Assembly: GCF_002162835.1 (NCBI RefSeq)
Contig: NZ_MAAX01000128.1
Coordinates: forward strand, 1-64,000
Reading direction: 5' to 3'
Length of the DNA stretch: 64,000 nt
Source of the DNA: Nonlabens dokdonensis
GTDB taxonomy: Bacteria; Bacteroidota; Bacteroidia; Flavobacteriales; Flavobacteriaceae
Each line of letters opens with the position of its first letter. The stretch's first letter is position 1. Made by a program: the position numbers and the translations under genes. Shown one piece after another: positions 1-64,000 of the stretch. Below the pieces are notes generated by a model that was given only the letters and a program-made list of their open reading frames with translations, made no database searches and was not told the DNA's origin.

Positions 1-225
1 TCATATGAAGCAGCAAAAACATCTCTAGAGTCACAAGAACTAGCTTATGAGTATGCTAGGGAAAGATATAATGTAGGTCTTACTAACGCATTTGATTTTA
101 GCCAGAGCAAATTAAGATACGACAATACTAAGATTTCTTTAAATCAAGCCAAATACGATTACATTTTTAGACTTAAAGTTCTTGAGCTGTTTTTTGGTAT
201 TGACCCTAAAGACCTAAAACTTTAA
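1..225 (+). CDS. TolC-family outer membrane efflux protein (C-terminal fragment)
   Basis: The reading frame is open from the window edge to a TAA at 223-225 and gives about 74 residues ending in FFGIDPKDLKL. Phrases such as ERYNVGLTNAFDFSQSK are typical of the last helical hairpin of TolC/OprM-type outer membrane channels (known family feature: a long periplasmic alpha barrel on a membrane beta barrel). The start lies upstream of the window. The RND adaptor gene begins 4 bases after the stop, so the two are almost certainly one operon encoding a tripartite efflux pump. The ORF track omits it because no start codon is present. Substrate cannot be told. Confidence 0.85.
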   Translation, partial: SYEAAKTSLESQELAYEYARERYNVGLTNAFDFSQSKLRYDNTKISLNQAKYDYIFRLKVLELFFGIDPKDLKL

Positions 226-229
226 TACC

Positions 230-1528
230 ATGAAAAAAGCTATACTTATCATAGTAATTCTTGCTGTTCTAGCCGTATTAGCCTTTATAGGCTTTAAAAT
301 GTTTGCTGGTCAAGGAGAAAAAGGAATCACAGTAGAGGTAATGGAAGTTACAACTCTAGATGTGACAGAAACCGTGAGTGCTACAGGTAAAATTAAGCCT
401 GAAGTAGAAGTTAGTATATCGCCTGAGGTTCCTGGTGAAATTATAGAACTTCCTATTAGAGAAGGACAAGCTGTACAAAAAGGAGATCTTCTAGCAAAGA
501 TCAATCCCGATCTACTTCAGTCTAGTGTAAGTAGATCTCGCGCCGGACTTGCTAATACTAAAGCTGGATTTGAACAAGCAAAGGCTACTCTAGTAGAAGC
601 AAAAGCAAATTATCAAAGAGCCGCAAAGCTTTTTGAAAAAGGTGTAATCTCTAGAGCAGAGTTTGATACTACGACCGCAGCTTATGAAAGAGCAAAAGCA
701 GCAGAGAGATCGGCATATTTTTCAGTACAAAGCGCTGGCGCAACAGTTAATGAAGCAACTGACAACTTAGGTCGTACAAGTATTTTTGCTCCTATGACTG
801 GTACTATTTCTTTACTCGCAGTTGAACTAGGTGAACGAGTGGTAGGTACACAGCAAATGGCAGGAACTGAGTTATTGCGTGTTGCAGACTTGTCACAGAT
901 GGAAGTAGAAGTAGATGTAAATGAAAACGACATCGTTAAAATAGAAGTAGGTGATAAAGCTATCGTTGAAGTTGACGCCTATTTAAAAAGACAATTTGAA
1001 GGAGAAGTAACTGAAATTGCAAATACAGCTACTGGTACTCTAAGCGCAGACCAAGTAACTAATTTTAAGGTAAAAGTTAGAATCTTACCAGATAGTTATA
1101 AGGAGCTAGTTCAAGGAAAAAGCGAGAATTACAGTCCTTTTAAGCCTGGTATGACCGCAACAGTAGACATCATTACAAGAGAAAAAAAAGATGCCATAGC
1201 TATACCTATAAGCGCAATAGTAGTTAAAAACGATACTTTAGAATCTACAAGTAGATCTGCTCGCAATAACGCAAACTCAAATGATGAAAAATTTGAATGC
1301 GTGTATCTAGAAGAAAACGGTAAGGCAAAATTGAGAGTGGTCTCCACCGGTATTCAAGATGATAAAAACATCGTAATAACATCTGGCCTAGAAAAAGGTG
1401 ATAAAGTCATTACCGGTCCTTATAGAACAGTTACAAAAACTTTGAAGTCTGGGAAAGCAGTGACTTCTAAAAGTGAAAAGGATGATGAGTTAGATACTTC
1501 AGAAGATATAAACGAAGAAGAGAAATAA
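230..1528 (+). CDS. Efflux RND/ABC transporter periplasmic adaptor subunit (HlyD/MacA-like)
   Basis: A 432-residue membrane-fusion protein that would link an inner membrane pump to the TolC-like channel encoded just upstream. Residues 1-24 form an N-terminal membrane anchor (AILIIVILAVLAVLAFIGF). A biotinyl-lipoyl-like half (PGEIIELPIREGQAVQKGD, about 70-90) is followed by an alanine-rich coiled-coil hairpin (about 100-175), the second lipoyl half (FAPMTGTISLLAVELGERV, about 187-205) and beta-barrel domains. The C-terminal tail is acidic and lysine rich. Length is normal for MacA-like adaptors. Its TAA overlaps the tsaB ATG by one base. The pump subunit is not in the window. Confidence 0.9.
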   Translation: MKKAILIIVILAVLAVLAFIGFKMFAGQGEKGITVEVMEVTTLDVTETVSATGKIKPEVEVSISPEVPGEIIELPIREGQAVQKGDLLAKINPDLLQSSVSRSRAGLANTKAGFEQAKATLVEAKANYQRAAKLFEKGVISRAEFDTTTAAYERAKAAERSAYFSVQSAGATVNEATDNLGRTSIFAPMTGTISLLAVELGERVVGTQQMAGTELLRVADLSQMEVEVDVNENDIVKIEVGDKAIVEVDAYLKRQFEGEVTEIANTATGTLSADQVTNFKVKVRILPDSYKELVQGKSENYSPFKPGMTATVDIITREKKDAIAIPISAIVVKNDTLESTSRSARNNANSNDEKFECVYLEENGKAKLRVVSTGIQDDKNIVITSGLEKGDKVITGPYRTVTKTLKSGKAVTSKSEKDDELDTSEDINEEEK

Positions 1529-2211
1529 TGTCTTTAATTTTATGTGTAGAAACGACTTCTACAAATTGTTCTGTAGCTCTAGCCAGTGAAAGCGGCAGTT
1601 ACCGTAATAAATTAGGTGTTGTGAATTGTCTTGATTTACTAGAAGATAATAGCGATGGATATAGTCACGGAGAACGATTGCATATTTACATTAAAGAAAT
1701 TTTATCACGCAATAATTTCTCAGAGAAAGATTTAGATGCAGTTGCGGTTAGTGAAGGTCCTGGTTCTTATACTGGATTGAGAATAGGTGTAGCGGCTGTA
1801 AAAGGTCTTTGTTTTGTTTTAGATATACCTATGATTGCTATTAGTACGCTAGAATCTTTGAGCAAACAAAATACAATCACAGATAATTTAACCGTTCCCA
1901 TGCTAGATGCTCGAAGAATGGAAGTGTATGCAGCGGTTTTTGATAAAGAAACTCAATTACTACCAGCAACTGCCGTAGTACTAGAAGAAGGTAGTTTTTC
2001 CCGCTTTCGCGAAAGCGAGACCATCACATTTATAGGAACTGGTGTAAATAAGTTTAAAGAACTAATCCAAGAGGAGAAACACAGCTACATCACCTCAAAT
2101 CCTACATCTTTAACCATGTGTGATATTGCGATTAAAAAATACAAAAAAAGCGACATCGTTGACGTCGCTTACTTTGAACCTTTTTATTTAAAAGAATTTA
2201 GAACCGGTTAA
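1528..2211 (+). CDS. tsaB: tRNA N6-threonylcarbamoyladenosine synthesis protein TsaB
   Basis: TsaB is the inactive Kae1-like partner of TsaD in the t6A37 tRNA modification complex. The N-terminal ILCVETTSTNCSVAL and the diagnostic VSEGPGSYTGLRIG (about residues 70-83) identify it; 227 residues is the usual length. The start ATG overlaps the stop of the efflux adaptor (TAATG), implying translational coupling although the functions are unrelated. Codons 159-164 (RFRESE) are supplied by one copy of the CGCTTTCGCGAAAGCG palindrome, in the less conserved C-terminal half. The 3' end overlaps the convergent gene by 4 bases. Confidence 0.93.
   Translation: MSLILCVETTSTNCSVALASESGSYRNKLGVVNCLDLLEDNSDGYSHGERLHIYIKEILSRNNFSEKDLDAVAVSEGPGSYTGLRIGVAAVKGLCFVLDIPMIAISTLESLSKQNTITDNLTVPMLDARRMEVYAAVFDKETQLLPATAVVLEEGSFSRFRESETITFIGTGVNKFKELIQEEKHSYITSNPTSLTMCDIAIKKYKKSDIVDVAYFEPFYLKEFRTG
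2002..2017. repeat. 16-bp palindrome copy 1 (inside tsaB)
   Basis: Exact CGCTTTCGCGAAAGCG, flanked by CC on the left and AGA on the right. It lies in frame in tsaB and is read RFRES. Confidence 0.95.
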
Positions 2212-2912
2212 CTTTTTAAATCTAAGTACTTTCCTACCAAAGCGATAAGTCCCTTATAATCATCTTTGAATTTTATTTTATTCTCCTTAATGTACTCTTT
2301 GAGAATAGATTGATCTGATTTAGGAAAAGCCTTAACACTTCTTTTCTTATGGTTATCTAACTCTGTAGAAAATTCATCACTCGTAAAATAGATGGTGCTA
2401 CTGCTTTTAATTCGAGCTTTTTGAGTTTCTGCTACATATGAGTTTTTTTGTTGAGGTAACACCACATCTTTATCATGGTTAACAAGCAGTAAAGTATTCT
2501 CATCAAAAACTTTTACTATTTCATAATAAGTAGCGGGCATATTAGGTAAATTTAAGTACTGCAGGAGTTTACCATTAAGCCTCACAATTAATTTCTCATC
2601 TTTAGGTAGCATTTTTAAAGTTTCTACGTCATTTACCTCACTAAATTCAATGCGTTGATGTAAGATATTATAACGCATGAAGAAAGACTGCTCATCTTTC
2701 CCATTCAAAACTATTGTGCCTAACTGAAGTTCATCATCCATAAATGGACTGCCATCATAGTTGCTACGATCGAGTTTAATGTTAGTAGATAATTTTTTAT
2801 AAAAATTAGTTTCTAAATTATTGCCATTATTTCTATACAAGGAAAAATTACCTTGGGCAGATAATGTAAAACATGCAAGCAAAACAAGAATTGCTGGAAT
2901 AAAATTTTTCAT
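2208..2912 (-). CDS. Secreted hypothetical protein
   Basis: A 234-residue protein with a clear Sec signal peptide (MKNFIPAILVLLACFTLSAQ, cleavage expected after the Ala before Gln, as usual in flavobacteria). The mature part is mixed alpha/beta, lysine rich at the C-terminus (KKRSVKAFPKSDQSILKEYIKENKIKFK), with no enzyme motif that I recognise. It reads as a periplasmic or outer-surface protein. The gene ends 4 bases inside the convergent tsaB and is separated from the dodecin gene upstream by about 40 bases, so cotranscription with dodecin and nfu on the minus strand is possible. Function unknown. Confidence 0.75.
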   Translation of the reverse strand: MKNFIPAILVLLACFTLSAQGNFSLYRNNGNNLETNFYKKLSTNIKLDRSNYDGSPFMDDELQLGTIVLNGKDEQSFFMRYNILHQRIEFSEVNDVETLKMLPKDEKLIVRLNGKLLQYLNLPNMPATYYEIVKVFDENTLLLVNHDKDVVLPQQKNSYVAETQKARIKSSSTIYFTSDEFSTELDNHKKRSVKAFPKSDQSILKEYIKENKIKFKDDYKGLIALVGKYLDLKS

Positions 2913-2953
2913 AATTAAGAATTTAAAGAATTAATTACTCTAATGAAATAACT

Positions 2954-3154
2954 TTATTTCACCTCAAATGTAATTTTCACATTTACTCTATACTCAGAAA
3001 CCTTGCCATCTTTTACTTGAGCACTTTGCTCATTAACATATACAGATCTAATATTCTTAACACTCTTAGAGGCATGCTCTACAGCATTGTTTGTCGCATC
3101 TTCCCAACTTTTTTCACTGTTTGCTAATATCTCGATTACTTTTAAAACTGCCAT
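2954..3154 (-). CDS. Dodecin family flavin-binding protein
   Basis: A 66-residue protein matching the dodecin family in length and pattern: VLKVIEILANSEKSWEDATNNAV with the flavin-stacking Trp in SWEDA, then NIRSVYVNEQSAQVKDGKVSEYRVNVKITFEV giving the three-stranded sheet. Dodecins assemble as hollow dodecamers that store or buffer riboflavin, FMN or lumichrome (family knowledge). It lies between the secreted hypothetical gene and the nfu gene, all on the minus strand. Confidence 0.9.
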   Translation of the reverse strand: MAVLKVIEILANSEKSWEDATNNAVEHASKSVKNIRSVYVNEQSAQVKDGKVSEYRVNVKITFEVK

Positions 3155-3196
3155 AACTTATAAATTTAGAATTATCAATCTTAAAAGATACGGATT

Positions 3197-4108
3197 TTAG
3201 CCATTAAGAGCAACAACGCGATCTATTTTACCTGGAATCATGTCTTTAAGCATAGTCTCTATTCCATTTCTCAAGGTCATAGTGGAAGATGGGCAGCCGC
3301 TGCATGCACCTTGTAAAATGACACGTACTTCACCATTACTTTCTTCATAACCTTCAAAAACAATATTACCGCCATCACTAGCTACGGCTGGTTTAATGTA
3401 CTCGTCAAGAATCTCTACAATCTTTTTTGAAACATCGTCTAAATTTTCAAATTTAGGAAGATCAACAGTTTCCCCTTTCTCTTTAACAATTGCAGCACTC
3501 TCCAGCTTACTTTCTCCTATCGTAGCGCCGTTTTCAAGAGCCTCTCGTATAAAGGAACGTACCTCATGGGTCACTTCATCCCAAGAGACAACATCGTGTT
3601 TCTGGATTGAAATGTAGTTTTCATCTACATAAATTTCTTTAATGAATGGAAAGCTGTATAAGGATCTAGGTAATGTATCTGTTTCAGTATCATTTATGCT
3701 TTTAAATTCCTTGCTATTCACGGTAAGCTTTTTATTAGCTACAAACTTCATTGCGTTAGGATTAGGAGTAGCCTCTGCATAAACCGTTACTGGCACTTTC
3801 TTTTTAGTGTCATCTGTTTTTACTAATTCTTCACCACTGTTCAAATATGTTGCAATTTGATCAGCAACCTCAGTCTTAACATCGTCCCAAGAAACGATAT
3901 CGTAACGCTCTATAGCAATAAAATTTTGAGCTAAGTAAACTGTCTTTACAAATGGCAGATAAAATAATTGTTGCGCAAGAGGTGAAGGCTTTGCCTCATC
4001 AATGTTCTTGAACTCATAACTATGATTTTTAACCAGAAAATGGTTGCTTTCAAATTTTATAATCGCCTCGTTACTAGTAGGTATAATTGTTATCTCGTGC
4101 TTTTTCAT
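3197..4108 (-). CDS. NifU-family Fe-S scaffold protein (Nfu) with duplicated N-terminal domain
   Basis: A 303-residue Fe-S cluster carrier. The C-terminal NifU domain (about 222-303) carries the cluster-binding CxxC in GACSGCPSSTMTLRNGIE. Ahead of it are two tandem Nfu N-terminal domains (about 1-95 and 107-195), recognisable from the repeated pairs DIVSWDDV/DVVSWDEV and FYLPFVKTVYLAQNFIAI/YSFPFIKEIYVDENYISI. The second copy has the canonical EATPNPNAMKFV. Length exceeds mitochondrial NFU1 because of the duplication. A -7 promoter box lies about 20 bases upstream of the ATG. Role: delivery of 4Fe-4S clusters to apoproteins (inferred from family). Confidence 0.92.
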   Translation of the reverse strand: MKKHEITIIPTSNEAIIKFESNHFLVKNHSYEFKNIDEAKPSPLAQQLFYLPFVKTVYLAQNFIAIERYDIVSWDDVKTEVADQIATYLNSGEELVKTDDTKKKVPVTVYAEATPNPNAMKFVANKKLTVNSKEFKSINDTETDTLPRSLYSFPFIKEIYVDENYISIQKHDVVSWDEVTHEVRSFIREALENGATIGESKLESAAIVKEKGETVDLPKFENLDDVSKKIVEILDEYIKPAVASDGGNIVFEGYEESNGEVRVILQGACSGCPSSTMTLRNGIETMLKDMIPGKIDRVVALNG

Positions 4109-4127
4109 ACTTCGTTTAATAATGGTG

Positions 4128-4135
4128 CAAAGATA
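4128..4135 (-). promoter_or_regulatory. Predicted -7 box of the nfu promoter
   Basis: On the minus strand TATCTTTG matches the Bacteroidetes -7 consensus TAnnTTTG and ends 20 bases before the nfu ATG, predicting a very short leader. The -33 TTG element is not clear. Confidence 0.6.
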
Positions 4136-4450
4136 AGTCTAGAAATAAGGAACTGCACCTATTAAGTGTATTGATAATAACAATCAGAACTGAGTAAAAA
4201 TTGATTACTCAGCTTTCTCTTCTTTTTTTGATTGTTAAATTATAATTGCTAGCTAACATAATTCGGATTAATTAATTTACTCTAACAAAAATTTATATAT
4301 TTGAAACCTTTCGTACAAAAAGTAGGTTTTATTTATTTAAAATCTTTGATTTTCCAAAACTATCATAGGTTTTAAAGGGTTTAAAGAAGATATAAATCAA
4401 ATAAAACAAATCATTAGGTTTGTGCGTTAAGAAGATACATAAAACTTAAC
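4136..4450. other. Intergenic region between divergent nfu and porP-like genes
   Basis: AT-rich divergent spacer. It holds the nfu promoter at its left edge and one good plus-strand -7 box (4296-4303), leaving a leader of about 140 bases before the porP-like ATG. No ORF, repeat copy or convincing hairpin was seen in the leader. Confidence 0.6.
4296..4303 (+). promoter_or_regulatory. Predicted -7 box of the porP-like gene
   Basis: TATATTTG matches TAnnTTTG. It is the best such site on the plus strand between nfu and the porP-like gene, and implies an untranslated leader of about 140 bases, longer than most in this window. Confidence 0.5.
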
Positions 4451-5452
4451 ATGAAAAAACTATTCATTTTACTAGCTGTTGTTTTTAGTAGTCAGCTAGC
4501 CGTTGCTCAAGAAGGTGTCCCAGTTTATATAGACTACTTGACAGATAACTATTATTTGATTCACCCATCAATGGCAGGAGCTGCAGCTTGTGGAAAGGTA
4601 AGAGGTACTGTTAGACAGCAATGGTTTGATCAAGAAGACGCACCTAATTTGCAAACGTTAAGTTTCAACACAGGAGTAGGAGAAAATAGTGGTGTAGGTG
4701 CTATCTTATTTAATGATAAAAACGGTTACCATTCTCAAACTGGAGCCTACCTTAGTTATGCTTACCACCTTCAAGTAGGCGGTGGTTATGAAGATTTAAA
4801 TAGATTATCATTTGGTATTAATGCAGGTATGGTACAAAGCAGGTTAGATGAATCTGACTTTGACCTGACTGACTTCGACCCTATTATCACTGGTGTTTTA
4901 AGAAGTGATTCTTACTTTAATGTAGATATAGGAATGTCTTATTTCTACAAGGAGTTTTATGCCCACTTTACAGTAAAAAATGCTATTTTTCAAAATCGTG
5001 AAATTTATTCAGAAGGATTTGAAAGTACTAACCAGCGCCGTTATGTAGCAACGTTAGGTTATTTATTTGCACCGCGCAACAGCGACTGGCAGTTTGAACC
5101 ATCAGTACTTTATCAACGTACAGATCGCACTGCAGAGCAATTTATGGACGTTAATGCAAAGGCTTATTACGACCTTAACGATAACAGCGTTCTATACATG
5201 GGACTATCCTATCGTCAGAGTTTTGATGGTGCTGAATATCTGGATGGCGATAGCGTTCAAGAACAAAATTTATCACTTCTTTCTCCATTATTTGGTATTA
5301 AATATAACGAGTTCACTTTCGGTTATAATTATAGTTATCAATTTGGTGATATTCGCTTTGCAAATGGTGGTTTCCACCAGATTACTTTAGGAATAGACTT
5401 CTTATGTAGAAAAGATAGATGGAGCTGTAACTGTCCAGCAGTTAATTTATAA
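4451..5452 (+). CDS. PorP/SprF family type IX secretion system membrane protein
   Basis: A 333-residue outer membrane beta-barrel protein. Signal peptide MKKLFILLAVVFSSQLAVAQ is followed by the family hallmark of the first strand, YLTDNYYLIHPSMAGAAACGKVRGTVRQQW, then alternating amphipathic strands (HLQVGGGYEDLNRLSFGINAGMV, FGIKYNEFTFGYNYSYQFG). The C-terminus, RWSCNCPAVNL, is cysteine bearing. PorP/SprF proteins work with T9SS and are often paired with a secreted cargo that they help anchor or export; a T9SS type B cargo gene lies downstream at 6.2 kb, although a methylase gene and a terminator separate them. Monocistronic: terminator at 5479-5509. Confidence 0.88.
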   Translation: MKKLFILLAVVFSSQLAVAQEGVPVYIDYLTDNYYLIHPSMAGAAACGKVRGTVRQQWFDQEDAPNLQTLSFNTGVGENSGVGAILFNDKNGYHSQTGAYLSYAYHLQVGGGYEDLNRLSFGINAGMVQSRLDESDFDLTDFDPIITGVLRSDSYFNVDIGMSYFYKEFYAHFTVKNAIFQNREIYSEGFESTNQRRYVATLGYLFAPRNSDWQFEPSVLYQRTDRTAEQFMDVNAKAYYDLNDNSVLYMGLSYRQSFDGAEYLDGDSVQEQNLSLLSPLFGIKYNEFTFGYNYSYQFGDIRFANGGFHQITLGIDFLCRKDRWSCNCPAVNL

Positions 5453-5478
5453 TATAATATTACTTTTATTTACTTAAG

Positions 5479-5509
5479 GAAAGGGCAGCTGTAGAGTTGT
5501 CCTTTTTTG
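5479..5509 (+). terminator. Intrinsic terminator after the porP-like gene
   Basis: An 8-bp stem AAAGGGCA / TGTCCTTT (one G-T pair) with a 10-base loop runs into TTTTTT. The palindrome copy at 5513 begins just after the T-tract and is a separate element. Confidence 0.8.
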
Positions 5510-5512
5510 TTT

Positions 5513-5528
5513 CGCTTTCGCGAAAGCG
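5513..5528. repeat. 16-bp palindrome copy 2 (intergenic)
   Basis: Exact CGCTTTCGCGAAAGCG. Here the symmetry extends to TTTCGCTTTCGCGAAAGCGAAA (3 more bases each side). It lies between the porP-like gene terminator and the methylase gene. Confidence 0.95.
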
Positions 5529-5574
5529 AAATACACAACAATTTTATAAGTAATTTTAAAATCAATTACTAGTC

Positions 5575-6111
5575 ATGCGCAAACTACTCAATGAAGAATT
5601 AACACGTCTCACAAACGATGAGTTTAAAAAAAGTGATAAAACACCACTAGTCATTGTGCTGGATAACGTACGTAGTTTAAACAACATAGGATCTGTATTC
5701 AGAAGTGCAGATGCCTACTTAATAGAAAAAATTTACTTGTGTGGTATCACTGCCCAACCGCCACATAAGGATATAAGAAAGACTGCTCTAGGAGCTACTG
5801 AAACAATAGAATGGCAATATGTAGAAGATACCTTAGAACTAGTTCATAACCTAAATAGTGAAGGCTATTTAACATGTGCTATAGAACAAGCTGAAAACTC
5901 TAAATCTCTTCATAATTTTATCCCTGCCAAAAATCAAAAAGTCGCCATAATCCTAGGTAATGAAGTAAAAGGAGTGCAACAAGAAGTAGTTAACGCTTGT
6001 AAAGAAACCATTGAATTAGAACAGTACGGCACAAAACATAGTCTCAACATATCTGTATGTGCAGGAATTGTCATGTACGACCTATTTCATAAACTCTACT
6101 CTAGTTCATAA
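5575..6111 (+). CDS. SpoU/TrmH-family RNA 2'-O-methyltransferase
   Basis: A 178-residue SPOUT methyltransferase lacking extra N-terminal domains. Motif 1 is VLDNVRSLNNIGSVFRSADA (about residues 29-48), motif 2 is AIILGNEVKGV (about 125-135), and motif 3 is LEQYGTKHSLNISVCAGIVMYDL (about 147-169), which form the trefoil knot and SAM site. Likely substrate is a tRNA or 23S rRNA ribose; which one cannot be read from sequence. The adjacent porP-like gene has its own terminator, so this gene has a separate transcript. Confidence 0.9.
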   Translation: MRKLLNEELTRLTNDEFKKSDKTPLVIVLDNVRSLNNIGSVFRSADAYLIEKIYLCGITAQPPHKDIRKTALGATETIEWQYVEDTLELVHNLNSEGYLTCAIEQAENSKSLHNFIPAKNQKVAIILGNEVKGVQQEVVNACKETIELEQYGTKHSLNISVCAGIVMYDLFHKLYSSS

Positions 6112-6198
6112 ATCGTTAAGCTTATAGATAATTGTTAATTAAAGAATAATCTGCATACCATAACATATTCAAGTCTTATTTTTAAGGAAAGTATGGTA

Positions 6199-9100
6199 AT
6201 GAATAAATACTTGTTTATCATTTTGGCATTCTTATTTACGCAAATAAGTGTATCACAAATCAGCACGAGCAATTCTACGTTTACAGTTGAAGAGCTTATT
6301 GATGGGGTTTTGTTTGAAGGTGGATGTACACCTATTAATAACATTTTATCAAGTACCGGAGTAGGACCAGATAGAAATGGAATAGCTTATTTTGAAAGTA
6401 ACGGAACTACATTTCCTATAGAAAATGGGATCATTCTTTCCACAGGAAACGCCCTGAGAGCAAACGGACCAAATGACCTTGCAGACAGCAGCGATAATAT
6501 TCTCTCAGGCAACGATCTAGACTTAGAAATGATTATGGCAGCGGCTGGCTCTCCCTTAAATTCAGTTGATGCTACATGGATTTCATTTGACTTTACACCA
6601 GTAGGTAATTTCATTTCTTTTGACTATTTATTTGCTAGTGAGGAATATAATGGTTTTTTTGAATGTTCTTTTGCAGATGCTTTTGCATTTATCTTAACAG
6701 ATAATGTGACCGGTGATATAGTAAATCTAGCTACTCTTCCGGGCAGTAGCACACCGGTTCAAGTAATAACAGTGCGCAATCCTCCACCTGCTGCCTGTTC
6801 ACCTATGAATCCCTCATTTTTTGGTCAATACAACTTAGATGCTAATGTATTTGGATCCCCAAATTTAGGATCGTCGGCCGCTGCGAGTCCTATCCAATTT
6901 AATGGTCAGACAGATGTGTTAACTGCCTCTAGCGCAGTGGTACCTAATAGAAGCTACAACATTAAACTTGTCATTGCAGACGCGCGTGATTCTGAGTACG
7001 ACTCTGCGGTTTTTATAGAAGGTGGTAGTTTTGATATAAGCGTAGATCTAGGTGGTAGCAGAGTTATTTCTAGAGGTAATCCTTTGTGCGCAGGAGAGGT
7101 TTATACGTTAGATGCCACATTGCCCACGCTGCCAGGTACGACTCTCACTTATTCATGGAGAAGATCAGACTCAATAATAGTGGGAAACTCAGGAACTGTA
7201 ATACCTGGAGCCACTGGTCCTCTTTTAGATGTTACTGAAAATGGTTTTTATGCGGTTGACATCACCTTTTCCACTGGTTGTGTTGCAAGTACGGTTGTCA
7301 ATCTTGAGTTTGTTGAATTACCAAGCGCTAGTCCTCCAGACGCAATTTCTTGCGATCCAAATGGTCCTGGCTCTTTTGACCTTACTATTATTGAAAATTT
7401 TATGTTAGCCGGTTTAAATGCTACTGAGTATAATGTTTCTTTTTATGAGAGTGAAATAGATGCGCAAAACCAAACTAACGTGATTCCTACGGTCTCTAAT
7501 TATCAAGGTCTAAGCAATCCTCAAACACTTTATGTGAGAGTTCAAGACAATACTTTTGATTGCGTGGTTATCTATCCTTTCCAGTTGATAGTAGATGATG
7601 TGTTTGCTGCTCCAGTACAAGATGTGGTTGCTTGTGATAATGATACTGATGGAATAACAGCAATTACCTTAGCAGATTTTGATTCTCAAGTCGCGCCAGG
7701 ATATACTCCTGGAACCGTAACCGTAAGCTACTATGCTACACAAAATGATGCAAATACGGACACCAATCCTTTAGGAACGACTTATACAAACACTACATCA
7801 CCAGAAACTATATTTGCTCGTGTAGTGGCAACTAATGATACTGGATGTTTTGACACTACTAGTATCAATATATCAGTTTTTGCTGAGCCTAACATCGCAC
7901 AAAACCCAAGTGACTTAACCTTATGTGATGAGAACAATACTGGAGATGGAATAGAGACATTTGATCTTACCTCAGTGGAAAATCAAATAATAGGATCTCA
8001 AGACTTTACAGATGTAAGTATTAGTTATCACCTTTCACAAGAAGATGCAAATACAGGCACTGCACCTATTAGCAATCCTACAGCTTATCAGAACGCTCCA
8101 GGTAGGAGTCAAAGTATTTATGTACGATTAGAAAACATTATTACTGGATGTTTCAACTCCTCAGCAGTATTTGACCTCAACGTTGAAGAGATTCCTCTCG
8201 TAAATAATCCAATGGTTTATGACTTATGTGATGATAACGTTTTAGATGGAAATACAATCTTCGACCTAAACTCTAGAGTAAATGAAATCACTGGCGGCGC
8301 TACTAATGTGACTACATATTTCTATTCCTCACAAGCTGATGCTACGGCAAGAACAAATGAGATCAATGGCTTATTTACTAATACTTCAAATCCGCAAACG
8401 ATCTTTGTAATCATAGAAAATAACAATACGGGCTGTACTAATTCAACAACTCTTGAGCTTGAAGTAAGAGATGCTCCTATTGCAAATACAGCTCCTGCAC
8501 TTACAGTTTGTGACGAAAATAATACTGGAGACTTTTTAGAAGTTTTTGATCTCACAATCAATGAAGCTACAATTTTAAACGGACAAACTGGAATTAACGT
8601 TACTTACCACAGTTCACAGCAAGATGCAGACAGTGATGTGAATCCTATAAATAACACCACCAGTTTTGAAAACAACACTACTCCACAAACTCTTTACGTG
8701 AGACTAGAAAATAGTACCGGCTGTTTTGATACTACAACTTTTGATCTCGTGGTTAATGAAATTGCAGTACCACAGCTTTTTGATTTATATTATTTATGCT
8801 TAAACAATGATGGTAGTGTTTTAACCGTTGCAGATTCGCCACCTACATTGGACACTGGTGTTGACTCAACAAGTCTAGATTTTACTTGGGAACTTGATGG
8901 CGTCATTATTAACGGTGAGACCAATGCAAATTTAACGGCTACTCAGGTAGGAATGTATACTATTACAGTTACTGATCCAGCTACAGGATGTTCAAATTCT
9001 CAAACTACTGAAGTAAGACAACTAGGGCCACCAGATCGTTTTGGTGCTGAAGTTGTCACAAAATATTTTGAAGAAAGGCATAGAATAGAAGCATTTGCTG

Positions 9101-9513
9101 AAGGCCCAGCAGATCAGTACATCTTCAGGTTGGACGACGGCCCATGGCAATTTAATGGCGACTTTAATAACGTCACTCCAGGACCACATATTATAGTGAT
9201 TCAAGATGCAGAAGGCTGCGCGATGGTAGAAATACCTTTAAATGTAATAGGATATCCATTGTTTTTCACTCCTAATAATGATGGCTTTCATGATACTTGG
9301 AACATCATAGGTGTCAATAACGATCCTAGCACTATAATTTACATCTTTGACCGTTTTGGAAAATTATTAAAACAAATAAATCCTAGTGGAGCCGGATGGG
9401 ATGGTACTTATAATGGACAGCCATTACCTTCTTCTGACTATTGGTTTAAAGTAGAGTACATTGAAAATAATGTTCCTAAAAGTTTCGGAGGACATTTTGC
9501 TTTGAAGAGATAA
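6199..9513 (+). CDS. Giant T9SS type B cargo protein with choice-of-anchor L domain and five repeats
   Basis: The second in-frame ATG (6199) is preferred over 6193 because the purine tract AAGGAAA is 8 bases upstream of it and the product MNKYLFIILAFLFTQISVSQ is a clean signal peptide. The N-terminal third (about 30-290) resembles choice-of-anchor L domains (GVGPDRNGIAYFESNGTTFPIENGIILSTG; FDYLFASEEYNGFFECSFADAFAFIL). An Ig-like part follows. Five repeats of about 95 residues start near 383, 478, 576, 677 and 771; each opens with CDxN and closes with xTGCFxT. The end, FTPNNDGFHDTWNIIG to the terminal ALKR, is the gliding-motility-type CTD that targets T9SS. Probably a surface adhesin (inference). 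Confidence 0.9.
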   Translation: MNKYLFIILAFLFTQISVSQISTSNSTFTVEELIDGVLFEGGCTPINNILSSTGVGPDRNGIAYFESNGTTFPIENGIILSTGNALRANGPNDLADSSDNILSGNDLDLEMIMAAAGSPLNSVDATWISFDFTPVGNFISFDYLFASEEYNGFFECSFADAFAFILTDNVTGDIVNLATLPGSSTPVQVITVRNPPPAACSPMNPSFFGQYNLDANVFGSPNLGSSAAASPIQFNGQTDVLTASSAVVPNRSYNIKLVIADARDSEYDSAVFIEGGSFDISVDLGGSRVISRGNPLCAGEVYTLDATLPTLPGTTLTYSWRRSDSIIVGNSGTVIPGATGPLLDVTENGFYAVDITFSTGCVASTVVNLEFVELPSASPPDAISCDPNGPGSFDLTIIENFMLAGLNATEYNVSFYESEIDAQNQTNVIPTVSNYQGLSNPQTLYVRVQDNTFDCVVIYPFQLIVDDVFAAPVQDVVACDNDTDGITAITLADFDSQVAPGYTPGTVTVSYYATQNDANTDTNPLGTTYTNTTSPETIFARVVATNDTGCFDTTSINISVFAEPNIAQNPSDLTLCDENNTGDGIETFDLTSVENQIIGSQDFTDVSISYHLSQEDANTGTAPISNPTAYQNAPGRSQSIYVRLENIITGCFNSSAVFDLNVEEIPLVNNPMVYDLCDDNVLDGNTIFDLNSRVNEITGGATNVTTYFYSSQADATARTNEINGLFTNTSNPQTIFVIIENNNTGCTNSTTLELEVRDAPIANTAPALTVCDENNTGDFLEVFDLTINEATILNGQTGINVTYHSSQQDADSDVNPINNTTSFENNTTPQTLYVRLENSTGCFDTTTFDLVVNEIAVPQLFDLYYLCLNNDGSVLTVADSPPTLDTGVDSTSLDFTWELDGVIINGETNANLTATQVGMYTITVTDPATGCSNSQTTEVRQLGPPDRFGAEVVTKYFEERHRIEAFAEGPADQYIFRLDDGPWQFNGDFNNVTPGPHIIVIQDAEGCAMVEIPLNVIGYPLFFTPNNDGFHDTWNIIGVNNDPSTIIYIFDRFGKLLKQINPSGAGWDGTYNGQPLPSSDYWFKVEYIENNVPKSFGGHFALKR

Positions 9514-9533
9514 GATTAGAATTATGATGTTCT

Positions 9534-9549
9534 CGCTTTCGCGAAAGCG
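9534..9549. repeat. 16-bp palindrome copy 3 (intergenic)
   Basis: Exact CGCTTTCGCGAAAGCG between the convergent adhesin and MutS-like genes. TAAGATTA (9511-9518) and TAATCTTA (9577-9584) flank it as a wider inverted pair, which may be chance. Confidence 0.95.
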
Positions 9550-9614
9550 GAATAGATAAAACTAAAACCACACGGTTAATCTTATAGATTTATATTCTCA
9601 GAATTGAAAAGATT

Positions 9615-11393
9615 CTACTGATCTACTATCCCCATTTTTCTTAATAAGAAACTCGCATTCATATTAGTCGCAATGCCATCTTTGAATTTATAATCAAAGG
9701 TCAACTCATCATTTGTGATGTCTGCATCAAAAAAATAGTTAGAAATAGTATCGTATTCATTTGTGACCTCAGTAAGGCTTAGGTCGTGAGTGGCGATAAT
9801 TCCTGTGGCGTGCTTTCTGGATAGTTTTTCTATCAATTTACGAGAGCCATTTGCTTTGTCTTGGCTATTAGTTCCTTTAAGAATTTCATCAAGAACTATA
9901 AAATACCGATCGGTTTCTATTTTATCTACAATGTATTTAAGACGTTTCAACTCACTAAAGAAGTAGGATTCATCATCTGTTAATGAGTCACTAGTTCTCA
10001 TGCTTGTGATGAGTTTTATAGGACTATATGTTACATTTTGCGCACTAACTGGTAAACCGGCATTAGAAAGTACGATCTTCATCGATACAGTTCTAAGAAA
10101 GGTACTTTTACCAGCCATGTTTGCTCCAGTAATAATAAAAAACTCTCCAGATTTTATAGAGATATCATTACCTATAGATTTACTAGGGTCGAGTAACGGA
10201 TGGTGCGCGTCAGCAACTTTCAATTGAAAGTCACCTTCAATAATTTTAGGATAAGTATAATCTGGATGATTAAAGGCATAATTACCTAAGGAGCTTAACG
10301 CATCTATTTCTGCAGCGGCTTGTAACCAATTTTCTATATGTGTCGCATTTTCTTGCAGCCAGTTTTCAATCGTATGTACTTGTTTTAAATCCCAAAGTCC
10401 CAAACCGTTTGCAAGCACGCCAAAAAGCATGTTATTTCTTTGATCTAGTCTTCCTATTGCTCTAGCAAGATTGTGAAACCGCTCTGATGCAGGAGCTCCT
10501 TTTGTTGTGATTTGCGATTTCAACTGCACAAGTAAATCACTTTCAAAAGTTTCTTTTTCAATCGCAAAAATTAACTGACTATACTGACTGAAGAACAATT
10601 CTAGATTGCTTATGTTACTAGAAAAAGCCGTGACTTGTTTGATATATTTTCCAGTAATTCCAAGACCTATGAAAAATACTGCTGCAGGAATATAACCGGT
10701 CACTAGATCATAGAAGTACAATGTAAAAGTTGCTATACTCAAACCTAACCATAACCAGCACAACCAAGAAAATAATTTAGGCACAAAAGGCTTATAATCT
10801 TTTACCCAATCTAGCATGGCCTCAGGATCACGCTCGTTGTCCAATAAAGTTGCTGTAGCCCAAAACTCTTGTCTGAAATCTACTTTCTTTGAAAGCTCTT
10901 TTATTGCCTCTTGTTTCTTTTCAATATCTATAATGTTATTGCCGTTAAGTTTTCGCGCAAGCGAGATCACACCATCTTTTGTAACACTTCTATTCAAATA
11001 CTGAAACATAGAACCTATACCAAAAAGATCAATATCACGACTGTATTCATGATCATCTTCTAGAAATTCTTTACCAGTAGGAAAGCCATGAAAATCTCGA
11101 TCTAGAATCTGTAATTCTTTACCGTTAATATCACGTAAGGCTATTTGAAAATCACGTTTGCGTTTTAAATTTTCATGTCTTGAAACTAGAAAAAGGAAGA
11201 AGCCAAAAATTACAAATGCTGCAAGAAGAGCATACTGCCAGTAATCAAATAAAAAATATACTATTACACAACCACCTATGAAGACCAAAAAACGAAAGGT
11301 GCTAGATAAACGCAATTGATTTTGAAGTCTATTGCTTGAATCTGTAAATTGAGCAATACGCTCATTATAAAAGTTGTGAAGTTTTGATTGCAA
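9615..11393 (-). CDS. Membrane-anchored MutS-family ATPase
   Basis: A 592-residue protein with the MutS C-terminal ATPase but without the mismatch-recognition domain I. Walker A is GANMAGKSTFLRTV (about 422-435), Walker B is YFIVLDEILKGTNS, and the signature histidine follows in GIIATHDLSLTE. Two membrane-spanning stretches lie at about 30-70 (FLVFIGGCVIVYFLFDYW, AAFVIFGFFLFLV) and another pair at about 205-245. Such membrane-bound MutS relatives occur widely in Bacteroidetes and their job is unknown; canonical mismatch repair is unlikely. The DNA-binding lever region is present (about 280-400). A decayed palindrome copy may lie at 10948-10963. Confidence 0.88.
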   Translation of the reverse strand: MQSKLHNFYNERIAQFTDSSNRLQNQLRLSSTFRFLVFIGGCVIVYFLFDYWQYALLAAFVIFGFFLFLVSRHENLKRKRDFQIALRDINGKELQILDRDFHGFPTGKEFLEDDHEYSRDIDLFGIGSMFQYLNRSVTKDGVISLARKLNGNNIIDIEKKQEAIKELSKKVDFRQEFWATATLLDNERDPEAMLDWVKDYKPFVPKLFSWLCWLWLGLSIATFTLYFYDLVTGYIPAAVFFIGLGITGKYIKQVTAFSSNISNLELFFSQYSQLIFAIEKETFESDLLVQLKSQITTKGAPASERFHNLARAIGRLDQRNNMLFGVLANGLGLWDLKQVHTIENWLQENATHIENWLQAAAEIDALSSLGNYAFNHPDYTYPKIIEGDFQLKVADAHHPLLDPSKSIGNDISIKSGEFFIITGANMAGKSTFLRTVSMKIVLSNAGLPVSAQNVTYSPIKLITSMRTSDSLTDDESYFFSELKRLKYIVDKIETDRYFIVLDEILKGTNSQDKANGSRKLIEKLSRKHATGIIATHDLSLTEVTNEYDTISNYFFDADITNDELTFDYKFKDGIATNMNASFLLRKMGIVDQ

Positions 11394-11416
11394 TATTTTT
11401 AATTTTTATATTAAAA

Positions 11417-11785
11417 CTAGAGATTCTTTAAGGTCTCTTTATCTTTTTTAGTCAATTTAGACACTACAAGATCATAGCTATGATTAATCCAGTGCTGTAA
11501 CTCTTTAGATGGCATATCTCGATCTGTATAAATCGTATTCCAGTGTTTTTTATTAGAGTGAAAACCTCCTATCACTGTTCCATCGTATTTTTCACGCAAT
11601 TGAATGGCTTGTTCTGGATCACATTTTAAATTGATAGTTTTTTCTCCTCGTTCCCATTTCTCTAAGCCAGCTAGGCAAAACATCTTATTCATCACTTTAA
11701 AAACGAGCGTTACCTCATCAAAAGGAAATTCTTCTGTAACTCCTTTTTTAGAAAGGCAATAGTCTCTAAGCTCGTCTATTTCCAT
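11417..11785 (-). CDS. MmcQ/YjbR family protein
   Basis: A 122-residue protein starting at MEIDELRDYCLSKKGVTEEFPF; the track's longer ORF (to 11851) would run back into the DUF4230 gene and is rejected. With the ATG at 11785 the start overlaps the DUF4230 stop by one base (TAATG), a common coupling here. Family features seen are FPFDEVTLVFKVMNKMFCL, the central LKCDPEQAIQLREKY, and HWNTIYTDRDMPSKELQHWINHSYDLV. The CyaY-like fold binds DNA in some members (YjbR); the cellular role is not established. Confidence 0.9.
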   Translation of the reverse strand: MEIDELRDYCLSKKGVTEEFPFDEVTLVFKVMNKMFCLAGLEKWERGEKTINLKCDPEQAIQLREKYDGTVIGGFHSNKKHWNTIYTDRDMPSKELQHWINHSYDLVVSKLTKKDKETLKNL

Positions 11786-12405
11786 TAGGAATTTAATTTC
11801 TTCTTCTCTACTGGTTGATCTAGGACTAATGCATTGTAATCTAGTTTCCATCCTATGGTCGCAGCAAGTCCTTCCATCATTTTGATTGCCATTATAGCTT
11901 CTTTTTTGGCTTGTTCCATAAGACCACTTTCTGGAACTTTATCAATGATGTGCTGCTTAGCATTGCGTGTTACTTCGGTAAGATCATCACTGGTGAAATA
12001 GTTTGCCCAACCTTCAGATTTATCATAATAACTGAAGTCTGTTTCTATACTTAAAATTTGTGGCTGCGGGAAGTTTCTAAGCGTGATCGTTTTTGCATCT
12101 GGATCACTATCCATTTCTATTTTAGTAAGATCAAAGCCTATATGAGCTTTTGCTTTGATCAAGATAATGGCTTTCTTTTTTCCTAAGAGAAAGTTGGCAA
12201 TTTTATCTTTCACATTTTGATAATGGTAAATTTCAGAAAAATCGCCTTCTACGGTAATAAATTTACATACCGAGCGTATTTTTTCCATTAGGACCACACT
12301 CTGCTCCTGACGGTTTTCTTTTTTACCACCTTTGAAAAAAAACTTGAAAATAAAAAATGAAGCAATAGCACCTAAAGCTAGTCCAAGAAAAAATAATAAA
12401 TCCAT
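11785..12405 (-). CDS. DUF4230 domain-containing membrane protein
   Basis: A 206-residue protein with one N-terminal transmembrane helix (LLFFLGLALGAIASFFIFKFFF) and a DUF4230 domain (about 38-190: LMEKIRSVCKFITVEGDFSEIYHY, then IILIKAKAHIGFDLTKIEM). The orientation expected is a short N-terminus outside the cytoplasm or a single-pass anchor with a soluble domain. No catalytic motif is known for this family. It is coupled to the MmcQ gene downstream and follows the cyclase gene by about 10 bases, so all three probably share one transcript. Confidence 0.85.
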   Translation of the reverse strand: MDLLFFLGLALGAIASFFIFKFFFKGGKKENRQEQSVVLMEKIRSVCKFITVEGDFSEIYHYQNVKDKIANFLLGKKKAIILIKAKAHIGFDLTKIEMDSDPDAKTITLRNFPQPQILSIETDFSYYDKSEGWANYFTSDDLTEVTRNAKQHIIDKVPESGLMEQAKKEAIMAIKMMEGLAATIGWKLDYNALVLDQPVEKKKLNS

Positions 12406-12414
12406 AGGCCAAAT

Positions 12415-13233
12415 TTACAATATCTCGTAGAGAATAGGACGTGATGGTGAGGCATCATTTTCAATAGGTGCTACCTGAAGATCCAGCATGTATAAGCCAT
12501 CTTTGATCACCTCAGGCACGTAAATAAACTCAGTTATTGTAGCATCAAGTCTTTGCGCTCCTTCAAAATTCCAGAAAGCCTTATGTGCCAGTAATTCACC
12601 ATTATCTTTCTCTTTATCCACACTAGGTAAGTCTATAAGAAAATGTTTGATTCCGCTTTCGCGAAAGCGTAACATCAAGCCGGCATCTACATACGGCGGA
12701 TTTGTATTAGAATATCTTTTTTGTTTCTTACTCTCAGGATTAGGCATCGTACGTAAAATAACCGCTGTTACACCATCTTTTAAACTGGCAGTGACGGATT
12801 CATTAATAACTAAATCACCGTCCATTTCTTGTGGCGTCACACTCATCAATTGGGCTTTAAAAAACGTACCATTCAGCGCATTGTTGACACTATGAAATTC
12901 TTCAGAAATATGACCTATACATTCTGTATGTGTACAATGGCTATGCGGATTAAAATTTACATCATTAAAGTTAGTCGAGCCGCCCAATTTTACATTCCCA
13001 ACATAACCATCTACTTCTACGTGCTTTATTTGCGGTTGATCGATATACCACGCTCCTACTCCAGCGTTGTTTTGAACCGCAATACTGATATCATGAGGTT
13101 TTGAAAGATCTATAGCAACTTGCTCGTCTTCTAGTTGGATGGTTGTTTTCATAAAAGATAATTCTTCTTGTTGCGGTTGTTTTTCACCACAACTCAGTAT
13201 CAAAAGTGCAAGAACTAAAAAGTAGTGTTTCAT
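12415..13233 (-). CDS. Cyclase/kynurenine formamidase-family lipoprotein
   Basis: A 272-residue lipoprotein: MKHYFLVLALLILSCGE has a lipobox with Cys at 15. The mature protein belongs to the cyclase family (PF04199). The usual metal motif HxGTHxDxPxH appears as NPHSHCTHTECIGHI, in which the aspartate is replaced by Glu/Cys, as in some secreted members. A conserved LIDLPSVD and the HKAFWNFEG stretch follow. Predicted hydrolase acting in the periplasm or on the surface; the substrate is unknown. Codons 189-193 (RFRES) are one copy of the 16-bp palindrome. A strong hairpin (13260-13293) separates it from the upstream gene. Confidence 0.8.
   Translation of the reverse strand: MKHYFLVLALLILSCGEKQPQQEELSFMKTTIQLEDEQVAIDLSKPHDISIAVQNNAGVGAWYIDQPQIKHVEVDGYVGNVKLGGSTNFNDVNFNPHSHCTHTECIGHISEEFHSVNNALNGTFFKAQLMSVTPQEMDGDLVINESVTASLKDGVTAVILRTMPNPESKKQKRYSNTNPPYVDAGLMLRFRESGIKHFLIDLPSVDKEKDNGELLAHKAFWNFEGAQRLDATITEFIYVPEVIKDGLYMLDLQVAPIENDASPSRPILYEIL
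12654..12669. repeat. 16-bp palindrome copy 4 (inside the cyclase-family gene)
   Basis: Exact CGCTTTCGCGAAAGCG, in frame on the minus strand as RFRES (codons 189-193). Confidence 0.95.
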
Positions 13234-13259
13234 ATTGATGCTTAGGTTAACAGGACTTA

Positions 13260-13293
13260 TTCATAAGGGTAGAATTAATTCTGCCCTTATGAA
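13260..13293. repeat. 34-bp near-perfect palindrome between two minus-strand genes
   Basis: The arms TTCATAAGGG and CCCTTATGAA surround the self-complementary AGAATTAATTCT. The only mismatch is a T/G pair that could wobble in RNA. It lies 27 bases upstream of the cyclase ATG and just after the end of the sortilin-like gene. It has no T-tract, so it could be a terminator-like hairpin, an attenuator or a protein-binding operator. Confidence 0.75.
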
Positions 13294-13313
13294 ATATAAT
13301 AGTTCAAAAAAAA

Positions 13314-16166
13314 TTACTCCACTACCAGCTCCTGAGAAGCCGTTCCACCACTTCCAGTTAATTTTACTGTATAAGTTCCTTTAGGCAAGTAGTATTTACC
13401 GTTATCTGCTTTTTTAGGCCTGTTTTCTTTATCAAAACGTTTTAAAGCATACTCACCTACACTACCATCATAAGTATAAAAGTTCAATCCTACACTTGCT
13501 GTCATTCCATTTTCATAAATGGTTTTCCCATCTTCATTAAGGACTTCTACTTTTACTTTTCCAGCGATTGGAGTGTAAAAAGTCAACTCAATTTTAGGCT
13601 CTCGTCCTTCACTCCACATAAATCCTTGCGATCCGTATCTAGAAGAGGCTCTCATTTTATCGACTTTCGCAAGAGCGAAATTATCATCTTCACCTAATAA
13701 TTCTAATGCATCCAGATTTGCTGTGTAAATGGAACGACCATGTGTTCCTATCAATAGATCATTTGCCTCAGGCTGTATTTTCATATCATGTACAGCAACA
13801 GGTGGCATTCCATTGTTTAGAAGATTCCACGTACTTCCTGAATCAGTACTGATGTAGCTTGCGTTATCTGTTCCCAAAAACAAGATATTTTCTTTCTTAG
13901 GATGTTCAATAATCACATTCACTGGTGAAGTAGGAATAGAATTGCCGATGTTAGCCCAAGTCTTACCATAGTCGGTACTTTTAAACACGTAAGGTGCAAA
14001 ATCGTCAAAACGATATCCATTTAAAGTTACATAAACAGTCGCTTGATCGTGTTGGGAAGCTACCACACGGCTTACCCAAAGGTTTACTGGCCAGTTGCCT
14101 TTAATCTTATTCCAGCTTGCACCACCGTCTTTTGTAATTTGAACTAATCCATCGTCAGATCCTGTGTAAATCAAACCAAATTGAAATGGAGATTCACTAA
14201 TGCTAGTAAGGGTTCCATAAGCTACATTTCCTTCTTTACCACCTTGAGTAAGGTCTGGAGAAATGGCTGTCCAGTCGTCTCCTTGATTCATCGAGCGGTG
14301 TAATTTATTACCTCCTAAATACAGGATGTCTTGATTGTGTGAACTCAATAATATAGGAGTTTGCCAATTAAAGCGGTAAGGAGATTCTCCTAATTCGTGT
14401 TTTGGCTGGATATAAGTTCCATCTTCGGTGTCGCGATTAATTCTATAATAATTACCAAATTGATAACCGGTATAAACGATATCGCTATTTCTAGAATCTA
14501 TTTGTATTTGCATTCCATCGCCACCCATAATAGATTCCCATGGATACTGACCTTGTTGATGCCATGATCTATCTTCTCTAGCATTGTGTGCACCTACCCA
14601 AACGCCATTATCTTGCAAGCCTCCATAAACGTTATATGGTTTTTCCATATCATAATTAATGGCATAAAATTGTCCTACACTAGGCGAGTTATTTTTGATC
14701 CAGGTCTCACCATCATCATAAGATATGTTCAATCCACCATCGTTACCGTTAATTATATGGCCTCTCTTGTTTGGGTTGATCCATAACGCATGATGATCTG
14801 CATGGACATTTTCTTTTGAAATGCTCTTCCAGGTTTTACCGCCATCGTCAGATTTAATGATCGGTACACCCATAACATAAACGTGATTTACATCGCTAGG
14901 ATCTACTCGTACTTGAGCAAAGTAATAACCGTAGCTGTAAAAAACACCATCAATTTGATCTTCATGAGTTTTTTTCCAAGTTTTTCCACCATCGTTAGAG
15001 CGATAGAGTTCGGCTCCTTTTACAGGTGTATCAAAAAGTTGAGTATTAGCATTCTCAAGGTATTTTGCAACATCCATAGGTGTTGCGTCACCGGCACGCA
15101 CCATGTTTTTTACATTTTGCGCTCTATATTTTTCTTGAAAACCGTTTTGCTTCAGGAAGATGTTCAATTTTTTGTCATCAAGTTTTAAGAAGTCCTCTTT
15201 AGACATGGACTTAAAATCCTCTTTTGAAAGTTCCTTGTTTTTTCCCGCTTTCGCGAAAGCGGAATCATCATCTTTCTTAGGTCTTCTAAATTGTGAATCG
15301 TGGACAGCGTAAACGGTATTGGCATCGTAAACAGCAAGTCCTATACGTCCTACTCCACTACCGACTGGAAAGCCGCTAGATTTTGTAGTGATTTTGGCCC
15401 AAGTTTGTCCCGCATCAGTACTTTTATAAATAGCACTTGCTTCTCCATCTCCATCAAAATTCCATGCTTTGCGATCTTTTTCCCAACTTGCTGTGTACAT
15501 CACATTAAAGTCTTCTGGAGCAACAGCTAGGTCTATAAATCCAGCCATGTTAGTCGCAAAAAGTGTTTTATTCCAAGTTGTCCCACCATCTTTAGTAGTG
15601 TAAATCCCTCTTGAATCACTCAAAGAGTACAATGGTCCTGTTACGGCTACTACGACATGGTCTATATTTTTAGGATTTATTAAAATACGTCCTATGTGAT
15701 GAGAGTCTGTAAGCATAGGCTCACTCCATGTTTTACCCCAATCCGTTGATTTAAGCAAACCTATTCCAGCATAGCTACTACGACTAGAATTATTTTCTCC
15801 AGTTCCTGCCCAGATAGTTTTTGAATCCCAATCTACTGCAATATCTCCTAAATTTATAGTACTTGCGTTATCCATAATAGGTGTGAAACTGGTACCGTTA
15901 TTATTTGAATGCCACAATCCACCGCTGGCGTAGGCAACAAGCATTTCAGTAGGATCATTAGGATTCACATCTACATCTACCACACGACCAGACATTACTG
16001 TAGGTCCTATGTTTTTAAATTCTAGATTTTTAAATGGCGATGATTGCGCCATTTGTTCCATTTGTGAAAGCCCATTTTGAACTTTTGTCGTAGGAGTTGC
16101 TTTAGGATTTTGGGCAAAGGAAATCAAAAAAGAACTTAAAAATAGAATAGAAAGAAATTGTTTCAT
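13314..16166 (-). CDS. Secreted sortilin/VPS10-type BNR-repeat protein (WD40/YVTN-like)
   Basis: A 950-residue exported protein (signal MKQFLSILFLSSFLISFAQ). It contains many BNR/Asp-box units of the form SxDxGxTW, for example STDWGKTW, TKDGGTTW, STDAGQTW, SNDGGKTW, SDDGGKTW, SYDDGETW and STDSGSTW, which fold as a multi-bladed beta propeller of the kind found in sortilin and xyloglucanase-like proteins. A lysine-rich insert at about 290-370 (KNKELSKEDFKSMSKEDF) interrupts the propeller and includes AFAKA from a palindrome copy (codons 303-307). The C-terminus (GKVKVEVLNEDGKTIYENG to ASQELVVE) is a beta-sandwich. Sometimes annotated glycosyl hydrolase; no catalytic residues could be assigned. 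Confidence 0.85.
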   Translation of the reverse strand: MKQFLSILFLSSFLISFAQNPKATPTTKVQNGLSQMEQMAQSSPFKNLEFKNIGPTVMSGRVVDVDVNPNDPTEMLVAYASGGLWHSNNNGTSFTPIMDNASTINLGDIAVDWDSKTIWAGTGENNSSRSSYAGIGLLKSTDWGKTWSEPMLTDSHHIGRILINPKNIDHVVVAVTGPLYSLSDSRGIYTTKDGGTTWNKTLFATNMAGFIDLAVAPEDFNVMYTASWEKDRKAWNFDGDGEASAIYKSTDAGQTWAKITTKSSGFPVGSGVGRIGLAVYDANTVYAVHDSQFRRPKKDDDSAFAKAGKNKELSKEDFKSMSKEDFLKLDDKKLNIFLKQNGFQEKYRAQNVKNMVRAGDATPMDVAKYLENANTQLFDTPVKGAELYRSNDGGKTWKKTHEDQIDGVFYSYGYYFAQVRVDPSDVNHVYVMGVPIIKSDDGGKTWKSISKENVHADHHALWINPNKRGHIINGNDGGLNISYDDGETWIKNNSPSVGQFYAINYDMEKPYNVYGGLQDNGVWVGAHNAREDRSWHQQGQYPWESIMGGDGMQIQIDSRNSDIVYTGYQFGNYYRINRDTEDGTYIQPKHELGESPYRFNWQTPILLSSHNQDILYLGGNKLHRSMNQGDDWTAISPDLTQGGKEGNVAYGTLTSISESPFQFGLIYTGSDDGLVQITKDGGASWNKIKGNWPVNLWVSRVVASQHDQATVYVTLNGYRFDDFAPYVFKSTDYGKTWANIGNSIPTSPVNVIIEHPKKENILFLGTDNASYISTDSGSTWNLLNNGMPPVAVHDMKIQPEANDLLIGTHGRSIYTANLDALELLGEDDNFALAKVDKMRASSRYGSQGFMWSEGREPKIELTFYTPIAGKVKVEVLNEDGKTIYENGMTASVGLNFYTYDGSVGEYALKRFDKENRPKKADNGKYYLPKGTYTVKLTGSGGTASQELVVE
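15246..15261. repeat. 16-bp palindrome copy 5 (inside the sortilin-like gene)
   Basis: Exact CGCTTTCGCGAAAGCG, symmetric out to CCGC...GCGG, read AFAKA on the minus strand inside a lysine-rich insert. Confidence 0.95.
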
Positions 16167-16343
16167 AGCTTAATTTTATTGGCGTTTAAAGATAAGCGTT
16201 AGATCTTGAACTTAAAATTTTTACAACTGATTCTGTAGATTACTAATTGCAACGATGGGTAAAGGTAAAATGTTCAAGTTCTTAGGTATTATTAATAATC
16301 TAGCCTTGAACAGTCGCTGTATATTTACATTTAAAATTGAAAT

Positions 16344-17138
16344 ATGAAAAATTTATTTATTGCTTTTGCCTGTATTTTAGTAATCACATCGTGCAAGACG
16401 GAGAACGACAGCCCTTCAATAGAGGTACCTTCCACTGAAGCTAAGATCTCAGCAATGGACACATCTAGATATCCAGAAAGTCTATTAGACGTTATCAACG
16501 CTCATGGCGGACTTCAAAACTGGAAAGAAATGAAAAGTTTGACCTATAATATGGATGATCAAAGTACGATTACAGATCTCAAATCAAGAGATATTAAAGT
16601 AGAAACACCAGATTACAGTATAGGTTCTATTGATGGAAAAGTATGGATCGCTCAAGACAGTACTTATTTTCCTAAAGAACGTGCTCGATTCTATCACAAT
16701 TTGATGTTTTATTTTTATGCCATGCCGTTTTTACTGGCAGATGATGGAATAGTTTATAGTGATGCGGCACCATTAGAAAAAGGTGACTTAGTTTATCCAG
16801 GAATTAAAATAGGTTATGAAGCAAATGTAGGCGACGCTCCAGATGACAATTACATCATGTACTACCATCCTGAAACTAAAAAAATGGAATGGCTTGCTTA
16901 CACAGTAACTTATGGCCAAGGTAAAAAGTCTAATCAATACAGTTACATTAAATACAATAAATGGCAAGAAGTTAATGATTTACTGCTTCCAGAAGAATTG
17001 ATGTGGTATAATGTAGAAAATAATAGACCTACCACCGCAAAAGGTAATTCTAGAGTTTTTTCAAAGGTAGACATTGATCGTGGTGGACTAGATAAAAGAA
17101 CTTTTGCGATTCCAGCAAATGGAATTTATGTAGACTAA
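16344..17138 (+). CDS. DUF6503-like lipoprotein
   Basis: A 264-residue lipoprotein: MKNLFIAFACILVITSCKTEND with the lipobox Cys at 17. The mature part starts with the phrase INAHGGLQNWKEMKSLTYNM, as in the DUF6503 family of Bacteroidetes, and continues as a beta-rich, LolA/LolB-like sheet (ESLLDVI..., YYHPETKKMEWLAYTVTYG..., LLLPEELMWYNVENNRPTT). Such proteins resemble outer-membrane lipoprotein carriers but the function is unknown. It is divergent from the sortilin-like gene and followed by a hairpin at 17141-17178. Confidence 0.75.
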   Translation: MKNLFIAFACILVITSCKTENDSPSIEVPSTEAKISAMDTSRYPESLLDVINAHGGLQNWKEMKSLTYNMDDQSTITDLKSRDIKVETPDYSIGSIDGKVWIAQDSTYFPKERARFYHNLMFYFYAMPFLLADDGIVYSDAAPLEKGDLVYPGIKIGYEANVGDAPDDNYIMYYHPETKKMEWLAYTVTYGQGKKSNQYSYIKYNKWQEVNDLLLPEELMWYNVENNRPTTAKGNSRVFSKVDIDRGGLDKRTFAIPANGIYVD

Positions 17139-17140
17139 AT

Positions 17141-17178
17141 AAAAAAGTCCATCGGTAAATGGATCGATGGACTTATCA
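17141..17178. terminator. Bidirectional hairpin terminator; T-tract favours the minus strand
   Basis: A perfect 10-bp stem AAGTCCATCG / CGATGGACTT with a 10-base loop. On the minus strand it is followed by TTTTTT, so it best stops leftward transcripts, such as read-through from the EamA gene across the 17349-17705 gene. On the plus strand the tail is only moderately T-rich. Confidence 0.7.
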
Positions 17179-17277
17179 AAAATATATCCCTAATAATTTT
17201 TGACTAATAGTCAAATTTAGAAATCCTATTTCAAATATTAAATACCCATTATAGGGTATATTATTAACTTGCTGTTC

Positions 17278-17293
17278 CGCTTTCGCGAAAGCG
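17278..17293. repeat. 16-bp palindrome copy 6 (intergenic)
   Basis: Exact CGCTTTCGCGAAAGCG, symmetric as TTCCGCTTTCGCGAAAGCGGAA, 55 bases upstream of the start of the 17349 gene. Confidence 0.95.
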
Positions 17294-17336
17294 GAATAAA
17301 TAATATGATCTAGGAACGAGAACAATTTTCTAGAAG

Positions 17337-17344
17337 TATCTTTG
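17337..17344 (+). promoter_or_regulatory. Predicted -7 box, near-leaderless
   Basis: TATCTTTG matches TAnnTTTG and ends only 4 bases before the ATG at 17349. Transcription starting about 5-8 bases downstream would begin at or within the start codon region, so the mRNA would be leaderless or nearly so. Confidence 0.6.
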
Positions 17345-17348
17345 CACT

Positions 17349-17705
17349 ATGACTAGAGACGAGCAATTAAAAGAAAGATGGATAAAAACTGTCGCCTTTT
17401 TTCAATCCAAATTTGCAGATGGAGATGAAATGGATCTGGATGCAATTTTATTTATCATAGGAGTTCAAGAACTAGGACAATTGCATCGTAAATTCAAGAA
17501 AGATGAGAAATTACAATTGATGCATATCGCAATTTGCCGTGTTTTAGAACCTTATGGCTATTATGAATTTTCTCATTTTGATGATGATAAATGGCCTCAT
17601 TTTACGGTAAAGGAAAAACTTCCATCACTTAAGGCTGGAGAACAATCATTATTGATGAAAGAAGCCATTGTAAATTATATGGTCACTAATGAGGTCATTG
17701 ATTAG
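17349..17705 (+). CDS. Conserved small hypothetical protein
   Basis: A 118-residue soluble, helical protein with no signal peptide. Recognisable parts are WIKTVAFFQSKFADGDEMDLDAILFIIGVQELG and a C-terminal HFTVKEKLPSLKAGEQSLLMKEAIVNY. I do not recognise a named domain, but length, codon use and the promoter immediately upstream argue for a real gene. Its last 4 bases overlap the convergent EamA transporter gene. Confidence 0.75.
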   Translation: MTRDEQLKERWIKTVAFFQSKFADGDEMDLDAILFIIGVQELGQLHRKFKKDEKLQLMHIAICRVLEPYGYYEFSHFDDDKWPHFTVKEKLPSLKAGEQSLLMKEAIVNYMVTNEVID

Positions 17706-18601
17706 GCCTTTTTCTTTTCCCTAGTAACAAGTACGACCGCAAAAATGATCACAGCAGTAGCGATTCCTTGCCATAAATTAAAAAATTCACCATCAAGAAC
17801 TCCCCAAGTTAATCCTATAACTGGCATTAAATAAGTAACCGATGTTGCAAATACAGGCGAGGTCATTTGAACTAATTTATTGAACATAATTTTTGCAGCA
17901 ACTGTACCAAAAACACATAAGATAATGATGTATAGGAAACTTTCTTGTACTCGACTATCAGTGAACTCAATAGATTGACCATCTGCACTAAAAAACACAA
18001 TAATTGCTAGAGGCACGATAAATATAAAATTACCAGTCGCTATAGCTAGAGGTTTAATATTTTGTAAATACTTCTTAATAATATTTACATTACTCGCATA
18101 ACAAACGCAAGCGATCAATATAAGTCCAGCAAATAAGTAATTTTGATCTGGATGGCTTTCCATTCCAGCAACTACTAAGCCTATAGCACCTGCTAGACCC
18201 ACGATTACACCTATAAATTGATTGCGTGAAAAGGAAATACCAAAAATAACAGCTCCCATTATCAAAGATATAAGTGGTACAGTAGAGTTAAGTATAGCAC
18301 TTATAGCACTGTCGATTTCAGTTTGTGCATAAGCAAATAGAAATGCTGGAAAAAAGGTACCTAACAAACCTGACACTGCTAACCAAGGCCAGTCTTTCTT
18401 ATCTGTAGCGGCAAAAGATTTCCAGCCTATGGCAATAAGTATCACACCAGAAATCATGGTACGAACAGCTCCTAATTGTAGTGGCTGTAGGACTAACTCG
18501 CCATTTTCTCCTCCTAAGGCTTTCTTTATCAAAATAAATGAAGAGCCCCATATAAGACTCAAAATAATAAGGTAAAGATATTTTAATCGCGAGTTATCCA
18601 T
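17702..18601 (-). CDS. EamA/DMT family transporter
   Basis: A 299-residue inner membrane protein with about ten hydrophobic helices arranged as two EamA repeats. The N-terminal YLYLIILSLIWGSSFILIKKAL is the classic start of the first repeat, and the second begins near NYLFAGLILIACVCYASNVNIIKKYL. Members export amino acids or other metabolites; the substrate is not predictable. The gene overlaps the convergent 17349 gene by 4 bases. A probable promoter lies just upstream (CACCTTTGCGG on the minus strand), with a non-consensus first base. Confidence 0.88.
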   Translation of the reverse strand: MDNSRLKYLYLIILSLIWGSSFILIKKALGGENGELVLQPLQLGAVRTMISGVILIAIGWKSFAATDKKDWPWLAVSGLLGTFFPAFLFAYAQTEIDSAISAILNSTVPLISLIMGAVIFGISFSRNQFIGVIVGLAGAIGLVVAGMESHPDQNYLFAGLILIACVCYASNVNIIKKYLQNIKPLAIATGNFIFIVPLAIIVFFSADGQSIEFTDSRVQESFLYIIILCVFGTVAAKIMFNKLVQMTSPVFATSVTYLMPVIGLTWGVLDGEFFNLWQGIATAVIIFAVVLVTREKKKA

Positions 18602-18659
18602 AATATTTCAAACCGCAAAGGTGCTACTTTTTAAAGTCTGATAGTTCATAAAAAAACAT

Positions 18660-18700
18660 AAAAAAAACCGACCTGAAGTTTATATCAGGTCGGTTTCTTT
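18660..18700 (-). terminator. Intrinsic terminator after the 18717 lipoprotein gene
   Basis: A perfect 12-bp stem AAACCGACCTGA / TCAGGTCGGTTT with an 8-base loop. On the minus strand it is followed by a run of T, the proper orientation for the lipoprotein gene. Confidence 0.85.
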
Positions 18701-18716
18701 ATGGTTGAAACTAAAA

Positions 18717-19259
18717 TTATATATCAGAAAAAGATCTTAGAGACCCATTGTAATTTCCTGTGATAAGTTCGCCTGTATTAGTGGTAAAGTTGAAGATCAA
18801 GTCATAACTATCTCCATTTTTATTAATGGTAACAGATCCTGTTCTTGCAGCATCCTCAAATGTACAAGTACCATTTTGATTGCAACCTATTCCTACATCT
18901 GCAATAGTAAATGTAAAGTCTGATCTGGAAGAAGCGTCAAAATTATAGGTACCACTTTTAAGTCCTGATTGCTGATCAGTCCATAATTCAAAATATACCA
19001 CTTCACCTGTTCCATCAAAATCTCCAAATTGATCTAATGTCAAACTAGGTGAGCCTAAGGTAATATCAAAATTAAAAGAGTTACCTGACCCACCATAATT
19101 GATAAGGGAACCTTTATCTAAGGCATACTCATTACCGTCATAACTTAACGATCCAGTGCCGTTGCCAGAGCCCATAGTGTCATTATCATCATCACTATCA
19201 CAAGAAATAGAGGCCACAATTACAAATGCTAATACTAAAATTGATTTAAAAGTTTTCAT
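18717..19259 (-). CDS. Hypothetical lipoprotein
   Basis: A 180-residue lipoprotein: MKTFKSILVLAFVIVASISCDSDDDNDTM has the lipobox Cys at 20 followed by an acidic stretch (SDDDND), like the surface-export signal of Bacteroidetes lipoproteins (known as LES; inference here). The mature part is a small beta-sandwich (FNFDITLGSPSLTLDQF; TGSVTINKNGDSYDLIFNFTTNTGELITGNYNG), typical of short flavobacterial surface lipoproteins. No function can be assigned. It is followed by its own strong terminator. Confidence 0.8.
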   Translation of the reverse strand: MKTFKSILVLAFVIVASISCDSDDDNDTMGSGNGTGSLSYDGNEYALDKGSLINYGGSGNSFNFDITLGSPSLTLDQFGDFDGTGEVVYFELWTDQQSGLKSGTYNFDASSRSDFTFTIADVGIGCNQNGTCTFEDAARTGSVTINKNGDSYDLIFNFTTNTGELITGNYNGSLRSFSDI

Positions 19260-19334
19260 ACTGTCTACAGTTTAATTAGTTATGCCAATGATAACCAGAA
19301 TAGAAACGGTAGAAAATACTCAATAAGGAGTATA

Positions 19335-19904
19335 TTAATTCTTCCAGGAAAGAGTTTCCATCATTTTAACCATATCACTTTTTATGTAATCCACTGCAGG
19401 CAAGATAGAATCATAATTAGGCTGCGCATTGAAGTATAACGCAGCTGTTAAAAAGTGTTTAGTACTATCAGTTACATAGAATTGTGCGTTTGAAGCTGCA
19501 TCACCTTCTATCTCGTACATCATCCCGTAGGAGTTTTTAAGTTTGTTGACAAAAGGATAATCTGCGATAACGTCTGCTTTTTGATTATGCTCATAAGACA
19601 ACTTTTGACCATCTATAAGCAACTGCCTTAAATTATTTTTTACTGGTCTATAATTAAGATAGATGGTGGCGTCCATTCCTGGATACTCTATTTTCATAGA
19701 GCAATCACGCTTTGCAAGAACCCTAGCATATTCATTAAGCTCAAATGAAAAGGGACAGTTTTGATTTTCTGTAAATACATAATTACCCTTAGGAAAATCT
19801 AAAGCAAGCTGTCCATTAGGTTTAGGTAAAACCTCATTATCATTACAACTAGAAAATAAGATAATTAGAAATAATGCTAGTATAAATCTTAAGCTATAGT
19901 ACAT
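19335..19904 (-). CDS. gldD: Gliding motility lipoprotein GldD
   Basis: A 189-residue lipoprotein (MYYSLRFILALFLIILFSSCNDNE) required for gliding in Flavobacterium. Recognisable family parts are LPKPNGQLALDFPKGNY, then CPFSFELNEYARVL, IYLNYRPVKNNLRQLL and the C-terminal AALYFNAQPNYDSILPAVDYIKSD. It begins inside the last 16 bases of gldE, the conserved arrangement in this phylum, and is last in the mutY-ssb-gldE-gldD run. GldD is an essential motility accessory of unclear biochemical role. Confidence 0.92.
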   Translation of the reverse strand: MYYSLRFILALFLIILFSSCNDNEVLPKPNGQLALDFPKGNYVFTENQNCPFSFELNEYARVLAKRDCSMKIEYPGMDATIYLNYRPVKNNLRQLLIDGQKLSYEHNQKADVIADYPFVNKLKNSYGMMYEIEGDAASNAQFYVTDSTKHFLTAALYFNAQPNYDSILPAVDYIKSDMVKMMETLSWKN

Positions 19905-21217
19905 TTAATTTGTTTAATTCTTTTTTTATCCATGACCTCAACTAAGAAGGTGATGTTGTGAAAAACAATAGAATCTAACTTACGTGGAAAATATCCTGTT
20001 TGCTCTAAAATGAATCCAGCTAGTGTTTCAGACTCGCCTTTTGCCGTTTCAAAAATTAAGATGTTATCTTCTTCAAGATCAAGAACTCTATAGAAATCTT
20101 TTAATTGTGTTTTGCCATCAAATATATAGTTTTTATCATCTAGCTTAGAATACACAATGTCTTCTTCATCAAATTCGTCACTTATATCTCCTACTATCTC
20201 CTCGATTATATCTTCAAGAGATATTAGCCCACTAGTACCACCATATTCATCCACTACTATAGCAATGTGTTTTTTCTTCTCTTGAAATTCTTGTAGAAGG
20301 TCATCTAGTTTCTTGTTTTCTGGAACAAAATAGGCTTCTCTCAACAACTTTGTCCATTCATAGTTTTTCCTATCTATATAAGGAAGCAAATCCTTTACAT
20401 AAAGTACTCCAGTAATTTGATCGATACTTTCTTTATAACAAGGAATACGAGAGTATCCATTTTCTATGACTTGAGGAATAATTTCTGTAAAAGGCAAGCT
20501 TTCATCGAGAGCAAAAACATCCATACGGTTGCGCATTACGTTTTTAGTATGCGTATTACCAAAACTTACAATTCCCTGTAACAGCTGTTGCTCCTCATCA
20601 GTAGTATCATTATCATCAGTAAGTTCCAAAGCTTGAGATAATTGTGATATTGTAATGTTAGATTTTTTACTACCCAAACGTTCTTGAATTTGTAGTGTAA
20701 CATAACGCATAGGTAAACTAAGAAAGCTAAATACTTTATCTAAAATATTAAGCGGTACAGCCATAAAACTGGCAAAACCTTTAGGATTACGGTTTGCATA
20801 AACCTTAGGGAAAATCTCGCCAAAGAGCAATATTAAAAAGGTAACAACTACAACCTCTAAAATAAAACGTACATTAATTTGAAAATCAAACAATTTGAAA
20901 GACGCAATGTTTTCAAACCAGGTATCACTCAAAATACTGAATATCAAAACTGATGTTATATTAATAGCATTATTTGCTATTAATATAGTTGCTAGTAATT
21001 TTTTAGGTTTCTGTAAAAGATTGCGTACTATTTGCCTTCTGGAAAAATCCTCATTTTCATCTTCCAGCTCTGTATTAGAGAGGCCAAAGAACGCGACCTC
21101 TGCACCGCTTATTAAAGCACTGGCAATGAGAAGTAGTATGAATATACAGATATATAGTAATTGATCTCCACTAGAAATCGTTGATATGATAGAAAGTTGT
21201 GATGGGTCAGGATCCAC
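19889..21217 (-). CDS. gldE: Gliding motility-associated protein GldE (CNNM/CBS transporter-like)
   Basis: A 442-residue membrane protein. N-terminal hydrophobic helices of the DUF21/CNNM type occupy about 20-190 (LLYICIFILLLIASALISGAEVAFFGLS). Two CBS domains lie at about 210-330 (MRNRMDVFALDESLPFTEIIPQVIENGYSRIPCYKES; HIAIVVDEYGGTSGLISLEDIIEEIVG), and a C-terminal CorC/HlyC domain at about 350-435. GldE overlaps in function with GldD in Flavobacterium. The family includes Mg2+/Co2+ efflux proteins. It lies 20 bases after ssb on the same strand. Confidence 0.92.
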   Translation of the reverse strand: MDPDPSQLSIISTISSGDQLLYICIFILLLIASALISGAEVAFFGLSNTELEDENEDFSRRQIVRNLLQKPKKLLATILIANNAINITSVLIFSILSDTWFENIASFKLFDFQINVRFILEVVVVTFLILLFGEIFPKVYANRNPKGFASFMAVPLNILDKVFSFLSLPMRYVTLQIQERLGSKKSNITISQLSQALELTDDNDTTDEEQQLLQGIVSFGNTHTKNVMRNRMDVFALDESLPFTEIIPQVIENGYSRIPCYKESIDQITGVLYVKDLLPYIDRKNYEWTKLLREAYFVPENKKLDDLLQEFQEKKKHIAIVVDEYGGTSGLISLEDIIEEIVGDISDEFDEEDIVYSKLDDKNYIFDGKTQLKDFYRVLDLEEDNILIFETAKGESETLAGFILEQTGYFPRKLDSIVFHNITFLVEVMDKKRIKQIKCTIA

Positions 21218-21236
21218 TTAAAGAATGCTTAGTTTT

Positions 21237-21734
21237 TTAAAATGGTAAGTCATCATCCTCATTCACAGCTGTATTACTAGTAGCTGGCTGGCTATAAGTA
21301 TTACCTGATGCAGGATGTTGTGGTGAATTAGATGACGTGTTTTGAGAAGCGCCATCATTAGGTTGCCCCATAGGCTTACTAGTTGTAGAAGCTTGATTTT
21401 TAGGAGTCAGAAATGTAAACTCAGCCACCTGAATTTCAGTAGTATATCTTTGCTGACCATCTTCTCCAGTCCACTGACGGTTTTTGATGCGTCCTTCTAT
21501 ATATATTTTATCACCTTTTTTAAGGTATTTCTCACATACCTCTGCAGCTTTGTTTCTTACTACACAATTATGCCACTCAGTATTAGAAACACGTTCTCCG
21601 GTATTGCGGTTTACGTACTCTTCATTTGTAGCAAGGGGAAACCTTCCTATACAATTGCCTCCTTCAAAGTACTTCATTTTTACTTCATCTCCTGTGTGTC
21701 CTATAAGTATCACTTTGTTTACCGTACCTGCCAT
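21237..21734 (-). CDS. ssb: Single-stranded DNA-binding protein
   Basis: A 165-residue SSB. The OB fold spans about 1-110 (NKVILIGHTGDEVKMKYFEGGNCIGRFPLATNE; WHNCVVRNKAAEVCEKYLKKGDKIYIEGRI). The flexible Gln/Ser/Asn-rich linker (NQASTTSKPMGQPNDGASQN...) ends in the acidic interaction tip DDDLPF, which recruits replication and repair proteins. Located in the same strand run with mutY and gldE. A -7 promoter box lies about 50 bases upstream. Confidence 0.97.
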   Translation of the reverse strand: MAGTVNKVILIGHTGDEVKMKYFEGGNCIGRFPLATNEEYVNRNTGERVSNTEWHNCVVRNKAAEVCEKYLKKGDKIYIEGRIKNRQWTGEDGQQRYTTEIQVAEFTFLTPKNQASTTSKPMGQPNDGASQNTSSNSPQHPASGNTYSQPATSNTAVNEDDDLPF

Positions 21735-21783
21735 AATTAGTTTGTATTGAATTTATTGTCTTGTATCGTTTTAAAAAAGTCGT

Positions 21784-21791
21784 CAAAGATA
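21784..21791 (-). promoter_or_regulatory. Predicted -7 box of the ssb-gldE-gldD transcript
   Basis: On the minus strand TATCTTTG fits TAnnTTTG in the 108-base gap between mutY and ssb, giving ssb its own promoter. The -33 element is unclear. Confidence 0.6.
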
Positions 21792-21842
21792 TGAAAAAGC
21801 ACGTGTCACATGCTTCAATACTTCTAAATTACAAAATTGTTT

Positions 21843-22886
21843 TTACTTCTTTTGCCAAAATTCCTTTATAAAACGTTCCATTAAAACATGGACAGGTTTA
21901 GTTTTTACCTCTATAATGTCTATGCTATGACTTAGCTCTTCATCGACTTCAATAATCCAGAAATAAGCATGAACCTTTCTATGAGATAATTTATGTACGA
22001 TAGGCTGTTGATTATAAACGCTTTCGCGAAAGCGAGATCCACCTACTAACTCTCTAAACAATTTATTTGTAGTAATTTCCTGAGGCAGTAACGCTCCACT
22101 AGATTCTATATAAGGAAATTCAAATAGACCAGCCCAGATACTACTCGTATCGCGCTGCGATAGCACCGTTTTACCAGAAGGCGTCTGAATAACGAGATAA
22201 TGATGAAATAAATTTTTAACCTTAGTTTTTTTAATCTTTACCGGTAACTCTGTTATCCTATTTTCCTGGTAAGCCACGCAGTTATTTATAAAGGGACAGA
22301 TATTACAATTGGGATTCTTAGGAACACACTGCAGCGCACCGAATTCCATGATCGCTTGATTATAAGTTGCAGGATCATTTTTATCTAACAACTTGCCAGC
22401 AAGTGACTTGAACTCTTTCACTCCAGCAGGTATATTTATAGGTGTAGCCACGCCATAAATACGTGATAAAACGCGATACACATTTCCATCCACAACTGCA
22501 ACAGCTTCACCGTAGGCAAAACTTGCTATTGCAGCGGCTGTATACTCGCCTACACCTTTTAAACGAAGTAAATCTTTATAATTATCTGGGAATTTTGAGT
22601 TGTTATCGATAATCTGCACAGCGGCAGTTTGTAAATTTCTTGCTCTGGAATAATAACCTAAACCTTGCCATAATTTGAGCACCTGATCTTGAGGTGCGTG
22701 AGCGAGATCTTCTACCGTAGGATACTTTTTAACAAAACTTTTATAGTAAGGTAACCCTTGATTAACGCGTGTTTGCTGTAAAATCACTTCACTTAGCCAG
22801 ATGTAATAAGGATTCTTAGTATCCCGCCACGGCAGTGATCTTTTGTTAACTATATACCAATCAATGAGTTGCTGTGAAAAGTTCAT
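21843..22886 (-). CDS. mutY: Adenine DNA glycosylase MutY
   Basis: A 347-residue A/G-specific glycosylase of base excision repair, acting on A opposite 8-oxoG. Seen: catalytic Glu region WLSEVILQQTRV, helix-hairpin-helix LKGVGEYTAAAIASFAYG with the catalytic Asp in AVVDGNVYRVLSR, and the 4Fe-4S loop CVPKNPNCNICPFINNC (C-x6-C-x2-C-x5-C). The C-terminal NUDIX-like 8-oxoG recognition domain starts near 225. Codons 285-289 (RFRES) inside that domain come from a palindrome copy. First gene of the mutY-ssb-gldE-gldD order. Confidence 0.96.
   Translation of the reverse strand: MNFSQQLIDWYIVNKRSLPWRDTKNPYYIWLSEVILQQTRVNQGLPYYKSFVKKYPTVEDLAHAPQDQVLKLWQGLGYYSRARNLQTAAVQIIDNNSKFPDNYKDLLRLKGVGEYTAAAIASFAYGEAVAVVDGNVYRVLSRIYGVATPINIPAGVKEFKSLAGKLLDKNDPATYNQAIMEFGALQCVPKNPNCNICPFINNCVAYQENRITELPVKIKKTKVKNLFHHYLVIQTPSGKTVLSQRDTSSIWAGLFEFPYIESSGALLPQEITTNKLFRELVGGSRFRESVYNQQPIVHKLSHRKVHAYFWIIEVDEELSHSIDIIEVKTKPVHVLMERFIKEFWQKK
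22019..22034. repeat. 16-bp palindrome copy 7 (inside mutY)
   Basis: Exact CGCTTTCGCGAAAGCG, followed by AGATCC on the right; read RFRES on the minus strand, in the NUDIX-like domain. Confidence 0.95.
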
Positions 22887-22967
22887 AAAATGCGTTAAAA
22901 TGCTAGTCGCAATATATATCTTCTTAAATTTTAATCAATTAGAGATTTCATATTTAGTTTTTTAAGG

Positions 22968-22975
22968 TATATTTG
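22968..22975 (+). promoter_or_regulatory. Predicted -7 box of the HU gene
   Basis: TATATTTG matches TAnnTTTG and lies 34 bases upstream of the HU ATG. It is the only such match in the short divergent spacer. Confidence 0.6.
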
Positions 22976-23009
22976 CGCCCTATTTAATAACCCTAATTAA
23001 ATTTAAAAA

Positions 23010-23300
23010 ATGACTAAAGCAGATATCGTATCTAAAATTTCAGACAAACTTGGAATGGAGAAGAATGATGTACAAGCAACTGTTGAGTCTTTCATGAATG
23101 AAGTGAAGGATTCTTTAGAAACTGGAGAGAATGTTTACCTGAGAGGTTTTGGAAGCTTCATAGTTAAAACTAGAGCTGAGAAAACTGGACGCAACATCTC
23201 TAAGAATACAACAATTAAAATCCCTGCTCACAATATTCCAGCATTCAAACCTGCAAAAGTGTTTGTAGATGGAGTAAAAACAAACGTAAAAGTTAAGTAA
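23010..23300 (+). CDS. HU family DNA-binding protein
   Basis: A 96-residue nucleoid protein with the HU/IHF fold: MTKADIVSKISDKLGMEKNDVQATVESFMNEVKDSL forms the helical dimer core, then ENVYLRGFGSFIVKTRAEKTGRNISKNTTIKIPAHNIPAFKPAK forms the DNA-binding arms (GFGSF and IPAHNIPAFKP are diagnostic). The 30-residue basic protein follows by 13 bases, and the pair ends at the terminator at 23398, so they are likely one short transcript. Confidence 0.96.
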   Translation: MTKADIVSKISDKLGMEKNDVQATVESFMNEVKDSLETGENVYLRGFGSFIVKTRAEKTGRNISKNTTIKIPAHNIPAFKPAKVFVDGVKTNVKVK

Positions 23301-23313
23301 AAATATAAGAGAT

Positions 23314-23406
23314 ATGCCAAGCGGTAAAAAAAGAAAAAGACATAAGGTAGCAACGCACAAACGTAAAAAACGTCGTCGTGCTAATCGTCACAAGAAGAAA
23401 AAGTAG
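23314..23406 (+). CDS. 30-residue highly basic protein, probable ribosome-associated (missing from the ORF track)
   Basis: An ORF of 30 codons starting MPSGKKRKRHKVATHKRKKR and ending in KKKK. Eighteen of 30 residues are Lys or Arg and three are His. I recall essentially this sequence recurring next to the HU and RNase G genes in flavobacteria, which argues for a real gene. The charge suggests an rRNA-binding ribosomal protein; the Bacteroidetes-specific protein bL38 described from the Flavobacterium johnsoniae ribosome is one candidate, but I cannot confirm identity. The TAG stop sits inside the stem of the terminator hairpin that follows. Confidence 0.8.
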   Translation: MPSGKKRKRHKVATHKRKKRRRANRHKKKK

Positions 23407-23424
23407 TCTAGGACTACTTTTTCT
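23398..23424 (+). terminator. Intrinsic terminator overlapping the stop codon of the 30-residue gene
   Basis: A 7-bp stem AGTAGTC / GACTACT with a 3-base loop, A-rich before and TTTTT after. The stop TAG at 23404-23406 is part of the left arm. Confidence 0.9.
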
Positions 23425-23565
23425 ATTTTTAAGTTCATTGACATAGGGTTGCATATGACAGCTCGTTCATAGTATAAACTAACCTAGTTTATACACTATT
23501 ATTATAAACATACTTTGCTGTTTCTAATCGTTAGAAACTGTGAAGTTTTAAACATTACAGGAATT

Positions 23566-25107
23566 ATGGATAAAGAAATTATTATCCGTTCCAGTGCTAC
23601 AAAAATCGATTATGCCCTTACTAAAAACGGTAGGCTGGTCGAATTACACAAAGATGAAGAAGAAAGTAAGTTTGCTGTAAGCGATATATTCATTGCAAAA
23701 ACACGCAAGGTACTCTCTGGTCTTAACGCTACATTTGTTGATGTAGGCTATGAAAAAGATGGTTTTTTACACTATCACGACCTAGGAGTTAAATACCTTA
23801 CTCAACTTAAATTCACTAAACAAATTTTAAGCGGCAGACGTAAAAATTACGCGCTTAAAGATATCAAGTTGGAAAAAGATCTAGAAAAACATGGTGCGAT
23901 CGAGAAAATGATCACTCCAGGACAACCAGTTCTTGTTCAAGTTGTTAAAGAACCTATCTCTACTAAAGGACCTCGCCTAAGTGCAGAGCTTTCTTTACCA
24001 GGTAGATATGTCGTTCTTGTTCCTTTTTCTGATCGCATTTCTATATCCCAAAAAATAGAAGATCGTGAAGAAAAAAGCCGTCTTAAAAGACTTGTAAAAA
24101 GCATTAAACCTGAAGGATTTGGCGTTATTGTACGCACAGTCGCAAAAGGTAAATTAGTAGCAGATCTGGACCAAGATTTACAAAATCTTGTTACAAAATG
24201 GGAAAACATGTGCAGTAAAATGTATAAAGCTCCTTTCCCAACTAAAGTTATGACTGAAGTAAGTCGTACTAATTCCCTTATGAGAGATGTTTTTAACGAT
24301 ACGTACACCTCTATCATAGTAGATGATCAAGAAGTATATGAAGAAATTAAAGACTATTTAAAAACTATTGCCCCACATAAAGAATCTATTGTAAAATACC
24401 ACAACCCAAAAACATCCATTTTTGAGAAATACGGTATAGAACGACAGATTAAAACGTCATTTGGCCGTACTGTATCCATGAGTAAAGGTGCTTACCTTGT
24501 CATAGAACACACTGAAGCCATGCATGTTATAGATGTGAACTCTGGTAATAGATCTAATAAAGCAGATAGTCAGGAAGACACCGCACTAGAAACAAACATG
24601 ATCTCAGCAACAGAAATTGCACGCCAGTTAAGGCTTAGAGACATGGGCGGAATCATAGTGGTAGATTTTATCGATATGCGCAAAGCAGAGAATCGCAAGA
24701 AACTCTATGAACACATGCGTGATGAAATGGCTGACGACCGAGCAAAACACAAAATCTTGCCGCCTAGTAAATTTGGTTTAATCCAGATTACAAGACAGCG
24801 TGTAAGACAAGAAGTTAATATCAAAACTCGTGAGGAAAACCCTGATGGCAATGGAAATGAGATACAAGCTCCTATCCTAGTCATACAGGAAATCAAAGAA
24901 AATCTAGAAAGACACCTCAAGGCTGGCCATAAAAAGGTAACGCTACATGCGCATCCTTTCATTGCCGCCTTTATTACAAAAGGTTATCCTTCTATACGAT
25001 CTAAGTGGTTTATGAAACACAAAAAATGGATCAAGGTAATGCCTCGAGACGCCTACACTTATCTAGAATATCATTTCAAAGATAAAGACGGTAACGAGCT
25101 TACTTAA
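23566..25107 (+). CDS. Rne/Rng family ribonuclease (RNase G-like)
   Basis: The ATG at 23566 (MDKEIIIRSS) is chosen; the track start is an upstream TTG within a poorly conserved stretch. The 513-residue product has an S1 domain (about 35-120, LNATFVDVGYEKDGFLHYHDLG), the 5' sensor/RNase H-like region and the catalytic site with HVIDVNSG and GGIIVVDFIDM, whose Asp residues bind Mg2+. It lacks the long E. coli RNase E scaffold tail, so it is RNase G sized. Function: endonucleolytic mRNA decay and rRNA maturation. Followed by a strong terminator. Confidence 0.94.
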   Translation: MDKEIIIRSSATKIDYALTKNGRLVELHKDEEESKFAVSDIFIAKTRKVLSGLNATFVDVGYEKDGFLHYHDLGVKYLTQLKFTKQILSGRRKNYALKDIKLEKDLEKHGAIEKMITPGQPVLVQVVKEPISTKGPRLSAELSLPGRYVVLVPFSDRISISQKIEDREEKSRLKRLVKSIKPEGFGVIVRTVAKGKLVADLDQDLQNLVTKWENMCSKMYKAPFPTKVMTEVSRTNSLMRDVFNDTYTSIIVDDQEVYEEIKDYLKTIAPHKESIVKYHNPKTSIFEKYGIERQIKTSFGRTVSMSKGAYLVIEHTEAMHVIDVNSGNRSNKADSQEDTALETNMISATEIARQLRLRDMGGIIVVDFIDMRKAENRKKLYEHMRDEMADDRAKHKILPPSKFGLIQITRQRVRQEVNIKTREENPDGNGNEIQAPILVIQEIKENLERHLKAGHKKVTLHAHPFIAAFITKGYPSIRSKWFMKHKKWIKVMPRDAYTYLEYHFKDKDGNELT

Positions 25108-25113
25108 AAACTT

Positions 25114-25150
25114 AAAACGCCTACAAACATAAATTTGTAGGCGTTTTTTT
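25114..25150 (+). terminator. Intrinsic terminator after the RNase G-like gene
   Basis: A perfect 14-bp stem AAAACGCCTACAAA / TTTGTAGGCGTTTT with a 6-base loop and T-tract. The palindrome copy at 25170 lies 20 bases beyond and is separate. Confidence 0.9.
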
Positions 25151-25169
25151 ATGGGTTGTATTTAGGTTT

Positions 25170-25185
25170 CGCTTTCGCGAAAGCG
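25170..25185. repeat. 16-bp palindrome copy 8 (intergenic)
   Basis: Exact CGCTTTCGCGAAAGCG between the convergent RNase and lipoprotein genes, preceded by TTT. Confidence 0.95.
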
Positions 25186-25224
25186 CAAGGTAGAAAGCTA
25201 CTTTTAATATTACTTACAATTGAG

Positions 25225-26016
25225 TTAGAAATAAGCGTATTCCATTTTCAAAATTGTATCTGGTTGATCATTTACAAGAATCAGTATTTTGATACAATTG
25301 CCTTTTTTATCGAATTCAAGATACTGCCTTTTAGAAACTTCAGTCTCATCTCTGTCATTATATCGAGTAGTAATCTTAACTGGGTAACCATCTTCATTAT
25401 ATTTAGTCATTATGATCTCTGCAATCTCGTTCTCAGAGTAAGAAATAGTTTGTTTTACAACTCTACCATTTTTATCATTATCAAAAACTCTAATTTCAAC
25501 AGGAGTGTCATCGTCGGGATAATAAAGCTCTTCTTTTATTTTAAAGCCATTTTTAAAGTGACTACTTATTCTAAAAGAATCATTTTCATCATCTCCGCGT
25601 ATTTGTTTCTGCTCTATAATTTGTCTTTTCTCATCTAATTTATAACTGTAATTTAATGTAGTGTCTAACTCTCCTCTAGAATTATATTCTTTTTTTGTTA
25701 TTAAGAATGCCTTATTGTCATACTCATAAAGAAATTTTCTATTCAAAACGTTATTTATCAACCAATGACGCTCTATGGTATTCCCCTTTCTATCAAAGTA
25801 AAAATGGTTATCAATAGCTCTTGAATATTTATTGGGTTTTATCTTTTGGGCTATAATTGTTCCATTTTGTTCAACAGCATTGAATTGAGAGATTTTTACA
25901 GAGGAAACCTTTCCTTTTAAATTGAGTTTTTTATAATGGTTCACTACTTGTGAGCTGGAACAACTACTGCATGAAATGAGAACTAATATGAGTAAGAAAA
26001 AGAAATTATATTTCAT
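25225..26016 (-). CDS. Hypothetical lipoprotein with YD-type repeats
   Basis: A 263-residue lipoprotein (MKYNFFFLLILVLISCSSCSSSQ, Cys lipobox at about 16-19). The mature chain is a series of short units of the form FDRKGNTIERHW, YNSRGELDTTLNYSY, DNDKNGRVVKQTISYSENE, YNEDGYPVKITTRYND and FDKKGNCIKIL, resembling YD/RHS-like beta-hairpin repeats. That suggests an elongated beta structure on the cell surface or in the periplasm. No enzymatic motif was seen. The ORF track's plus-strand 160-residue ORF here is an antisense shadow. Confidence 0.75.
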   Translation of the reverse strand: MKYNFFFLLILVLISCSSCSSSQVVNHYKKLNLKGKVSSVKISQFNAVEQNGTIIAQKIKPNKYSRAIDNHFYFDRKGNTIERHWLINNVLNRKFLYEYDNKAFLITKKEYNSRGELDTTLNYSYKLDEKRQIIEQKQIRGDDENDSFRISSHFKNGFKIKEELYYPDDDTPVEIRVFDNDKNGRVVKQTISYSENEIAEIIMTKYNEDGYPVKITTRYNDRDETEVSKRQYLEFDKKGNCIKILILVNDQPDTILKMEYAYF

Positions 26017-26104
26017 AAAGTATGATCAAGAATTAGTTGCGATCAATTATTAAATATAATAACAATCTTTTCTAAAATAAACTACCTCAACACAAATTAC
26101 AAAG

Positions 26105-26112
26105 TACCTTTG
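26105..26112 (+). promoter_or_regulatory. Predicted -7 box of the thioesterase gene
   Basis: TACCTTTG matches TAnnTTTG, 17 bases before the ATG at 26130. Transcription would start close to the upstream TTG at 26121, which supports 26130 as the start codon. Confidence 0.6.
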
Positions 26113-26129
26113 CAAAAAAATTGAGCAGC

Positions 26130-26639
26130 ATGCAGCCTAAAACACCTTCACAATCATTTACTACCGTAACCGATATGGTATTGCCTAGTGAGACAAATCC
26201 GTTGAATAACTTATTCGGTGGTGAGTTGCTGGCACGTATGGATCGTGCAGCTAGTATCGCTGCGAGACGTCATTCCAGGCGTATTGTGGTTACCGCGTCT
26301 GTAAATCATGTGGCTTTTAATAGAATGGTTCCTCTAGGAAGTGTGGTAACTATAGAAGCACAAGTGACTAGAGCTTTTAACACCTCCATGGAAGTTTATA
26401 TGGACGTTTGGGTAGAAGATCGTGAAAGCGGTGAACGCACTAAAGCAAATGAAGCTATCTATTCTTTTGTAGCGGTAGATGAAACTGGAAGACCAGTACA
26501 AATCGCTCCTATCCAACCAGAAAGCGAGATGGAAAAAGAACGATATGATGCGGCCTTAAGGCGTAAACAATTAAGTCTCGTTCTCGCTGGAAAAATGAAG
26601 GCTAAAGATGCTACCGAGTTAAAAGCGCTTTTTGAGTAA
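26130..26639 (+). CDS. Acyl-CoA thioesterase (YciA/BFIT-like hotdog)
   Basis: A single hotdog-fold thioesterase of 169 residues counted from the ATG at 26130; the track uses a TTG at 26121, too close to the promoter to be likely. Key features: MVLPSETNPLNNLFGGELLARMDRAASIAARRHS, with the conserved Asn/Gly/Asp-containing helix of acyl-CoA hydrolases, and VVTASVNHVAFNRMVPLGSVVTIEAQV. It hydrolyses acyl-CoA to free acid and CoA in the cytosol; chain-length preference is unknown. Followed by a terminator at 26731. Confidence 0.92.
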   Translation: MQPKTPSQSFTTVTDMVLPSETNPLNNLFGGELLARMDRAASIAARRHSRRIVVTASVNHVAFNRMVPLGSVVTIEAQVTRAFNTSMEVYMDVWVEDRESGERTKANEAIYSFVAVDETGRPVQIAPIQPESEMEKERYDAALRRKQLSLVLAGKMKAKDATELKALFE

Positions 26640-26730
26640 TTTTTATTAATTGAGAAAGCTTTGAAGCTAGCTCAGTTTACCAGCATTTTTAACCTTTCCG
26701 ACCAAATTTCCGTAAACTCCAATTTGCCCA

Positions 26731-26761
26731 CCTTTCCCATAATTAGGAAAGGAGTTTTTTG
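26731..26761 (+). terminator. Intrinsic terminator after the thioesterase gene
   Basis: A stem CCTTTCC / GGAAAGG with an 8-base loop followed by AGTTTTTT; the outer AACTCC / GGAGTT could extend it. Confidence 0.75.
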
Positions 26762-26903
26762 AAATGTTATATTAAAAATAGGTTTTGACTGTCGTTCAAC
26801 CTTGCATTGAGTTTATTTGAGTTATAGTAATCTCTTTATCAAAAAGTTTTGAACTTTAATTCAATCTAGCATATTTGATTTAAAATTCAAGTTGAAGTTC
26901 AAA

Positions 26904-28109
26904 CTACTTTCTAGCAATCCAACTTGCCGGATCTACAGTTTCAGTATCTTGCATGAGAACAAACTTTAACTCGGTCTCGCCGGAATTAGAAGTGAAAATC
27001 TCACCTATTATATCTTTGGTATTTACTTTATCTCCTTTTTCAACACTTACGATTTTTAAATTATCGTAAATAGAGGTGTAATTACCATGTCTTATGTGCA
27101 CGGCTAGAATACCGTACCTGCTTTTTGTAATACGTATTACCTCTCCTTCAAATACGGCGCGTACTTTGGCACCAGCTGGACTTTGTAATCTTATACCGTT
27201 AGATTCAATCGTCAAGGATCTTACTACTGGATGCGGTTGTCTCCCATAACGCCTAGAAACAAAACCTTCTTCTACTGGCCATGGCAGCTTTCCTTTGTTA
27301 CTTTTAAAGTTATTGGCTAATATTTTTGCCTCTGGTGTTAGGAAAAATTTATTAGCAACCGCTCCGGTTTTTCCTTTGTTAGAAGCTTTTATATCGGCAG
27401 CGATTAAGGCTCTAAGTTCTCTGTCTATCTTATTGCGCTCCTTTGCTTTTTCTTTAATATCCGCTGCGTACTCTTTCTCATTTGCTCGTACTACGGCAAG
27501 CAAATTCTCTTGCTCTATTTTATCGTCTTTTAAAGCGGCTCTTTGCTTTTTGTTTAACGCAATCACTTTATTTTTCTCCTCTTTTTCTTGAGCGAGTAGT
27601 TTATTCTTTTCAGACAAGGCGTCTGATTTTACAGTGATTTCTTCTGCCTGTTTTTTGCGGTAATTTGCATAGGATTGCAGATATTGTACTCTTTTATAAG
27701 CTTGTAGAAAATTTTCTGAACTTAATAAAAACATCAGTCGGCTTTGATCGTTTTGAGACTTATAAGCTTTCACGATCATCTCAGCATATTCTGCTTTGAG
27801 AGATTTGATCTCTTCTTGTAGTTTTTTAATCTGGGCAGTATTTGCCTTAATATTTCTCGTCAGATTATTAGCTTGTTTATTTGTAATGTTGATTATTTCT
27901 TGAGTGCGGGCAATTTTCTTGTCAATAGTTTCAACCAGCAAAACCATTGTTTTCTCTTCTTTTCTTACGCTTTTGAGCAGCCTATCAAATTGGTTGATTT
28001 CTTTTTGAATCTCTGCTTTACGTCGTTCTAGAGCAGCTTTACTTGTTTGCGCTTTCGCGAAAGCGAAACACAAAACAAACACTATAAATAAGAGACAATG
28101 CTTTTTCAT
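26904..28109 (-). CDS. EnvC-like murein hydrolase activator (degenerate M23 peptidase)
   Basis: A 401-residue exported protein. The signal peptide ends CFAFAKA/Q; that AFAKA (residues 16-20) is encoded by a palindrome copy, so the repeat supplies the signal peptidase site. A long coiled coil (about 25-240, KAALERRKAEIQKEINQFDRLL...) is followed by a LytM/M23 domain (about 275-400). The zinc ligands of active M23 enzymes are not evident (ELKFVLMQ replaces the usual LHFE-type end), matching EnvC-type activators that switch on amidases at the septum. It directly abuts the DUF4292 gene. Confidence 0.9.
   Translation of the reverse strand: MKKHCLLFIVFVLCFAFAKAQTSKAALERRKAEIQKEINQFDRLLKSVRKEEKTMVLLVETIDKKIARTQEIINITNKQANNLTRNIKANTAQIKKLQEEIKSLKAEYAEMIVKAYKSQNDQSRLMFLLSSENFLQAYKRVQYLQSYANYRKKQAEEITVKSDALSEKNKLLAQEKEEKNKVIALNKKQRAALKDDKIEQENLLAVVRANEKEYAADIKEKAKERNKIDRELRALIAADIKASNKGKTGAVANKFFLTPEAKILANNFKSNKGKLPWPVEEGFVSRRYGRQPHPVVRSLTIESNGIRLQSPAGAKVRAVFEGEVIRITKSRYGILAVHIRHGNYTSIYDNLKIVSVEKGDKVNTKDIIGEIFTSNSGETELKFVLMQDTETVDPASWIARK
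28050..28065. repeat. 16-bp palindrome copy 9 (signal peptide of the EnvC-like gene)
   Basis: Exact CGCTTTCGCGAAAGCG; minus-strand codons 16-20 read AFAKA, immediately before the expected cleavage point. Confidence 0.95.
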
Positions 28110-28865
28110 TTAAAATTCAAATGTGCTATAGCCTTGTGGCATACTAAATGGAAACGTAACTTGTTCATTAAACTCAACGTTTTTAAACTCCATTTCTACT
28201 TTAGAATCTCGATTACGTTGTTTTGCCTCAATTCTAACTTCTAATGGTACTATTTTGCCATCTACGATTTGATATTCTGGGTAATTCATCTTGAGATAAC
28301 TACCTTCAGATGGTTTTGAAATGGACTGTTCTGACACCTTAAAATCTGAAGGTCGTAGGCTGAATAACTTTGTAACTATCGCATCTTCTCTAAACTGATA
28401 ATTGTTATTTGCAATATTAAAATCTTTGTTATCTAGAGATTCTACAGCCTGACCTAATAACAAATCTTCTAGTTGTGTAAATGTAATTTCTTCTCCTAGA
28501 AAATCACTGATCAGGCTAAAATCGCCATCAAATGACCTGCGATTCAATTTTTCATAGAACTGTACACGATCTGGAGTTATATAGACTTTTGCTCCTGTAA
28601 AACCTAGTATACTAGCACTCATCCAGATTTGCTTTCCTTTTTCCATACGCAAATTCATGGTAAAAGATCTAGTGGTTTGTGAGTTATCATAACTAACAGA
28701 AAGTCGTGCCTTCATGGTTTTAAAATCAATGCGGGCTGCTTCATGAGCTTTAACAACTTTAGACTTCTTTGCCGTGGCTACAGCATCATTTGCAGCTCTT
28801 TGTGTGCTACCACATGCCATTAAAACAAATGCGGCTGCTATATATAGGTACTTAAGGTATCTCAT
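28110..28865 (-). CDS. DUF4292 domain-containing lipoprotein
   Basis: A 251-residue lipoprotein (MRYLKYLYIAAAFVLMACGST, Cys at 19). The DUF4292 domain resembles LolA/LolB lipoprotein-carrier folds: ARLSVSYDNSQTTRSFTMNLRMEKGKQIWMSASILGFTGAKVYITPDRVQFYEKLNRR. It sits between the TPR protein (TAATG overlap at its start) and the EnvC-like gene (abutting), an order I associate with flavobacteria. That suggests a shared role in outer membrane or envelope assembly (inference). Confidence 0.88.
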   Translation of the reverse strand: MRYLKYLYIAAAFVLMACGSTQRAANDAVATAKKSKVVKAHEAARIDFKTMKARLSVSYDNSQTTRSFTMNLRMEKGKQIWMSASILGFTGAKVYITPDRVQFYEKLNRRSFDGDFSLISDFLGEEITFTQLEDLLLGQAVESLDNKDFNIANNNYQFREDAIVTKLFSLRPSDFKVSEQSISKPSEGSYLKMNYPEYQIVDGKIVPLEVRIEAKQRNRDSKVEMEFKNVEFNEQVTFPFSMPQGYSTFEF

Positions 28866-30238
28866 TATGATTTATTAGACAATGTCTTTACTTTAGAACG
28901 CATTTTTGCGGCTTTAGTTGTATCACCTTTTTTATCGTAACTCACAGCGAGTTGCTGGTAAATATCGCTCTCTAATTTAGGCTCATCAAGTAAAAAGCTC
29001 AATCCAGTTTCTAATTGTTCAATAGCTGCATCTGGGTCATTGAGGTTATTGTGGGCAACACCATTGAGAAGATATAACAAAGCTTGGGCAGGAAAAACAT
29101 CAAGTGCATTCTCCGTAATTTCTATAGTTTTTTTATAGTCTTTTATGTCTATGCTTAAAAGAGCTACTTTTTTGATGAGTTCATAATCCTTATCATTGAT
29201 TTCAAGACCTTTTTCATAAAATGAAATAGCTTGTGGAGCATCCTTTCTCTTTAAATAATAATCACCTAAAGCGTTAAAGGCTTTTACATCTTCAACCTCA
29301 TCTGCAAAGCTGTCTATGGCATCTTGAATCTCATCATCTTCTACATTAGTAGCATCTGACTGGATAAAATCATTAAGAACATTGATCTTAGTCTCAGTAT
29401 CAAATTGAGTCGATTCAAAAACCTTGCGCATGCTTTTTATTCCTTTGCGCGTTTTACCATTTTCTAAGTATATTTTATAAAGTGCCAGTTGTGCTTTATC
29501 ACTATCGGGCAAATTCTTATCCAGTAATTCTGCTATTTCTTGAACTTTATCGGTGTTGTTTTTCTTGCTGTACAAGTAAATCAAATTGATGTAGGATCTT
29601 TCATCTCTTGGATTTGCTTTAATTGCCGCTTCTAGATCTACAATATTACCGTCTCTAGCTTCATTTGCATCAAGTCTCGCTTCTATTTGCCTTTTAATGG
29701 CAGTACGCCTTTGATCTTCTCCTAATCGTTTATCAAGTTTCTCAATGATTGCAAGAGACTCTTGATTTTTACCAATTCTAAAGTACTGATAAGGCAATAA
29801 TTCCTCATAGTTCTCATTGATATTCGCTAGTTTTTCTAATGTAAAAACTGCTTTCTCATAATCTTTTTGCTTTTCATAAACATCGTACAATGTTTCTAGT
29901 AGCCATTCATTTTCTCCAGCAAGGTCGATGGCACGGTTTATTTTTTGTTCCGCTTTCGCAAAAGCGTCACTCATCAAATAATTCTTACCCAATTCATATT
30001 GCACCGCGCCGTTTTCTGGCTCCATCTCTTCACAAACCTCTAAAAAAGCAATCGCTTTATCATGATTTCCAATGGCCTTTGCTGAAAGTGCATTAAAAAA
30101 ATTATCCTTGAAGCTATCAGAAACATCTCCTAAATCATCTACATTAACTTCATCAGAAAAGACTTCTTCCTGAGCAAAAAGATTTTTACCAAGCAAAAAG
30201 AATACTATTAAGAATGCAATTTTTAATGATTTAAACAT
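28865..30238 (-). CDS. Tetratricopeptide repeat protein
   Basis: A 457-residue exported TPR protein (signal MFKSLKIAFLIVFFLLGKNLFAQ). Helical repeats run through most of the length, for example NHDKAIAFLEVCEEMEPENGAVQYELGKNYLMS, KAQLALYKIYLENGKTRKGI, DAPQAISFYEKGLEINDKDYEL and DPDAAIEQLETGLSFLLDEP. It probably acts as a periplasmic or outer-membrane scaffold. Codons 92-96 (AFAKA) come from a one-mismatch palindrome copy, inside a TPR helix where A/K-rich sequence is tolerated. It precedes DUF4292 in the envelope cluster. Confidence 0.9.
   Translation of the reverse strand: MFKSLKIAFLIVFFLLGKNLFAQEEVFSDEVNVDDLGDVSDSFKDNFFNALSAKAIGNHDKAIAFLEVCEEMEPENGAVQYELGKNYLMSDAFAKAEQKINRAIDLAGENEWLLETLYDVYEKQKDYEKAVFTLEKLANINENYEELLPYQYFRIGKNQESLAIIEKLDKRLGEDQRRTAIKRQIEARLDANEARDGNIVDLEAAIKANPRDERSYINLIYLYSKKNNTDKVQEIAELLDKNLPDSDKAQLALYKIYLENGKTRKGIKSMRKVFESTQFDTETKINVLNDFIQSDATNVEDDEIQDAIDSFADEVEDVKAFNALGDYYLKRKDAPQAISFYEKGLEINDKDYELIKKVALLSIDIKDYKKTIEITENALDVFPAQALLYLLNGVAHNNLNDPDAAIEQLETGLSFLLDEPKLESDIYQQLAVSYDKKGDTTKAAKMRSKVKTLSNKS
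29951..29966. repeat. 16-bp palindrome copy 10 (one mismatch, inside the TPR gene)
   Basis: CGCTTTCGCAAAAGCG, one base off the consensus; minus-strand reading AFAKA. Confidence 0.85.
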
Positions 30239-30257
30239 GTGTTTCTTTTTTCAACAA

Positions 30258-31274
30258 CTATTCCATAATGGTATAATCTCCTATACTTATTCTTGTAAAC
30301 TTCCCATCGTATTTAACGTGGTTACCTATCATCGCTTCTTCTAATGTAGCGTTTTTAATAACAGAATTTTTCTGTATCAATGAATTTGAAATCGTACAGT
30401 TTTCAATTACCGATCCTGCACCTATAGAAACGTGAGGCCCTACAGTACTATTTTTAAGTACCACACTGCTATCGATCACGCAAGGTGGAATGATTTTGGA
30501 ATCTTGCAACGTAGGCTGAGAATTTAACTCTTCACTACCGTCTTTTTCCATAAAACTCATGATGCACTGGTTAGTCTCAATAGCAACTACTTTATTACCG
30601 CAATCCATCCACTCGTCTACCGTTCCTGTTTTAAAAACATTTCCAGATGCCATCATTCTCTTAATACCATCGTTAATCTGGTACTCGCCACCGTTAATAA
30701 TCTCGTTATCGATTACAAACTGAAGTTCTTTTTTGAGATCTGCAATTTCTTTGAAATAGTAGATACCTATAACTGCTTGATCGCTTACAAATTGTTGTGG
30801 TTTTTCAACTAGCTCTACAATTTCTTCTTTTTCATTTAGTTTTACCACTCCGTAAGCCTCTGGCTTTTCCACTTGTTTAGTCCATATTACCGCATCTGCT
30901 GCAGGATCAAGCTCAAAACTTGCTCTTATCAACGTATCTGCATAGGCAACAACTGCAGGCCCAGAAAGTGAAGGTTCTGCGCACATAATCGCATGTCCAG
31001 TTCCTAAAGGTTCTAACTGACGGTAAATGCTAGCTTTAGCGCCTAAGCCTTGAGCCAGTTCTTCCAAACTTTTTACAACATCGTCACCAAAGAATGCCGG
31101 ATCACCAAGAATAAAGGCAATTTCATCTACTGGTTCTGAAAGTATGCGTGCAATATCTTTAACCAATCGATGCACGATAGGCTGGTTTGCAATAGGAATT
31201 AACGGTTTAGGAGTTGTTAATGAATGTGGGCGTAGTCGTGAACCACGACCTGCCATAGGTACTATTATTTTCAT
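30258..31274 (-). CDS. Sugar-phosphate nucleotidyltransferase with hexapeptide C-terminus
   Basis: The start at MKIIVPMAGRGSRLRP (31274) is preferred over the upstream MTL. The N-terminal nucleotidyltransferase domain shows the GxGxRLRP-type pyrophosphorylase signature and the KPLIP substrate loop (GRGSRLRPHSLTTPKPLIPI), then EPLGTGHAIMCAEP and VEKPEAYGVV. The C-terminal part (about 265-338) has left-handed beta-helix turns (VIDSSVVLKNSTVGPHVSIGAGSVIENCTI). It makes an NDP-sugar, most like glucose-1-phosphate thymidylyl- or uridylyltransferases; which sugar is not certain. Neighbour to dut and a flippase, so it probably serves surface polysaccharide synthesis. Confidence 0.88.
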   Translation of the reverse strand: MKIIVPMAGRGSRLRPHSLTTPKPLIPIANQPIVHRLVKDIARILSEPVDEIAFILGDPAFFGDDVVKSLEELAQGLGAKASIYRQLEPLGTGHAIMCAEPSLSGPAVVAYADTLIRASFELDPAADAVIWTKQVEKPEAYGVVKLNEKEEIVELVEKPQQFVSDQAVIGIYYFKEIADLKKELQFVIDNEIINGGEYQINDGIKRMMASGNVFKTGTVDEWMDCGNKVVAIETNQCIMSFMEKDGSEELNSQPTLQDSKIIPPCVIDSSVVLKNSTVGPHVSIGAGSVIENCTISNSLIQKNSVIKNATLEEAMIGNHVKYDGKFTRISIGDYTIME

Positions 31275-31471
31275 AAGCGTCATAACCGCATAAACGGCTA
31301 TCTGATTATTATATCGAGATTTACAAGCAACTTAAAAATCTCTTTATTAATTTATTAGACTAATTTATTATCTTATTATAATTAAAGTTGCTAAGTTAAA
31401 AACTTATAAGAGGTTTGAGCGGTGATCTTAAATTAACTTTAACCTCTTCACCATGCACAAAGTCGATCTAC

Positions 31472-31906
31472 CTATTTCACTCCTGTACTACCAAAACCTC
31501 CTGCACCACGCACCGTAGAACTAAGCTCTTCAACTTGTTGCCAGTCTGCTCGTTCGTGTTTTGCAATGACTAATTGTGCGATACGTTCACCATTTTTAAC
31601 GGTAAAAGTTTCATTGGAAAGGTTAACTAGAATTACACCTATCTCTCCACGATAATCGGCATCAATGGTCCCTGGAGCGTTAAGGACTGTGATTCCTTTT
31701 TTTGCTGCGAGGCCACTTCTAGGTCTTACTTGAGCCTCAGATCCTATAGGTAATTCAATAAATAATCCTGTTTTGATAATCGCTCTTTCTAGCGGCTGTA
31801 AAACAACCGCAGTTTCTAAGTTTGCTCTCAAATCCATTCCTGCACTAGCTTCTGTTTCATAATGCGGTAAATCGTGAGATGATTTATTGATGATCTTTAT
31901 GGTCAT
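31472..31906 (-). CDS. dut: dUTP diphosphatase
   Basis: A 144-residue trimeric dUTPase with all five motifs visible: [56 protein letters not shown] and the C-terminal [10 protein letters not shown], which closes over the nucleotide. It hydrolyses dUTP to dUMP and pyrophosphate, keeping uracil out of DNA and feeding thymidylate synthesis. The ATG overlaps the stop of the flippase gene (ATGA). Confidence 0.97.
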
Positions 31907-33369
31907 TTTCTTTTGATAATTTTGTTAATGATCTCGCTTTCGCGAAAGCTAACCACTCCTAAAACTACTAGAGTCATTGCAGCTCCTACTAAATAAGTAG
32001 CTAGGCTTTCTACTCCTAATTCTTCTCTTACATAATAGAAAAAAAACAGTGATAGCGTGATTGATATTCCTAAATATAAGAGAATATTTTTGAGATCGTA
32101 GGGAACGGCAAGGTGTTTCTTTCCAATAGAATAAGAAACTACCATCATGAGTCCATAAGAAGCGCAAGTGGCATAAGCACTTGCCATATAACCAATATGT
32201 GGAATCAACAGCACGTTTACAATAATTGTTAGAATCGCGGCAGTGATAGAAATGTAGGCTCCATATCGTGTTTTATCCTGAATTTTATACCAAACGGATA
32301 GGGTTTGATAAATCCCAGAGAAGAAATAAGCGATTAAAATTAATGGCACGACTTCCATTGCTGTTTCAAATCCTTCTTTAACGATAAAGGGTTTGATAAA
32401 ATCTACTAGAACTACATAAGCCATCAAGGCAACCGCACCTAGAGCGACAAATGCTTTAGTAATCAATGCGTATTGTTGGGTCGCATTTTTATCGCCAGAC
32501 TGGCTAAAAAAGAAAGGTTCTACTCCTAATCTAAATGCTTGTGCGTACAAAGTCATTCCTACCGCAAGTCGGTAACCTGCTGTGTAAACACCTACTATAC
32601 CTTCAGCCTCTTCTTCACTTACCGGAAGTAGTTTTTGTAATAAAATCTTATCTACCGTTTCATTGATCGCAAAAGCAAAACCAGCTAAAAGAATAGGCCA
32701 ACCGTAAGAAAGCATCTTCTTCCATAAAACTTTGTCAAATTCCCATTTCATGAAATAAGGCTTGATCACAATTAAAAATGTGATAAAACTCGCAGCAAGA
32801 AAGGCTATAAAAAACAACTCTATTCTATCGCCTGGAAGTGCTTTTTTTACTACTGGAAAGTGCTGTAAAGCTGTAAAAAAGACAAATGTCATTCCTACAG
32901 AAACTACCACATTAAATAGTTTAATCAACGCATAATTAGTAGACTTTCCTTGCGCTCGCATATAAGCAAACGGAATAACCATTAAGGTATCAAAGATTAT
33001 GATAGCAAGCACCCATTTCCAGTAATGAGCAGATAAATCTGTAATAGTTTCAATATCAAATATAAATACATAGCTTAAAACTCCAAAAATTATAGTTGAC
33101 ACTAATAAAGATATAAGTGCTGTTCCTAATGTTTTCGATTTGGTAGTTGCATCGTTATAAAATCTAAAGAATGCTGTTTCCATTCCGTAAGTTAAGATCA
33201 CATTTGCAAAAATGATGTAAGAAAATATGATAGAAACCTCACCAAATTCTACTTTCCCTGGTAAATACTCCGTAAGTAGTTTTGTTAATAATACGGTAAG
33301 TAATCGCGGTAATACAGTCGCCAGACCGTAGATGAATGTATTCTTAAAAAGGTTTTTTATAGAACTCAA
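31903..33369 (-). CDS. Wzx-like oligosaccharide flippase
   Basis: A 488-residue inner membrane protein with about 14 hydrophobic segments, belonging to the MATE/MVF-like polysaccharide flippases ([36 protein letters not shown] is the typical N-terminal helix). It would flip lipid-linked glycan units across the inner membrane. Codons 474-478 near the C-terminus read SFRES from a one-mismatch palindrome copy. First gene of the run flippase-dut-nucleotidyltransferase-TPR-DUF4292-EnvC-like. A -7 promoter box lies 23 bases upstream of its ATG. Confidence 0.9.
31935..31950. repeat. 16-bp palindrome copy 11 (one mismatch, inside the flippase gene)
   Basis: CGCTTTCGCGAAAGCT, last base changed; read SFRES near the C-terminus of the flippase. 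Confidence 0.85.
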
Positions 33370-33391
33370 AAATGTGGTTGTAATATAATAT

Positions 33392-33399
33392 CAAAGGTA
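33392..33399 (-). promoter_or_regulatory. Predicted -7 box of the flippase-dut operon
   Basis: On the minus strand TACCTTTG fits TAnnTTTG, 22 bases before the flippase ATG. No other such match was noticed in this gap. Confidence 0.6.
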
Positions 33400-33644
33400 G
33401 GATTATTTTCTTTTTGAAATGTTGGAAATTCCATCTGCCTTTGGTAAAATAGAAAAGCTGTAATAGTATACAATACTACTTCTGACATGTTGCGATAGTG
33501 ATATCAACTTACTTCTATAACTAGGTAATTGTTTACCATCGTATATCTGGTGATAGGTATTTTTTTACCTTCTTTTTTTTAAGTTGAGCTATTCGTAAAA
33601 CTTATTAGATCGATAACTTAAATCGTCAAGTAGCTATTCCGAAT

Positions 33645-34139
33645 TTAATTAATACCATTTTGTGCTGGTGCACTAGGAAAAGCGATACTTTCCTTTTTAA
33701 TAATATTGTTGAGCTGAACAAACTTTAGCTTACCATCAGCCTGAAAAGCAATTACAGCTTGATCATCTAGTAGTTGAAAAGGTATGGTATCTAATTGTGG
33801 AGCTTCATTTCCAAATTCTTCTTTTGAGTCACTTGACATATTTGTTATTGAAGATGAATACCTGAAACGTGTCACTAACATCTTCTTATCATTAGAAATA
33901 AAATTAGCAATATTATTTTCCATTCCCTGAAAATAGATCGCTTGTAGAGTATGCCCTTCCATAACAGAAGTGGGAAAATATAAAGTCACTCCACTTCCTG
34001 AACCTGGCGCACCACCAGACCACTCTTCGTAATAAGGTTGCTGTTCCACACTGAAATCTTGACTAGAGAACGTTTTGGAAATTTTCTTTGAGCTACAAGA
34101 GGTTAATATTGTAGCTAAGAATAGAATAAAATATCTCAT
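33645..34139 (-). CDS. Hypothetical lipoprotein
   Basis: Starting at MRYFILFLATILTSCSSKK (34139), the product is a 164-residue lipoprotein; the track's earlier start (34166) adds MLSFKKKLI, which would disturb the signal peptide. The mature protein is beta rich, with the fragment PYYEEWSGGAPGSGSGVTLYFPTSVMEGHTLQAIYFQGM, and resembles other short flavobacterial lipoproteins of unknown role. It lies alone between the flippase promoter region and the aminotransferase on the minus strand. Confidence 0.75.
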   Translation of the reverse strand: MRYFILFLATILTSCSSKKISKTFSSQDFSVEQQPYYEEWSGGAPGSGSGVTLYFPTSVMEGHTLQAIYFQGMENNIANFISNDKKMLVTRFRYSSSITNMSSDSKEEFGNEAPQLDTIPFQLLDDQAVIAFQADGKLKFVQLNNIIKKESIAFPSAPAQNGIN

Positions 34140-34193
34140 AATAAGTTTTTTTTTAAAGGACAACAAATAGGTTAACTACTCAAAAAAATATTA

Positions 34194-35330
34194 TCATAAA
34201 CTATTGAGAATTTTTGCCGCTTTGATGATTTCTTCGTCTTTTTTGGCAAAACAAAAACGTAACATTTTAGGGTCTCTTCCATTCATAAATACCGATATGG
34301 GAATACTAGCTATTTTATGTTCCATAGTGAGTCGTCTAGCAAAATCTACATCGTTCTCATCTGTAATTTTTGAATAATCTAATAGCTGAAAATAAGAACC
34401 ATGAGCAGGTTTAAAATTGAATTTACTATCTTTTATAAGACTCAAGAACAAGTCTCGTTTATGCTGATAAAAAGAACCTAATTCGGTGTATCGCTTTGGT
34501 TGCGATAAGTAATTTGCAATAGCGTCTTGAACCGGATGATTCACACAATACACCACATATTGATGGACTTTATAAAATTCTTCCATGAGGTGTTTTGGAG
34601 CAAGACAATAACCCATCTTCCATCCGGTAACGTGAAAAGTCTTCCCAAAACTTCCAGTAATAAAACTGCGTTCCCGCAATCCTTCATACCTAGCAGCACT
34701 TAAATGCTCTTTACCGTCAAAAGATATGTGTTCATAAACCTCGTCGCTTAACAATAATAAGTCGTTTTCCACAACTATTTTCTCAAGTTGAATCATATCT
34801 TCATAAGTTAGCATATTACCGCTAGGATTATGAGGTGAGTTGATCATGATCATTTTAGTCTTGGAAGTAACTTTATCAATTACTTCCTGCCAGTCTATGG
34901 TAAATTCTGGTAAATTCATGGAAATCTCAACAACTTTCCCACCTGCTAATTCAATCGCCGGTACATAACAATCATAAGCTGGTGTAAAAACAATCACTTC
35001 ATCACCAGAATGAATTACCGCTTGAATAGCTGTAAAAATTCCTTGCGTTGCCCCAGCTGTAAGGCAGATTTCATTTTCTGGATGATAAAAAACCTCGTGT
35101 TGATGCCGTGTCATGTTAGAAATAGCAGCACGCAACGACATCAATCCTGCCATAGGCGCGTATTGATTTTTATCGTCGTGAATAGCTTTTATGATCAGCT
35201 CTTTTAAAGCTGGATCTACAGGAAAATTAGGAAATCCCTGAGATAAATTTAGAGCATTGTGTTCATGCGACAGCACACTCATTGTTGTAAAGATAGAGTC
35301 TGTGACGTTGGGTAGTTTAGATTTACGCAT
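34194..35330 (-). CDS. Methionine-type PLP aminotransferase (YbdL-like)
   Basis: A 378-residue fold-type I class I/II aminotransferase, with LNLSQGFPNFPVDPAL at the N-terminus, NSPHNPSGNMLTYEDM (Asn-containing PLP pocket), LLLSDEVYEHISFDG and the Schiff-base lysine in SFGKTFHVTGWKMGY. These features match methionine aminotransferase/kynurenine aminotransferase-like enzymes such as YbdL. Role: transamination of 4-methylthio-2-oxobutanoate to methionine or related reactions in the cytosol. A terminator for the sdh operon lies just upstream. Confidence 0.9.
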   Translation of the reverse strand: MRKSKLPNVTDSIFTTMSVLSHEHNALNLSQGFPNFPVDPALKELIIKAIHDDKNQYAPMAGLMSLRAAISNMTRHQHEVFYHPENEICLTAGATQGIFTAIQAVIHSGDEVIVFTPAYDCYVPAIELAGGKVVEISMNLPEFTIDWQEVIDKVTSKTKMIMINSPHNPSGNMLTYEDMIQLEKIVVENDLLLLSDEVYEHISFDGKEHLSAARYEGLRERSFITGSFGKTFHVTGWKMGYCLAPKHLMEEFYKVHQYVVYCVNHPVQDAIANYLSQPKRYTELGSFYQHKRDLFLSLIKDSKFNFKPAHGSYFQLLDYSKITDENDVDFARRLTMEHKIASIPISVFMNGRDPKMLRFCFAKKDEEIIKAAKILNSL

Positions 35331-35384
35331 GCTGTAAATTACTGAAAAGGAAATAGAATCAAAAGTTCCTGCTGTATATATCTC

Positions 35385-35427
35385 AATAAAAATCCCATTT
35401 CAAATAAATTGAAATGGGATTTTCTAA
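35385..35427 (-). terminator. Intrinsic terminator of the sdhCAB operon
   Basis: A perfect 15-bp stem AAAATCCCATTTCAA / TTGAAATGGGATTTT with a 5-base loop lies 22 bases past the sdhB stop on the minus strand. The T-tract is part of the lower stem and extends on both strands. Confidence 0.9.
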
Positions 35428-35445
35428 TTGTTTTAAGTATTGAAA

Positions 35446-36192
35446 CTATGAAACTGTCTCCGCTTTTAAATATTCACGGTTCATACGTGCAATATTTTCT
35501 AACTTAATTCCTTTAGGACACTCGATCATACAAGCTCCTGTATTAGTACAGTTACCGAATCCTTCAATATCCATCTGGCGTACCATATCTTGAACACGTT
35601 TAGTTGCTTCTACTTCACCTTGTGGCAATAACGCATATTGAGAAACCTTTGCACTTGTGAATAACATTGCACTTGCATTTTTACAAGCTGCTACACATGC
35701 TCCACAACCGATACAGGTTGCACTATGGAATGCCTCATCTGCTTTTTCTTTTTCTACAGGAATAGAGTTAGCATCTTGGGTATTTCCAGAAGTATTTACC
35801 GATACGTAAGCACCTGCTTGCTGGATTCTATCAAAAGAAGAACGGTCTACAATCAAATCTTTGATTACCGGAAAAGCAGCTGCTCTCCATGGTTCGATAG
35901 TGATCGTGTCTCCATCATTAAACTTTCTCATGTGCAACTGACATGTAGTAGTCAGTTTTTGCGGTCCATGAGGTTGTCCATTAATCATCATGTTACAAGA
36001 TCCACAGATTCCTTCACGACAGTCATGGTCAAATTCTACTGGCTCTTCACCTTTGTTGACTAATTCTTCGTTTAAGATATCCATCATTTCAAGGAAAGAC
36101 ATATCACCATCTACACCGTCAAGTGGATAAGTAACCATTTTCCCTTTGGCCTCAGGACCAGCCTGTCTCCATATTTTTAAAGTAAGTTTCAT
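35446..36192 (-). CDS. sdhB: Succinate dehydrogenase/fumarate reductase iron-sulfur subunit
   Basis: A 248-residue subunit carrying the three Fe-S clusters: the 2Fe-2S ligands in [15 protein letters not shown], the 4Fe-4[16 protein letters not shown], and the 3Fe-4S region [15 protein letters not shown]. Electrons pass from the flavin of SdhA through this chain to the menaquinone site in SdhC. It is separated from sdhA by 55 bases containing a palindrome copy, and followed by a strong terminator. Confidence 0.97.
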
Positions 36193-36214
36193 ACTTTTTA
36201 TATTTAGGTTGTCA

Positions 36215-36230
36215 CGCTTTCGCGAAAGCG
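36215..36230. repeat. 16-bp palindrome copy 12 (inside the sdhA-sdhB spacer)
   Basis: Exact CGCTTTCGCGAAAGCG between cotranscribed sdhA and sdhB, 22 bases upstream of the sdhB start. Its position inside an operon argues against a terminator role. Confidence 0.95.
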
Positions 36231-36247
36231 GAACATTTAAAATTCAA

Positions 36248-38251
36248 TTATTTGTAGCTACGAGTTTTCAATTCTACATTTTCAAAGACTAAGTCTTCCT
36301 TATGTAACTTAGCATCTCTAGGGTTCTCGTTGTATTCCCATGCACTTACAAAAGCAAAGTTTTCATCATCTCGTAATGCTTCACCTTCGGCAGTTTGATA
36401 CTCCTCACGGAAGTGACCACCACAACTCTCATTTCTAGTTAAAGCATCTTTTGCAAACAACTCTCCTAATTCAAGGAAATCTGCCACACGACCTGCTTTT
36501 TCTAGTTCTTGATTCTTAGTATCAGCACTTCCTGGAACTTTTACATTCTTCCAAAAATCTGCTCTTAATTCAGCAATTTCATCCATCGCCGCTTGTAGAT
36601 CTGTAGCATTACGGGACATACCACATTTATTCCACATGATCAATCCTAGCTTCTTGTGATAATAATCTACAGAATGCGTTCCTGCTCCATTCATCAATTT
36701 TTCGATGCGAGCACGAGTATCTTTTTCTGCCTGTTCAAATTCTGGTGTTTCAGTAGAAATCTCTCCAGTTCTTATTTCATTTGCTAGGTAATCTCCTATA
36801 GTATAAGGAAGTACAAAGTAACCATCTGCCAGACCTTGCATTAATGCACTGGCTCCTAGACGGTTTGCACCATGATCAGAGAAGTTTGCTTCACCAGCGG
36901 CAAAACAACCTGGTACTGTAGTTTGTAAGTTATAATCTACCCATAATCCTCCCATAGTATAGTGAACCGCTGGGAAAATTTTCATAGGTACTTCATAAGG
37001 GTTTTCATCTGTAATGTTACGGTACATGTCAAATAAGTTACCGTACTTTTTCTCAATTACTTTTTTACCTAGTGCAATCATTTCTGCTTCACTAGCATCT
37101 TTATTACCACTTGTTAAAGCTTCAACTTTTCCATATCTTAAGAAAGATGCCTCAAAGTCTAAGTAAACTGCATTACCTGTTTTATTAACTCCATATCCTG
37201 CGTCACAACGCTCTTTTGCTGCTCGGGAAGCAACATCACGAGGCACTAAGTTACCAAAGGCAGGATATCTTCTCTCTAAGTAATAATCTCTATCTTCTTC
37301 TTTAAGATCTACACCTCTTAATTTTCCTTCACGTATTGCCTTTGCATCTTCAAGATTTTTAGGAACCCAAATACGACCATCATTACGTAACGATTCTGAC
37401 ATTAAAGTCAGTTTAGATTGATGCTCACCACTTACAGGAATACAAGTAGGGTGAATTTGTGTATAACAAGGATTTGCAAAGTATGCCCCACGACGGTGTG
37501 TTCTCCACGCAGCCATTACATTACTTCCCATTGCATTTGTAGAAAGGAAAAATACGTTTCCATAACCACCAGAAGCGATTACAACAGCATGCGCTCCATG
37601 TCTTTCTATCTCACCGGTAACTAGGTTACGAGCGATAATTCCACGAGCTTTACCATCAACCTTAACAAGGTCTAACATTTCATGACGGTTAAATGGTGTT
37701 ACCTTACCACGATTGATCTGTCTATTTAATGCGGAATATGCTCCTAACAACAACTGCTGTCCTGTCTGTCCAGCGGCATAAAAAGTTCTAGAAACAAGAA
37801 CACCACCGAAAGAACGGTTATCTAATAAACCACCGTATTCACGTGCAAAAGGAACTCCTTGTGCAACACACTGGTCTATGATATTTGAAGAAACCTCTGC
37901 AAGTCTATGCACATTTGCCTCGCGAGATCTATAATCACCACCTTTAATTGTATCATAGAATAAGCGGAAGTTTGAATCTCCGTCTCCCTGATAGTTTTTG
38001 GCAGCATTAATACCACCTTGTGCAGCAATAGAGTGCGCACGACGTGGTGAATCATTATAACAAAATGTCTTCACGTTATAACCTAACTCTGCAAGTGTAG
38101 CAGCAGCACTACCACCAGCAAGTCCTGTTCCCACTACGATAACGTCTATATTACGCTTGTTAGCCGGATTAACTAGGTTAATAGTATTTTTATGTTTTAC
38201 CCACTTTTCAGCAAGTGGTCCTTGAGGTACTTTAGAATCTAATACTGACAT
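36248..38251 (-). CDS. sdhA: Succinate dehydrogenase/fumarate reductase flavoprotein subunit
   Basis: A 667-residue FAD subunit: dinucleotide-binding [20 protein letters not shown], the covalent-FAD histidine region [20 protein letters not shown], the substrate region HPTCIP and the Arg in [16 protein letters not shown]. It oxidises succinate to fumarate on the cytoplasmic face of the membrane. Length and the Bacteroidetes-style sequence match the type B complex with a single cytochrome b subunit. Start at 38251; 12 bases separate it from sdhC. Confidence 0.97.
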
Positions 38252-38263
38252 AATCTATTATTA

Positions 38264-38926
38264 TTAGTGAGTAAAGTGGTGATACAATGCGATAAAAATG
38301 AAACCAGCAGGTATTAATACTGACCATGCATAGGTTGCTTTTCTTAAACCATCACCTTTATTAATCGCCTTTGCACCCATAGATTGAAATGAACTATTAA
38401 ATCCATGCCATAAGTGAAGGGCTAGCAAAACAAAAGAAACAACGTAAATCCCTACTCTTACAGGGCTTACAAACTTCTCTTTTAATTCTGGTAAATATCT
38501 AGTAGCATCTTCAGGCTGCACATCAATGTACTTAACAGTCATTTCATGCACCCAAAAATCATACATATGCAATCCTAAAAATGCAAGAACAACAAGACCT
38601 GTAATAATCATATTACGAGATACCCATTGTGAATTTGAATTCCCAGAAAACTTTGCATATTTTATAGGACGGGCTTTTCTGTTTTGAATATCTAAAACAA
38701 TACCCATAACAAAATGAACAATTAATCCACCTATTAAAATAGGCTGTGCAACAAATTGAACAAGAGGATTATACCCCATAAAATGTGACCACTCGTTAAA
38801 AGTGTCTGGAGCAATAACTGATGTAATATTAATTACAAAGTGCTGCGTTAAAAATATAACCAGAAATAATCCTGAAAGTGCCATTACCCACTTCCTAGCA
38901 AGCGATGATTTTACTAATGCGCTCAT
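38264..38926 (-). CDS. sdhC: Succinate dehydrogenase cytochrome b subunit
   Basis: A 220-residue membrane subunit with five predicted helices (WVMALSGLFLVIFLTQHFVINI; PILIGGLIVHFVMGIVLDIQNR; MIITGLVVLAFLGLHMYDFWVHEM; VGIYVVSFVLLALHLWHGF; SVLIPAGFIFIALYHHF). The histidines in TQHFVIN, LIVHFV, LGLHMYD and LHLWHGF are candidates for di-heme ligation, as in type B quinol:fumarate reductases. First gene of the sdhCAB operon; a good promoter lies upstream. Confidence 0.95.
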   Translation of the reverse strand: MSALVKSSLARKWVMALSGLFLVIFLTQHFVINITSVIAPDTFNEWSHFMGYNPLVQFVAQPILIGGLIVHFVMGIVLDIQNRKARPIKYAKFSGNSNSQWVSRNMIITGLVVLAFLGLHMYDFWVHEMTVKYIDVQPEDATRYLPELKEKFVSPVRVGIYVVSFVLLALHLWHGFNSSFQSMGAKAINKGDGLRKATYAWSVLIPAGFIFIALYHHFTH

Positions 38927-38947
38927 GTATAATTTTTTAGTTTACCG

Positions 38948-38955
38948 CAAAGATA
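38948..38955 (-). promoter_or_regulatory. Predicted -7 box of the sdhCAB operon
   Basis: On the minus strand TATCTTTG matches TAnnTTTG and lies 21 bases before the sdhC ATG. A TTG about 20 bases further upstream could be the -33 element. Confidence 0.65.
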
Positions 38956-39126
38956 ACTTTCAGTTGTATCAATTTCAATCGTAAGAGTCAAAAGGCTTTG
39001 TTAACAGGCTTATTTGGATTGAGTCTTAATAGTTTTGCTTATTATCTCCCATGTTTAGTAGTACTTCACCTCTTTACCTTTCAACTGTATTGTTAATATA
39101 GTGTTTCAATTTTGTTGTAGTGATCT

Positions 39127-39142
39127 CGCTTTCGCGAAAGCG
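39127..39142. repeat. 16-bp palindrome copy 13 (intergenic)
   Basis: Exact CGCTTTCGCGAAAGCG, preceded by GATCT, between sdhC and the SusCD locus. It is the left border of the longest repeat-free interval. Confidence 0.95.
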
Positions 39143-39145
39143 GAA

Positions 39146-39180
39146 ATAAAAAAAGCCACTTCGTTAAAAGCGGCTTCTCA
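39146..39180 (-). terminator. Intrinsic terminator of the SusCD locus
   Basis: A stem AAGCC.CTT / AAG.GGCTT with one internal mismatch, followed on the minus strand by a run of seven T. It closes the susC-susD-lipoprotein transcript 25 bases after the last stop codon, next to but distinct from the palindrome copy. Confidence 0.75.
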
Positions 39181-39202
39181 TTATTACATAACAATTAGAA
39201 TT

Positions 39203-40186
39203 CTAAATGCAATTAGGATTAGGATTTACAGGAACCTCAGTTGTTAAAACATGATACCATGCTAGTGCTGGATCGTTTGCTTGAACAGTTCTGAAAACCA
39301 CTCTATTTGCTGTTATTTCTAGAATCTCATATTCACTACTACCTACATACCAGCTAAGGAAATTATCATTTCCAAGAATTATACTAGTTTTTCTAGACTC
39401 TGTTTCTGGAACATCAGTATCAAGAGTAGGCGTAAATGTAACTAAACCTGGCGCTGGTGCGGTAAAAGGTAAACATTCATCAGAATTGTTTGGATTATTT
39501 GCAGATGGACCACCAAATTGTGATAAATAGGTGTTGTGAAAATAGGTACTTCCAAAATTTTTCAATTCAAAAGTTACATCGTTCCCAGTTTTTGTAAATA
39601 TCATTTCGTCTTCATAGAAACATTCAGTTAGATCCACACAATATCTTCCAAAAGGCGACACTCCAAAAAAGGCAGGAGTATAATAAGCTTCTGGAGATTG
39701 CCCACCTATAAGATTAGTAGGACCTACACCCCAGTGCGCATTCTCTGCTACTGACCAATACCATGTTTTACTTGAGCCTCCAGTTAAAAAGTCCTTTGCC
39801 TCAGAGTCATCAAAGGTACTCAGTACATCTATTAAAATAGTTTGAGTTGTGGCAGCACCACCGGTTCCTGTAGCAGTTACTGTAACACTATAAGTATTAG
39901 TACCTAATTCTACAAAACGGTGTTCTATCTCACCATCAAAAGTTGATCCCTGGCGTCCATCACCAAAATCATAAGTGTAATTTAATGCATTATCTGAAGC
40001 GGCGTTAAATATTACTATACCTGTACCATCTCCATTAGGCTCTGCAGCACTTTGACCTTGTATGCTAGCCGTAAGAGTTAAATTTGAAGGTGCTATAACA
40101 GCTCCAAATTCAGCATCATCATCCTGACATGATGAAACTGAAACAATAACTATGAGCATCAAAAAAAGTTTGCTGATATATTTCAT
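39203..40186 (-). CDS. PKD-domain surface lipoprotein of the SusCD locus
   Basis: A 327-residue lipoprotein (MKYISKLFLMLIVIVSVSSCQDDDAEFG, with the acidic stretch QDDDAE after Cys, typical of surface-exported lipoproteins). A PKD domain is at about 45-120 (YDFGDGRQGSTFDGEIEHRFVELGTNTYSVTV). The C-terminal domain (about 130-325) begins SSKTWYWSVAENAHWGVGP, a form I associate with glycan-binding lipoproteins of flavobacterial polysaccharide utilization loci. Probably SusE/F-like, capturing substrate at the surface. Last gene of the locus. Confidence 0.85.
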   Translation of the reverse strand: MKYISKLFLMLIVIVSVSSCQDDDAEFGAVIAPSNLTLTASIQGQSAAEPNGDGTGIVIFNAASDNALNYTYDFGDGRQGSTFDGEIEHRFVELGTNTYSVTVTATGTGGAATTQTILIDVLSTFDDSEAKDFLTGGSSKTWYWSVAENAHWGVGPTNLIGGQSPEAYYTPAFFGVSPFGRYCVDLTECFYEDEMIFTKTGNDVTFELKNFGSTYFHNTYLSQFGGPSANNPNNSDECLPFTAPAPGLVTFTPTLDTDVPETESRKTSIILGNDNFLSWYVGSSEYEILEITANRVVFRTVQANDPALAWYHVLTTEVPVNPNPNCI

Positions 40187-40196
40187 AACTCTTATT

Positions 40197-41753
40197 TTAA
40201 TTTGTTTTTATTAAGTCATCTATATAAATAGTCTCCGGAGCAGAAGTTGCTTGCAACGGATCAAAGAAGATGACTACATTTCTTAAATCGTCCATTGTAT
40301 TACCTGTAAAACCTGTGAAAGTTAACTCTTCCCATCCGTTTGCTACTGTCGTAGTTACATTTGTAACCTCTTGAAATAATCCACCATTACCTATGCGTTC
40401 TACCTTGAGCCAAACCGGTAAACCTGCTCGAGGCGAATATACTTTCAAGGTAAATGATGTGGTTGCATTAAAAACCACTGGTTGATCTAATACAATTGCC
40501 ACTAAAGCAAAGTTGTTAGGTCCAGTTGCATTTCTATCAAATTGCAACACTGTACTTGAACTATTAACTGGGTCTGGCGTAGCATTAGGAACTATAGCAA
40601 AACTACCGTTATTAGTCCCGATGTTGTAGACTCTATTTGAGTCTTCAAAATCGAGAGGTAAAAGTATAGGCGCACCTTCTGCCAATTCAATATCGTCAAA
40701 ATAATTTGTATCTCCAGTAGGAGCTCCACCTAAATCAAAAAACACAACGAAGCGACTGAATGGTTGGGTAGTATCTAATCCTGCAGTGTTAAAAAACAAG
40801 GTTTCCCACTCATTTGATACTGTAGTAAACGCTTCATAATCTGCAGATGCGATAGAGCCGTCTGCATTTTCTAACTTGATAGTCACTTTAGTTCCGACTG
40901 GCATCGGAGACCAAGTTTTCATTCTAATATTTTGCGGTCCAGCAAAATCTATAGGTCCACCTAGCGGCACTACAACTCCTCCAAAGGTTTGTGTTCCTGT
41001 TTTTTGAATACTTACTACGCGAGAACTATTGTTACCTACACTCACATCGGGATTACTTATAATAGACACTGCAGATTCAAATCCTATAAGATTATAATTT
41101 AAAGTAGTCGATTCAAAGTCTAATGGTAAAACAACTGGATCTTCAATCATAACAACTTCAGTGGTCTCAGTAGTAGCAGCACCACCGCTCAAAGCTGTTA
41201 CGGTAACTGTATAAGCACCAGTATTAGAATATTCATAATCTACTGTATCGCCTTCCATAAAAGTTACTGGAGCAAGTAAGGGATCTTCGCCAAATGCTAC
41301 TTCAAAGGAGGTTTCAAAATCTGCAGTAGCACTAACTGAAATTCCAAAATTAGATGCAGCACTTTCTGTTATAGTAACTGCTAAATTTTCTGGAGCTCTA
41401 AAAGAAACATCTAAATTCTTTATAAGCTCAGCGGTATCTCCATTCAGGTTAAAGGCAACAATTCTAATAGGATAACTACCTTCAGGATAAGCACGCTCTG
41501 CATTTTCTCCTAAAGCTAGCACCTCAGATTCTCCGGATCCATCAGCAAAAAACACTTCAAAACTACTAACATTTGTTCCTGAAGGTGAAATAGTAACTAC
41601 CCCTGAATTATCTTGTGTAATATTAAACAGCACATCAAGATTAGACGGAGCCTCAATACCGGCGCCTAAGTCCGTATCTTCATCACTTTCACAACCTGAT
41701 AATGACACAAATACTACCATTATACTGACAAACAAAAATTTTAAATTTTTCAT
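40197..41753 (-). CDS. SusE/F-like surface lipoprotein with tandem carbohydrate-binding-like modules
   Basis: A 518-residue lipoprotein (MKNLKFLFVSIMVVFVSLSGCESDEDTD). Two PKD/Ig-like domains (about 35-205) are followed by two homologous modules at about 210-360 and 365-517. Each opens with LPLDFE and closes with DDIELAEG/IDDLIKTN and looks like a jelly-roll carbohydrate-binding module. The duplication is evident from paired phrases FSRFVVFFDLGG and LRNVVIFFDPLQ. Expected job: extra glycan-binding capacity beside SusD. The substrate is unknown. Confidence 0.82.
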   Translation of the reverse strand: MKNLKFLFVSIMVVFVSLSGCESDEDTDLGAGIEAPSNLDVLFNITQDNSGVVTISPSGTNVSSFEVFFADGSGESEVLALGENAERAYPEGSYPIRIVAFNLNGDTAELIKNLDVSFRAPENLAVTITESAASNFGISVSATADFETSFEVAFGEDPLLAPVTFMEGDTVDYEYSNTGAYTVTVTALSGGAATTETTEVVMIEDPVVLPLDFESTTLNYNLIGFESAVSIISNPDVSVGNNSSRVVSIQKTGTQTFGGVVVPLGGPIDFAGPQNIRMKTWSPMPVGTKVTIKLENADGSIASADYEAFTTVSNEWETLFFNTAGLDTTQPFSRFVVFFDLGGAPTGDTNYFDDIELAEGAPILLPLDFEDSNRVYNIGTNNGSFAIVPNATPDPVNSSSTVLQFDRNATGPNNFALVAIVLDQPVVFNATTSFTLKVYSPRAGLPVWLKVERIGNGGLFQEVTNVTTTVANGWEELTFTGFTGNTMDDLRNVVIFFDPLQATSAPETIYIDDLIKTN

Positions 41754-41767
41754 CTCAATTCGTATTA

Positions 41768-43225
41768 TTAATAATTAGGATTTTGTGCCCATCTATTTCC
41801 AGAAAGAAGTATTTCTTCTAATGGGATAGGAAAAACCTCATGTTTACCTGCAACAAAGCCATCAATTTGTGCAGCTGCACGTCCAGTTCTTACCAGATCA
41901 AAAAAGTGATGTCCTTCACCTACAAGTTCTAATCTACGCTCTAAAAATATGGCATCACCCAGTGCAACTCCAGAAAGTTGAACATCTGGTAGATTTACTC
42001 TAGTACGTACTGTATTTAAATAAGTTCTAGCCTGACCGTCGCCTAAATTGCCACTATTGTAGGCTTCGGCAGCCATTAAGTAAACATCAGCTAGTCTAAT
42101 AGCTCGGTAATTATTAGGGTTTGTAAGGTTAGCATCTCCTGTATTTAAGTCACCTTGTCTTGCTATATATTTTCTATTATAAAATCCAGTATGTTCAAAT
42201 CCTATACTGAAAGTTGCTCCGTTTGCAGCAGCAAAAGTATCAATGTCTAGTATTGCTACATCTCTCCTTGGGTCTGCAGCATCAAAAAGATCGAACACTT
42301 CTTGAGTTGGAACATTAAAACTAAACCCAGATTCAAATTCTGGACCATCATAGTTTCTTATTCCATTAAATCCTACTGCGACATTTCCTTCACTACACTG
42401 TAAACAACCAAAACCGGCTCCTTCTAGATCTGAATATTGAATTTCAAATACCGACTCAGAATTATTTTCATTATCATTTTCAAAAATGGTTGAATAGTCA
42501 GTAACAAGACTGTATTCATTTGATAAAATAAGGTCATCTAGCACATCAGCAGCCTCTAAATATTTTTCTTGAAACAAGTATACTTTACCTAATAAAGCCT
42601 GCGCACTTCCTTTAGTTGCTCTACCTACATCTGGTGTAGTGTACTCTAAATTATCTATTGCAAATATTAAATCTCTTTCGATCTGAGCGTAGACATCTGC
42701 TTTAGGCGTACGATCTATTTCAAATTGATCTCCAAACAAGAATCTTTGATCAACTACTAATGGCACATCTCCAAAAAACTTAACCAATTCAAAATAGTAA
42801 TATGCTCTTAGGAATCTCGTCTCACCTAATACCCTAGGCTTATCAGGAAAATCTGTTTTATCTTGAAATTCCATAATATAGTTTGCTCTATTTACACCTG
42901 CAAACATCCACCTCCAAATATCAGATAGCTGATCGTTTACCGGAGTGTGAATCATGTCATCGATTTGTTGAATCCCAATAACATCAGTAGCACTTTCTCC
43001 ACCGGCTAATGTATTATCAGAAGCAATTTCACCTAACATAACGTTTAAATAGCTAGATTGTAATAAGTCATATGCAGCAACTAAAGCGCTTTCATAATCT
43101 TCTTGCGAGTTAAAGAAGTTCTCTGAGTTAGGATCTTCACTTTCTATGTCTAAATACTCTTCACTGCAAGCATTAAAACCGATCGCAATGACGAATAATA
43201 AAATATATACTTTAAAAATTTTCAT
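41768..43225 (-). CDS. RagB/SusD family nutrient-uptake lipoprotein
   Basis: A 485-residue SusD homolog (MKIFKVYILLFVIAIGFNACSEEYLDIESEDPN). It has the SusD-like fold with TPR helices, including the conserved ETRFLRAYYYFELVKFFGDVPLV and the C-terminal RLADVYLMAAEAYN and ERRLELVGEGHHFFDLVRTG. SusD is the lid of the SusC channel and binds the glycan. It sits 12 bases from susC, and two accessory lipoproteins follow. Confidence 0.96.
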   Translation of the reverse strand: MKIFKVYILLFVIAIGFNACSEEYLDIESEDPNSENFFNSQEDYESALVAAYDLLQSSYLNVMLGEIASDNTLAGGESATDVIGIQQIDDMIHTPVNDQLSDIWRWMFAGVNRANYIMEFQDKTDFPDKPRVLGETRFLRAYYYFELVKFFGDVPLVVDQRFLFGDQFEIDRTPKADVYAQIERDLIFAIDNLEYTTPDVGRATKGSAQALLGKVYLFQEKYLEAADVLDDLILSNEYSLVTDYSTIFENDNENNSESVFEIQYSDLEGAGFGCLQCSEGNVAVGFNGIRNYDGPEFESGFSFNVPTQEVFDLFDAADPRRDVAILDIDTFAAANGATFSIGFEHTGFYNRKYIARQGDLNTGDANLTNPNNYRAIRLADVYLMAAEAYNSGNLGDGQARTYLNTVRTRVNLPDVQLSGVALGDAIFLERRLELVGEGHHFFDLVRTGRAAAQIDGFVAGKHEVFPIPLEEILLSGNRWAQNPNY

Positions 43226-43237
43226 CTTGATTCTTTT

Positions 43238-46200
43238 TTAAAATTTAGCATTTATTCCTAATAAAAATGTTCTTGCCACTGGATAAAAACCATTATCTAT
43301 ACCACTAGCTAAAGGGTCTCCAGAGCTAGCGCTTGGGTCATAACCTTGGTATTTTGTCAAAGTAAAAGCATTGTTAACAGAGGCATATACTCTAAGACCA
43401 CTAAGCTTAAGATTATCTAAGGCGCTTTCATTTACGGTATATCCTAATTGCATGTTTTGAGCTCTTAAAAAAGAGGCATCTTCTACAAAAAAGTCTGAAA
43501 AAACTTGGTTTGCAGTGGCACCGGTAGTTACTCGAGGAAAAGAATTAGTACTTCCTGGACCAGTCCACCTATTGAGAACATTAGTAGTCAAATTTGTAAG
43601 AGGTTGATTACGCTCATAATTACGCACCATATCATTACCAATAGAAGCATACAAATAAGTTTGAAAATCCCAATTCTTATAATTTACACTAAGATTTAAT
43701 CCCATAGTATAATCCGGTAATGGATCTCCTAATTCCACACGATCATCCAAATTTATAGCTCCATCTCCATTTACATCTCTATATCTAAAATCACCAGGTT
43801 GCGCCTCAGCTCCTAGAGCAATCTGAGATGGATGGGCTGCAACTTCAGCCGCATTTTGAAAAATCCCATCAGTTTGATAGCCATAAAAATAGCCGATTGT
43901 GAAACCTTCTTCAAATCTTGTTATAGGAGGCTGTCCTACTCCAAAACCACCAGCTTCAATAAATCCGTTGTCATTATTTACAAAAAGCACTTCATTATCT
44001 AAGGTGGAAGCATTGAAACTTACATTAAAGCTTAAGTTATCTGTTAATTGATCAGCATATCCAACAGAAAACTCTAAACCTTTATTACGAATATCACCAC
44101 CATTTATAAATGGAGCGCTAGATCCAGGAGCTCCTGATCCTAATATTCCAGAAACTTGAGGAGCTAGCAATAGATCTTTTGTCTCCCTATTAAAATAATC
44201 TAAGGTTAGGTTTAATTTATTGGATAGAAATGCCATGTCTAACCCAATGTTTGTAGTATACTGCTCCTCCCACTTGATTTCAGGATTGCTTAGAGCTCCA
44301 CCAGCCGTACCATTAATAATTTGATCATTAAATACGTACTGACCTTCACCAGTGAGTAATGATACATATCCAAACGCCGGAATTCGATCATTACCTATCA
44401 CGCCGGCAGACGCTCTTACCTTAAGGAAATCTATAAAATTATTATCCTTAAGAAAAGATTCTTCACTTGCAATCCATCCTACACTCGCTGACGGGAAAAA
44501 ACCGAACTGATTTTCTGGTCCAAATATGGTACTACCATCTCTTCTCAACACACCAGAGAACAAATATTTCCCTTGATAATCATACTGCACTCTCAAGAAA
44601 TGAGAAAGTAGTCTTTGATCAAATCTACGCGCACCATTTTCATCTCCATTTATTACTCGATCTGCATCGGCTATACTTACTTCATTATAATCATTACTAA
44701 CATTTCCAAAACCGGTAAACCCATTAAAATCTCCTCTTGTCCTAAAAGCACTCATACCTAAAGTTGCCTCCAGATTATGCCTATCGTTAAATGTATTATC
44801 ATATTTTATAAATGCATCATAAGTATAATCACTAAAATAGTTTTCATAAGTAGAAAATACATTTTCAGTTAAGTTAAAAACCTTACCTGAACCATAAAAA
44901 GCTCTAGGATTAAAATTATTTCCATAGGCCTCAGAATAATTGGCTTGAATACGAGCTGTCGCTTCAAAGTGATCTAAAAAGGAATAAGTGAGTCCAAAGT
45001 TACCACTGATCTTTCCTACCTTATTTTTATTATATGTGTTCGCTAATTGTGCTTCTGGATTTATCACCTCATTACCTAACCCTTCTGCTAGACTGAATTC
45101 ACCAGTAGCATCTCTTACTGGAATGGTAGGAGCCATGTTTAAGGCATTAAATAATACAGATCCTAATCCACCGTCGTTAATACCTTTATTACTAGTGTAA
45201 GAATAAAGGAAACCAGTTTTCATCTCTAAGTTTTTAGTCCATTTATGGTCAAAATTTCCTCTCATCGTAAAACGATCAAAATCTGACTTTTGACCTCCTA
45301 CAATTCCGTCTTGAGCAAGTATTGCCATTCCTACTGCATACTTAGACTTTTCAGTTCCTCCTCTTACAGAAAAATCATTGTTAAGAATAAGTGCATCTTC
45401 AAAAACCTCATCTTGATAGTTTGTATTTGAAAGATTTGAAATATCAGTAAATGGAATAGCCTCTCCATTATTTGCAAAAGCCTCATTTTTAATTAAAGCA
45501 TATTGTTGGGCATTCAAACTAGGCAACTTTCTCGAAGTTTCTTGAAATCCACCCCAAGAGTTGAATTCTAATTGCAATGGTTGATTTTTACGCCCGCCTT
45601 TTGTAGTTATTATAACCACCCCATTTGCAGCTCGCACACCATAAATACCTGCTGTAGCATCTTTAAGAACTGAGATACTTTCAATATCTCCTGGATTTAT
45701 AACACTTAAATCCTCAATAATGTTGCCATCAACTAAAATTAAAGGTCTGTTATCACCATTTGTAGATATACCTCTTATTCTAATGTTTAAACCAGCACCA
45801 GGAGACCCAGATGAAGAGGTAACATTTACTCCAGGAACTTGTCCTTGAAGTGCTTGTTCTACACGAGTAGGTTTAAGATTTTCAATAACTTCACTGTCCA
45901 CAATACTAACAGCACCAGTAACCTCGCGTACGGCTTGAGTACCATATCCTATCACAACTACTTCTTCTAGAGCAGCAACATCTTCCTCCATCGTTATAGT
46001 GATAGGTTCAAAATTTACTACAGTGTATTCTTGAGCTACAGTACCTATAAAAGTAAACTTTAACACATCACCAGTAGAAGCCGCAATAGAGAACACTCCA
46101 TCAAAATCTGTTGTGGTAGCTGTTTTTGCATTCACGTTTTGAACGGTAACACCTAGCAATGTTTCACCTGTGGTTCCTTCAAGAACCTTTCCTGTTACAA

Positions 46201-46264
46201 TACCTTGTTGTGCATAACTTATAAAAGCCACAAAATAAAAAAGGAGTAAAGTAAATTTATTCAT
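43238..46264 (-). CDS. SusC/RagA family TonB-linked outer membrane protein
   Basis: A 1008-residue TonB-dependent transporter. Signal peptide MNKFTLLLFYFVAFISYAQ is followed by a carboxypeptidase-regulatory-like domain (about 22-95, GKVLEGTTGETLLGVTVQN), the TonB box region (EEVVVIGYG), the plug (NLKPTRVEQALQGQVPGVNV; NIRIRGISTNGDNRPLILVDG) and a 22-strand beta barrel to the end LLGINAKF. It imports glycan oligomers released or bound outside the cell with SusD. No sensor, sigma or anti-sigma gene is adjacent. Confidence 0.96.
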   Translation of the reverse strand: MNKFTLLLFYFVAFISYAQQGIVTGKVLEGTTGETLLGVTVQNVNAKTATTTDFDGVFSIAASTGDVLKFTFIGTVAQEYTVVNFEPITITMEEDVAALEEVVVIGYGTQAVREVTGAVSIVDSEVIENLKPTRVEQALQGQVPGVNVTSSSGSPGAGLNIRIRGISTNGDNRPLILVDGNIIEDLSVINPGDIESISVLKDATAGIYGVRAANGVVIITTKGGRKNQPLQLEFNSWGGFQETSRKLPSLNAQQYALIKNEAFANNGEAIPFTDISNLSNTNYQDEVFEDALILNNDFSVRGGTEKSKYAVGMAILAQDGIVGGQKSDFDRFTMRGNFDHKWTKNLEMKTGFLYSYTSNKGINDGGLGSVLFNALNMAPTIPVRDATGEFSLAEGLGNEVINPEAQLANTYNKNKVGKISGNFGLTYSFLDHFEATARIQANYSEAYGNNFNPRAFYGSGKVFNLTENVFSTYENYFSDYTYDAFIKYDNTFNDRHNLEATLGMSAFRTRGDFNGFTGFGNVSNDYNEVSIADADRVINGDENGARRFDQRLLSHFLRVQYDYQGKYLFSGVLRRDGSTIFGPENQFGFFPSASVGWIASEESFLKDNNFIDFLKVRASAGVIGNDRIPAFGYVSLLTGEGQYVFNDQIINGTAGGALSNPEIKWEEQYTTNIGLDMAFLSNKLNLTLDYFNRETKDLLLAPQVSGILGSGAPGSSAPFINGGDIRNKGLEFSVGYADQLTDNLSFNVSFNASTLDNEVLFVNNDNGFIEAGGFGVGQPPITRFEEGFTIGYFYGYQTDGIFQNAAEVAAHPSQIALGAEAQPGDFRYRDVNGDGAINLDDRVELGDPLPDYTMGLNLSVNYKNWDFQTYLYASIGNDMVRNYERNQPLTNLTTNVLNRWTGPGSTNSFPRVTTGATANQVFSDFFVEDASFLRAQNMQLGYTVNESALDNLKLSGLRVYASVNNAFTLTKYQGYDPSASSGDPLASGIDNGFYPVARTFLLGINAKF

Positions 46265-46300
46265 GAATATTAATTTAATTACAAATTATAGAAATCCTAC

Positions 46301-46312
46301 TACAACGTTGTA
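46301..46312. promoter_or_regulatory. Candidate operator upstream of susC
   Basis: TACAACGTTGTA is a perfect 12-bp palindrome centred on CG, 37 bases before the susC ATG. LacI-type regulators bind such CG-centred palindromes, so it may control the locus; this is a guess from form and place alone. Confidence 0.35.
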
Positions 46313-46594
46313 TGTTAACTTTATAATAAAACTATCTTGTAAAATTACAATACAATATTCTAAGCGTTGGTTTTTGTTTACTCAAAGAAAACACATCACA
46401 TTTAAATCACTCATTTACAATGAATAATATTTTTAAACTCTAAGTTTTTGATAGAAATGTTGTGGTTATGTATAGTTATTATAATCACGTAGTTACCTTA
46501 TCATTTGAGATAATATTTTAATAAACACCTAAAAAACTCTAATAGAAAATCTTAATCACGTTTCTAGAAAGAGGTGCATTTGCTTTGATTATCT

Positions 46595-46610
46595 CGCTTT
46601 CGCGAAAGTG
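46595..46610. repeat. 16-bp palindrome copy 14 (one mismatch, intergenic)
   Basis: CGCTTTCGCGAAAGTG, one base off consensus; right border of the 7.5-kb repeat-free interval across the SusCD locus. Confidence 0.85.
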
Positions 46611-46702
46611 AAACAGTAATATAAGTAGGTTACAACCGTTACCTTGATACGAGAATTTTAATACTATTATTTGCACTAACAGTTCCTTTATTAGCAGCTG
46701 GC

Positions 46703-47413
46703 ATGACAGAAATCAAAACAATCCATGTTTATGTGGCTTTATGCGATAATGCTAATCAAGGAATAGCTCCAGTACCTGAAAAACTAGGTAATGGTCAGAA
46801 TCCTATTTATAATTTATATTGGGGAGCAGGTTATGGGGTAAAAACATACTTTCATAACAGTAATGACTGGAATGTTATTAAAGTTAGTAAAAATGTGGAT
46901 TTACTAATCTTAGAACGCATTCTATATAAACATAAGACCAGTAACACCTATATGCTAGCCGATGCATATGATGGGGCACAGATTGCGCAAACTACCATAG
47001 ATTTTCTAGAAGCGAGTGCAGGCCGCAATGGGTTTCAAATAGATTATGATGGTGAGCTACTCTGTTTTGGTGGAGATGCAAATTTGCTAAGCTATATAGG
47101 TCATAACGCTTTAATGAATTTTGAAGTTACTGGTGCATTTACTCCAGCTTCAACTAACAAAATAGAAACTATTATTCTAGCGTGCTACAGCAAGTACTAT
47201 TTTTCTAAAAAGCTCAAAGAAACTGGAGCTTATCCTCTGTTATGGACATCACATCTCATGGCTCCAGAAGCATATACACTTAAATATGCAATAGATGGGT
47301 GGATTAAAAAAGAAGATAATTATGCTGTGGCAGAGCGAGCAGCACAAGCCTATCATCAATATCAAGGTTGCCGTATAAATACAGCTAGAGAATTACTTGT
47401 CACAGGATTTTAA
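46703..47413 (+). CDS. Exported hypothetical protein with a lost start codon upstream
   Basis: The first ATG gives a 236-residue protein beginning MTEIKTIHVYVALCDNANQGIAPVPEKLG. In the same frame just upstream (46649-46702) the DNA reads RILILLFALTVPLLAAG, a textbook signal peptide, but the codon before it is ACG instead of ATG. No ATG, GTG or TTG in that frame precedes it before a stop at 46622. The gene therefore either starts at a non-standard ACG, has lost its start by one mutation, or now makes a cytosolic protein. The core (LYWGAGYGVKTYF; DGELLCFGGDANLLSYIGHNALMNF) seems a conserved but unnamed family. No catalytic motif known. Confidence 0.75.
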   Translation: MTEIKTIHVYVALCDNANQGIAPVPEKLGNGQNPIYNLYWGAGYGVKTYFHNSNDWNVIKVSKNVDLLILERILYKHKTSNTYMLADAYDGAQIAQTTIDFLEASAGRNGFQIDYDGELLCFGGDANLLSYIGHNALMNFEVTGAFTPASTNKIETIILACYSKYYFSKKLKETGAYPLLWTSHLMAPEAYTLKYAIDGWIKKEDNYAVAERAAQAYHQYQGCRINTARELLVTGF

Positions 47414-47499
47414 TAAACTGTAAAAGTTTTTCTATCAAGTTATAGCTCTTATTCTTAAATTACACCTTTTCACTCGATTTTATTAGGGGAATATTTATC

Positions 47500-49107
47500 A
47501 TGAGTTTTAAAGAGCAAAAGCAATTTATTTATGCATTTACCATCATCGCTGCTGGCAGTATATTGTTCTTTATAAGCAAGCCCTACTTACCTAATAAAAT
47601 TTTCACCAAACAACTAAGCGCAAATAATATCATAGTAGACAGTCTCATGCTAGAAGCTATAGACATTGAAGAGGTTGAAGAAGAAAAGGAAGTAGTTCTA
47701 CAAGAAACACTAAATAAAGATAGCATTCATAAAACATCAGAAATTGATAAAACTATTACTCCTGATGATGAAAATAAAATTAAAACGGCCCATACCCATC
47801 CATTTTCATTTATAGACATAGGTAGTTTCAACCTAGATCTAACTCATGAAGTAGACTCGTTAGGAAAATACATCTTACCTAAACCTAAAAAACTTACCTC
47901 ATATAGCGGTAAAGAAAATCTTAAACACTTTTTTGAAAAGCTCTATGAACTAGAAAAATCTACAGAAGGTAATGTGCGTATTGCTTATTACGGCGACTCG
48001 ATGATTGATGGAGATTTAATAGTCCAAGATTTTAGGAGTGCGTTACAAACAAGATTTGGTGGTAGAGGTGTTGGTTTTGTACCCATAACTTCAGAGAGTG
48101 CACGATCTCGTTACTCGATAAAGCATTACACTAGCGGCAACTGGAACACTAAGAATTTTATGAAAGGTCGTGCAGACAGTATTCCTTATGGCATTAATGG
48201 AGCAGTTCATTTTTCTCAAGATTCTACAGCTGGAATCAAATTTTTAGCCAGTGGTATTAAAAACTCATATAATCTTAACTCGCCAAGGCTGTATTACGGT
48301 AAGGGAAATCCTAATGGTGTAATTCAAATTAAAATTGATAAGGACAGTATAAAGCAAACTATAAAGTTAAATGGAACAAGAAGTCTCAACACAGCTACAC
48401 TTACAAATAAAGATATAAAGAAAATCAAATTGGAATTTACTCAATCACAAGGCCTTCCTATTTATGGTGTTGATTTTTCTAACAATTCAGGAGTACATGT
48501 AGATGGGTTTTCTAAGCGCGGTAACTCTGGACTACCATTAAGCCTGCTTCATACTGCGCAAATGAAAGAATTTGATAAGACATTGGCTTACGACCTCATT
48601 ATATTACAATTCGGTGCAAATGTGCTCACAAGAAAATCTAAAAATTACACTTGGTATTCTAATCGCATGACCAAAGTGGTGGAACACTTAAAAGCTTCTT
48701 TTCCAGAAGCAGACATTCTTATTCTAGGTACTGCAGATAGAGGTACAAAAATGGAAAACCTTATAAAAACAGACAGTGGAGTCGTAAAATTATTGCGATC
48801 TCAACAAATTTATGCAGCAAACACTAACTCTGCTTTCATGAGCCTATTTCACCTTATGGGCGGTGCAAATACAGCACAAGTATGGAACGCACATAAATTC
48901 ATGAATAATGACTACACACATTTTAGTCCTCGAGGTTCGCAAAAAATAGGACGCATGATTTATAGAGATTTGATGGATGATTATGACGCTTTCGCGAAAG
49001 CGAGATCACAACAAAAAGAAGAAATAGAGCAGAATTTAAAAGAGGAACTTGCAGCACTACCAGTCAGCGATAGTCTAAAGGTCAAAAACGACAGCTTAAA
49101 AAATTAA
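47500..49107 (+). CDS. SGNH/GDSL-hydrolase-fold protein, membrane anchored
   Basis: A 535-residue protein with an N-terminal anchor (FIYAFTIIAAGSILFFISKPYL), an acidic, glutamate-rich linker (about 45-110) and an SGNH hydrolase domain. Block I is IAYYGDSMIDGDLIVQDFR with the catalytic Ser. Other blocks include LIILQFGANVL and the C-terminal DYTHFSPRGSQKIG, with the Asp-x-x-His pair. Codons 497-501 (AFAKA) are a palindrome copy. With the next two genes it forms a likely O-acylation cassette; this member would move or remove acyl groups on a periplasmic polymer. Confidence 0.88.
   Translation: MSFKEQKQFIYAFTIIAAGSILFFISKPYLPNKIFTKQLSANNIIVDSLMLEAIDIEEVEEEKEVVLQETLNKDSIHKTSEIDKTITPDDENKIKTAHTHPFSFIDIGSFNLDLTHEVDSLGKYILPKPKKLTSYSGKENLKHFFEKLYELEKSTEGNVRIAYYGDSMIDGDLIVQDFRSALQTRFGGRGVGFVPITSESARSRYSIKHYTSGNWNTKNFMKGRADSIPYGINGAVHFSQDSTAGIKFLASGIKNSYNLNSPRLYYGKGNPNGVIQIKIDKDSIKQTIKLNGTRSLNTATLTNKDIKKIKLEFTQSQGLPIYGVDFSNNSGVHVDGFSKRGNSGLPLSLLHTAQMKEFDKTLAYDLIILQFGANVLTRKSKNYTWYSNRMTKVVEHLKASFPEADILILGTADRGTKMENLIKTDSGVVKLLRSQQIYAANTNSAFMSLFHLMGGANTAQVWNAHKFMNNDYTHFSPRGSQKIGRMIYRDLMDDYDAFAKARSQQKEEIEQNLKEELAALPVSDSLKVKNDSLKN
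48987..49002. repeat. 16-bp palindrome copy 15 (inside the SGNH gene)
   Basis: Exact CGCTTTCGCGAAAGCG, followed by AGATC; plus-strand reading AFAKA close to the C-terminus. Confidence 0.95.
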
Positions 49108-49115
49108 AACCATTC

Positions 49116-50492
49116 ATGATCAAAAGTTTTTTTATCCTTCTCATAAGCTCAATGACTACAGTTGCCTTTACGCAAGAAATTGCCGACCTACAAATCAACC
49201 CTTTGCTTGTAGATAGTAACTTTCAAGTTATCAAAAACGCCCAAGTTCTTGATGATTTTTATAAAAAAGCTGAAGAACTAGAAAGTGGTACCAGAGAAAA
49301 GTTAACTATAGTTCAAATAGGCGATTCTCATGTTCAAGGACCTTATTTTCCACAGTACATCAGACAAGGATTACAATCTAAATTTGGAAATGCAGGACGC
49401 GGCTTTGTTTTTCCCTATCGAGTTGCAGAAACTAATGGCGCAATTGACGTAAAATTTAAAACCAACAGCGAGTGGAAAGCGGTGCGTAATGTGAAAAGTG
49501 ATGGCAGCGATGACGTAGGCTTAAGTGGTATCAATCTAGAAACTACAGATACTAATTTCATATTAGAAATGAATTTAAGCGATTCATTAGAACCGGTTAA
49601 AGAAATACAAATCATATCGCAACATCCAGAACGCTTTAAAATTTGCACCAGCGACCAACCTCATCTTTTAGAACAAGTAACTGCAACTAAAACCTATAAA
49701 ATCAAGAGCGGTGATTATTTAGGTAAAATAGCGAGTAAATTTAATACGACGGTAAAGGCTATTCAACGAGCTAACGGTATGAAAAATACTCGCCTCAACG
49801 CAGGACAGTCTATTAAAATACCTACAGACGCATCTGAAAGTAAAAAAATAAACGATGAGGCGTTTACTAAGCTATCTACTAAAGATGGTACCACTTATCA
49901 AATTCCTGCTGGAACTACAAAATTGTATATAAAAGCTCGTGAAAAAGCGTCAAAGTATGTTTTAGACGGTTTACTCTTGAATACTGGCAAAAAAGGAATT
50001 CAATTTCACGCTATAGGAGTAAATGGAACCAAATTTAGTGACTACAATAAGTTTCCTCGATTTTTTGATCAGCTTGCTTCTTTAAATCCAGATCTTATCA
50101 TCATTTCGTTAGGTACCAATGAAAGTTTCTATGATAATTATACAGAGCAACAGCTTAAGAAAGACATGGATGTTTTTAATCGCGAGATGATCAAACGAGC
50201 TATGACAGGAAGCGTGTTGTTAACTTCTCCACCGCCATCGATGAAAAACCGCAAAAACATCAATTCTACAGCTACAGTTTATGCTTATGAAATGGGAGTT
50301 TTTGCAAATTTAAATTCGTGGGCATTTTATGACCTTCATGCTGTTTCTAAAACCAGCGCAGCAATGCCAGACTGGTACGCTGCAAAATTGACTTCTAGAG
50401 ACAAAATTCATTTTCTAGAAAAAGGCTATCAGTTACAAGCTCAATTGCTCTTGGAATCTTTACTTAACTCTTACAACGATTATAAAGAATGA
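49116..50492 (+). CDS. SGNH/GDSL hydrolase with an inserted LysM domain
   Basis: A 458-residue exported protein (MIKSFFILLISSMTTVAFTQ). Block I is VQIGDSHVQGPYFPQYIRQG (about 65-85), block III is IISLGTNESFYDN, and the catalytic Asp/His lie in DKIHFLEKGYQLQAQ. Between the first and later blocks a LysM unit is inserted (about 190-235: TYKIKSGDYLGKIASKFNT to NAGQSIKIP), which binds N-acetylglucosamine polymers such as peptidoglycan. The placement points to an O-acetyltransferase or esterase acting on the cell wall. It is 8 bases from the preceding SGNH gene and overlaps the MBOAT gene by 4 bases. Confidence 0.9.
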   Translation: MIKSFFILLISSMTTVAFTQEIADLQINPLLVDSNFQVIKNAQVLDDFYKKAEELESGTREKLTIVQIGDSHVQGPYFPQYIRQGLQSKFGNAGRGFVFPYRVAETNGAIDVKFKTNSEWKAVRNVKSDGSDDVGLSGINLETTDTNFILEMNLSDSLEPVKEIQIISQHPERFKICTSDQPHLLEQVTATKTYKIKSGDYLGKIASKFNTTVKAIQRANGMKNTRLNAGQSIKIPTDASESKKINDEAFTKLSTKDGTTYQIPAGTTKLYIKAREKASKYVLDGLLLNTGKKGIQFHAIGVNGTKFSDYNKFPRFFDQLASLNPDLIIISLGTNESFYDNYTEQQLKKDMDVFNREMIKRAMTGSVLLTSPPPSMKNRKNINSTATVYAYEMGVFANLNSWAFYDLHAVSKTSAAMPDWYAAKLTSRDKIHFLEKGYQLQAQLLLESLLNSYNDYKE

Positions 50493-51955
50493 TGGAATGG
50501 AATGTAATATGGGACTGGCTCAGTTATGATCCACAAAAACCTCTACTGTTTAACAGTGAGGCTTTTTTGTATCTGTTTTTGGGCTTTTTCTTTATTTATA
50601 TTTTATTGAAAGATGTATGCAGGTTGCGCATTCTTTATGTCATCGCTTTCTCTTTGTTTTTTTATTATAAGTGCAGTGGTATCTACTTTATATTACTCAT
50701 ACTCTCTTCTTTTGTAGATTTTTACATCTCAGATTTAATTTACAAGAGTCAAAAAACGGTCACTAGAAAATGGTTACTCGTTTTATCTTGTGTCATCAAT
50801 CTAGGTGTCCTTGCTTATTTTAAATACACCGGTTTTCTAACTGAAAACTTCAACGCTCTCTTCTCAGGTGACCTAAGTTTTGACACGATCTTTTTACCTA
50901 TAGGAATCTCTTTCTACACCTTCCAGACCATGTCATATACGATAGATATTTATAGAAGAGAATTAGAGCCTGCTAGAAATGTATGGGATTTTATGTTTTT
51001 TGTTTCCTTCTTCCCACAATTAGTTGCTGGTCCTATTGTAAGAGCAAAAGACTTCATTCCGCAGATCTATGAAAAACTACACCTCACAAAAAAAGAATTG
51101 AGTTATGCTTTTTACCTCATCATAGGCGGATTGATTAAAAAAGCCGTGATATCAGATTACATAAGCGTCAATTTTGTAGATCGAGTTTTTAATTTCCCAG
51201 ATAACTACACTGCTTTTGAGAATTTGCTTGCCGTTTATGGTTATACATTACAAATTTATTGCGATTTCTCCGGTTATTCAGATATCGCAATTGGACTAGC
51301 GTTACTACTCGGCTTTCAGTTACCACCTAACTTTAGAACGCCCTACCAAAGCACTAGCGTCACAGAATTCTGGCGCAGGTGGCACATCTCGCTATCGGGC
51401 TGGCTGCGTGATTACCTATATATTTCTATGGGTGGTAATCGCAAAGGAAAACTGCGCACTTACTTTAATCTTTTTATGACCATGTTATTAGGTGGTTTGT
51501 GGCACGGTGCATCATGGAAGTTTGTTCTTTGGGGCGCGATGCATGGAAGTGTTCTTGCCATAGAAAAAGCTTTTAGAATTCCCAAACTAACCAATAAGGA
51601 TGTTGCTTTAAAACTCATGGCTGGAATTCTAACTTTTCATTTTGTCGCATTTTGTTGGATATTTTTTAGAGCTTCAGATTTTGCTAATGCTTTGAATGTC
51701 ATTGATAATATCGGTATGCTAGAATGGAGCCCGCAAAATTGGTGGAGCGTCATTGCTGGATATCAAAATGTGGCCATCGTAATGCTCATAGGCTTTTTAT
51801 GGCATTTTATACCACAAAATTGGCAAGATCAACAGCTCTTATCTTTTCATAGAATCCCAGTTGTAGGCAAGGTGGTTCTTTTTGCTGTCACTATTTGGAT
51901 TATCAGTGCAACGGCTAGTAGCGAGGTACAACCGTTTATATATTTTCAGTTTTAA
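50489..51955 (+). CDS. MBOAT-family O-acyltransferase
   Basis: A 488-residue polytopic inner membrane protein of the AlgI/PatA/DltB-type MBOAT family. Seen: IFLPIGISFYTFQTMSYTIDIYR, FPQLVAGPIVRAKDFIPQ, DFSGYSDIAIGLALLLGF, FWRRWHISLSGWLRDYLYISMGGN, and the catalytic histidine segment LLGGLWHGASWKFVLWGAMHG. It would pass acetyl groups from cytosolic acetyl-CoA across the membrane, to be placed on a glycan by the SGNH partners. The ATG overlaps the stop of the LysM-SGNH gene (ATGA), so they are translationally coupled. Confidence 0.93.
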   Translation: MMEWNVIWDWLSYDPQKPLLFNSEAFLYLFLGFFFIYILLKDVCRLRILYVIAFSLFFYYKCSGIYFILLILSSFVDFYISDLIYKSQKTVTRKWLLVLSCVINLGVLAYFKYTGFLTENFNALFSGDLSFDTIFLPIGISFYTFQTMSYTIDIYRRELEPARNVWDFMFFVSFFPQLVAGPIVRAKDFIPQIYEKLHLTKKELSYAFYLIIGGLIKKAVISDYISVNFVDRVFNFPDNYTAFENLLAVYGYTLQIYCDFSGYSDIAIGLALLLGFQLPPNFRTPYQSTSVTEFWRRWHISLSGWLRDYLYISMGGNRKGKLRTYFNLFMTMLLGGLWHGASWKFVLWGAMHGSVLAIEKAFRIPKLTNKDVALKLMAGILTFHFVAFCWIFFRASDFANALNVIDNIGMLEWSPQNWWSVIAGYQNVAIVMLIGFLWHFIPQNWQDQQLLSFHRIPVVGKVVLFAVTIWIISATASSEVQPFIYFQF

Positions 51956-51992
51956 AAGAGGAAGGAATGCTGGATGAAGATGGTATTTATTC

Positions 51993-52008
51993 CGCTTTCG
52001 CGAAAGCG
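51993..52008. repeat. 16-bp palindrome copy 16 (intergenic)
   Basis: Exact CGCTTTCGCGAAAGCG between the MBOAT gene and rsmI, flanked by ATTC on the left and AGAT on the right. Confidence 0.95.
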
Positions 52009-52075
52009 AGATATAAATAAACTACTTCCTTATCCAAGTTCTCCTGCTCGTGCTTTTACTCCAGCCCTACTTCTT

Positions 52076-52083
52076 TATCTTTG
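52076..52083 (+). promoter_or_regulatory. Predicted -7 box of rsmI
   Basis: TATCTTTG fits TAnnTTTG, 17 bases before the rsmI ATG at 52101. It lies inside the track's longer ORF, confirming that 52101 is the start. Confidence 0.65.
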
Positions 52084-52100
52084 CATTATATATCGCATCT

Positions 52101-52784
52101 ATGAAACTTTACCTTGTTCCTACGCCTATCGGTAATTTAAAAGACATGACTTATCGTGGTGTTGAAATACTGAAAGAGGTGGACCTTATTCTTGCTGAAG
52201 ACACACGGACAAGTGGTAAATTATTACAACATTATAACATCGCTACTCCTATGCTTTCTTATCACATGCATAATGAACATAAGATTAGTGATGGGATTGT
52301 AAAAAGGATCAAAGCCGGAGAAACAATAGCTTTAATAACCGACGCTGGTTCTCCAGGGATAAGCGATCCTGGATTTTTAATTACTCGCAAGTTAATAGAA
52401 AATGAAGTTACTGTAGAGTCACTTCCTGGAGCGACTGCTTTTGTTCCTGCACTAACCGTTTCTGGATTGCCAAGCGATAAATTTATTTTTGAAGGATTCT
52501 TACCAGTAAAAAAGGGAAGGCAGAAACGACTTGAATTTCTAAAAGAAGAAACTAGAACTATCGTTTTTTATGAATCGCCTCATAAATTATTAAAAACTCT
52601 AGCCGACTTTAAAACGCACTATGGTGAGCAGCGACAAGTTTCCATCTCCCGTGAGATTACTAAACTGTACGAAGAGCATTTTAGAGGAACTGTTACCGAA
52701 GCCATCACTCATTTTGAACACAAAAAACCTAAAGGTGAATTTGTTGTGGTTTTAGGAGGAATGACTTCCCAGAAAATTGGGTAG
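52101..52784 (+). CDS. rsmI: 16S rRNA (cytidine(1402)-2'-O)-methyltransferase
   Basis: The start at MKLYLVPTPIGNLKDMTYRG is chosen because the promoter lies within the longer track ORF (52050). A 227-residue tetrapyrrole-methylase-fold enzyme: the TPIGNL N-terminus, LAEDTRTSGKLLQHYNI, ALITDAGSPGISDPGFLI and VESLPGATAFVPALTVSGLP are diagnostic for RsmI. It 2'-O-methylates C1402 in the decoding centre of 16S rRNA with SAM. Confidence 0.95.
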   Translation: MKLYLVPTPIGNLKDMTYRGVEILKEVDLILAEDTRTSGKLLQHYNIATPMLSYHMHNEHKISDGIVKRIKAGETIALITDAGSPGISDPGFLITRKLIENEVTVESLPGATAFVPALTVSGLPSDKFIFEGFLPVKKGRQKRLEFLKEETRTIVFYESPHKLLKTLADFKTHYGEQRQVSISREITKLYEEHFRGTVTEAITHFEHKKPKGEFVVVLGGMTSQKIG

Positions 52785-52867
52785 TAATATCTATCTTGTT
52801 TACTTAAATACATTTACCCAATTTATCTGGGATCTGTTACTACCTTCAAGATGTTTTTTGACAGGAA

Positions 52868-53629
52868 TTACTCTATCTCCACCATAACTGGACAGTGATC
52901 ACTATGTACTGCCTCACTTAAAATGACTGATCTTTTTACTCGGTCTTTTAAAGGCTCGTTTACCATGTGGTAATCTAATCGCCATCCTTTGTTTCTTGCT
53001 CTGGAACCACCACGGTAACTCCACCATGAGTATTGATCTGGTTGATCATTAAACATTCTAAAAGCATCTACAAAGCCGCTTGCTACAAATCGATCCATCC
53101 ACTCGCGTTCTTCTGGTAAGAAACCTGATGTATTTTTTAATCGTACTGGATCATGAATATCTATAGCTTTATGACAGATGTTATAATCGCCACAGACAAT
53201 TAAGTTAGGATGCTCTTTGCGCAATTCTTTAGAATACTCTAGAAATTGCTCCATATAGTCAAATTTAAAACTCAATCGAGCATCATTTGTACCGCTAGGT
53301 AAATACATAGACATTACAGATATATCTCCAAAGTCAGCTCTTATATTTCTGCCTTCAAAATCGATAGTTTCTATTCCAGTTCCATACTCTACATGATCTG
53401 GTTTTATTTTGGAAATAATCGCGGTTCCTGAATAGCCTTTCTTTTGTGCACTGTAATAATACTGGTATTCATATCCTGCCGCCGTAAAAGCCTCTGTATC
53501 CACTTGATCTTCTTGAGCTTTTATCTCTTGTAAGCAAAGCACATCTGGATTTGCAGCTACTAACCATTTGATAAAGTCTTTTTTCATCGCGGCGCGTATG
53601 CCGTTTACGTTATAGGATATAATTTTCAT
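52868..53629 (-). CDS. xth: Exodeoxyribonuclease III (AP endonuclease)
   Basis: A 253-residue EEP-family nuclease: ISYNVNGIRAAMKKDF, LCLQEIKAQEDQVD (catalytic Glu), LIVCGDYNICHKAIDIHDP (Asp/Asn), FVDAFRMFND, YSWWSYRGGSRARNKGWRLDYHMV, and the final HSDHCPVMVEI. It cleaves abasic sites and has 3'-phosphatase/exonuclease activity in base excision repair. Nothing unusual in length. Confidence 0.95.
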   Translation of the reverse strand: MKIISYNVNGIRAAMKKDFIKWLVAANPDVLCLQEIKAQEDQVDTEAFTAAGYEYQYYYSAQKKGYSGTAIISKIKPDHVEYGTGIETIDFEGRNIRADFGDISVMSMYLPSGTNDARLSFKFDYMEQFLEYSKELRKEHPNLIVCGDYNICHKAIDIHDPVRLKNTSGFLPEEREWMDRFVASGFVDAFRMFNDQPDQYSWWSYRGGSRARNKGWRLDYHMVNEPLKDRVKRSVILSEAVHSDHCPVMVEIE

Positions 53630-53706
53630 TTTTTTCTTTTTCTATGTTTATTTCCAAAAAAAAGGAACGCATTCCGAATTTTTCTCTTGCATTTCTACTG
53701 ACATTA

Positions 53707-53756
53707 CCAGCGGACTGAAATCCACCGCTATGGATAATTTTGTCGCCTCACGGCGT
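53707..53756. repeat. Two-hairpin REP-like element
   Basis: AGCGGACTGAAATCCACCGCT (a hairpin with AGCGG/CCGCT arms) is followed 14 bases later by CGCC TCAC GGCG. I associate paired hairpins of this kind with IS200-like transposase-associated REP elements in Bacteroidetes. No transposase gene is present here. Confidence 0.45.
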
Positions 53757-53820
53757 TCTTTTTATTTAGCCGAATTAATTCCGCTTTTTCTTGTAAGTTT
53801 ATTTCAGAATTTTCATTTTT

Positions 53821-53851
53821 CTCACAAACTCACAAACTCACAAACTCACAG
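53821..53851. repeat. 8-bp tandem repeat (CTCACAAA)n
   Basis: Unit CTCACAAA occurs 3.9 times in a row, just downstream of the asparaginase-type gene stop. Such short arrays are prone to slippage; no promoter overlap was seen. Confidence 0.9.
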
Positions 53852-53855
53852 CTCA

Positions 53856-54935
53856 TTACTCCTTATACATCCCAACAGTAAGCTCACCTTGATCGTCCAT
53901 CATGGCTCTATACATTCCAGCCGTATTGAACTCCATAGAAACATTTCCTAGATGATCAAGAGCGACGATACCACCAGTTCCTCCTAATTCTACTAATTTC
54001 TCCTGTATCACTTCTTTAGTCGCCTCCTTAAGAGTTTTACCACCATATTCCATTAATGCACTTATATCATAAGCCACTTGAGCCCTTATAAAATATTCTC
54101 CATGTCCAGTGCTAGAAACACCACAAGTACTATTATTTGCATACGTACCACTTCCTATAATAGGAGAATCACCTATGCGACCATATTTTTTATTAGTCAT
54201 TCCGCCAGTACTGGTTCCTGCTGCAATGTTACCGTTCTTATCTAATGCTACACAACCTACTGTTCCATATTTAGAATCCTTCAAAAACGGATCTTCCAGT
54301 TCTAGAACTGCAGCTGTTTTTTGGTCTTTAGCTTTTTCTCTTTCTAGAACACGCTGTAGAGATTGGTATCTGTTTTCAGTAAAAAAGTATTTGTTGTCTA
54401 CTATTTCTATGTTGTCATCTTGTAATGATTTTGCAAAGGCATCTGCTCCTTCACCGCTTAATAGCACGTGTTCTGAATCGGTCATTACTTTTCTAGCTAA
54501 TGAAATAGGATTTTTTACTGTGGTAACACCAGCTATGGCTCCTGCATTTAAAGTTTTGCCATCCATAAAACTTGCATCTAACGAGTTAATTCCATCATGA
54601 GTAAAAACCGCACCTTTCCCAGAATTGAAAAGTGGCGAATTTTCCATGATACGTATGCTCGATTCTACCGCATCCATGGCATCACCACCATTTGCCAGAA
54701 TTTCATGTCCCGCTTTTATAGCTTCAGTAAGTTTTGCATTGTATTGAGCCTCCAGCTCTGGAGTCATATTTTCCTTTTTAATTGTTCCGGCGCCGCCATG
54801 AATTACTATGGCAAATTCGTTAGTTACCTTATCTGTAACCTTTAGTACGTCAGATGGAGTTAGCTCTGTATTCTGAGATTGCTCATTACAACTTACAAGA
54901 ATAATCGCTAGTAATAAATAGATAATATTTTTCAT
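53856..54935 (-). CDS. Isoaspartyl peptidase/L-asparaginase (Ntn hydrolase) lipoprotein
   Basis: The start at MKNIIYLLLAIILVSCNEQSQ (54935) is chosen over 54986, which would bury the lipoprotein signal. The 359-residue product is a plant-type asparaginase: N-terminal FAIVIHGGAGTI, DAVESSIRIMENSPLFNSGKGAVFTHDG, and the autocleavage site in KYGTVGCVALD, where Thr becomes the N-terminal nucleophile of the beta chain; GTSTGGMTNKKYGRIGDSPIIGSGTYA follows. It hydrolyses isoaspartyl peptides or asparagine outside the cytoplasm. Confidence 0.94.
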   Translation of the reverse strand: MKNIIYLLLAIILVSCNEQSQNTELTPSDVLKVTDKVTNEFAIVIHGGAGTIKKENMTPELEAQYNAKLTEAIKAGHEILANGGDAMDAVESSIRIMENSPLFNSGKGAVFTHDGINSLDASFMDGKTLNAGAIAGVTTVKNPISLARKVMTDSEHVLLSGEGADAFAKSLQDDNIEIVDNKYFFTENRYQSLQRVLEREKAKDQKTAAVLELEDPFLKDSKYGTVGCVALDKNGNIAAGTSTGGMTNKKYGRIGDSPIIGSGTYANNSTCGVSSTGHGEYFIRAQVAYDISALMEYGGKTLKEATKEVIQEKLVELGGTGGIVALDHLGNVSMEFNTAGMYRAMMDDQGELTVGMYKE

Positions 54936-54986
54936 GGGATGTGATTTTATGTTTGCTCTTAAAACTAATTTGTATGAGAAAGGCAA

Positions 54987-55385
54987 TTAATAACGATAGT
55001 TACGGTCCTTCTTTTTCTCGCTTTGTTTTTTCTTATCATTGAGCCGTTTACGTTTTACGGCTTTAGGAATTGTTCTTTTCTTCCTTATTTTAGGTTTTAA
55101 TGCTGCTTTAGATAAGGTATTTATGAACTTTTTAAAAACCAGTTCTTTGTTTTTGGCTTGACTTCTCGACTCTTGACAACCTAGGATCAATATACCGTCG
55201 TTAGTGAGTTGGTTCTTTAATTTTGATATGATTCTTTCTTGTTCCGCTTTCGCGAAAGCGAGACTATTTACCACATCAAAATACAACTGTACTTTTGTAG
55301 CAACCTTATTAACATTTTGACCGCCGGGACCACTACTAGCAACTGCTTTATACTGAACTTCCTTATGAAGAATCTCTACATTCAT
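54987..55385 (-). CDS. arfB: Alternative ribosome-rescue aminoacyl-tRNA hydrolase ArfB
   Basis: A 132-residue protein with the class-I release-factor-type GGQ motif in SSGPGGQNVNKVATKVQLYFDV (residues 17-38) and a basic C-terminal tail (KIRKKRTIPKAVKRKRLNDKKKQSEKKKDRNYR) that enters the mRNA channel of stalled ribosomes. It releases the nascent chain on non-stop ribosomes. Codons 43-47 (AFAKA) are a palindrome copy just after the catalytic fold. Its ATG overlaps the DUF4301 stop by 4 bases. Confidence 0.94.
   Translation of the reverse strand: MNVEILHKEVQYKAVASSGPGGQNVNKVATKVQLYFDVVNSLAFAKAEQERIISKLKNQLTNDGILILGCQESRSQAKNKELVFKKFINTLSKAALKPKIRKKRTIPKAVKRKRLNDKKKQSEKKKDRNYRY
55245..55260. repeat. 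16-bp palindrome copy 17 (inside arfB)
   Basis: Exact CGCTTTCGCGAAAGCG, preceded by GTTC; minus-strand reading AFAKA. Confidence 0.95.
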
Positions 55386-56938
55386 GAGTGCAACTGGTGA
55401 GCAGGTTTGAGCAAATCGTTTACTGTTTTTACTGGATTAAATGTTTCTAATGGTACTTCTACAAAAATAGTGTTCCAGCAAGCCATGCCGCCATTCCATA
55501 AACCAGGAAGTTCTTGAGCTTTAATCTTTATACCGTTGCGAGTTTTATAAGTTATAAAGCCCGTTTCTGGATCGCAATAATTCATCAAATTAAATTTGTT
55601 GCCTTGATAATCTCTTACACCACATATGAGATCGACCGGATTAAAATGAGTAGCTTTTTGGGCAATTTCCTTTTGCTTTTTATTATTGTTATCAATTTGT
55701 GCACTTTCTACTATTTGAAGAGAATGCTCACCTTGATTATTAATCACCCAAAAAGGACCGCCGCCAGGTTCTCCTTCATTTTTTACCATACCGCAAACAC
55801 GCAAAGGTCTATTGAGTTGATCAAATAGGTATTCTAATTGATACTCTTGAGCATACTTGTTATAACTACTAGGTAGAACTGAATCTAATTTTTCAGTCAA
55901 AAAGTCTTCTATCTCAGATTTTTTAACTGCGTCTACTGTTCCTGATTTTAAGTGGCGTAAATAATTAAAAACTTGTTCTTGAATTTTAAGCAGATACCCT
56001 GCTAATGTTTTTTTATAACGTCCTACATGTTGCTCATGAGCAGATGTGGTGACATTATCAATGTTTTTTATGAAAATGACATCGGCATCTAATTCATTAA
56101 GATTTCTTAATAAAGCGCCATGGCCTGCAGGACGGAAGAATAAGGAACCGTCATCTAATACAACGGCTTTATTATCTTGATCTACTGCAATAGTATCAGT
56201 ATTTGAGGATTGATAAGAAAAGCTAATATCAAATGTTGCATTTGTTTTACGTTCTACAATTTGCTGGATACGAGAAAATTCTTCTTTGAAATGATCTTTA
56301 AATGCCGGAGCTATGGTGAAGTGTAATCGAGCTATTCCTTCACTTTTTGCGTAAATACATGCTTCAAATAAATGTTCTTCAAATGCGGTTGCTATATGAT
56401 CTTTGTATTTATGGAAAGGAACTAGACCTTTAGGCATTGAAGCAAAATTAAAACCTTCTTCTAATAGCATTTCTTCTATAAAAAGAAGTTTTTTTGCCTG
56501 TACAGGCTTAGATAACCAGTCTTTATGTTTACTTTTTAAAGACTTTATAACTGCTTTATAGAATGGGAATTTCTCCATCCCTACTAGAAATGTAAATAAA
56601 TCTTGTGCTTTATTACTATTTATATAACCATTTAAAGAGTCCTCTTGCTCATCAAAATTATTGAGCAATTCGTGTAAAAATTTAAACATACGAGTAGCCG
56701 CACCACTTGCAGGCACAAACTTGATCAAATTTAAATTTGAGATGCGGTTTTCATAATGATTAATTAATTCGTCATAATCTAAATCTCTGGATGACACAAT
56801 GCCATCATTCACAACTGCTGGCCGATCCAATTTAACAAGTGGAAATCCTTTTGCAAATCTTTCTAATTGTAAATTAAGGAGTTCTTCAGAGATTCCCTTT
56901 TTCTCTAATTGCTCTTTCTGTTTATCTGTAAGAATCAT
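55382..56938 (-). CDS. DUF4301 family protein
   Basis: A 518-residue soluble protein matching DUF4301: MILTDKQKEQLEKKGISEELLNLQLERFAKGFPLVKL at the N-terminus, KFVPASGAATRMFKFLHELL, then LDDGSLFFRPAGHGALLRNLNELDADVIFIKNIDNV and the C-terminal RVCGMVKNEGEPGGGPFWV. Phrases like DDGSLFFRPAGHGALL recall a nucleotidyltransferase-like fold, but no function is established. It is coupled by ATGA overlaps both to the NadR-like kinase upstream and to arfB downstream. Confidence 0.9.
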   Translation of the reverse strand: MILTDKQKEQLEKKGISEELLNLQLERFAKGFPLVKLDRPAVVNDGIVSSRDLDYDELINHYENRISNLNLIKFVPASGAATRMFKFLHELLNNFDEQEDSLNGYINSNKAQDLFTFLVGMEKFPFYKAVIKSLKSKHKDWLSKPVQAKKLLFIEEMLLEEGFNFASMPKGLVPFHKYKDHIATAFEEHLFEACIYAKSEGIARLHFTIAPAFKDHFKEEFSRIQQIVERKTNATFDISFSYQSSNTDTIAVDQDNKAVVLDDGSLFFRPAGHGALLRNLNELDADVIFIKNIDNVTTSAHEQHVGRYKKTLAGYLLKIQEQVFNYLRHLKSGTVDAVKKSEIEDFLTEKLDSVLPSSYNKYAQEYQLEYLFDQLNRPLRVCGMVKNEGEPGGGPFWVINNQGEHSLQIVESAQIDNNNKKQKEIAQKATHFNPVDLICGVRDYQGNKFNLMNYCDPETGFITYKTRNGIKIKAQELPGLWNGGMACWNTIFVEVPLETFNPVKTVNDLLKPAHQLHS

Positions 56939-57495
56939 TTAATTATCAAATTTTGAATTGCTTTTAAAGCATTCTTAAATCGCATTTCACCTTTTCCATT
57001 TATAATTGCGTAGCTCTTTTCAAATTCTTTTAATCCTCTTTTAAACAGTAAAAACATCTCTTTCCTGTCTTCTGGCTTATCTCTCAAATCATCTGGTGTC
57101 CATGCAACATCTACATCAAGTAGTAAATATAAGTCATAATCGCTTTTTCTTACAGCATCTTTTATTTCATGTGGTACTTTGTTGAAATATGCATGAGAGT
57201 AAACATAAGTTTCTAGTGCATCAGTATCACAAAATAGGAGCTTATTTGCTTTTTCAACTGCGTTATTTTCTGCAACTCGTTGCCCTATTGCTATGGGTAG
57301 TAAATCTTCATAAGAACAGATCTCGCCTCTAGTATCATATTTTTCTTGTAAATAGTCTCTAGCAAACTCGTCAACTTTTACCGTTTTGAAATGAGTAGCA
57401 AGCTGGCGTGCAAGTGTACTTTTACCAGTACTTTCTGGTCCGTAAAGGACTATTTTTAAACCGTCAAAGGTTTTTTGTTCAGGTATTTTTTCCAT
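56935..57495 (-). CDS. NadR-like ribosylnicotinamide kinase-type ATPase
   Basis: A 186-residue P-loop kinase: LKIVLYGPESTGKSTLARQLATHF, VDEFARDYLQEKY and LLFCDTDALETYVYSHAYFN resemble the kinase half of NadR, which makes NMN from nicotinamide riboside. The NMN adenylyltransferase half is missing. The 5' end overlaps the pnuC-like gene by 40 bases, so the pair is coupled: transporter plus trapping kinase for vitamin salvage. Substrate inferred from the pairing. Confidence 0.88.
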   Translation of the reverse strand: MEKIPEQKTFDGLKIVLYGPESTGKSTLARQLATHFKTVKVDEFARDYLQEKYDTRGEICSYEDLLPIAIGQRVAENNAVEKANKLLFCDTDALETYVYSHAYFNKVPHEIKDAVRKSDYDLYLLLDVDVAWTPDDLRDKPEDRKEMFLLFKRGLKEFEKSYAIINGKGEMRFKNALKAIQNLIIK

Positions 57496-58085
57496 TGTAA
57501 GTAGCCGAAGATGGCAAAAATCAATAACAAAACATACAGAATAGCACTAAAACTGTAACCTTTGTAAAAATATAGTGGTATGGAAATAAGATTGCCGAGA
57601 CCCAAAATCAACCAATGTTCTAATTTTCTACGAGCCATTAACCACATTCCTACAAAAAAGATACCTGTAGTAATCATATCAATATAGGAGACCCAATTTT
57701 CTAGCCTTTCTGTTAAAAAATACAATAGAAATATAGCGATTGCCGTACTACTAAATATAGCAAGAGATTTAGCCCAATCACTTTTTATAACTGTGGTTAT
57801 AGGCTTTTGCTCTCTGTCCATTCCTCCATGCAACCAGTAGTACCATCCATAAACACTCATGATAAAATAATAAGCATTAATAACCATGTCGCCCAGTAGA
57901 TTCCATTGAAATAATAGATAAACAAATATCAAAGTACTAATGATTCCAAACGGAAAAACTAAAACACTATTCTTATAGGAAAAATATACGCTTATAATAC
58001 TTACTGCAAATGCTACTAGTTCTAAAACTATATGTTCTGTACTGTAATCACGATACTGTCCGAAAAGAAATTCTAAGACCTCCAT
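57456..58085 (-). CDS. pnuC: PnuC-family vitamin (nicotinamide riboside-type) transporter
   Basis: A 209-residue inner membrane protein with about seven helices: ELVAFAVSIISVYFSYKNSVLVFPFGIISTLIFVYLLF, YYFIMSVYGWYYWLHGG, AIFSSTAIAIFLLYFL, YIDMITTGIFFVGMWLMARRKLEHWLILGLGN and YFYKGYSFSAILYVLLLIFAIFGYLQWKKYL match PnuC-type carriers. Family members import nicotinamide riboside, or thiamine (PnuT). The linked kinase favours nicotinamide riboside; the linked thiamine-binding protein leaves thiamine open. The start overlaps the preceding stop by one base. Confidence 0.9.
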   Translation of the reverse strand: MEVLEFLFGQYRDYSTEHIVLELVAFAVSIISVYFSYKNSVLVFPFGIISTLIFVYLLFQWNLLGDMVINAYYFIMSVYGWYYWLHGGMDREQKPITTVIKSDWAKSLAIFSSTAIAIFLLYFLTERLENWVSYIDMITTGIFFVGMWLMARRKLEHWLILGLGNLISIPLYFYKGYSFSAILYVLLLIFAIFGYLQWKKYLNKKPLTV

Positions 58086-58345
58086 TAAAAGAATGGTTCA
58101 TAATCATGACGGTCTGTTTTTACTACTTTCATATAGAAAAGAACAGCATTTGTCTCTTCCATACTTCGTTGCATTTCTTGAGTTAGAAAAGACATCATAG
58201 AAGCAAACTCTCCATAGATTTGCGTTGCTAGTGGATTTTCTAAAACTGTAAATTCTGAGTCACGTAGTCTCTTAATAAAATTGATGATGTGTTGTTCATA
58301 ATCACTTTGAAGTGGTGACATGGTTAACTCTATAGATGCTTTCAT
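58085..58345 (-). CDS. Thiamine-binding protein (DUF77/MTH1187 family)
   Basis: Starting at MKASIELTMSPLQSDYEQHI (58345; the track's TTG start at 58357 is not credible), the product has 86 residues. The pattern SIELTMSPLQ, INFIKRLRDSEFTVLENPLATQIYGEF and VVKTDRHDYEPFF is that of small DUF77 proteins, some of which bind thiamine or its pyrimidine. Its TAA overlaps the pnuC ATG (TAATG). This arrangement suggests a shared vitamin-related job with the PnuC carrier. Confidence 0.88.
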   Translation of the reverse strand: MKASIELTMSPLQSDYEQHIINFIKRLRDSEFTVLENPLATQIYGEFASMMSFLTQEMQRSMEETNAVLFYMKVVKTDRHDYEPFF

Positions 58346-58375
58346 TCTTATTTGCAATTTTGTAACTCTACAAAG

Positions 58376-59107
58376 CTAGCCATTCCATTTGATATCTTGC
58401 TCTATTGCTGTACCTATAACAACCATTTTTGCACCAGCACGATATGTATCTTCTATTTGTTCAATTGTTCTTAATCCACCGCCTACGATTACTGGTATTT
58501 TTAATTGTTGAGAAACCTCTTGCACAATCGTTATAGAAACAGGATATATAGCTCCACTTCCAGCCTCGAGATATACTAAAAGATTTCCCATTAGTTGCGC
58601 TGTAAAAGCATGATTTACAATCGACATCACATCACTTTGATGGAGTGGTTGTGTCTTTGAAATATTCTGGACAGCGGTTTCTTTACCTCCATCAATTAAC
58701 AAATAACCGGTAGGAAGAATTTCTAGGTTTGTATTTTTTAATTTCTGAGCTGCCAGAAATTGTTGTTCTATCAAATAATCAGGATTGCGCCCAGATAAAA
58801 GATTGGTAAAAAGCAGCCCATGAGCATGTTCTGATAATTGATTATGAGAACCGGGAAAGATAACAATCGGTAAATTGGTGCTTTCTCTTAAAATCTTCAT
58901 CCAGCTATTAAATGGTACATTTTCCATAGTACTACCGCCTACAAAGAAAAATAACTGATCTATGTTTAACTCATTTTGTAGTGCAGTAATTGTAGATGTA
59001 ATCGCTTTCGCGAAAGCGGAAATCGCATCCATATCCATCTTTTCTGGATCTATAAGAATAGCAAGACTACGATTTGATTGCGTAATGCTTTTAAGAATAT
59101 CAATCAT
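58376..59107 (-). CDS. Geranylgeranylglyceryl/heptaprenylglyceryl phosphate synthase
   Basis: A 243-residue TIM barrel of the PcrB/GGGPS family: LAILIDPEKMD, FFVGGSTMENVPFNSWM, LPIVIFPGSHNQLSEHAHGLLFTNLLSGRNPDYLIEQQ, ILPTGYLLIDGG, YLEAGSGAIYPVS and PVIVGGGLRTIEQIEDTYRAGAKMVVIGTA. It joins a polyprenyl diphosphate to sn-glycerol-1-phosphate in an ether bond, as in archaeal lipids; the bacterial physiological role is unsettled. Codons 31-35 (AFAKA) are a palindrome copy. It overlaps the phosphopantetheinyl transferase gene by 8 bases. Confidence 0.92.
   Translation of the reverse strand: MIDILKSITQSNRSLAILIDPEKMDMDAISAFAKAITSTITALQNELNIDQLFFFVGGSTMENVPFNSWMKILRESTNLPIVIFPGSHNQLSEHAHGLLFTNLLSGRNPDYLIEQQFLAAQKLKNTNLEILPTGYLLIDGGKETAVQNISKTQPLHQSDVMSIVNHAFTAQLMGNLLVYLEAGSGAIYPVSITIVQEVSQQLKIPVIVGGGLRTIEQIEDTYRAGAKMVVIGTAIEQDIKWNG
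59003..59018. repeat. 16-bp palindrome copy 18 (inside the GGGP synthase gene)
   Basis: Exact CGCTTTCGCGAAAGCG; minus-strand reading AFAKA in an early helix. Confidence 0.95.
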
Positions 59108-59735
59108 TCCTAGATGGAATTACATAAGCTAACATGAAGTTTTCTACCTCTTGAAAAAACACATCAAATTTGAGGTTATCTTGTTCATAAACTATACGGG
59201 CAACAGTGGAAAGGTCTTCCATTTCAAATGAAGCTACAAGACAGTGCGCTTTAAACCCTAAGCCTTTTTTACCATACAATTTATACATAGATTCCTTTGC
59301 ACCCCAAATAACGGTAAGTTCTTTTACAGGATCTTCTAAAGATTTTATGAACTCATCTTCATAACCTATGAATTTAGGAGCGATACGCATAATCTTTTCA
59401 CGTTGTTTCTCAATGTCGATTCCTATAGAAACATCGCTTATGATTATTGCGGTAAATTCAAAACTGTGTGTTATAGAAATATATTTTTCATCTGTAAGAT
59501 GAGGCTTACCATGTTCTGAATAATATAAATCTAGATCAGTATAACCTGCATGTATTAATAAATGCCTGATGCTTAAAAATCCACGCCTGTGCAATTCTGA
59601 GCTCATGGTAAAAAGCCTGTTCTTTGAATTTTCAGAAAGTTCAATTCCTGTTCTTAAATAGGCCTCTGACTCTGTTATTTTCCAGATGTATACTTGCGTA
59701 TTTTCTCTGTTGTTAATGGATTTAAAAAGGGGCAT
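59100..59735 (-). CDS. 4'-phosphopantetheinyl transferase superfamily protein
   Basis: A 211-residue Sfp/AcpT-like enzyme that attaches phosphopantetheine to carrier proteins. Motifs: DLYYSEHGKPHLTDEKYISITHSFEFTAIIISD, VSIGIDIEKQREKIMRIAPKFI (Mg2+-binding Asp/Glu) and IWGAKESMYKLYGKKGLGFKAH (the WxxKEAxxK-type catalytic block). First gene of the long minus-strand run that continues through GGGP synthase, thiamine-binding protein, PnuC, NadR-like kinase, DUF4301, arfB and asparaginase. It lies divergent from ahcY. Confidence 0.92.
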   Translation of the reverse strand: MPLFKSINNRENTQVYIWKITESEAYLRTGIELSENSKNRLFTMSSELHRRGFLSIRHLLIHAGYTDLDLYYSEHGKPHLTDEKYISITHSFEFTAIIISDVSIGIDIEKQREKIMRIAPKFIGYEDEFIKSLEDPVKELTVIWGAKESMYKLYGKKGLGFKAHCLVASFEMEDLSTVARIVYEQDNLKFDVFFQEVENFMLAYVIPSRND

Positions 59736-59755
59736 AAAAATCGGTTGATTTTTTG

Positions 59756-59763
59756 TAAGTTTG
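59756..59763 (+). promoter_or_regulatory. Predicted -7 box of ahcY
   Basis: TAAGTTTG fits TAnnTTTG in the 112-base divergent spacer, about 84 bases before the ahcY ATG. Confidence 0.55.
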
Positions 59764-59847
59764 CAGCCGCAATTTAATAAATAAAAAGGTATTTAAATTG
59801 TTGATTTCTAATACTATCAACGACTGAAGTACCAAAACAATAAATTT

Positions 59848-61164
59848 ATGAGCACAAAAACAGTTCCTTACGTACCTTACAAAGTGAAAGATATGTCCCT
59901 TGCAGAGTATGGACGTTTAGAAATTCAACTTGCTGAAGCAGAAATGCCAGGTCTTATGTCTTTGAGAGAAGAATATAAAGATGAGCAGCCGCTTAAAGGT
60001 GCACGCATAGCAGGATGTCTTCACATGACTATACAAACTGCAGTACTTATTGAAACTCTTGTAGCACTAGGAGCAGATGTAACTTGGTCTTCATGTAATA
60101 TCTTTTCTACACAAGATCATGCAGCTGCTGCAATAGCTGCCGCAGGTATACCTGTTTATGCATGGAAAGGTATGAACGAGGAAGAATTTAACTGGTGTAT
60201 TGAGCAAACACTTTTCTTTGGAGAAGACCGCAAGCCTTTAAATATGATTCTTGATGATGGAGGTGATTTAACTAACATGGTTTTTGATGAATATCCTGAA
60301 CTAGCTGAAGGCATTAATGGACTTTCTGAAGAAACCACTACTGGAGTTCATAGGTTATATGAGCGTATGAAAAACGGTACTCTAGTGATGCCTGCAATCA
60401 ACGTTAACGACTCTGTAACTAAATCTAAATTTGATAACAAATACGGTTGTCGTGAAAGTGCAGTAGATGCAGTACGTCGTGCTACAGATACTATGCTTGC
60501 TGGAAAACGTGTTGTAGTTTGTGGATATGGTGACGTAGGTAAAGGAACGGCTGCCTCTTTTAAAGGTGCTGGATCCATAGTTACTGTGACTGAAATAGAC
60601 CCTATTTGTGCTTTACAAGCGGTAATGGACGGTTTTGAAGTAAAAAAACTGGAAAACGTAGTTTCAAATGCTGACATAGTAATTACAACTACTGGTAATA
60701 AAGACATTATTAGAGGCGAGCACTTTGAAGCAATGCGAGATAAAGTTATTGTTTGTAACATCGGTCACTTTGACAATGAAATAGATGTTGCATATTTGAA
60801 TACTAATCATGGTGATACAAAAGTTGAAATCAAACCTCAAGTTGATAAATACACCATTAATGGTAAGGATATTATTTTACTTGCTGAAGGTCGCTTAGTA
60901 AACCTAGGTTGTGCAACAGGTCACCCTAGTTTTGTAATGAGTAATTCATTTACAAACCAGACTTTAGCACAGATAGAACTGTGGAATAATAGAGACGCAT
61001 ATGAGAATGAGGTTTATATGTTACCTAAACATCTTGATGAAAAAGTAGCAGCGCTGCATTTACAAAGAATGGGAGCTGAACTTACTGAGTTAAAAAGTGA
61101 TCAAGCAGAATATATAGGTGTGAAGGTTGAAGGACCATTTAAACCAGAATATTACAGATATTAA
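59848..61164 (+). CDS. ahcY: Adenosylhomocysteinase
   Basis: A 438-residue SAH hydrolase: [51 protein letters not shown], the NAD-binding [42 protein letters not shown] and the C-terminal [11 protein letters not shown] with the terminal dimer-swap Lys/Tyr. It splits S-adenosylhomocysteine to adenosine and homocysteine, keeping SAM-dependent methylation going. Monocistronic by spacing. Confidence 0.98.
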
Positions 61165-61248
61165 GAATTTCCAAAAATTCTGATGTTTTATTAGGAAATA
61201 TTAAAAAATAGTTTACCTTTTGGCATCGTAATTGATTTTTAATAGTTA

Positions 61249-61264
61249 CGCTTTCGCGAAAGCG
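61249..61264. repeat. 16-bp palindrome copy 19 (intergenic)
   Basis: Exact CGCTTTCGCGAAAGCG, 19 bases upstream of the 61284 gene; the last copy in the window. Confidence 0.95.
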
Positions 61265-61283
61265 AAATTAAATTAAACAACAA

Positions 61284-61502
61284 ATGGATATAATTAAAGA
61301 CGCAAATGAGTGGTTAGGTGCATCGATGAGCAACATGTCTACAAGTGACAGAGTGCACTCATCGAGAAGAGCTAAAGAGCTTATTCTAGGCATAAATGAA
61401 GTGTACAAAGAAACGAAAGATGAGGAGTTGATGGATCTTATGAAATTGCTTACCGCAAAGAAACAAAAGATCGAGAAACGACTTAAAGGAATTAGAGTAT
61501 AA
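61284..61502 (+). CDS. Small conserved helical protein
   Basis: A 72-residue soluble protein (MDIIKDANEWLGASMSNMSTSDRVHSSRRAKELILGINEVYKET..., basic C-terminus KKQKIEKRLKGIRV), predicted all helical. I do not recognise the family with certainty; the mixed-charge helices and small size would suit a regulatory or nucleic-acid-binding protein, but that is speculation. It has its own terminator (61523-61560), and a palindrome copy sits 19 bases upstream of the ATG. Confidence 0.75.
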   Translation: MDIIKDANEWLGASMSNMSTSDRVHSSRRAKELILGINEVYKETKDEELMDLMKLLTAKKQKIEKRLKGIRV

Positions 61503-61522
61503 ACGCTCTTATTTTTATAATA

Positions 61523-61560
61523 ATCCCGATAAAGTGAAATACTTTTTATCGGGATTTTTT
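61523..61560 (+). terminator. Intrinsic terminator after the small helical protein gene
   Basis: A perfect 12-bp stem AATCCCGATAAA / TTTATCGGGATT with an 11-base loop, then TTTTT. Confidence 0.9.
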
Positions 61561-61649
61561 ATGAGGTTAATTATAGCATTCAGTTTTATTCAAAATAGGT
61601 ATTAGAATAAAGAAACTTTATATTCGTTATCATTAAATATTTCACATAA

Positions 61650-62006
61650 ATGAGATCGTTTTTAATTGTATTTTTTGTAGCTGCTTTATCGACTTCTTGC
61701 AGTACAGATTTCCCCAAAAAAGAAATAACTACTCAAAGTCTTAACGGCTTTATAGAAGGTGGTAATGCGGCTGGTGTTTATGGTAAGGCTGGTCTTAAAA
61801 TCACTGCAGATTCAATAAAAATGAACGACTGGCCCATATCTAGGCTAGTAAACAGTTTGAATGCTTTGCGTGATACTACCATCGTTGATCAAACAAGATT
61901 TTCTGACGTTTATACCATTCAAATTGCCAATATAGGAGAACTAGACGAAGGTGCTTTTTGTGATTCTTTAATAGTAGAATTAGGTCGTGCAGGCCTTGCA
62001 AACTAA
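61650..62006 (+). CDS. Hypothetical lipoprotein
   Basis: A 118-residue lipoprotein (MRSFLIVFFVAALSTSCSTDF, lipobox Cys at 17). The mature part contains GGNAAGVYGKAGLKITADSIKMNDWPISRLVNSLNAL and ends ELGRAGLAN. No known domain. Its TAA overlaps the ATG of the VOC gene (TAATG), so the two are expressed together, which may hint at a shared substrate. Confidence 0.75.
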   Translation: MRSFLIVFFVAALSTSCSTDFPKKEITTQSLNGFIEGGNAAGVYGKAGLKITADSIKMNDWPISRLVNSLNALRDTTIVDQTRFSDVYTIQIANIGELDEGAFCDSLIVELGRAGLAN

Positions 62007-62368
62007 TGAATGATCAAATTATTTCTATAAGACCTTTCATAGGGGCTAAAGATTTTAGTACTTCTAGGTCTTTTTATACTGCTTTAGGCTTTCAGGAGAT
62101 TATTACCTCTAGTACTATGTCTTACTTTAAAATGGGAGATTTTGGCTTTTACCTTCAAGATGCTTTTGTAAAAGAATGGGTAGATAACACAATGTTATTT
62201 CTAGAGGTAATCGATCTAGACTCCTTTAGACAAGCTGTTTTGAAAAAACAACTAATCGAAAAGTTTCCTAAAGTAAGAATTTCACAAATACAATATAATA
62301 ACTGGGGCAATGAATTCTTTGTTCACGACCCCAGTGGAATATTATGGCACATAGGAAACTTCAAATAA
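62006..62368 (+). CDS. VOC/glyoxalase-like family protein
   Basis: A 120-residue vicinal-oxygen-chelate protein (IISIRPFIGAKDFSTSRSFYTALGFQEI, MSYFKMGDFGFYLQDAFVKEW, NEFFVHDPSGILWHIGNF), the two beta-alpha-beta-beta-beta units typical of the fold. Metal ligands are not clearly conserved (the first His is absent), so it may be a binding protein rather than an enzyme. Coupled to the lipoprotein gene upstream. Confidence 0.85.
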   Translation: MNDQIISIRPFIGAKDFSTSRSFYTALGFQEIITSSTMSYFKMGDFGFYLQDAFVKEWVDNTMLFLEVIDLDSFRQAVLKKQLIEKFPKVRISQIQYNNWGNEFFVHDPSGILWHIGNFK

Positions 62369-62393
62369 CATAGGCACATGCCTATTCTTTCAA

Positions 62394-63173
62394 TTAAAAA
62401 TTGAGGCTAAATTTATCGCGGTCTTCAAGAAACTTCAATTTAGATCTATAAGTTTGTATTTGAGATTTATGAACCTCAACAGTTTGCATTCCTTCTTTTT
62501 TCCAAGGATGACTGATCAATTCATTACCTAAAACATCGTAAACTTGTGAATGGCCGCTATAATCCATACCAGTCCCATCTTTACCTACTCTATTAACACC
62601 TATGCAATAACTCATATTCTCTATAGCTCGTGCTTTAAGTAAAGCATCCCAAGCATTTACTCGAGGTACAGGCCAGTTTGCAACAAATATAATTACATCA
62701 TAACCTTGTGTATTTCTAGCAAAAACAGGAAAGCGTAAATCATAACATATTTGCAGGTTAAATTTCCATCCTAAATACTCTGCTATTACCGGTTTTTTTC
62801 CAGATTCATATACCTCATGCTCTCCTGCAAGAGTGAATGTATGACGTTTATCATAAATGGTATAAGAACCATCTGGTCTCATGAAAATACCTCGATTCAC
62901 AAAGGAATCACTCTCCTTAAACATAACACTTCCATAGATGGCAAAATCTCCATTTAAAGCGTGTTCTTTTAAATAATATATAATTGTTGCATCGCTAGCA
63001 AGACCTTCTGGACTCATCGAGAAACCAGTAGTAAACATTTCTGGTAATATAACTAGATCAGTAAGACCATAAAGCTGTTCTAATTTTTTAGAAAAGCGAT
63101 TCTGATTCTCCCTAGGGTTTTCCCAGACTAGATCAGATTGAATTAAAGAAATTTTGAGAGTGCTTTTTTCCAT
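62394..63173 (-). CDS. Nitrilase-family amidohydrolase (omega-amidase, YafV-like)
   Basis: A 259-residue CN-hydrolase: the Glu in LVILPEMFTTGFSM, the Lys in TIYDKRHTF and the nucleophile Cys in NLQICYDLRFPVFARN form the Glu-Lys-Cys triad. The phrases DLVWENPRENQNRF and FVANWPVPRVNAWDALLKARAIEN match YafV-type omega-amidases, which hydrolyse alpha-ketoglutaramate or the 2-oxo acid amide in methionine salvage. An aminotransferase of the matching type is encoded at 34.2 kb, though not next to it. Confidence 0.92.
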   Translation of the reverse strand: MEKSTLKISLIQSDLVWENPRENQNRFSKKLEQLYGLTDLVILPEMFTTGFSMSPEGLASDATIIYYLKEHALNGDFAIYGSVMFKESDSFVNRGIFMRPDGSYTIYDKRHTFTLAGEHEVYESGKKPVIAEYLGWKFNLQICYDLRFPVFARNTQGYDVIIFVANWPVPRVNAWDALLKARAIENMSYCIGVNRVGKDGTGMDYSGHSQVYDVLGNELISHPWKKEGMQTVEVHKSQIQTYRSKLKFLEDRDKFSLNF

Positions 63174-63206
63174 TGCTAAAAAGCTAAGATTATATCATCA
63201 ATTGAT

Positions 63207-64000
63207 TTAAGAGTTCATTATTTCTTCTATCTCTTCAGTTTCTATAGGAATATCTCTCATTAAATTAAATGGAGCCCCAGATTCATTAATCACCACATCA
63301 TCTTCTAATCTAATACCAAAGCCTTCTTCTGGAATATAAATTCCTGGTTCTACTGTAAATACATTTCCCGCTTGCATAGGTTCCCAAAGAATTCCATAGT
63401 CATGAGTATCTAGTCCTATATGATGAGAAGTACCGTGCATAAAGTATTTTTTATAAGCTGGCCAGTTAGGGTCCTCATTTTGAACATCTGCTTTGTCAAG
63501 CAGGCCTAGGTTTAAGAGCTCTTTGGTCATTAACTTTCCTACCTCAACATGATATTCTTTCCATAAAGTACCTGGCACAAGCATTTTAGTTGCGTCATTT
63601 TTCACTCGCAACACTGCGTCATAAACTTGCTTTTGTCTTTCAGTAAATCGACCATTTACAGGAATAGTTCTAGACATGTCACTGGCATAGTTTGCATATT
63701 GTGCTCCCGCATCTATCAACATGAGATCACCGTCTTTACACTCCTGATTGTTTTCTATGTAGTGCAGCACGTTTGCATTGTTCCCACTCGCAATTATAGG
63801 AGTATAAGCAAATCCATCGCTACGTCTTCTAATAAATTCATGTAAGAACTCTGCTTCTACTTCATATTCCATAACGCCAGGCTTTAAAAACTTCAAGACA
63901 CGACGGAAACCTGCATTTGTAATATCGCAAGCTTGCTGCATTAAATCGATTTCAATTGAATCCTTAACTGAACGTAGTCGTTGAAGTATAGGAGCAGATT
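63207..64000 (-). CDS. Xaa-Pro aminopeptidase (M24B), C-terminal part
   Basis: The reading frame continues past the track's ATG at 63941 to the window edge (SAPILQRLRSVKDSIEIDL before MQQACDI), so the gene is cut off at its 5' end by the window. The M24 pita-bread domain has all five metal ligands: Asp in LMLIDAGAQYANYASDMSRTIPV, His in HGTSHHIGLDTHDYG, Glu in FTVEPGIYIPEEG and Glu in GIRLEDDVVI. It removes N-terminal residues before proline. Confidence 0.95.
   Translation of the reverse strand, partial: SAPILQRLRSVKDSIEIDLMQQACDITNAGFRRVLKFLKPGVMEYEVEAEFLHEFIRRRSDGFAYTPIIASGNNANVLHYIENNQECKDGDLMLIDAGAQYANYASDMSRTIPVNGRFTERQKQVYDAVLRVKNDATKMLVPGTLWKEYHVEVGKLMTKELLNLGLLDKADVQNEDPNWPAYKKYFMHGTSHHIGLDTHDYGILWEPMQAGNVFTVEPGIYIPEEGFGIRLEDDVVINESGAPFNLMRDIPIETEEIEEIMNS

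Follow-up and report, generated by a model that had tools for sequence, protein, structure and literature searches.

In bacterial start-loss pseudogenes, one substitution removes the canonical start codon of a gene that is dispensable in relatives, and the promoter and the downstream frame are kept. Functional ACG starts are rare and occur mainly in organelles, viruses, and eukaryotes. In a leadered Escherichia coli reporter, ACG yields 0.1 to 1.5% of ATG (PMC6925171), and leaderless mRNAs in E. coli appear to require AUG, according to the statement in PMC5622118 that cites Van Etten and Janssen 1998. In the transcriptome of Flavobacterium psychrophilum, the sigma-A box TAnnTTTG spans -12 to -5, and SM6, an ECF-sigma motif, is described as a CGT box of the -10 region (PMC9723704). 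In Flavobacterium johnsoniae, A residues at -3 and -6 favor initiation (PMC6847099).

Here, we analyze a gene of Nonlabens dokdonensis in a window of 64,000 nucleotides (the whole stretch of contig NZ_MAAX01000128.1 that was studied), in which ACG stands in the start position. The gene has this in common with functional ACG starts, but no compensating feature is seen. As in start-loss pseudogenes, a canonical start occupies this codon in the orthologs, and no in-frame canonical start in the window restores the full product; in contrast to such pseudogenes, the gene carries no further disabling change, and its loss of function would follow from the start codon. We consider it probable that a dispensable gene has recently lost its start codon while its frame is still intact; ordinary biology, namely, a natural start-loss mutation at the onset of decay, is the most likely account.

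The ACG codon aligns with the start codons of orthologs

The reading frame closes with a stop at 47411-47413, and the ACG is in frame with both the ATG at 46703 and the TAA at 46622-46624. From this TAA, the codons run GTA GGT TAC AAC CGT TAC CTT GAT ACG; after the ACG, they run AGA ATT TTA ATA CTA TTA TTT GCA CTA ACA GTT CCT TTA TTA GCA GCT GGC, followed by the ATG at 46703. Reading the bases codon by codon, we found no ATG, GTG, or TTG in frame between the stop at 46622 and position 46703, and the earlier note's description of the site, an ACG at 46649 with a good signal peptide between it and the first canonical start, was confirmed. The features are collected in Table 1.

Table 1. Positions of features in the window
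Feature	Position	Strand	Observation
CGCTTTCGCGAAAGCG, exact copies (16)	2002, 5513, 9534, 12654, 15246, 17278, 22019, 25170, 28050, 36215, 39127, 48987, 51993, 55245, 59003, 61249		
CGCTTTCGCGAAAGCG, one-mismatch copies (3)	29951, 31935, 46595		
TAATAT, candidate -35 element	46617..46622	+	A 19 bases before CGTT in 16/17 copies and 16 bases before in 14/17
In-frame TAA stop 5' of ACG	46622..46624	+	Direct reading of the bases
CGTT, ECF-type -10 box, 12 bases 5' of the start codon	46637..46640	+	CGTT at -12/-13 in 17/28 copies
TACCTTGA, box named in the earlier note, probably not a promoter	46640..46647	+	Geometry of PMC9723704
ACG where the start codon is expected	46649..46651	+	Orthologs: ATG 26/27, GTG 1/27
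Signal peptide TRILILLFALTVPLLAAG	46649..46702	+	Similar-length hydrophobic N-termini in all orthologs; recognized from sequence, no predictor
Coding frame, uncharacterized, putatively exported protein	46649..47413	+	254 codons counted from ACG, TAA stop
ATG, earliest canonical start codon, near expected cleavage point, not conserved	46703..46705	+	Aligns to T19 of nearest ortholog

We compared the start position across 27 full-length orthologs; where an ortholog offered more than one in-frame start candidate, a simple score that combined ATG, nearby Lys/Arg, and hydrophobicity decided among them. Every ortholog start aligned with the window ACG, with ATG in all cases except one GTG, and each was followed by a signal peptide. 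The nearest ortholog, in the sister genome G304 (73% identity), has its ATG exactly there, reading ATG AAA ATA CTT where the window reads ACG AGA ATT TTA. It also has the same gene neighbors, SusC/SusD on one side and GDSL, GDSL, and MBOAT-type genes on the other; the GDSL neighbors were assigned by family search, and the SusC/SusD and MBOAT labels are those that we presume from the type of sequence. Because the orthologs carry ATG at the ACG codon, they show the upstream segment to be the real N-terminus of the predicted protein, with one T-to-C change separating an ordinary start from ACG. An arrangement in which the orthologs start at the equivalent of 46703 and have no hydrophobic segment is excluded by the same alignment. 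Automatic gene calling would shorten the protein to a cytosolic form, masking the start codon event.

Translation from the ATG at 46703 into a functional cytosolic protein of 236 amino acids deserves consideration, since this is the earliest AUG on the predicted mRNA and lies in frame near the mature N-terminus. However, the ATG corresponds to T19 of the G304 protein, Met is found at that position in no ortholog, and the codon has no A at -3 and -6, the context favorable in F. johnsoniae (PMC6847099). Cytosolic use would also be a new function, since export appears to be the rule in all relatives. We regard this outcome as highly unlikely.

The protein belongs to an uncharacterized Flavobacteriaceae family, one member of which (L028) is from an uncultured Winogradskyella. 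The family was found in 30 of 400 sampled Flavobacteriaceae genomes, one of them marginal (E = 6.5e-4), and in 5 of 23 genomes of the genus; a search of genome contigs added one further ortholog and found no second strain of the species. Aligned orthologs are 251 to 262 amino acids long, M1 is nearly invariant, and 49 columns are invariant across the 28 full-length copies (window copy included). Since a hydrophobic N-terminus of similar length is present in every full-length copy, the family is presumably exported. Searches of Pfam and NCBIfam gave chance-level matches and no family covering the protein, and a search of solved structures likewise gave matches at chance level only. Invariant GH and AC residues prompted us to consider kinship with caspases or CHAT proteases, but profile comparison gave no support (hhalign probabilities of 0.5% against Peptidase_C14 and 0.15% against CHAT); a structure model built from two sequences only had a mean pLDDT of 40, unusable for judging a caspase fold.

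A conserved putative promoter with predicted leaderless spacing

The copies with CGTT at -12/-13 include those of the window and G304, and their number exceeds a background of 0.6% per position further upstream (binomial probability of about 3e-26, with sequence relatedness ignored). The A-rich element upstream of CGTT is conserved, and the broken copies in G010 and G139 also carry CGTT. In G304 generally, CGTT at -12/-13 is not enriched (6 genes compared with about 5 expected), so this placement is specific to the gene family. As in the SM6 promoters of F. psychrophilum, which belong to an ECF sigma factor (PMC9723704), a CGT box that differs from TAnnTTTG is conserved in the putative -10 region, at a fixed distance and with an upstream element, and the start of transcription is predicted here from the spacing. 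In contrast to the SM6 promoters, the window element is recognized by its conservation, and its spacing leaves no leader. A two-part ECF-like promoter that has CGTT 12 to 13 bases ahead of the start is conserved across genera, for example at L025, L026, L004, and L030, suggesting that the uncharacterized family could be a leaderless member of an ECF-sigma regulon.

In G304, TAnnTTTG shows a sharp maximum at a distance of exactly 12 bases ahead of start codons (27 compared with 0.9 expected), which marks a leaderless gene class. Because CGTT lies at -12, in the same geometry as in the TAnnTTTG genes, the mRNA of the window gene is predicted to be leaderless, and its promoter appears intact. The gene thus shares with leaderless Bacteroidota mRNAs a promoter box that precedes the start codon by 12 bases, but that codon is ACG. 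The earlier note had described TACCTTGA as one T short of the -7 consensus; this box is a poor promoter candidate, since transcription from it would, by the published geometry, begin at about 46652 and thus downstream of the ACG. The CGTT that overlaps it is the element that is conserved. Folding of the initial 100 nt of the predicted mRNA was no stronger than that of shuffled sequences (z = 0.19).

Gene loss and selection in the genus

Intact copies in the genus are present in G304, G311, and G320. The copy in G010 (L023) keeps its ATG and carries a TGA at an invariant Trp (W58) together with a frameshift, making it an independent pseudogene. G309 and G310 keep the SusC/SusD and GDSL neighbors, but between these we detected no remnant of the gene; in G244, the gene is absent between the sdh genes and GDSL. 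Outside the genus, the G139 copy is frameshifted, and G226 and G080 match at the C-terminal part only. The genus thus shows the gene to be dispensable, since its members have an intact, a broken, or no copy, and the copies fit a decay series in which that of the window would represent an early stage. Downstream of the gene, at 47500-51955, GDSL, LysM-GDSL, and membrane acyltransferase-type genes lie in a row that resembles an O-acetylation cluster, and this cluster is retained in the genus independently of the window gene.

Between the window gene and its G304 ortholog, dN is 0.148 and dS is 1.68. With synonymous sites near saturation, a codon model gave an omega of 0.089 on the window branch and 0.041 elsewhere, a difference that is not significant (p = 0.14), and rejected an omega of 1 over the whole window branch (p = 0.017). 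Unique replacements are slightly accelerated in the window lineage (17 compared with 9). The 73% identity ranks 7 among the least conserved of 262 ortholog pairs (median, 94%), and the family evolves fast everywhere. This pattern fits constraint over most of the branch followed by recent loss, and fits continued function as well; an open frame and rejection of an omega of 1 are as expected for a very recent loss or continued use alike.

Assembly quality and use of ACG as a start codon

We surveyed start codons by setting ORFs from 1.2 Mb of G304 against 0.89 Mb of the genome to which the window belongs. The start could be aligned in 248 ortholog pairs, and in 233 of these the codon facing it is ATG, TTG, or GTG. 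The remaining pairs, the window gene set aside, are of two kinds: either a canonical start is found nearby, the longest ORF in G304 having been begun a few codons too early, or the G304 ORF has an N-terminal stretch that appears spurious (o566, o659, and o393). The window gene is therefore the sole one with a lost canonical start. Across the 262 ortholog pairs and the fragmented ones, a single frameshift was detected, at most 175 bases from a contig end. These counts make a general use of ACG starts unlikely, and likewise an assembly of poor quality.

The same data bear on a consensus or assembly error, in which the true base would give ATG. The assembly is a draft of 214 contigs and 93% completeness, which leaves room for such an error. 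However, the site lies in the interior of a 78.6-kb contig, frameshifts are as scarce as noted above, and decay in relatives makes a real loss plausible; we consider an error quite unlikely.

Could the ACG be a working start of low efficiency, perhaps one that tunes the level of the exported protein? Its signal peptide, frame, and promoter are intact, and neutral evolution over the window branch was rejected. On the other hand, no second ACG start was detected among the 248 pairs, none of the 27 orthologs uses one, the gene has been lost repeatedly in the genus, initiation at ACG in E. coli is very weak, and AUG appears to be a requirement of leaderless mRNAs. We infer that the need for AUG and the weakness of ACG would carry over from E. 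coli to the window organism. A working ACG is thus unlikely, and its more specific form, in which a bacterium that lacks Shine-Dalgarno sequences genuinely begins translation at the 5'-terminal ACG of a leaderless mRNA and obtains a low, tuned dose of exported protein, is very improbable. The earlier note had weighed ACG initiation against silencing or redirection to the cytosol by one mutation: the single T-to-C change from ATG stands, ACG initiation gains no support, and redirection is conceivable but weak. The gene nonetheless offers a natural test of ACG initiation on a predicted leaderless Bacteroidota mRNA.

Proposed course of start codon loss

For the preferred reading, recent loss of the start codon, we propose the following course. 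One recent T-to-C transition would have turned ATG into ACG, leaving the promoter, signal peptide, and coding frame intact. Transcription would start from the ECF-type promoter (TAATAT and CGTT) at 46649 or no more than a few bases from it; from the spacing, we infer leaderless transcription, and the mRNA would be leaderless or nearly so. If, as the literature implies, ribosomes need a 5' AUG on such an mRNA, its loss would leave almost no translation of the exported protein. A fraction of the ribosomes may use the AUG at 46703, about 54 nt into the mRNA, and make a mature-length cytosolic protein without a signal peptide. Because the gene is intact, broken, or absent across the genus, the window copy probably represents the initial stage of loss. 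It would provide a clean early case of gene loss, with one base altered and the rest in place, and relatives that display intact, broken, and erased stages.

A recurrent palindrome

The 16-bp perfect palindrome CGCTTTCGCGAAAGCG recurs about every 4 to 5 kb in the window, inside and between genes, where shuffled sequences lead one to expect none. G304 has 250 copies in 1.2 Mb, and their spacing is more even than chance would give, with 3 gaps of less than 1 kb compared with 47 expected. The palindrome was present in 8 of 8 congener loci checked and in 0 of 4 loci from other genera, and its sequence had no match in the literature searched. Its even spacing and near-perfect conservation merit separate study. 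Just 5' of the ACG gene, at 46595-46610, the palindrome is off by one base (CGCTTTCGCGAAAGTG), and at the orthologous place in G304, it is perfect.
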